A stretch of DNA of 20,380 bases, from IMG/VR virus record IMGVR_UViG_3300032323_000095, positions 1-20,380 of that record. The stretch is one strand, 5' to 3'. This document shows positions 1 through 20,380 of the stretch, one piece after another (position 1 is the first letter of the stretch; each line of letters opens with the position of its first letter). The stretch comes from a virus. Position numbers and translations under genes: made by a program. The notes below the pieces were generated by a model. That model was given only the letters and a program-made list of their open reading frames with translations. It searched no databases and was not told the origin of the DNA.

Positions 1-1
1 A

Positions 2-664
2 GTCTCATTCTTTCGTAGAAATACCGACATAGAACCCTTGTTTGTTCTAGCCGAACAAGCAGACGATCTACCTTTTAACCGAGGCGCAATAGTCAATCAT
101 GCTTACGCAGCTTGTGCAGGCATAATCGATTATGTGTGTTTTCACGATGTAGACTATATGCCGATGTGGGCAGACTACACCGAACCTAACCTACCAAGCA
201 GAATAGTCTGGTATGGCATGGATAAACGACCAGTAGGACATGGCACAGACAGAGCAGTAATCGCGCAACGCTACGGATTAGCAGCAGTTGCAGTCATGCG
301 GAAGTGGCATTTTGAAGCCTGTAACGGATACTCCAATACTTATTGGGGATGGGGTTACGAGGACACAGATCTAGCTAAGAGGCTAGAATCAGTCGGGATA
401 CCCCTAGGGTACAAGGATGGTACTTTTATCGCCTTAGATCACGATTCTAATGGCTACGATGCCAACGGAGAGTCCGAGGCGAGCAAGGCAAACGCAGAAC
501 GATTTAAGCATAGGGTTTACCCTGATATGGTGGATGGACTTAGCACACTAGGTGCTACTGTTGTTTCTATACAACAACATATCGCAAGAGGCATGGCAGA
601 TGGAGAGCAAGCACCTTTATTGTGGTGTAAATATAACCTAGAGGATTTATATGAAAATGTCTAA
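2..664 (+). CDS. Galactosyltransferase-like enzyme (GT7 type), 5'-truncated
   Basis: The reading frame is open from base 2, so the gene starts outside the window. A TTG at 38 is only an internal codon. The product resembles the catalytic domain of beta-1,4-galactosyltransferases, which move a sugar from a UDP donor to an acceptor glycan. Motifs in order: FNRG (bases 74-85), FHDVD with the DxD-like metal site (bases 140-154), NGYSNTYWGWGYEDTDL (bases 323-373, the acceptor/donor loop of the family) and a later LDHD whose His fits the third metal ligand. No signal peptide or membrane segment is seen in the visible part. It precedes two small conserved genes and overlaps the next by 14 bases. The GT7-like fold is well supported by motif order. 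The sugar specificity and the target (virion, host glycan) are unknown. Confidence 0.8.
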   Translation, partial: VSFFRRNTDIEPLFVLAEQADDLPFNRGAIVNHAYAACAGIIDYVCFHDVDYMPMWADYTEPNLPSRIVWYGMDKRPVGHGTDRAVIAQRYGLAAVAVMRKWHFEACNGYSNTYWGWGYEDTDLAKRLESVGIPLGYKDGTFIALDHDSNGYDANGESEASKANAERFKHRVYPDMVDGLSTLGATVVSIQQHIARGMADGEQAPLLWCKYNLEDLYENV

Positions 665-809
665 GGCTCAGAAAAAGATTGGCAAAGTAATGGGCGAGTA
701 CAAAGAAGGAAAACTAAAGTCTAGCTCTGGTAAAAAGGTAAGCAACCCCAAGCAAGCCATCGCTATCGCTATGTCAGAAGCTGGTAAGTCAATGCGAGTC
801 AAGAAGTGA
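651..809 (+). CDS. Small basic conserved phage protein (DUF6496-like)
   Basis: This 52-residue gene is easily missed because of its size. It starts at ATG 651, six bases after a GAGG ribosome site (641-644), and overlaps the galactosyltransferase gene by 14 bases. An alternative ATG is at 657. The product is Lys-rich, with a KVMGEYKEGKLKSSSGKKV segment followed by KQAIAIAMSEAGKS. This matches from memory a short family of unknown function in which a VMGEFK...G...SGS...V.......QAIAIALSEA pattern recurs in bacteria and phages. The stop shares GTGA with the next start, suggesting translational coupling. The function is unknown; the high positive charge would allow nucleic-acid binding, but nothing proves it. 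Confidence 0.75.
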   Translation: MKMSKAQKKIGKVMGEYKEGKLKSSSGKKVSNPKQAIAIAMSEAGKSMRVKK

Positions 810-1096
810 AAATCCGAGAGGCTGCCGGAGTATTGGAAAGAATCGGTGTAGCAGGATTTAATAAACCTAAAAGAACACCAAATCACCCTACTAAAAGCCA
901 TGTCGTAGTCGCAAAAGAAGGCGATAAGGTAAAGACAATACGATTCGGTCAGCAAGGAATGACAGGTAGCCCACCAAGAGAAGGTGAGTCGCAAGCAGAC
1001 AAGGCAAGAAGAAAGTCATTTAAGGCAAGACACGCTAAGAACATAGCCAAGGGCAAGATGAGTGCTGCATATTGGTCGGACAAGGTGAAATGGTAG
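806..1096 (+). CDS. Conserved phage protein of unknown function, 96 residues
   Basis: The gene starts at GTG 806, inside a GTGA overlap with the preceding small gene. The product is very basic. It carries a NKPKRTPNHPTKSHVVVAKE stretch (about residues 19-38), then IRFGQQGMTGSP, then SFKARHAKNIAKGKMSAAYW, and ends in SDKVKW. I recognise this pattern as a recurrent hypothetical protein of podoviruses and other phages near the terminase genes. I do not know its role and see no enzymatic motif. Its last 17 coding bases are repeated almost exactly at the end of the following HNH gene, which suggests that gene was inserted at this 3' end. The real-gene call is strong. Confidence 0.8.
   Translation: MKIREAAGVLERIGVAGFNKPKRTPNHPTKSHVVVAKEGDKVKTIRFGQQGMTGSPPREGESQADKARRKSFKARHAKNIAKGKMSAAYWSDKVKW
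1079..1095 (+). repeat. Direct repeat, left copy (3' end of the 96-residue gene)
   Basis: The sequence GACAAGGTGAAATGGTA encodes the DKVKW end of the 96-residue protein. It matches 1546-1562 at 16 of 17 bases, in the same reading sense. The two copies bracket the HNH gene body. Confidence 0.7.
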
Positions 1097-1563
1097 TAAA
1101 ATCAAAGACTTACACAAAAAATTGCCCTGATTGTGGCGCTGAACAAAGTTATGGCAGAAAAGATCATCTAACAAGTGCAATCCGAGGCAATTGGAAATGC
1201 AAGTCTTGTAGTAACCATGATAATAATTTTAAAGGTAGATATAACACAATTCCTTTTACATGGTTTAGCATAAAAATGAAAAGTGGAATTTCAAGAGGTT
1301 ATCAATGGGATTTAACCATTGAAGATATTTGGAATCTATATACAAAACAAGATGGTGTTTGTGCTTTGTCTGGTTTGCCAATTGGGTGGTCAGAAAAAGG
1401 ATTAACAGCAACAGCATCAATTGATAGAATTGATAGCTCAGAAGGTTATTTATTGGAAAATGTCCAATTAGTTCATAAAGACATAAATTTTATGAAACAA
1501 CAGTTTGACCAAGATTATTTTATAAATCTTTGTAAGGCTGTTGCAGACAAAGTGAAATGGTAA
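1090..1563 (+). CDS. HNH-type endonuclease, probably a mobile free-standing gene
   Basis: The product has 157 residues from ATG 1090. A longer frame could begin at TTG 1072, but the ATG is preferred, with AAGG at 1082-1085 as a closely spaced ribosome site. The N-terminus has a zinc-ribbon pair, CPDC followed about 20 residues later by CKSC. The C-terminal half has CALSGLPIGW, then SIDRIDSSEGYLLENVQLVH and IN.MKQQ. This is the signature I associate with a phage HNH/homing-type endonuclease family that nicks or cuts DNA. The gene is visibly richer in A/T (AAA, TTT, ATT, AAT codons) than its neighbours, a sign of transfer. Its last five residues, DKVKW, duplicate the end of the upstream protein. 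It lies just before the terminase genes, so a packaging role (as for HK97 gp74) is an alternative to pure homing. The family call is fairly sure; the role is open. Confidence 0.75.
   Translation: MVVKSKTYTKNCPDCGAEQSYGRKDHLTSAIRGNWKCKSCSNHDNNFKGRYNTIPFTWFSIKMKSGISRGYQWDLTIEDIWNLYTKQDGVCALSGLPIGWSEKGLTATASIDRIDSSEGYLLENVQLVHKDINFMKQQFDQDYFINLCKAVADKVKW
1546..1562 (+). repeat. Direct repeat, right copy (3' end of the HNH gene)
   Basis: The sequence GACAAAGTGAAATGGTA is the second copy of the 17-base repeat and again encodes DKVKW before a stop codon. It lies 467 bases after the first copy. Confidence 0.7.
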
Positions 1564-1566
1564 ATC

Positions 1567-1584
1567 TGTTGTAGAATAACAACA
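1567..1584 (+). other. Small perfect hairpin in the gap before the terminase genes
   Basis: TGTTGT (1567-1572) pairs with ACAACA (1579-1584) around a six-base loop containing AGAATA. No T tract follows, so it is not a classical terminator. The rest of the 1564-1613 gap is A/C-rich and ends in an AGGGA ribosome site for the small terminase. I see no convincing -35/-10 promoter pair. Confidence 0.3.
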
Positions 1585-1613
1585 TCATCAACCATCAACC
1601 CCTAGGGAATGGA

Positions 1614-1913
1614 ATGGAAAACGCTACAGAACTTGATAATTTAGAGACAGAAAAATCATCTCATGGTGGACTACGAGCAGGTGCTGGTAGACCAAAGGGA
1701 GCTACAAATAAGATCCCTAGAGTGGCAAAAGAAAACATTATTCGTGCTTTCGAGGACTTAGGTGGAGTAGAAGGCATGGTCAATTGGGCTAAGTCAGACT
1801 CCAAGAACCAAGGTGAGTTTTATAAGATATATGGCAGACTACTGCCAATCGAGAACAATATTACTGGCTCTGATGGCGAGATATTTAAGATGGTGGTCGC
1901 TTGGGAGAAGTAG
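1614..1913 (+). CDS. terS: Terminase small subunit-like protein
   Basis: The 99-residue product starts at ATG 1614, five bases after an AGGGA ribosome site (1604-1608). Residues about 18-33 read HGGLRAGAGRPKGATN. This GAGRPKG basic segment is typical of the N-terminus of many phage small terminase subunits and related DNA-binding proteins. A short helical region follows (NIIRAFEDLGGVEGMVNWAK). Small terminases recognise the packaging start on phage DNA and regulate the large subunit. The protein is shorter than the usual 140-200 residues. Its 3' end overlaps the large terminase by 13 bases, which supports the assignment. The assignment rests on the motif and on position, not on a full domain match. 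Confidence 0.7.
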   Translation: MENATELDNLETEKSSHGGLRAGAGRPKGATNKIPRVAKENIIRAFEDLGGVEGMVNWAKSDSKNQGEFYKIYGRLLPIENNITGSDGEIFKMVVAWEK

Positions 1914-3187
1914 AGTACGCAGATGACGAAGTAAAAAGAGTAGTCATCCCTTACAAGCCAAGAGAACCCCAGTTACAAATCCATGAGGCGATGGAGAACA
2001 ATCGTTTTGTAGTGGTAGTGGCACACAGGCGAATGGGAAAGACAGTAGCAGCACTCAATGCGCTAATTAAAGCAGCAATGGAGAACGACAAGCCTAACCC
2101 TAGGTACGCAATCATTAGTCCAACATACTCACAAAGTAAGCGAGTAGCTTGGGATTATCTTTTAGAGTTTGTAAGACCACTAGATGCTACAGCTAATATA
2201 GCGGAGTTAAGGGTAGACTTTTTTGGCAGACGAATACAGTTATACGGATCAGATAACCCAGACTCTTTGCGCGGGCAATATTTTGATGCTGTAGTGCTAG
2301 ACGAAATTGGCGATCAGAATCCTAAAATATGGAACGAGATTATCAGACCAGCGTTAGCCGATAGAAAAGGTTCGTGCTTGTTTATCGGCACACCTAAGGG
2401 CAATAACCACTTCAAGGACTTGTTCGACAGAGCAGGCAAAGAAGAAGGATGGGCAGCACTACAGTTCAAGGCAAGCGAAACAAAGCTAATAGATGAACAA
2501 GAGTTATGGTCTGCCAGAAAAGAAATGGGAGACGATAAGTACAATCAAGAGTTCGAGTGTAGTTTTAACGCAGCAGTAGAGGGAAGTTACTATGGAAAAC
2601 TCATCAACGACCTCGAAGAAAAAGGTAGACTTTGCGACATTACGAGAGATGATCTATGTAGAACTTATGTAGCATGGGATCTCGGAATGGGAGACTCCAC
2701 AGCTTTGTGGACTGCACAAGTAACAGGACAAGAAGTAAGACTACTAGACTATGTAGAGAATCATGGTCAAGGACTAGACTGGTATGTCAATTGGCTAAAA
2801 GAACATAACTGGGAGAAAGCAGAGCAACTCCTACCACACGATGTAGAAGTAAGAGAACTAGGCACAGGCAAGAGTAGATTGGAAGTGTTGAGAGAAGCTG
2901 GACTAGATGTTCGGGTTCTGCCAAGACTTTCTGTAGATGATGGTATTCAGGCAGTCCGTAGACTCTTACCGAGATGTTGGTTCAATATGCCACAGGTAAA
3001 GCAAGGGCTAGACTGTCTTAGGAACTATAGGCGCGATTACGATGAAAAGCGTAATGTCTTTTTTGACAAGCCAATGCACGACTGGGCAAGTCATGGCAGC
3101 GACAGTTTTCGTTATTTAGCATTAGGAATGGAACAAAACACTACTTGGTCGCAACCGATAACAGTAAAAACTTCATGGATCGTATAA
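1901..3187 (+). CDS. terL: Terminase large subunit (packaging ATPase-nuclease)
   Basis: The 428-residue product has the two classical domains. The ATPase domain shows Walker A AHRRMGKT (residues 41-48), Walker B AVVLDE (130-135) and the coupling motif GTPKG (163-167). The RNase H-like nuclease domain starts at YVAWDLG with Asp260, and ends with HDWASHGSDSFRYLA, which supplies the last acidic residue. It drives DNA into the prohead at the portal and cuts the concatemer. The AHRR.GKT form of Walker A is common in podovirus-type enzymes. The start is TTG 1901, the first possible start after a stop at 1886-1888; the next ATG would remove the adenine-binding region. The 13-base overlap with the small terminase suggests coupled translation. 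The stop abuts the portal start. Confidence 0.95.
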   Translation: MGEVEYADDEVKRVVIPYKPREPQLQIHEAMENNRFVVVVAHRRMGKTVAALNALIKAAMENDKPNPRYAIISPTYSQSKRVAWDYLLEFVRPLDATANIAELRVDFFGRRIQLYGSDNPDSLRGQYFDAVVLDEIGDQNPKIWNEIIRPALADRKGSCLFIGTPKGNNHFKDLFDRAGKEEGWAALQFKASETKLIDEQELWSARKEMGDDKYNQEFECSFNAAVEGSYYGKLINDLEEKGRLCDITRDDLCRTYVAWDLGMGDSTALWTAQVTGQEVRLLDYVENHGQGLDWYVNWLKEHNWEKAEQLLPHDVEVRELGTGKSRLEVLREAGLDVRVLPRLSVDDGIQAVRRLLPRCWFNMPQVKQGLDCLRNYRRDYDEKRNVFFDKPMHDWASHGSDSFRYLALGMEQNTTWSQPITVKTSWIV

Positions 3188-5200
3188 ATGGATGAACAAA
3201 AACTAAAGGTCATTCTCGAAGCAGAGATAGACGATTCTATCGGCTATGTAGAGACCGAGACAGTAGAGCAACGCACAAAGGCGATCAACTACTACAATCG
3301 TTACGAGTATGGCAACGAGGTAGATGGTCGTTCTAAGATCGTAACAGGCGAAGTAGCCGAGGTCGTAGATGGTGCTTTACCTCAGTTAATGCGTATCTTT
3401 GCTGGATCAGACGAATTAGGTCGGTTCGAGCCAAGGATGCCAGGAGACGAGGAGTTTGCCAAGCAAGCTACCGAACTTACGAACTATGTGTTCTTTAACG
3501 ATAACGATGGTGTTATCCTCATGCATAACTGGATGAAGGATGCACTTCTACAGAAGAATGGAATCGTAAAGTATTGGTGGGAGGATAGCGAAGATCCTAC
3601 TAAGGAAGAATACAAAGGATTAAACGCAGAAGAACTAACACTTCTGTTTGCTGATGGTGAGATGGAGTTAATCAGCCAAGAGACAGAGGAAGTCGGCATA
3701 GACCCAATGGGTATGCCTATCCTTTCTTACAATGTAGTCATTAAAAAGAAAAAAGAAGTCGGCAAGGTCTGTGTAGAGAATGTGCCACCAGAGGAGTTCT
3801 TAATCGCCAAGCGCGATAAGAGCATCAAGAACGCTAAATTTGTCGCACATCGCACAGTCAAGACACGATCAGATTTAATTGCTATGGGCTATCCACAAGA
3901 CAAAGTGGACAAGATGCCAGCGTACAACGACCTTACTTACACTCCTGAAAGAGTAGCAAGGTACAGCGCAGGCGAGATGCCAGACGAGACACAAAGCCTA
4001 GACTTTACGATGCAAGAAGTAGAGTTGTTCGAATGCTATATTCGTACCGACTTTGATGGTGATGGGATTGCAGAACTCCGTAAGGTAGTTTATGCAGGCG
4101 ATCAGATTATTGACAACGAGGAAACAGATCACATTCCTTTTGCAAGCATCTGCCCTATTCCTATGCCACACAAATTCTTTGGTCAGAGTCTAGCCGATAG
4201 AGCAATGGACATACAGCTTATCAAGTCTACAATTACTCGTCAGATCCTAGATAACCTGTACCTAACCAATATGCCTAGGGTTACAGCCCTAGATGGACAA
4301 GTAAACCTAGACGATTTATTAACCTCATCGCCTGGCGGTGTAGTTCGGATTAAGTCTCAGGGTGCGGTTCAACCATTATCTGTACCGGCAACAGCATCAC
4401 AGTCGTTCCCAATGCTAGATTACATGGATCAGGTATTGCAGAAGCGTTCAGGCGTTACTTCTACAAGCCAAGGCATAGATCCTAACATTCTACAAAATAC
4501 CACAGCCACAGCGATTGCAGCAATGCAACAAGCAGGCTCTGGTCGTATTGAGATGATTGCTAGAATCTTTGCCGACACAGGTGTAAAAGACTTATTCGCA
4601 GGTATTTTCCACTTGATCCTAAAGTATCAGGACAAGCCAAGGGTCATTCGTTTACGAGGCAAGTATGTCTCTATTGACCCAAGAGAGTGGAAGAACAACT
4701 ACGATGTAACAGTCAATGTTGGTCTAGGCACAGGTAGCCAAGATCAGAAGATGGCTATGGCAGCGATGGTTATGCAGAAACAAGAGCAGATTCTGTCATC
4801 CCAAGGCTTTGCTAATCCGTTAGTAAGCGTGGGTCAGTATCGCAACACACTTGGTAAGTTTATCGAGGCAGCAGGGTACAAAGACTCAATGGAGTTCTTT
4901 AAAGAGATTCCACCAGAGCTAGACCAACAGTTGTCTCAGCCACAGCCACAGCAACAGCAACCTAACCCTGCGTTAGATGCGCTAATGGCACAAACACAGG
5001 CACAGATCGAAGTAGATCGTGCCAAAGCTCTAAACGACATCGAAATCGCTAAAGCAAAAGCACAAGCCTCTATTCAACTCGAAAGAGAGAAGGCAGCAGC
5101 TAACCTAGAACTTAAGACAGCAGAGTTCCAAGCAGAGGCACAGTTGAAAGCAGCACAAGTTGGTGCTAAATTAACTGGGGATGTCAGGATACCTGGATGA
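3188..5200 (+). CDS. Portal protein
   Basis: The 670-residue product starts at ATG 3188, directly after the terminase stop. It resembles the long portal proteins of podoviruses (P22-like class), which form the dodecameric ring for DNA entry and exit. Visible features are an N-terminal helical region with SKIVTGEVAEVVDGALPQLM, a central DFDGDGIAELR segment (Asp288 on) and the stem/wing region IPMPHKFFGQSLADRAMDIQ followed by LYLTNMPR. From about residue 575 comes a Q-rich linker, then an Ala/Lys/Glu-rich helix of about 65 residues. That helix would fit the helical C-terminal barrel known in P22. The position between the large terminase and the scaffold agrees. An ATGA overlap joins it to the next gene. 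Confidence 0.92.
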   Translation: MDEQKLKVILEAEIDDSIGYVETETVEQRTKAINYYNRYEYGNEVDGRSKIVTGEVAEVVDGALPQLMRIFAGSDELGRFEPRMPGDEEFAKQATELTNYVFFNDNDGVILMHNWMKDALLQKNGIVKYWWEDSEDPTKEEYKGLNAEELTLLFADGEMELISQETEEVGIDPMGMPILSYNVVIKKKKEVGKVCVENVPPEEFLIAKRDKSIKNAKFVAHRTVKTRSDLIAMGYPQDKVDKMPAYNDLTYTPERVARYSAGEMPDETQSLDFTMQEVELFECYIRTDFDGDGIAELRKVVYAGDQIIDNEETDHIPFASICPIPMPHKFFGQSLADRAMDIQLIKSTITRQILDNLYLTNMPRVTALDGQVNLDDLLTSSPGGVVRIKSQGAVQPLSVPATASQSFPMLDYMDQVLQKRSGVTSTSQGIDPNILQNTTATAIAAMQQAGSGRIEMIARIFADTGVKDLFAGIFHLILKYQDKPRVIRLRGKYVSIDPREWKNNYDVTVNVGLGTGSQDQKMAMAAMVMQKQEQILSSQGFANPLVSVGQYRNTLGKFIEAAGYKDSMEFFKEIPPELDQQLSQPQPQQQQPNPALDALMAQTQAQIEVDRAKALNDIEIAKAKAQASIQLEREKAAANLELKTAEFQAEAQLKAAQVGAKLTGDVRIPG

Positions 5201-5427
5201 ACAAAGTAGATAGAGCTAAAACATTATTAGGTGATGAGTTTTTCCAAGAGTTATTACAGACTCAGAAAGACTCATTCAAGTCGTATATCTTTAGTTCTGC
5301 CGAGCATGATGTAGAAGGCAGAGAAAAAGCCTTAGTCAAACTAAAGGCACTAGAGGAATTTGAAGCATCTATTCAATCAATCGCACACAATGGCGAAATT
5401 GAAAAGAAGCGTGTAAAGGTTTTTTAA
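5197..5427 (+). CDS. Small conserved head-region protein, 76 residues
   Basis: The gene overlaps the portal gene at ATGA (5197-5200), so translation is probably coupled. The product is charged and looks mostly helical: an N-terminal NKVDRAKTLLGDEFFQELL, then a helix rich in Glu, Lys and Leu, ending in a basic EKKRVKVF. Short proteins with a similar beginning are common between portal and scaffold genes in phages of this type. I know of no assigned function. A head-assembly accessory role is inferred from position only. Confidence 0.75.
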   Translation: MNKVDRAKTLLGDEFFQELLQTQKDSFKSYIFSSAEHDVEGREKALVKLKALEEFEASIQSIAHNGEIEKKRVKVF

Positions 5428-5445
5428 CAACCATAGAGGTCAAAA

Positions 5446-6402
5446 ATGAGTGAAAACACCAACCCACAAGGGAGTGTAGACAATTCTGTATCAGGTGCAG
5501 CTAATGCATTTATGTCTTTTCTTGAACCACAAGCGGAGGAGGCGCAAGCCCAACCAGAACCTAGTGAGGCAGAGTATTCTGCCGAGTCCGAGGAGCAAGA
5601 TGTAAGTGCAGAAGAAGCTGAAAGCCAAGAAGAAGAAGTAGAGGAACTCCCCAAATACCGAGTTAAAGTCTCTGGTGAAGAAGTGGAAGTTAGCCTTGAT
5701 GAACTTTTGAATGGTTACAGTAGGACTGCCGATTATCAGAAGAAAACCCAATCTTTAGCGGAACAACGAAAGGCTGTAGAGGCTGATCGAGTAAAGATTG
5801 CGGAAGCAGCAAAGACCAGAGAAACCTATGCCCAACGACTCCAAGTCATTGAGCAACTGTTACAACAGCAAGACCAAGGAGAAGATCTGTCTAATTTAAA
5901 GGCAGAAGATCCTATTGCTTATGCAGTTGCCATGGCAGAGAAGATGGAACGAGAGAAGCAGTTGCAAGCGGTGCAGATGGAAAGACAGCGAGTTCAGCAA
6001 GAACAGCAGTCTTATACTCAAGCACAGTTGCAAAAGCATATCCAAGCAGAACAGGCAAAACTTGTAGAGGCTATCCCAGAGTTTAAGGATGATGTGAAAG
6101 CTGAAGTTATCCGTAGAGACATTCGCAATTATGCAAAATCTCAAGGATTTACCGATCAAGAGTTGTCTCAGGTTTACGATAGTCGCGCTGTACTAGCCCT
6201 CTATAAAGCAGCACAGTACGATAAGTTGATGGCAAACAAAGGCGTTACTTCTAAGAAAGTAGCCAATGCTCCTAAGACTATTCGACCAGGAACATCTAAT
6301 CCGCAGAGTTCTGATAATGAAACATTTAAAAAAGAGAGAGCCGTATTACGCCAATCTGGCAATAAAAAAGATGCGGTTCGTTTATTTGAACGATTTTTAT
6401 AA
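5446..6402 (+). CDS. Scaffolding protein
   Basis: The 318-residue product starts at ATG 5446, six bases after GAGGT (5435-5439). It has an acidic, Glu/Ser-rich, probably disordered segment (about residues 30-68). Next is YRVKVSGEEVEVSLDELLNG followed by YSRTADYQKKTQ (about 70-103), a motif I associate with phage scaffolds. A long Gln/Glu/Lys coiled coil runs from about 105 to 220. The C-terminus is basic and ends in KKDAVRLFERFL, like the capsid-binding helix of scaffolds. Such proteins guide prohead assembly and then leave or are degraded. The position just before the capsid gene is the usual one. Confidence 0.88.
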   Translation: MSENTNPQGSVDNSVSGAANAFMSFLEPQAEEAQAQPEPSEAEYSAESEEQDVSAEEAESQEEEVEELPKYRVKVSGEEVEVSLDELLNGYSRTADYQKKTQSLAEQRKAVEADRVKIAEAAKTRETYAQRLQVIEQLLQQQDQGEDLSNLKAEDPIAYAVAMAEKMEREKQLQAVQMERQRVQQEQQSYTQAQLQKHIQAEQAKLVEAIPEFKDDVKAEVIRRDIRNYAKSQGFTDQELSQVYDSRAVLALYKAAQYDKLMANKGVTSKKVANAPKTIRPGTSNPQSSDNETFKKERAVLRQSGNKKDAVRLFERFL

Positions 6403-6414
6403 AGGAATTTAATC

Positions 6415-7365
6415 ATGGCAGCATATGATCGCTACACCGCTATTGGTGCGCGTGAGGACTTAACCGATGTTATTTATGACATCAGCCCTACCGACACCCC
6501 AATCATGTCATCCATTGGCAAAACCAAAGCAACATCGGTAAACCATGAGTGGCAAACGGATGCTCTTGCAGCAGCTACTACTAGTAACGCATTAGTAGAA
6601 GGTGCAACAGCTACCGAAGGTACTATTACCCCAACAACTCGCCTCGGCAACCTTACACAGATCGTTGGTAAGACTGTTATGGTTTCTGGTACTCTGTTGG
6701 CTTCTGACCTTGCTGGTCGTAAGTCTGAGATGGCTTATCAGTTGGCTAAGGCTTCTGCTGAGATCAAGCGTGATATTGAGACAATCATCACCGCTAACCA
6801 AGCTCAAGCAGCAGGCACATCTGGCACAACTGCTCGCCGTATGAGTTCGTTGTTGTCTTTCATTAAGACAAACACAAACAAATCTGCTGGTACGACTGCT
6901 GGTGTTGACCCAACGACAATCGGTGTATCAGTCCGTACCGATGGTACAACTCGTACCTTTACTGAGACCATCCTCAAGGATGTTATCAGCAAAGTATTCG
7001 TTAGTGGTGGCACACCATCTGTATTGGTTGTTAGCCCTGCTCTCAAGCAGACAGTATCAGGCTTTACTGGCTTGGCTGCACAACGCTATCAAGTACCTAC
7101 GAATGGTCAAGCAACTATCCTAGCCGGTGCTGATTTATATCAGTCCGACTTTGGTGTATTGCAGATCGTTCCTAACCGCTTTATGCGTACTCGTGATGCC
7201 CTCGTACTCGATCCTGAGTATGCAGCATTGGCTTACTTGCGCCCATTCCAGACCAATGATATTGCTAAAGTTGGCGATGCTGACAAAAAGCAAATCTTGG
7301 CTGAATTGACCTTGGAAGTTCGCAACGAAGCTGCTCATGGTGGCGCATTTGACTTATCTGCTTGA
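6415..7365 (+). CDS. Major capsid protein (SU10 type, DUF5309)
   Basis: The 316-residue product starts at ATG 6415 after an AAGGAA ribosome site (6402-6407). It begins with AAYDRYTAIGAREDLTDVIY, followed by ISPTDTPIMSSIGKTKATSV and HEWQTDAL. This is the hallmark of the DUF5309 / SU10 major capsid family with the HK97 fold. Many copies would form the icosahedral shell. The remaining sequence (GNLTQIVGKTVMVSG, then an acidic/basic spine helix, then Thr/Gly-rich segments) fits the family and its usual length of about 300-350 residues. A strong terminator follows the gene, so transcription may drop after the capsid gene. Confidence 0.93.
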   Translation: MAAYDRYTAIGAREDLTDVIYDISPTDTPIMSSIGKTKATSVNHEWQTDALAAATTSNALVEGATATEGTITPTTRLGNLTQIVGKTVMVSGTLLASDLAGRKSEMAYQLAKASAEIKRDIETIITANQAQAAGTSGTTARRMSSLLSFIKTNTNKSAGTTAGVDPTTIGVSVRTDGTTRTFTETILKDVISKVFVSGGTPSVLVVSPALKQTVSGFTGLAAQRYQVPTNGQATILAGADLYQSDFGVLQIVPNRFMRTRDALVLDPEYAALAYLRPFQTNDIAKVGDADKKQILAELTLEVRNEAAHGGAFDLSA

Positions 7366-7390
7366 TATTAGGTAGATAATAAGTAGAATA

Positions 7391-7417
7391 GAGGGTAGAC
7401 AAAATCTACCCTCTTTT
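7391..7417 (+). terminator. Intrinsic terminator after the capsid gene
   Basis: GAGGGTAGA (7391-7399) pairs perfectly with TCTACCCTC (7405-7413) around a CAAAA loop and is followed directly by TTTT. The A/T pairing can extend outward (AGAATA against TTTTCT, with one mismatch), which could make it work on both strands. It fills almost all of the gap between the capsid gene and the fucosyltransferase gene, whose ATG lies only two bases after the T tract. Confidence 0.85.
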
Positions 7418-7419
7418 CT

Positions 7420-8118
7420 ATGATCGTTTACATTATGGGAGGTCTGGGCAACCAGATGTTCCAATACGCAGCAGGATACGCAGTAGCTAAAACACTAGGA
7501 GAAACCCTAGAGTTGAATACTACTTTTTATCAAGACAACAAAAATAGACAATATGAACTAGGGGTTTTCCCTATATCGTTTCATGTAACAAATAATGTTG
7601 CAGAGCAGATACAGGAAAGACAGCATAGTTACCAAGAGATCACCAAGTCAGGAATGATGGTGGGATATTGGCAAAGTGAGAAATACTTTGACTTTGTAGA
7701 AGATGAGATCCGCAAGGAGTTTTATCTACCCAAGGCAGAGATAGACGATAACATGGTGGCAGTAACAGTCCGTAGAGGCGATTATTTGAGCCTACCAGAT
7801 GTTTTCGTACAGTTGGATGAGGCTTACTATAGGGAGGCTAGAAAGAACTTCCCTAACAGCGTTTTTGTGGTTTTCTCCGATGACCCTGAGTGGTGTGCAG
7901 AGAATCTAGAATGGGCTGATATGGTCATGCCTTGTAGCAATCCTGTGCAAGATTTAGCGTTGCTTTCTTCCTTTAAAAACCATATCATAGCGAATAGCTC
8001 GTATGGTTGGTGGGGTGCTTGGCTTGCTAAAGGAAACAAAGTAGTAGCACCAAAAAAGTGGTTCACCAATGGGCTAGACGATAGCGATATTATTCCTGAA
8101 AGGTGGATCAAACTGTGA
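7420..8118 (+). CDS. Alpha-1,2-fucosyltransferase-like enzyme (GT11)
   Basis: The 232-residue product has the GT11 motifs in order. These are GGLGNQMFQYAAG (residues 7-19), GYWQSEKYF (82-90), VRRGDY (117-122), FSDDPEW (152-158), SSFKNHIIANSSYGWWGAWL (183-202) and PKKWF. GT11 enzymes move L-fucose from GDP-fucose to a galactose residue. At the His of the usual HxRRGD motif there is a Thr (residue 116), and the chain is shorter than the typical 280-300 residues. No membrane segment is seen. ATG 7420 lies just behind a terminator with no visible ribosome site; a later ATG would remove the first beta strand. The gene overlaps the next at GTGA. The family call is strong; activity and acceptor are unproven. 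Confidence 0.9.
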   Translation: MIVYIMGGLGNQMFQYAAGYAVAKTLGETLELNTTFYQDNKNRQYELGVFPISFHVTNNVAEQIQERQHSYQEITKSGMMVGYWQSEKYFDFVEDEIRKEFYLPKAEIDDNMVAVTVRRGDYLSLPDVFVQLDEAYYREARKNFPNSVFVVFSDDPEWCAENLEWADMVMPCSNPVQDLALLSSFKNHIIANSSYGWWGAWLAKGNKVVAPKKWFTNGLDDSDIIPERWIKL

Positions 8119-8444
8119 AGAAATACCTAGAAACTGTAGATGGCGAGATTCGTACAGCATTATCGGATGGCGATGGTGGGATTATTATCCACTCCCAGAC
8201 CGATTTAACGGATTTTGCAGAGCATACAAAAGCGCAGTACAACAATAATCCTGGCAAAACAGGATGGTCAGGCGAAGTGTTTGACCCAAAGAACAAGATA
8301 GCAGAGTTACCCCTAGCAATTATTAATGATCTGAACGCTAAAGGCATTATGCGTGGCTTTCATATCCAAGACCCTAAAGCTCTTAAGAAATGGCTAAATG
8401 ACCCTGAAAACAGGGTATTTAGGACAAGAGGGGGTGAGGTATGA
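8115..8444 (+). CDS. Conserved phage protein of unknown function, 109 residues
   Basis: The preferred start is GTG 8115. It overlaps the fucosyltransferase stop as GTGA and lies eight bases behind AAGGTGG (8100-8106). An in-frame GTG at 8103 is less likely. The product shows IIIHSQTDLTDFAEHTKAQY, a GWSGEVF segment, AELPLAIINDLNAKGIMRGF and a C-terminal KKWLNDPENRVFRTRGGEV. The last stretch (WLND.....FRTR.G.V) recurs in small phage proteins next to connector genes, as I remember it. The function is unknown; a minor structural or assembly role is an inference from position. It overlaps the next gene at ATGA. Confidence 0.78.
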   Translation: MKKYLETVDGEIRTALSDGDGGIIIHSQTDLTDFAEHTKAQYNNNPGKTGWSGEVFDPKNKIAELPLAIINDLNAKGIMRGFHIQDPKALKKWLNDPENRVFRTRGGEV

Positions 8445-9076
8445 GAATCGCTATTTGTATCCCTGCTAGAGGGCAAATGGAGGTCGCTACAGCGTTTGAT
8501 TTGGTGGCGATGTGTGCTTATACCATTAAGACTACAAAACACGATATAGACCTGTTTACGAGTGCTGGAACGCTAATATTCGATCAGCGTAATAGCTTGG
8601 TAAAAACAGCCCTAGAAATAAAGGCAGACTATCTACTATTTGTAGATGCTGATATGAGGTTTCCAAAAGATACCTTAAAGATTTTAATGGCTCACGATAA
8701 AGATATTATCGGGGTCAACGCAACTACACGATCTGAGCCTGTTAAACCGACAGCTAAAAACTTTATTGTTAATCAAGATCAATCAGTAGATTGGCTGCCG
8801 ATCTATTCCAACGCAATGTCAGGAATCAGTAAAGCTGATGGCATTGGCTGTGGAGTAATGTTGGTTAAGACCAAAGTGTTTAAAGCAATGGAAGAACCCT
8901 ACTTCTACTTTGAACAACTTGGTAATAACAAAATACTAGGTGAGGATATTTACTTCTGCATTAAGGCAAAAGACGAAGGATTTGATACTTGGGTAGATCA
9001 CGATCTATCGAAAGGCATCCGGCACATCGGGCAGTATGTCTATGGCTGGGATAACATCGAAATACCAAAAGAGTAA
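8441..9076 (+). CDS. GT2-like glycosyltransferase (GT-A fold)
   Basis: The 211-residue product starts at ATG 8441, overlapping the previous stop and behind a GAGGGGGTGAGGT purine run. It has a nucleotide-sugar transferase layout: RIAICIPARGQ at the N-terminus, LIFDQRNSLVKTAL (residues 45-58), the metal-binding DAD at 69-71 in FVDADMRFP, GCGVMLVKTKVF (136-147), GED (167-169) and WVDHDLSKGIRHIG (184-197). These motifs are shared with phage GT-A enzymes annotated as family 2. It probably transfers a sugar to a virion or host acceptor; DNA-base glucosylation is possible, but no base-modifying gene is in view. It is separated from the fucosyltransferase by only one gene. Substrate and target are unknown. 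Confidence 0.82.
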   Translation: MRIAICIPARGQMEVATAFDLVAMCAYTIKTTKHDIDLFTSAGTLIFDQRNSLVKTALEIKADYLLFVDADMRFPKDTLKILMAHDKDIIGVNATTRSEPVKPTAKNFIVNQDQSVDWLPIYSNAMSGISKADGIGCGVMLVKTKVFKAMEEPYFYFEQLGNNKILGEDIYFCIKAKDEGFDTWVDHDLSKGIRHIGQYVYGWDNIEIPKE

Positions 9077-9084
9077 GAGAGATT

Positions 9085-9705
9085 ATGGCTTATACAAACT
9101 TTACCGATCTCAAAGCATCGGTGGCTAACTACTTAGGTCGATCTGACCTAACATCGGTTATCCCCGACTTTATTAGCTTTGCAGAGCTACGCATGGCTAG
9201 AGATTTACGCACTCGGCAGATGTTACAGTCAGCTACTGCGTTAACAGTAAGTGGTGATGGCAAAGTAGCCTTACCAACAAACTTCTTAGAGATTCGGGAT
9301 TTACATATCCAAGGCAACCCAAGATACCCCATTACTTATATGTCTCCTAGTACATTTACTAGGGATGCTCCGGCAGACGAGAGTGGCAAACCAATTTATT
9401 ACACAATTCTGGCAACCGAATTTGAGTTAGCACCAAAACCAGATACAGCGTATACATTGGAGATCCTCTACTATGCTAAACCTACTGTATTGTCTACTGG
9501 TAATGCAAGCAATGTATTTCTTGCTAATTATCCAGATGCTCTCCTCTATGCCTCTCTTTTAGAAGCAGAGCCGTACTTAATTAACGATGCAAGAAGTCAG
9601 ACATGGGCAACCTTGTACGACAGAGCAATTAAAAACATATCCGATGCAGATCAAAATGGCGAGTATTCGGGTGTTCCATTACAAATGCGCGTAACCTCAC
9701 GATAA
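9085..9705 (+). CDS. Head-tail adaptor protein (SU10 adaptor-like)
   Basis: The 206-residue product starts at ATG 9085 after AGAGAG. It begins with AYTNFTDLKASVANYLGRSD, then VIPDFISFAELRMARDLR. This helical start is typical of connector/adaptor proteins that bind below the portal (gp4/gp6/gp11-like roles). The middle is beta-rich: GKVALPTNFLEIRDLHI, YPITYMSP and YTLEILYYAKP. Helices follow (NYPDALLYASLLEAEPYL). The same pattern occurs in the SU10-type adaptor family. Position after the head genes and before the tail genes agrees. The adaptor would extend the portal and provide the docking site for tail parts. Confidence 0.8.
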   Translation: MAYTNFTDLKASVANYLGRSDLTSVIPDFISFAELRMARDLRTRQMLQSATALTVSGDGKVALPTNFLEIRDLHIQGNPRYPITYMSPSTFTRDAPADESGKPIYYTILATEFELAPKPDTAYTLEILYYAKPTVLSTGNASNVFLANYPDALLYASLLEAEPYLINDARSQTWATLYDRAIKNISDADQNGEYSGVPLQMRVTSR

Positions 9706-9714
9706 GGAAATATC

Positions 9715-10101
9715 ATGGCTGAAATGTCAAACTACCTAGAGAATGCACTTATTAATGCAACTCTACGAGCAACAACCTTTACCTCTCCTACAACAGTTTA
9801 TGTTGGTCTCTATACAGCAGATCCAACCGATGCTGGATCAGGTACAGAGGTAAGCGGTGGATCGTATGCTCGCCAATCAGCTACATTTGGTGCGCCTAGT
9901 AACGGAGTATCTACCACGACTGCTGATATTACTTTCCCACAATGTACTTCTAGTTGGGGAACAGTCAGCCATATTGGAATCTTAGATGCACTTACTACCG
10001 GCAACCTTTTGTATCACACACCCCTTACGACATCTAAGGCAATTGATACAGGCGATTTGTTTAAGATTGCATCAGGAAGTCTGACAGTAACATTGGCTTA
10101 A
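9715..10101 (+). CDS. Phage structural protein of the Gp80-like family
   Basis: The 128-residue product starts at ATG 9715 behind AAGGAAA (9704-9710). Its sequence runs NYLENALINATLR, then TVYVGLYTADPTDAGSGTEV, SYARQSATFG, ITFPQCTSSWGTVSHIGILD and LLYHTPLTT, ending in GSLTVTLA. This order is typical of a widespread small beta-rich phage family (Gp80-like), often annotated as tail fibre or minor tail protein. In this window it lies between the adaptor and a repeat fibre, so a tail or decoration role is likely. It is close to the usual family length. The exact position in the virion is unknown. Confidence 0.8.
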   Translation: MAEMSNYLENALINATLRATTFTSPTTVYVGLYTADPTDAGSGTEVSGGSYARQSATFGAPSNGVSTTTADITFPQCTSSWGTVSHIGILDALTTGNLLYHTPLTTSKAIDTGDLFKIASGSLTVTLA

Positions 10102-10102
10102 T

Positions 10103-10987
10103 ATGCCAGCAGATTACTGTGGCGCGTTCTCAATTGATAGCATAGATCAGTTTGGAACGCTTGAACAAATACTTATTTCGTTTGATGATCCAATATGGAA
10201 CTCACCTAACACTTGTATTCTGTATGGTGATGGATCGGTAACAGCTAACGCTAGTGCAGAAGCTGTTGGTATCAGGACAAGAGAAGGTGTAGGCTCAGTA
10301 ACAGCAGATGCTTCTGTTGTTGCAGTAGGACAAAAAACAAGTTTTGCTAGTGCAGACATAAGTGCAGATGCAACAGTAGTTGCTAATGGATCTGCTATCC
10401 GTACATCATCGGCAGACATAACAGCCAATGCCTCAGTAACAGCAGAAGCTGTAAGAGTATTGGTAGGCGAAGGAATAGTAAATGGAACAGCAACAGTTAA
10501 TGCAACAGGAAACGGAATACTGGTCGGATCTGCTACTGTCGATGCAGAAGCAAGTGTGGCAAGTACAGGTATTCGAGTTAGAACAGGTGATGCGACAATT
10601 ACAGGCAATGCTTCTGTGGAATCTGAGGCTGTTAGGCTTAGAACATCTACAGCAGAAATAACAGGCACAGCAACAGTAACAGCCCTAGGCGGTGTTGAAT
10701 ACGCTGGTGTGGCTATCATTGTTGCTAATGCGTATGTAGATGCACAAGCACAAGCAGTTTATTCTGCTAATGCAGTTATTACAGCAAATGCCACAGCAGT
10801 CGCAAGTGGTAATGTATTAGGCGATAATTGGACAGACGAGACAGCAGGATCAGAGGCTTGGACAGGTATATCAGCAAGCACTACAACATGGACAGCGGAG
10901 ACAGCAGGCTCAGAGTTTTGGACAGCTATTACAGCTACAACGACAACTTGGTCAAATATATCTAGCGGAAACTCACAATGGCAATAA
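10103..10987 (+). CDS. Repeat fibre protein: ten 20-residue repeats plus a Trp ladder
   Basis: The 294-residue product starts at ATG 10103. Residues 1-40 form a unique head (DQFGTLEQILISFDDPIW). Residues 41-240 are ten consecutive repeats of exactly 20 residues with no insertion or deletion. The pattern is roughly GsaxITAnASVxAxgxxxxx, with Ala fixed at the tenth position. Residues 241-294 keep the same period but carry Trp at 243, 253, 263, 273, 283 and 293, within TAETAGSEFWTAIT-like units. The composition is Ala/Thr/Val/Ser/Gly-rich with very few charges. This suggests a beta-solenoid or stacked beta-strand fibre. I do not recognise a named family. Its place between adaptor and nozzle genes suggests a tail or head-fibre component. 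The ATG of the next gene lies inside its 3' end (10-base overlap). Confidence 0.82.
   Translation: MPADYCGAFSIDSIDQFGTLEQILISFDDPIWNSPNTCILYGDGSVTANASAEAVGIRTREGVGSVTADASVVAVGQKTSFASADISADATVVANGSAIRTSSADITANASVTAEAVRVLVGEGIVNGTATVNATGNGILVGSATVDAEASVASTGIRVRTGDATITGNASVESEAVRLRTSTAEITGTATVTALGGVEYAGVAIIVANAYVDAQAQAVYSANAVITANATAVASGNVLGDNWTDETAGSEAWTGISASTTTWTAETAGSEFWTAITATTTTWSNISSGNSQWQ
10223..10822 (+). repeat. Ten degenerate 60-base tandem repeats inside the fibre gene
   Basis: The 20-residue protein repeats (residues 41-240) correspond to ten 60-base units in perfect register. The DNA copies have diverged while the protein pattern and spacing are kept, so they are old repeats under selection and not a fresh expansion. 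Confidence 0.85.
10823..10984 (+). repeat. C-terminal Trp repeats (60-base units with 30-base half-units)
   Basis: Two and a half further 60-base units follow in the same register and encode a Trp every ten residues. The DNA is here much more alike: 10829-10860 and 10889-10920 share most bases (TTGGACAG...GAGACAGCAGG.TCAGAG). This points to a more recent duplication than in the upstream repeats. Confidence 0.85.
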
Positions 10988-12417
10988 GTAGAATAAATTT
11001 CGGGGAGTGGACTCCAGATCAGCCAGGTATTACTAATGGTCTAAGACGAGCAGAGAATGTTTACTCTAAAGCAGTAGGCTATGGTTCTATTCCTACAGTA
11101 GTAGATTACTCGGCAGCAGCATCCGAAAACCTAAACAATGTTGTTGCAGGCAAGACAACGGCAGGAGCTACAACTGTATTTGCTGGTGGCTCTACAAAAC
11201 TATTTAAGTTAGATTCTGGCGATTTGTCATTAGACAATGTGTCTAAATCAGGTAATTACTCAACTCCTACAGATCAGCGTTGGAAGTTTACGCAGTTTGG
11301 TAATGTTATTGTTGCAGCTAACGGACAAGCAAAATTACAAGGATATAACTTAAACAGTTCATCTTTATTTGCAGACTTAGCAGCCGATGCACCAACAGCA
11401 CGATTTGTAACTGTAGTGCGAGACTTTGTAGTATCAGGCTATCAATCTAGTTATCCTAATAGAGTGCAATGGTCAGCATTGGGAGACGAGTCCTCTTGGA
11501 CAGCATCTGCTACGACCCAAGCAGACTTCCAAGATATTCCCGATGGTGGATCTGTAGTAGGTGTTACTGGTGGTGAATTTGGTCTAGTCTTTATGGATCG
11601 AGCAATCCATCGTATGTCTTATGTTGGTAGCCCACTTATATTCCAGTTTGACAATATCAGTCGTAACTTAGGATGTTATGAGGCTAACTCAATTATTCAG
11701 TATGGTGGCACATCGTTCTTTTTAGGAGACGATGGATTCTATGCTTGTGATGGTCAAAATGTAGTTCCAATCGGTAGCGAGAAAGTAAACAGATTCTTCT
11801 TTGATAATGTAGAAGAAAGCACTTTGTATCTTATGTCGGCTGCGGTAGATCCAATCAAGAAACTTATTATTTGGGCATACGCATCCAATAGTTCATCTAC
11901 TCCTGATAGTTTGTTAATCTACAATTACCAGACTCAACGATGGACTAGCGGTACAACCCATGTCGATAGAATTGCATCTACATCTACTCCTGCCGTTACT
12001 TTAGAAGGCATGGATGTCTATGGAAACCTAGACACCATTTTGACTAGCTTTGATAGCCGACTTTGGCTTGGTGGCAGACTGCTGTTAGCCGGTGTAGATG
12101 GTGCAAAGATTGTTACCTTTTCAGGTGCTAACGCTACAGCTTACATAGAAACAGGTGATATAGAAGTGCCAGGATCTACCTCATCTATTACATTAGTAAA
12201 ACCTACTGTTGAGGGTGGCTCTGGTAGCGTGGCTTTGCTATCTCGTAGGCTTTTAACAGAGTCCACAGTTTTTGGATCACAGACAGCAGCAGATGCCGAA
12301 AATAGAGTGTCTGTGCGTGGTGTTGGTCGCTATCATCGTCTACAATTAACCCCTACAGGTAGTTGGACATCAGCAGTCGGAATGGACATAGATTTAAGCC
12401 CTCTAGGAACTAGATAA
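10978..12417 (+). CDS. Tail nozzle / DNA-stabilisation-like protein
   Basis: The 479-residue product starts at ATG 10978 within the end of the fibre gene. It opens with RINFGEWTPDQPGITNGLRR, then AENVYSKAVGYGSIPTVVDY. This opening is typical of a podovirus tail protein family that resembles P22 gp10 and SU10-type nozzles. The rest alternates short beta segments with Gly/Asp turns, such as FAGGSTKLFKL, FGNVIVAANG, FVVSGYQS, VQWSALGDESSW, GLVFMDRAIHRMSYVG, IIQYGGTSFFLGDDGFYACD and LLIYNYQTQRWT. That fits a beta-propeller. Such proteins close the tail tip and hold packaged DNA until ejection. No enzymatic motif is seen. The family link is from remembered pattern; the beta-propeller assignment is an inference. 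Confidence 0.78.
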   Translation: MAISRINFGEWTPDQPGITNGLRRAENVYSKAVGYGSIPTVVDYSAAASENLNNVVAGKTTAGATTVFAGGSTKLFKLDSGDLSLDNVSKSGNYSTPTDQRWKFTQFGNVIVAANGQAKLQGYNLNSSSLFADLAADAPTARFVTVVRDFVVSGYQSSYPNRVQWSALGDESSWTASATTQADFQDIPDGGSVVGVTGGEFGLVFMDRAIHRMSYVGSPLIFQFDNISRNLGCYEANSIIQYGGTSFFLGDDGFYACDGQNVVPIGSEKVNRFFFDNVEESTLYLMSAAVDPIKKLIIWAYASNSSSTPDSLLIYNYQTQRWTSGTTHVDRIASTSTPAVTLEGMDVYGNLDTILTSFDSRLWLGGRLLLAGVDGAKIVTFSGANATAYIETGDIEVPGSTSSITLVKPTVEGGSGSVALLSRRLLTESTVFGSQTAADAENRVSVRGVGRYHRLQLTPTGSWTSAVGMDIDLSPLGTR

Positions 12418-13214
12418 TGTTTAGAGCATTACCCCCATTTGGTAGCGATCCTCGTGGAGTAGCCGAGGTAGTCAATGGGATTATGAATGGCAAAACCAAC
12501 AATACAGGGTCGGTAACTTTAGCAACAGGTGGTGCATCTACTACAACCATTACAGATGCTCGTATCGGTGTAGATTCTGTCATTCTGTTAATGCCAACAG
12601 ACGATGTATCATCTACAGTGTATTACCCTTATTTAGCAGTACAAGACGATACAGACCAAGCTGCGACAACAACTACAGCAGCCAATATTATGTCGTTTAG
12701 CACTACAGACTATGCTTTAGGTGCAAGTCTAGTAACAAATACGAAACTAACAGCAGGTTACTCTGGACTCTACAACATTCAGTTTAGTGTGCAGTTTAAA
12801 AACACAGTTAATGATCCTGAGTTTGTAGATGTATGGTTTAGAAAAAATGGTACTAATGTAGCAGCATCAAACAGTAAATTTGGTATCTCACAAAGAAAAA
12901 GTGCAGGCATTCCAAGTCATATGATTGGCTCATTAAACTTTTTTATTGGTTTAGAGAAAAACGATTATGTAGAGTTAGCTTGGAGACCATCTGATATTGG
13001 TGTAACGATTGAGCATTTTGGTACAGATACTTCACCTACTAGACCAGCAACACCTAGCATCATAGCCACAATGAGTTATCTATCATCAAATGGCTATACC
13101 AGTAATCTTTTTACAATGCCTTATATATCAGCAGTAACCAACGGAAGTGCCACTATTAGCCATCCAGCTAATACAGTATCAGGCATGACTCATAAATACA
13201 TCATCGTAGGATAA
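12417..13214 (+). CDS. Virion protein with apparent inserted jelly-roll domain
   Basis: The 265-residue product starts at ATG 12417, sharing one base with the upstream stop (TAATG). Residues 1-62 (MFRALPPFGSDPRGVAEVVN, NGIMNGKTNNTGSVTLATGG, ITDARIGVDSVILLMP) and residues 238-265 (SAVTNGSATISHPANTVSGM, THKYIIVG) together look like a known small phage protein of about 90-110 residues. Between them, residues about 68-222 look like a jelly-roll of the C1q/TNF-like type: SGLYNIQFSVQFKNT, VDVWFRKNGTNVA, IGSLNFFIGLEKNDYVELAW and IIATMSYLS. Such domains bind sugars or proteins on surfaces, so a receptor-contact or decoration role is plausible. The gene sits among tail genes. The role is inferred. Confidence 0.75.
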   Translation: MFRALPPFGSDPRGVAEVVNGIMNGKTNNTGSVTLATGGASTTTITDARIGVDSVILLMPTDDVSSTVYYPYLAVQDDTDQAATTTTAANIMSFSTTDYALGASLVTNTKLTAGYSGLYNIQFSVQFKNTVNDPEFVDVWFRKNGTNVAASNSKFGISQRKSAGIPSHMIGSLNFFIGLEKNDYVELAWRPSDIGVTIEHFGTDTSPTRPATPSIIATMSYLSSNGYTSNLFTMPYISAVTNGSATISHPANTVSGMTHKYIIVG

Positions 13215-13217
13215 AAC

Positions 13218-14135
13218 ATGGCTACAACTACCACTACATCGTCAATTGATCCAGCGTTACTCCCATACCTTACCCAAGGTTTAGAGAGGGCGCAGAGTCT
13301 ATTCTTGACAGGACAACAACCTGAGTTCTTTCCTGGTCAGACTTATGTAAGCCCATCTGCTGCTACGACTGAGGCTATTGCACAGCAAGAACAATTGGCT
13401 CGTCAACAGTCTCCTGTTCTACAACAGGCTCAACAGGCTTATCAAGCATCTTTAGGTCAAGTTGGACAGACTGCTGCCGGTGGATTCTTAAATGCCAATC
13501 CTTATCAACAAGCTATGATGGAGGCAGCGACTCGCCCATTAACCCAACAGTTTAGCCAAGCAGTATTGCCAGGCATTTCGAGTCTTTACAGTCGATCTGG
13601 TCGATTGGGTAGTGGTGCTATGGAAAGAGCCTTGGGAACGGCTACAGAGGCTTATGGGCGGTCTCTAGGGGATATTACAGCCAATATCGCAGGCACACAG
13701 TATCAGCAAGAAAGAGGACTCCAGCAACAGGCTCAGATGCAACAGGCTCAGTTAGCCGGTCTTGCTCCTCAGTTCTACAGTCAGCAATTCTTGCCTTCGC
13801 AGACATTGGCTCAAGTCGGTGCTCAACAAGAGGCTATTGCAGCACAACCTTTACAAGAGCAATTGGCTCGGTATCAGTTTGGTCAGCAATTGCCATACCA
13901 ACAGCTACAAGGCTATTTGTCATCGGTCTATGGCACTCCATTAGGAAGCTATGGCACAACTACCCAACAATATCCTACCTATCAGAATCGAGGAGCAGGC
14001 ATTCTTGGTGGTGCATTAGCAGGTGGACTAGGTGGTTATGCTCTAGGTCAAGCATTCCCACAAACATTTGGAACAGGATTTGCATCCCCAGCATTAGGTG
14101 CTATTGGTGGCGGTTTATTAGGAGGTTTCCTGTAA
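13218..14135 (+). CDS. Gln-rich probable ejection protein with glycine-zipper end
   Basis: The 305-residue product starts at ATG 13218 after AGGATAAAAC. It is rich in Gln, Ala and Tyr: DPALLPYLTQGLERAQSLF (residues 11-29), a helical middle (LTQQFSQAVLPGISSLYSRS, 108-127) and many QQ runs between 164 and 231. The C-terminus has two glycine-zipper stretches, GAGILGGALAGGLGGYALG (259-277) and ALGAIGGGLLGGFL (292-305), able to insert into membranes. Similar proteins follow the tail genes in other podoviruses and are taken as internal virion or DNA-transfer proteins. It would leave the head with the DNA and help form a channel. This assignment rests on composition and position. Confidence 0.7.
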   Translation: MATTTTTSSIDPALLPYLTQGLERAQSLFLTGQQPEFFPGQTYVSPSAATTEAIAQQEQLARQQSPVLQQAQQAYQASLGQVGQTAAGGFLNANPYQQAMMEAATRPLTQQFSQAVLPGISSLYSRSGRLGSGAMERALGTATEAYGRSLGDITANIAGTQYQQERGLQQQAQMQQAQLAGLAPQFYSQQFLPSQTLAQVGAQQEAIAAQPLQEQLARYQFGQQLPYQQLQGYLSSVYGTPLGSYGTTTQQYPTYQNRGAGILGGALAGGLGGYALGQAFPQTFGTGFASPALGAIGGGLLGGFL

Positions 14136-14543
14136 TTGTTAGTTAGGCGATATAGCCCAAAACAAATACAGTCTGAATGGGCTGTAATTAAAGGCTATAT
14201 TGACGATGCACTTACTATGAGTGAGTGTGATGAATATGATGTAGAAGATGTAAAAAGTTCTTTAATCAATGAACATTTGCACTTATTTGTGGGTGTAGAA
14301 CAAGATAAAATACAAGGTGTCATAGTTATATCTTTTGTTCAATATCCGAAACAAAAAGTAGCTTTTATATGTGCATATGGCGGTAAGTTTGTAACCAATC
14401 AAGAGGCATACAAACAACTATGTTTATTGTTTAAAGCATTTGGAGCAACAAAAGTTCAAGGCTATGTCAGAAACTCTGTTGCAAGACTAACAAAAAGACT
14501 TGGATTTGTAGAAAAACAAACATTGATAGAGCATAAACTATGA
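14136..14543 (+). CDS. GNAT-like N-acetyltransferase
   Basis: The 135-residue product starts at TTG 14136, directly after the upstream stop and ten bases after GGAGG (14121-14125), which is also the Gly-Gly coding end of that gene. The sequence RRYSPKQIQSEWAVIKGYID, HLHLFVGVEQDKIQGVIVIS, VAFICAYGGKFVTNQEAYKQ and VQGYVRNSVARLTKRLGFVE follows a phage GNAT-like pattern of short beta strands and helices ending in an R..GF element. GNAT enzymes acetylate small molecules or proteins with acetyl-CoA. The usual pyrophosphate loop is not clearly visible. The gene is A/T-richer than its neighbours and breaks the series of ejection genes. It overlaps the next gene at ATGA. The substrate is unknown. Confidence 0.72.
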   Translation: MLVRRYSPKQIQSEWAVIKGYIDDALTMSECDEYDVEDVKSSLINEHLHLFVGVEQDKIQGVIVISFVQYPKQKVAFICAYGGKFVTNQEAYKQLCLLFKAFGATKVQGYVRNSVARLTKRLGFVEKQTLIEHKL

Positions 14544-15466
14544 GATTCAACAACAGAGCCTGTGCATTGATGGATATTCCAGACCTTCCACAAGGTGCTT
14601 TTGAGCATTGTGGAGATGGCAAGATCAAACCTCAAGGTGGTGGTGGAGGTGGCATTCCAGTTATTTCTGATATTGGATCTGCATTAGAAGATGTAGGTCA
14701 GGCTGTTGGTGGTGCTGTAGAAGATGTTGGTCAATCTGTTAGTGGTGGACTTGCAGAAGTAGACAAGTTTGTTAATCGAGAGATTCCTGGTGGATGGGTA
14801 TTACCAGCAGCAGCAACAGCAGCAATAGCAGCACCATATGCAGCACCAGCACTATTAGGAGAAGGTGCAGGAGCAGCAGCATTTACAGGTGCTACAGAGA
14901 CAGGATTAGCCACTCTTGCAGGAGAGAGTGCAGCAGCAACAGCAGCTCAAGTAGCAGCAGCAGAAGCTGCTGGAGCAACATTATTAAATGAAGCAATAGC
15001 AGCAGAAGCTATTGGTCAAGCATTGCCATATACAGTAGCAGCAGATGCAGCTAATTTAGCAGCTAGTGGGTTTGATGCAGCAACCATTGCACAAAATCTT
15101 ACAGCAACAGGAGTAGATTCTTTTGTTGCAGCCGATGTAGCAAATTTAGCATCCCAAGGATTAAGCGAAGCAGCTATTGCACAAAATATTGCTCAAGGAT
15201 ATACAGCAGCAGAATTAGGTGGCACAGGATTAAAGTCTACATTGCCTGTAGTTTCAAAACCACTCATTAGTCCAACACAAGCATTGCAAGGATTAAGAAT
15301 GGCTAGTGGATTATTAGGTGGTGGACAACAACAACAACAAGCACCACAATTGCCAACATCAGGTGGATCAATGGCAAGAATCCCACAAGGCAATGTTGAT
15401 TATTCTGGCATTTATAACTTATTAGCTCTACAAAGAGCAAGAAATCCAAATTCTTTATTAGGATAA
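14540..15466 (+). CDS. Ala-rich probable ejection protein
   Basis: The 308-residue product starts at ATG 14540 (ATGA overlap). It has a GGGGGG run (33-38), an 11-residue doublet DVGQAVGGAVE / DVGQSVSGGLA (51-72) and a hydrophobic Ala-rich segment WVLPAAATAAIAAPYAAPAL (86-105) that could span a membrane. It also has two 30-residue repeats, starting VAADAANLAASGFDAATIAQ (166) and VAADVANLASQGLSEAAIAQ (196). A QQQQQ run (263-267) lies before the end. Alanine is encoded mostly by GCA, which makes the DNA look like a loose GCA repeat. No catalytic motif is seen. Composition and neighbours point to an internal virion protein ejected into the cell; this is inference. Confidence 0.68.
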   Translation: MRFNNRACALMDIPDLPQGAFEHCGDGKIKPQGGGGGGIPVISDIGSALEDVGQAVGGAVEDVGQSVSGGLAEVDKFVNREIPGGWVLPAAATAAIAAPYAAPALLGEGAGAAAFTGATETGLATLAGESAAATAAQVAAAEAAGATLLNEAIAAEAIGQALPYTVAADAANLAASGFDAATIAQNLTATGVDSFVAADVANLASQGLSEAAIAQNIAQGYTAAELGGTGLKSTLPVVSKPLISPTQALQGLRMASGLLGGGQQQQQAPQLPTSGGSMARIPQGNVDYSGIYNLLALQRARNPNSLLG

Positions 15467-15469
15467 ATT

Positions 15470-16699
15470 ATGGCAATTGATCTATCAGCTTTATTCGGTC
15501 AGCAACCAGACTATTCTCAGTTTATTAGTCCTGCCGAGCAACAACGATTACAGTCCAATGCAGGACAGCAAGCCCTATTAAATGCTGCTATCTCTGCACT
15601 AGGCATGACAGGTCAGACAAGACAGCCTATCAGTACAGGACAAGTATTAGCCGGTGCATTAGGCGCAGGCATGGAAGGCTATAACCAAGCGTTTGACAGA
15701 ACGCTAAAGCAGATGTTGATTGGTAATCAATTGGGTGAGTACAAGCGTAAGCAACAAGCCCAAGAACAATATCAAAAGATGCTAAAAGCAGCAGAAAGAC
15801 CACAGAATATTCCTATGGCTACTGGTGCAGGCTCTCAATTGGGTATGCTATCTGAACCTAGGTTTGGTGGTGGCATGGCTGATGAAGAAACAGTAGCTGC
15901 ATTAAGAGCAAATCTGCCAAGAACTGTAGATCCAACACTAGCAAACACAGCAGCACTTCAATATTTGGCTCAAGTTGACCCTGCTAAATATGCAGAATTA
16001 ACTACAAAACAAACAAAATTACCAGGAAAAATTGATGAGTTTGTTACTGCAAAGCAGATGAAATTAATTCCTGAGAATATGTCATTCCAACAGTTTGAGG
16101 AAATTGGTAAAAAACCATTAGTTCAAGTTATGCCAACAGAAAAGAATTTGGCAGAGATTGATAAGGGTGTAGTAGAAAACCTTACAAATCAAGCTGTATC
16201 AGCAAGACAGTTTGCTACATCTGCAACACAGATCAATGAACTGTTAAAAGGTAAAGGCGGTGGTAAGTTAGTTCAATTAACAGCCGATACTGCAAAAACT
16301 TTAGGATTAAATACAGATACAGTAACAGCAAACGATTTGGCTAAATCTTTAGTAGTCCAAACTGCTGTTAAAGTTAGACCTCCTGGATCTGGTGCAACAT
16401 CTAATATAGAATTTGAAGCCTATATTAATGCAGTTCCAAGCCTTGCTAATTCAGAATCTGGTCGCGCATTGATGGCTGATGCTAATAATAGGTTTGCTGA
16501 AAGAGCAGAGAAAATTGCTGATTTTTCTAGAAATCTATACAAAAAGAACGAGTTTAACCTTACAGCAGTTCAAGAGTACGATGCAAAACTTGGTGCAGTA
16601 TTGCCTAAAGACTTTTACGAAAAAGTTAATAAAGTTCCAAAATCAAAAGATTTAGGTATCCCATCTGCAAGAGGTGTTAAATTTTTAGGATTTGAATAA
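15470..16699 (+). CDS. Probable internal virion (ejection) protein, 409 residues
   Basis: The start is ATG 15470 behind AGGA (15460-15463). The N-terminus reads AIDLSALFGQQPDYSQFISP, then ALLNAAISALGMTG, and TGQVLAGALGAGMEGYNQAF (56-75). A basic Gln-rich helix follows (EYKRKQQAQEQYQKMLKAAE, 90-109). I have seen this opening in proteins of podovirus ejection clusters. The middle and C-terminal parts are helical (AVSARQFATSATQINELL; FAERAEKIADFSRNLYKKNE) with no motif of a known enzyme. The length and position between two other probable ejection proteins support an internal virion role. The function is not established from sequence. Confidence 0.7.
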   Translation: MAIDLSALFGQQPDYSQFISPAEQQRLQSNAGQQALLNAAISALGMTGQTRQPISTGQVLAGALGAGMEGYNQAFDRTLKQMLIGNQLGEYKRKQQAQEQYQKMLKAAERPQNIPMATGAGSQLGMLSEPRFGGGMADEETVAALRANLPRTVDPTLANTAALQYLAQVDPAKYAELTTKQTKLPGKIDEFVTAKQMKLIPENMSFQQFEEIGKKPLVQVMPTEKNLAEIDKGVVENLTNQAVSARQFATSATQINELLKGKGGGKLVQLTADTAKTLGLNTDTVTANDLAKSLVVQTAVKVRPPGSGATSNIEFEAYINAVPSLANSESGRALMADANNRFAERAEKIADFSRNLYKKNEFNLTAVQEYDAKLGAVLPKDFYEKVNKVPKSKDLGIPSARGVKFLGFE

Positions 16700-18570
16700 T
16701 GCCAATAGCTCGATATGAAATGCCTGATGGCAGAATAGGTCGATTTGAAGTTCCAGAAGGAACTACACCAGAACAGGCTCAAAAGTTAATTGCTGAGTCT
16801 TTGGGTGGGCAAGACCAAAATCAATTAGGTAGAGATATTGGTCGGCAATTAGGTCTTACTGCTAGGGCTGCTACTACAGGTGCAGCAGGACTTCCTGTAT
16901 TGGCTGGTGATGCTCTTAATACACTTATTAACCTTATTACAGGTGGTGTAGGTAAAGTAACAGGAACAGAGATTCCTAGATTGCAGATGCCTAGCCAAGT
17001 TCTACAAAGAGGCATGACACAAGCAGGATTGCCAGAGGCAGAGACAAAAGGCGAGAAGGTAATACAAGATATTACTTCTGCTGTATCGGGTGTCGCTGCT
17101 CCTGCTGCATTAGTTCAGAGAGCATACCAAGCCGGTAAAACAGCCTTAACACAGCCATCTGCTGTACAAAAGTTCTTTACTGAGAACTTACCTTTACAAA
17201 CATCTGCTGCGGTAGGTGGTGCTGGTGCATCGGCTGCTGGTCGTGAATATGCAGATGTTGGCGCAGGCGGTCAATTAGGATTGGCAATGCTTGGCGGTAT
17301 GGTCGCACCTGGTACAGCAACTACAGCTATTCCAGCAGCAGGCAGAGCAGTTAGAGAGACAGTTCGCCCATTTACAGAGGCAGGCAGAGAAGTAATTACT
17401 GGTAATGTATTACGACAGTTGGCAAATCAACCAGAAACTGCTGTTCGTAGGATGCAAGAGTTCCAACCACAAGTGCCTGGATACACACCAACCACAGCAC
17501 AAGCAAGTAGAGATGTAGGCTTAATATCAGCAGAAACTCCTATTCGCGCATTAGATGTTACAGGCAAGTTTGCTGCACAGGCTAGTGAGGCTAATAAAGC
17601 AAGGATGGCTATTATTGATAGATTAGCTAAAGACCAAGATGCCGTTAATATTGCTGTTGCTAATCGAGAGACTGCTACTGCACCAATGCGAGAGGCAGCG
17701 TTTGCTGCATCAACACAAACACCACAACAAATACAGTCTGCTATCTCTTTGGTAGTTAATAAACAGATTGACGATATTTTAGCTTCTGATGTGGGTAAGC
17801 GATCTACAGTTATCAATGCTATGAACTTTGCTAAAAACTCTGTAAACAGAGCAGATACAGTTGGATCACTTTATGAGGTTCGCAAGGATCTAAGAGCAGC
17901 AGCACAAGGTCTTTTGGATAGAGAAGGTTCTGCATACAGTCTAGCAAAAGGACAGCTAGAAAGCGTTATTAAGGCTGTAGATGATGTACTTGACTCGTCA
18001 GCACCTGGATATAAAGACTATCTAAAAGTCTATGCTCAGAGAAGCAAAAATATTGAGAAAGTAGAAGCAGCCCAAGGCTTTAGAGGTAAAGTTCTTTCTA
18101 CAATTCCTGATCCTATTAATGTAGGTCAGTTTATGATTTCTCAACCTAATTTTGTTAGGGCTATCCGAGCAGCAGCAAAAGAAACAGATATGTCTCAGAT
18201 GCAAGTAAAGATCCTAGAACGAGTTGGCAGAGACTTAGATTCTGGTGTTCTTAACAAATCAGGCAGAGTGCCAGGATCAGATACATTTAAGAATCTTTCT
18301 ACAGCTAATGTTATCGGTGGAATCATCGGAAAACAGATGTTCGGAGAAGTACCGGCAGCAGCAAACAAGGTGGTAGCACCTCTTAATTGGCTTTACAATG
18401 GCACAGATGATCAAATTAGAGAATTATTGGTCGATGCTATGTTAGACCCTAAATTAGCAGCACGATTGATGTCTAAAGCATCTACAACAAACATAGAACC
18501 AATTAGTAAAGAATTACAACGGAAAGCACTAAGCCTTGGGTATGGTGCTACATTCGGAATAACAGAGTAA
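16699..18570 (+). CDS. Large probable DNA-ejection protein, 623 residues
   Basis: The gene starts at ATG 16699, sharing a base with the previous stop (TAATG). Residues 9-31 contain PDGRIGRFEVPEGTTPEQAQ, a small module seen at the N-terminus of many phage DNA-transfer and virion proteins. It is followed by small-residue-rich hydrophobic segments (AATTGAAGLPVLAGDALNTL, 58-77; about residues 172-215, rich in Gly/Ala) that may contact membrane. The C-terminal half is helical and charged (NAMNFAKNSVNRADTVGSLY, EVRKDLRAAAQGLLDREGSA, YAQRSKNIEKVEAAQGFRGK). No lysozyme or transglycosylase motif is seen. It is the longest of the four probable ejection proteins and comes last. The role is inferred from position and composition. 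Confidence 0.72.
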   Translation: MPIARYEMPDGRIGRFEVPEGTTPEQAQKLIAESLGGQDQNQLGRDIGRQLGLTARAATTGAAGLPVLAGDALNTLINLITGGVGKVTGTEIPRLQMPSQVLQRGMTQAGLPEAETKGEKVIQDITSAVSGVAAPAALVQRAYQAGKTALTQPSAVQKFFTENLPLQTSAAVGGAGASAAGREYADVGAGGQLGLAMLGGMVAPGTATTAIPAAGRAVRETVRPFTEAGREVITGNVLRQLANQPETAVRRMQEFQPQVPGYTPTTAQASRDVGLISAETPIRALDVTGKFAAQASEANKARMAIIDRLAKDQDAVNIAVANRETATAPMREAAFAASTQTPQQIQSAISLVVNKQIDDILASDVGKRSTVINAMNFAKNSVNRADTVGSLYEVRKDLRAAAQGLLDREGSAYSLAKGQLESVIKAVDDVLDSSAPGYKDYLKVYAQRSKNIEKVEAAQGFRGKVLSTIPDPINVGQFMISQPNFVRAIRAAAKETDMSQMQVKILERVGRDLDSGVLNKSGRVPGSDTFKNLSTANVIGGIIGKQMFGEVPAAANKVVAPLNWLYNGTDDQIRELLVDAMLDPKLAARLMSKASTTNIEPISKELQRKALSLGYGATFGITE

Positions 18571-18582
18571 TTAAGGAAAATC

Positions 18583-20130
18583 ATGGCATATACAAAGTAT
18601 TCTCTAACCCCTGCTAATAACACAGCTACTCCTCCAGATGGCGCACCAGAGGGGATGTTACCTTCTGCGGTAAACGATACTATGCGCGATATGATGGCAC
18701 AGATCCGAGACTGTGGAGATGGTATTCGTGATGGCACATATACCATGACTGCACCCAAGATCACAGGTGGAACAATTACTGGCGCAACCTTAACAGGTAA
18801 TACCTTTACAAGTCCTGTTATTTCTGGTGGCTCGATTAACAATACACCTATCGGTGCTACAACAGCATCTACAGGTGCTTTTTCTACATTGTCTGCTACA
18901 GGCGCAACAACTTTTAGCGGTGCAACAGTAGTCTCTGGAAGCCTAACAGCTAATACTTTTTCTAGCTCTGGCGCAACAATTACTGGTGGCTCAGTATCAG
19001 GAATCACCGACCTAGCAATAGCCGATGGTGGTACAGGAGCATCTACAGCAGCAGCAGCTAGAACAAACCTAGGATTAGATGGTTTTGTTAACATGAAGAA
19101 CCGCATCATCAATGGTGCGATGGTGATTGACCAGCGTAATGCTGGTGCTAGTGTTACTGCAACAACTTCTAATTTATATACTTTAGATAGATGGCAATCT
19201 GTAGCTTCTGCTAGTTCTAAGTTTACAGTTCAACAAAATGCTGGTTCTGTTACACCGCCAGCAGGATTTACAAATTATCTTGGATGCACTTCTTCTGCCG
19301 CAACATCTTTGGGTGCAACAGACAATTATCAAATTGTGCAAACAATAGAAGGTTTTAATAGTGGTGACTTAGCATGGGGAACTGCTAATGCAAAGACAGT
19401 AACTCTATCTTTTTGGGTTTACAGTTCGCTAACAGGAACTTTTGGCGGTGCAATAACAAACTACAGTTTAAATCGTGGTTACCCTTTTACATTTAGCATT
19501 TCTTCTGCAAACACATGGGAATACAAAACAGTAACAATTACTGGTGACACAAGCGGTTCTTGGAATAACGGAACTAATAGCGGTGGAATTTGCTTGCGTT
19601 TTAGTCTTGGCACAGGCTCTACTTATAGTGGAACTGCTGGTGCTTGGGCTGGCTCGCAACTATTTTCAGCCACAGGAGCAACATCCGTAGTAGGAACAAA
19701 CGGAGCAACCTTCTATATCACAGGAGTTCAGCTAGAGGTAGGCTCTACAGCTACTAGCTTTGATTACAGACCTTATGGAACTGAGTTACAGCTTTGCCAA
19801 CGCTATTATCAAAAAACCTATGATGTTGGAACTGTTCCAGGCACAACCTATAACTTTGAATATGCTCCCCCAGCTACGGCAATAGGAACAGGAAACTTTG
19901 GTATGCCTTGCGGTAGGTCTTTTGTAGTTTCCATGAGGGCAACACCAACAATTACAACCTATGATGGTGATGGTAATGCTGGCAAGATTTCCCAATGGAG
20001 TGTTGGAAATAATCAAAGTTATGGCTCTGTTGGGGCAACACAAAACCAAATAACTGCTTTTGATTTTGGAAACAATACAACTTTTGGTAGGCAATTTCCT
20101 TTTGCTTTTGTAGCAAGTTCGGAGTTATAA
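18583..20130 (+). CDS. Tail fibre / receptor-binding protein
   Basis: The 515-residue product starts at ATG 18583 behind AAGGAAA. It has three parts. Residues 1-55 (AYTKYSLTPANNTATPPDGA and NDTMRDMMAQIRDCGDGIRD) are an anchor seen in other phage fibres. Residues 56-165 are Thr/Gly/Ser repeats (TGGTITGATLTGNTFTSPVI) ending in the collar-like ADGGTGASTAAAARTNLGL (147-165). The C-terminus starts at NRIINGAMVIDQRNAG (173-188) and contains TFYITGVQLEVGSTATSFDY and RPYGTELQLCQRYYQK, a beta-sandwich type often linked to carbohydrate binding in fibres. It probably binds the host surface. The small gene after it starts two bases beyond its stop. The fibre call is strong; the receptor is unknown. Confidence 0.88.
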   Translation: MAYTKYSLTPANNTATPPDGAPEGMLPSAVNDTMRDMMAQIRDCGDGIRDGTYTMTAPKITGGTITGATLTGNTFTSPVISGGSINNTPIGATTASTGAFSTLSATGATTFSGATVVSGSLTANTFSSSGATITGGSVSGITDLAIADGGTGASTAAAARTNLGLDGFVNMKNRIINGAMVIDQRNAGASVTATTSNLYTLDRWQSVASASSKFTVQQNAGSVTPPAGFTNYLGCTSSAATSLGATDNYQIVQTIEGFNSGDLAWGTANAKTVTLSFWVYSSLTGTFGGAITNYSLNRGYPFTFSISSANTWEYKTVTITGDTSGSWNNGTNSGGICLRFSLGTGSTYSGTAGAWAGSQLFSATGATSVVGTNGATFYITGVQLEVGSTATSFDYRPYGTELQLCQRYYQKTYDVGTVPGTTYNFEYAPPATAIGTGNFGMPCGRSFVVSMRATPTITTYDGDGNAGKISQWSVGNNQSYGSVGATQNQITAFDFGNNTTFGRQFPFAFVASSEL

Positions 20131-20131
20131 A

Positions 20132-20335
20132 ATGTACAAACAATGTAAAAATTTTGAAACTGGCGAATTATTTGACAGAGTAAAGCGTTTGACAGACCAA
20201 GCGTTTATCCCATTTGACCCAGCCAACACAGACTACCAAGCATTTAAAACAAATGTTTTAGCTGGTGCAGAACTGCAAGATGCCGATGGGAATGTGATGA
20301 CGGATGCTAGTGCGTACATTGCGAGCTTGCCATGA
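20132..20335 (+). CDS. Small protein after the tail fibre, 67 residues
   Basis: The gene starts at ATG 20132, one base after the fibre stop. A GGAG at 20121-20124 is a fair ribosome site. The product reads YKQCKNFETGELFDRVKRLT, then DQAFIPFDPANTDYQAFKTN and VLAGAELQDADGNVM. The FIP.DP.N.DYQ.F...V..G.E pattern resembles short proteins that follow tail fibre genes and are sometimes annotated as fibre assembly or fibre-associated. The function is not proven. It overlaps the next gene at ATGA. Confidence 0.72.
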   Translation: MYKQCKNFETGELFDRVKRLTDQAFIPFDPANTDYQAFKTNVLAGAELQDADGNVMTDASAYIASLP

Positions 20336-20380
20336 TAGATTTAGTTGACAAGAACGAGGCAGCTTTGTCTGCTCACGAGG
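20332..20380 (+). CDS. Start of an unrecognised gene, cut by the window end
   Basis: ATG 20332 overlaps the previous stop as ATGA and opens a frame reading MIDLVDKNEAALSAHE up to the window end. Only 16 residues are visible. Small lysis or holin-related genes often follow the fibre in such phages, but nothing here proves it. Confidence 0.5.
   Translation, partial: MIDLVDKNEAALSAHE

Follow-up and report, generated by a model that had tools for sequence, protein, structure and literature searches.

Ten 20-residue repeats and a tryptophan tail suggest a docking adaptor for trimeric tail fibres in a short-tailed phage

What is the role in the virion of a protein built around 20-residue repeats and encoded between the adaptor and the nozzle of a phage tail? 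The window analysed here, a single virus contig of 20,380 nucleotides (IMG/VR virus record IMGVR_UViG_3300032323_000095), comes from environmental DNA and represents a phage with a short tail, whose portal, capsid and adaptor genes are of the SU10 group (Pfam E 1.1e-222, 1e-97 and 3.2e-36, respectively). The repeat protein (Table 1), so far undescribed, is common to many of its relatives, and a previous reading of the sequence had taken it for a fibre. How short phage tails attach their fibres has been seen in few structures. Our results suggest that this protein is a spacer-and-socket that holds host-binding fibres, not a fibre itself, and we consider it probable, with moderate confidence, that it acts as a virion docking adaptor for trimeric tail fibres, a role that we infer from motif, spacing and gene neighbourhood.

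Table 1. Features of the window that bear on the repeat protein.
Feature	Position	Strand	Basis
gp80-like gene, PF23140 (podophage GP4 fibre I)	9715-10101	+	Pfam E 8.5e-50
Repeat-protein gene, 294 aa	10103-10987	+	ORF; 68 distinct full homologues (public virus contigs and phages, window copy counted)
Nozzle-like dock motif FSIDSIDQFGTLEQILISFDDPIW, residues 9-32 of the repeat protein	10127-10198	+	Score against own nozzle, HMM
Ten 20-residue repeats, predicted beta-solenoid spacer	10223-10822 (residues 41-240)	+	Autocorrelation, AlphaFold model
C-terminal tail, six tryptophans exactly 10 residues apart	10823-10984	+	W spacing across the family
Nozzle protein	10978-12417	+	PHROG 3287 E 7.5e-76; PDB 8zkk nozzle gp16 E 5.5e-13
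Nozzle loop VTLEGMDVYGNLDTILTSFDSRLW, residues 340-363, common dock motif	11995-12066	+	Sequence alignment to SU10 gp17 dock loop
Tail fibre, N-terminus PEGMLPSAVNDTMRDMMAQIRD, candidate dock client	18583-20130	+	PHROG 4492 tail fibre protein, E 7e-51

The strict 20-residue repetition was confirmed. Row alignment and autocorrelation recovered the ten units without gaps and with the exact limits proposed earlier; position 10 is Ala in 10/10 units, in agreement with the Ala said to close the first half of each unit, position 6 is Val or Ile in all ten and position 12 is Val in eight. In the BLOSUM62 autocorrelation of the protein, z reached 11.3 at lag 20, 9.1 at lag 40 and 10.1 at lag 60, and the lag-20 signal was reached by none of 2000 shuffles at any tested lag; among 365 proteins from 24 phage regions the window protein had the highest lag-20 score, with its relatives ranking next. 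The units have indeed diverged, sharing 32-63% identity in DNA and 20-60% in protein. Between relatives, units at the same position shared more identity (0.46 and 0.45) than units at different positions (0.30), which implies that the units are old and have not been homogenised.

The commonest lengths among full relatives of the protein are 294, 317 and 318 aa, lengths of 274 and 214 aa being rarer, so that whole blocks of 20 residues are gained or lost. The two relatives of 214 aa lack four whole repeats, in the one of 274 aa the tryptophan tail is 20 residues shorter, and the homologues of 317/318 aa differ at the N-terminus and carry a second copy of the dock motif. The dN/dS values of the gene against its relatives (0.11-0.48) indicate purifying selection, and the proposal that the 20-residue register is kept by selection was supported. 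A frameshift or antisense artefact was discarded, since the ORF is conserved under this selection.

The sequence-only reading thus described a real feature well, but probably misread its function and left its extent incomplete, as it mentioned neither the tryptophans of the tail (W243, W253, W263, W273, W283 and W293) nor the similarity of the N-terminus to the nozzle. The spacing 10,10,10,10,10 is found in 59 of the 64 family members having a recognised tail start, and the remaining five have five tryptophans (three members) or four (two members). At the loci from distant phages the spacing is nearly always ten, with six tryptophans in 65 loci, four in 15 and three in 3. The pattern W-x9-W-x9-W occurred in 8 of the 365 proteins of the 24 phage regions, and each of the eight was the 20-periodic member of a cluster of gp80-like and fibre genes. 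In the AlphaFold model the tail has pLDDT values of 32-41 and no resolved fold.

At the other end of the protein, residues 9-32 gave an ungapped score of 57 against residues 340-363 of the window's own nozzle (mean 11.5 and maximum 42 in 3000 shuffles of the nozzle) and of at most 12 against eleven other window proteins. An HMM built from the first motif copy of the longer homologues matched nozzles, with a best E of 2.9e-6, and nothing else convincing. The nozzle loop was present in 53/53 full nozzles examined. By sequence only, and with the Ig insertion of SU10 removed beforehand, the window loop aligns at the place of the dock loop of SU10 gp17 (PIWSDFQEITWDDPSIKELVW); the window nozzle itself was predicted poorly (pLDDT 33.5, shallow alignment). 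Nozzles occur in two lengths, 479 aa, as in the window, and ~560 aa (L041:1254-2921), the longer ones having an additional Ig-like-looking stretch near residue 90.

In SU10 the dock loop lies at the margin of blade 1 of the nozzle propeller, where W839, W847 and W857 of gp17, in a quasi-threefold arrangement, hold the trimeric short tail fibre, each of whose chains contributes Tyr23-Ile24-Tyr25 to the clamp around them (PMC9509320). Three aromatics 8-10 residues apart on one chain, as in this dock, are found in the repeat protein both in W243-W293 and in F9-F17-F27, the latter being aromatic/hydrophobic motif positions 8 and 10 apart, as in SU10.

We propose that residues 41-240 would act as a stiff spacer, probably a beta-solenoid ~5 nm long in which each of the ten turns takes up 20 residues, and that the C-terminal tail would offer tryptophans every ten residues, three consecutive ones forming a star with three points for the N-terminus of one trimeric fibre to grip, as at the SU10 nozzle loop. 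With three tryptophans per fibre, the six-tryptophan tail would have room for two fibres at most. The N-terminal motif, a copy of the dock loop of its own nozzle, might bind the same fibre type or site, and the repeat protein and the gp80-like collar protein would jointly provide fibre sites in addition to those of the nozzle. The four or five tryptophans of some relatives speak against the docking reading, as multiples of three are not strictly kept, and so do the difference in spacing from SU10, the tail left unresolved by AlphaFold, the single reasonable model and, in the window's own clade, a nozzle gene rather than a fibre gene in the next place.

The modules of the repeat protein evolve at different rates: between the window protein and L031, L035 and L047, dN was 0.00-0.01 for residues 1-40, 0.54-0.55 for the repeats and 0.09-0.13 for the tryptophan tail. 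These values bear on the alternative that the protein is itself a homotrimeric host-binding tail fibre, anchored by its N-terminus, with the repeats as shaft and the W-rich end as tip, because a tip is expected to be the fastest-evolving part, yet here the tail changes far more slowly than the repeats. Whole-unit length changes and regular beta repeats are typical of fibre shafts, and the gene sits where SU10 has fibre genes. In fact, the position between adaptor and nozzle, formerly judged unusual for a host-binding fibre, is shared by the SU10 long-tail-fibre genes gp12-gp13, located between adaptor gp11 and nozzle gp17, and ctXG6705 and Venkman contain large, whole fibre cassettes between adaptor and nozzle. 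However, the N-terminus is a copy not of a fibre N-terminus but of the nozzle loop by which SU10 holds its fibres, the C-terminus, the expected place of a receptor-binding tip, is a conserved W-x9-W series resembling a fibre dock, and a separate fibre-like gene directly follows in related groups. Together, these observations make the host-binding role doubtful, and we regard the protein as unlikely to be such a fibre.

In the window the fibre gene lies 7.6 kb from the repeat-protein gene, which is followed instead by the nozzle gene, as in 77/77 loci of its own clade showing the downstream side. The N-terminus of this fibre is of the class found directly after the repeat protein in ctXG6705 and Venkman. 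Repeats of 20 residues with a tryptophan tail, near a gp80-like gene, were found in ctXG6705, ct2t2046, Venkman, C72C1, phiM5, ctjtQ328 and ctvy9321, the periodicity of the phiM5 version being weak (z 3.1-3.2). The next gene encodes, in phiM5, ctvy9321 and ctjtQ328, a tail fibre with one common N-terminus or a close variant of it and, in ctXG6705 and Venkman, a fibre with an EG-type N-terminus (NINIAEGCSPANVNNAIR). Within the ctjtQ328 group a KPEVG-type fibre N-terminus begins the next gene in 75 of 80 loci, which are related and do not represent 80 independent events. Within the ctXG6705 group an EG-type gene comes next in 6/11 loci by script; by eye, variants of the EG type follow in L192 and in L189, which is truncated, two loci have another fibre-like start and one has an endonuclease-like gene. 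We take both types of N-terminus to be marks of trimeric fibres. The nozzle loop is present in ctnlZ23, where the gp80-like and the repeat protein are absent between adaptor and nozzle; the nozzles of phiM5, ctvy9321 and ctjtQ328 have no recognisable loop, and these phages keep the W-tail protein beside the fibre gene. This complementarity, judged by eye in a few phages, agrees with a dock carried by the nozzle, by the repeat protein or, as in the window, by both. In the particle proteome of phiM5 the distant relative gp18 was not marked as detected, its neighbours gp17 and gp19 being marked, which weighs against the docking reading. A scan with gp18 found no relatives.

Several other genes of these regions deserve mention. 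The gene after the window nozzle (12417-13214; N-terminus FGSDPRGVAEVVNGIMNGKTNNTG), for which no family was found, would be a tail needle or knob by position, and a gene resembling it also follows the nozzle of ct2t2046 (L084:14487-15272). By eye, the structural region of the window contains glycosyltransferase-like genes (7420-8118, 8441-9076 and 2-664), one of them fucosyltransferase-like (MGGLGNQMFQYAAGYAVAKTLG). In MEP401, the 20-periodic L083:3671-4486 and the next small gene (4489-4794) have ends of the YVKVSGxW type with three tryptophans ~13 residues apart, perhaps another type of dock. The deposited names of some relatives are misleading: L085:11992-12708 and L082:11938-12714 appear as E3 ubiquitin-protein ligase HERC6 and serine-rich adhesin.

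Directly upstream of the repeat-protein gene lies the gp80-like gene, in 74/74 own-clade loci showing that side, and such constancy implies that both products probably work in one fibre assembly. This neighbourhood would also agree with a repeat protein that forms the core strand of a chain-like fibre I, with gp80-like subunits arranged along the 20-residue repeats, even more so as distant phages also have gp80-like genes within or close to this cluster, among them Gram-positive myophages whose repeats are fused to a Mu gp48-like protein. Nevertheless, the repeat protein has no homologue among solved chains, nor does the gene that follows gp80 in BcepMigl, a GP4-like phage, match any; gp80 gave no sign of a 20-residue ligand, and the tryptophan tail would be left unexplained. 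A core strand therefore seems improbable to us. Of note, in the Gram-positive myophages PVJ1 (L094:5402-6427) and Lietuvens (L104:5403-6326) the gene after the gp80-like one encodes a Mu gp48-like protein (PF10076) with the 20-residue periodicity over its first ~130 residues (z20 5.5 in PVJ1 and 4.2 in Lietuvens), and that of PVJ1 also ends in W-rich repeats.

As to the fold, AlphaFold2 (47 sequences) modelled the repeat protein with a mean pLDDT of 60.9, and of 58-79 across most repeats; strands recurred every 20 residues in the best model, the one reasonable model out of five. Structure predictors lean to solenoids for repeat sequences. The beta-solenoid with 20-residue turns suggested earlier is likely on the strength of this model: the strands at +20 in the predicted single chain argue for it, and the modest pLDDT, the single good model and this leaning of predictors keep it short of proof. 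That the repeat region is instead an unfolded, flexible linker of low complexity, as the four poor models and a composition rich in Ala, Thr, Ser and Gly might indicate, is very improbable in view of the gap-free register, the fixed Ala and Val/Ile columns, the whole-block length changes and the regular strands of the best model.

The statement that no known family could be named held for Pfam, where no family was matched (PF23140 included), and for solved structures, a sequence search of which gave one chance match only; it did not hold entirely for PHROGs, owing to a weak partial match (E 8.5e-4) to PHROG 31951, a group without function. Neither Pfam nor PHROGs yielded a tail-fibre family match or a fibre-type N-terminus for this protein. 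Foldseek searches with the model found nothing with E <= 0.001 in the PDB and, among predicted viral structures, uncharacterised phage proteins as best matches. The left-handed beta-helices of GlmU and LpxD, alike in their short strands and similar number of residues per turn, were among the top-ranked matches but not significant (best E 0.53, probability 0.11), and we do not assign the protein to that class.

If the repeat protein is a docking adaptor, the combination of a gp80-like gene, 20-residue repeats and a tryptophan every ten residues would mark fibre-docking adaptors in many uncultured phages, would explain a class of proteins now annotated as hypothetical, "serine-rich adhesin" or "E3 ubiquitin-protein ligase", and would point to the neighbouring gene that encodes the true receptor binder. 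More tentatively, and with rather less confidence, one may think of fibre racks with several docks that would form a widespread family, as yet unnamed, each rack being a single chain with one or two nozzle-like docks at the N-terminus, a solenoid of 20 residues per turn and adjustable length, and one or two tryptophan docks at its end; with such racks, trimeric fibres could be added or branched without involving the nozzle. A literature search found no further descriptions of tryptophan star docks.

With respect to known systems, the constant upstream neighbour is a homologue of gp80, the fibre I protein of GP4 (PF23140; PDB 8jou); the repeat protein itself does not belong to that family, as the Pfam profile is unmatched and its sequence architecture is different. 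In JBD30, the receptor-binding protein is a trimer whose helix bundle receives the C-terminus of the baseplate hub (PMC11445458), so that a C-terminal chain end inserting into a trimeric fibre N-terminus is common to that system and to the proposed dock; the JBD30 protein is, however, the hub of a long-tailed phage and is not known to have 20-residue repeats or a tryptophan series. The dock of SU10 gp17 shares with the window the aromatics 8-10 residues apart on one chain and, by alignment, the place of the loop in the nozzle. It differs in the spacing of its tryptophans, 8 and 10 in SU10 and exactly 10 in the window tail, and in that the dock of SU10 is a nozzle loop, whereas in the window a separate repeat protein bears both an extra motif of the dock type and the tail of six tryptophans.

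Follow-up and report, generated by a model that had tools for sequence, protein, structure and literature searches.

A C-terminal tryptophan ladder linked to exchangeable tail fibres in an SU10/GP4-like podophage, most likely a fibre-docking tail

The window analysed here, a stretch of 20,380 nucleotides of viral DNA (IMG/VR record IMGVR_UViG_3300032323_000095, positions 1 to 20,380), is a fragment of an SU10/GP4-like podophage. One of its genes encodes a protein that ends in a ladder of six tryptophans, and this ladder is linked to a set of exchangeable fibres for which it most likely forms a docking tail. In the reading that we favour with moderate confidence, this protein serves as the rope in a fibre of the bead-chain type, and its Trp ladder is the tail that docks the N-terminal tip of a trimeric fibre. 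The way in which fibres are fixed and exchanged in short-tailed phages has been solved for few phages. Among the products of the window, Pfam recognizes a portal protein (PF23899), a major capsid protein (PF17236), an adaptor (PF24175), and a homologue of the podophage GP4 protein gp80 (PF23140). The genes around the ladder and the parts of the ladder protein are as follows, in window positions:

9085..9705, + strand: SU10-type adaptor protein (Pfam PF24175, E 3.2e-36)
9715..10101, + strand: gp80 homologue, the proposed bead of a bead-chain fibre (PF23140, 'Podophage GP4 fiber I protein gp80', E 8.5e-50; PDB 8jou_a, E 2.8e-16)
10103..10987, + strand: rope protein with Trp ladder, 294 residues (open reading frame with 80 homologous loci; no Pfam or NCBIfam match)
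10103..10228, + strand: N-terminal segment of the rope protein, residues 1-42, a possible virion anchor (AlphaFold2 pLDDT about 58-70, above that of the repeats)
10229..10828, + strand: ten 20-residue rope repeats, residues 43-242 (gap-free register; two short strands per unit predicted by AlphaFold2 at low confidence)
10817..10828, + strand: cap LGDN just before the first Trp of the ladder, acidic at -2, as in ladders preceding class N fibres
10829..10984, + strand: Trp ladder, residues 243-294, the proposed fibre-docking tail (tests of spacing, conservation, and adjacency)
10978..12417, + strand: virion structural protein of the stabilization or presumptive 'nozzle' type (PHROG 3287, E 7.5e-76; related phages have a gene annotated 'stabilization protein' at this position)

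The sequence of 8jou_a occurs in ten chains of PDB 8jou. Two glycosyltransferase-like genes (7420-8118 and 8441-9076; matches to Pfam Glyco_transf_11, E 1.6e-24, and Anp1, E 2.4e-10) are located within the virion block between the capsid and adaptor genes, and might modify glycans of the virion or of the host.

The ladder protein contains seven Trp residues in all (32, 243, 253, 263, 273, 283, and 293). The six of the ladder, whose codons begin at 10829, 10859, 10889, 10919, 10949, and 10979, follow one another at exactly ten residues, as a first-pass annotation made from the sequence had observed, and the last of them is the penultimate residue of the protein. When the residues were shuffled 200,000 times, a chain of four Trp at this spacing arose in six shuffles and a chain of five or more in none. 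The ladder also stands in register with the upstream repeats, again as first described: the ladder, made of two complete units plus an incomplete third, follows ten 20-residue units without any indel. At the DNA level the two full ladder units (residues 243-262 and 263-282) share 78% identity, compared with a mean of 46% and a maximum of 60% among the rope units, which agrees with the earlier remark that they are more alike than the sequence upstream. Because full rungs of the same parity resemble each other in amino acid sequence (243/263, 80%; 253/273, 70%) and alternate rungs share only 20-50%, each repeat unit spans 20 residues and holds two Trp; the partial last unit no longer shows this same-parity resemblance. 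Over positions 10978-10987 the next gene, with its ATG at 10978, overlaps the final codons of the ladder protein (TGG CAA TAA). No Pfam or NCBIfam family covers the ladder protein, its sequence had no credible match in the PDB, and its one match among the PHROGs is weak and of unknown function (PHROG 31951). The first-pass annotation had treated the protein as a fibre; it is better called a rope or adaptor than a fibre tip.

A scan of viral contigs with the ladder protein found 95 relatives, 80 of which were kept as loci; one of these is cut before the ladder and was left out of the following counts. Of the remaining 79 homologues with a closed C-terminus, 74 carry all six Trp, the exceptions being four with Tyr at the second rung and one with four Trp, which is one 20-residue unit shorter. 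Two relatives that lack 80 residues of the repeats have retained six Trp. Since 74 of 79 keep the full set, the number of Trp in the near family is fixed, and the recent copy-number change that had been proposed from the similarity of the units is not seen among near relatives. The accompanying expectation that copy number varies between relatives holds for wider families, in which the number of Trp shifts by steps of 20 residues, and hardly for the nearest ones. Thus, 141 of 146 ladder genes from loci fetched by fibre motif (see below) have two, four, or six rungs, and none has more than six. Similarly, the last Trp is found at residue 13-16 modulo 20 in 96 of 107 unique MFG-type ropes, which places rope lengths on 20-residue steps between about 117 and 320 residues across phages. 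With rung counts nearly always even and the last Trp clustering modulo 20, both rope length and ladder vary in 20-residue units; this quantisation of the rope suggests a variable number of beads.

The first-pass annotation had also suggested that a stack of indoles might lock a trimer. If the protein formed a trimer of its own, with the Trp residues stacked inside and either locking its own C-terminus or building a beta-solenoid, the in-register 20-residue repeats with their alternating small residues and the two low-confidence strands per unit would find a ready explanation. The structure models of the ladder may count against such an arrangement. AlphaFold2 gave low-confidence monomer models both for the window protein with 43 relatives (mean pLDDT 43.9; block means of 46-63 in the ladder) and for a class K ladder protein (classes K and N are defined below) with 21 sequences (mean pLDDT 43.5; 59-77 in the ladder), and neither showed any secondary structure in the ladder. 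A Foldseek search with the second model returned no fold match (best E 6.4, a value that is not meaningful at this confidence). We consider a self-trimer improbable. The docking reading accommodates a ladder modelled without strands, which weakly fits a tail that becomes ordered on its partner. The idea of a locked trimer was thus probably half right, in that a trimer is involved, but one formed by another protein, a fibre that is docked rather than a rope that locks itself.

The ladder is not private to the family of the window protein. A query that consisted of six TGG codons at 30-base steps and nothing else retrieved at least 120 stretches from viral contigs. Defining a C-terminal ladder as one that ends at most 12 residues from the stop of an open reading frame of at least 120 residues, such ladders were present in 51 of 120 loci among the matches listed. 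The proteins concerned include ones with other N-termini and other repeats, and the phages belong to unrelated hosts; this C-terminal module is widespread and as yet without a name. PHROG matches of these proteins are weak and of unknown function, and some carry misleading annotations (L323-L325 and L577: 'putative E3 ubiquitin-protein ligase HERC6', 'serine-rich adhesin', 'ribonuclease E'). No description of a tail with Trp at every tenth residue was found in the literature searched, largely papers available without subscription, and the available parts of PMC11784390, PMC11445458, and PMC9698820 held nothing bearing on the ladder. Bacterial genomes were tried as a further source of the phage-type module and rejected: they yielded at least 120 Trp-spaced stretches, and since the translations listed were mostly simple repeats or doubtful frames, this collection is uninformative for the phage module. 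One of them, in a 2136-residue open frame of Acinetobacter sp. WC-141 (L247), has six Trp at ten-residue steps (2522-2674, - strand; ...VWIDTSHYEEQWVASGYTDYIW...) that are internal and not C-terminal, unlike those of the phage tails.

Fibre genes next to ladders repeatedly encode one of two types of N-terminus, termed class K (MADTTTTNLxLTKPEVGASxDTWGxKLN...) and class N (...INIxEGCxPxxxNNAIRxLMAQIKD). Within the spacing-only set of at least 51 ladder genes, a fibre of one of these classes starts between -20 and +60 bp from the ladder stop in 31 of 51. Many of the other 20 ladder genes show a gene order like that of the window, with another virion gene next; their whole records, many of them short fragments, contain a class N fibre in two cases and a class K fibre in none. 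Of the 69 loci that lack a six-Trp ladder, only two, L153 and L162, possess a fibre of either class (K in both), and here ladders of three and four Trp lie directly upstream of the fibre gene. In the reverse direction, loci were fetched by the fibre motif alone, keeping 80 of 586 for class K and 80 of 558 for class N. Two or more ladder Trp are present in the immediately upstream gene in 71 of 79 K loci and 75 of 80 N loci, and three or more in 60 of 79 and 67 of 80, respectively (counts that include the four-Trp ladders directly upstream in L465 and L519 and leave out the K locus L491, which has no upstream gene). Other genes of at least 100 residues in the same loci have a ladder in two of 530 cases for K and none of 511 for N (2/1,041 together), and both positive genes are located one gene further upstream of a K fibre. 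Since both classes derive from fibres that were observed next to ladders, these figures are a measure of linkage and do not tell how common ladders are across fibres in general; the loci are moreover related to some degree, their rope sequences forming 25 K and nine N clusters. Among control records without a ladder, class N was found in none of 29 and class K in two of 29, in both cases weakly (E 8.9e-4 and 0.008, compared with 7e-30 in two positives).

Eleven records (six K, five N: L423, L428, L436, L442, L447, L470, L500, L501, L524, L537, and L549) have the fibre behind another gene, usually of the adaptor type, and no four-Trp ladder. As these records carry such fibres all the same, K and N fibres can probably attach without a ladder, and the eleven contigs may represent an alternative mode of attachment. 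No open reading frame in the collected loci contains both an internal ladder and a K or N motif, no homology was detected between the tips of the two classes, and PDB searches with the fibre tips and with the ladder profile gave nothing credible.

The same association is found in phage collections. Class K fibres occur in nine records (ten hits, one of them a duplicate record), and in seven of these the upstream gene has at least two rungs: phiM5 (Tyr-Trp-Trp-Trp), Octadecabacter DB virus 2 (six), Ochrobactrum phage OH (four), the uncultured phages ctvy9321 (six), ctyzp037 (six, with one step of nine), and ctjtQ328 (three), and Microcystis phage MJing1, whose two rungs lie about 24 residues from the end. 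No such pair of upstream rungs accompanies the class K fibre of Chlorobiaceae phage CV-1-33 or Tunturi_4. For class N, four Trp directly precede the fibre in Methylophilales phage Venkman and six in MW202481; MW202462 also has six, with the fibre further downstream. In the phiM5 record gp17 and gp19, the gp80 homologue and the K fibre, are marked as seen in virions and the ladder protein gp18 is unmarked, which counts against its being a stable part of the virion; gp18 is, however, a small protein and perhaps a scarce one.

In the window the candidate partner is encoded about 7.6 kb from the ladder:

18583..20130, + strand: tail fibre of class N, the predicted ladder partner (PHROG 4492 tail fiber, E 7.1e-51; class N HMM, E 2e-21, with the window sequence among the inputs of the HMM)
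18583..18732, + strand: class N N-terminal segment, residues 1-50, the predicted docking tip (hhalign comparison with A6, a class N profile that excludes the window sequence: probability 96.8, E 2.5e-10)

A class N fibre is present in 14 of 17 records of phages with the window-type ladder or related ones, and the whole window fibre was matched in all five records tested. In three of five relatives the N-terminal 67-72 residues are 82-96% identical, and beyond them the similarity is changed or missing. The same modularity is seen across the collected fibres, with one N-terminal cluster set against 22 C-terminal clusters in class K and ten in class N. That fibre N-termini are conserved for attachment is stated as a general point in the part of the source available to us (PMC10386132). 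As ladders nearly always adjoin a fibre gene with such a conserved front end, the ladder is probably a plug that holds the fibre on the virus.

These results also bear on the earlier proposal of a sugar-binding face. Regular rows of aromatic residues are common in carbohydrate-binding proteins, and a ladder that binds host glycans during adsorption would be in keeping with them. Neither the window protein nor nine other ladder proteins gave a credible match to a carbohydrate-binding family of the Pfam/NCBIfam type, and the two low-confidence monomer models show no secondary structure in the ladder. Moreover, among 44 unique tails the rungs are 99% conserved, compared with 67% for the other ladder sites. 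Ladders are also found in phages of unrelated hosts, where the adjoining fibres vary at their C-termini and not at their N-termini. The ladder follows the conserved fibre N-terminus instead of host-specific parts, and we regard a sugar-binding function as highly improbable.

The residues that precede the ladder differ with the class of the fibre. Position -2 before the first Trp is acidic in 72 of 75 ladders beside class N fibres, and position -1 is Lys in 66 of 92 ladders beside class K fibres. An Asp, Glu, or Gly at -1 occurs in 71 of 75 N cases and 14 of 92 K cases (Fisher p 1.9e-27, a value that treats related loci as independent). Within MFG-type ropes the acidic/Gly pair is found in 68 of 70 N and none of eight K ladders, these K cases representing few independent lineages. 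Cap residues thus go with the fibre class.

This association matters for a rival reading in which the ladder is the last, specialized stretch of the rope, binds beads (gp80 or a paralogue), and ends their chain, the fibre being linked to it only genetically. Such a bead-binding end would account for the fact that the ladder keeps the 20-residue register without a gap and itself comes in 20-residue units, and a ladder follows downstream in 70 of 93 loci anchored on gp80. It would not be expected to have caps that change with the fibre class, and linkage to the fibre gene, at a distance of up to about 60 bp, is commoner than linkage to a gp80 homologue: among loci having at least 3 kb of upstream DNA, such a homologue was found upstream in only 38 of 52 for class K and 24 of 65 for class N. 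We therefore judge the bead-binding reading rather unlikely. In many phages (L328-L417) further genes lie between the gp80 homologue and the ladder gene; their recurrent N-termini, MSTIVTRAGKGSPLT... and MALVVKDRVKETSTT..., are perhaps further docking classes.

According to the favoured docking reading, copies of the gp80 homologue would coat the ten 20-residue repeats of the rope in an SU10/GP4-like short-tailed phage. The ladder would act as a flexible tail and place its indoles, at regular intervals, in the N-terminal tip of the trimeric host-binding fibre, in the window presumably the class N fibre at 18583-20127, and the rope coated by gp80-type beads would end in a Trp strap that seizes this tip. 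Either one 20-residue unit would serve each protomer (three units, six Trp), in which case ladders of one or two units need another explanation, or one rung would serve each protomer over two turns; one rung per protomer as the sole rule is weakened by rung counts that are nearly always even. In this scheme we infer physical binding, the trimeric state of the fibre, the assembly of beads on the rope, the stoichiometry, and the identity of the distal end and thus the polarity. Against it counts that one mechanism is proposed for both K and N, yet the two classes have no detectable homology. The eleven ladderless records, the unmarked gp18 of phiM5, the 7.6-kb gap in the window, the relatedness of the loci, the low pLDDT, the even rung counts, and the lack of homology to the dock and fibre tip of SU10 (see below) weigh in the same direction.

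In its most general form, the proposal would amount to a docking code: a C-terminal Trp tail in 20-residue units (two, four, or six Trp, never eight in these sets), carried on length-quantised bead-chain ropes, would serve as the socket into which different trimeric fibres fit interchangeably, and its cap would be specific to the class (acidic for N, Lys for K). We put this forward tentatively, as possible rather than probable. If true, one asymmetric chain would hold a three-fold fibre, and the tail of the neighbouring protein would reveal the type of the fibre. If the ladder is a socket, a simple sequence rule would find rope-fibre pairs in many environmental phages.

Among known systems, the Ralstonia podophage GP4 offers the closest parallel for the rope. 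The bead gene of its fibre I has a homologue in the window (PF23140; 8jou_a), directly upstream of a protein with 20-residue repeats. A study of GP4 in J Mol Biol reportedly describes five fibres in which an elongated rope protein connects gp80 dimers. Bead-chain fibre I of the GP4 type attaches to the 15-fold fibre-tail adaptor. Burkholderia phage BcepMigl also has a gp80 homologue with an adjoining repeat protein, which lacks the Trp ladder and gave no credible match in a PDB search. The Anabaena myophage A-1(L) is described as carrying five bead-chain neck fibres per virion (PMC10966104). These consist of gp82, gp81, and gp80 of A-1(L) and are likened here by description; the available part of that paper does not mention a Trp ladder (PMC10966104).

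The parallel for the ladder is the dock of SU10, for which the available part of the source describes a loop in the nozzle protein gp17 with three Trp that surround the N-terminal tip of a trimeric fibre in pseudo-threefold symmetry, W839, W847, and W857 each contacting Ile24 of one protomer (PMC9509320). On the basis of that description, both systems place regularly spaced Trp on one chain, at steps of eight and ten residues in SU10 and strictly ten in the window. Unlike the SU10 dock, the window ladder forms the C-terminal tail of a separate 294-residue protein, and ladders of its kind carry two, four, or six Trp instead of three. With hhalign no homology was detected of the ladder to the SU10 dock loop (probability 0.2%), nor of class N to the fibre tip of SU10 (probability 0.1%), both comparisons using very short queries. 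To judge from the sequences, the ladder would be a module separate from the SU10 dock loop that resembles it. By analogy with this precedent, the simplest reading would be the same kind of Trp contact on a dedicated tail; if the ladder is indeed a socket, it would provide a second example, beyond SU10, of a symmetry mismatch mediated by Trp.
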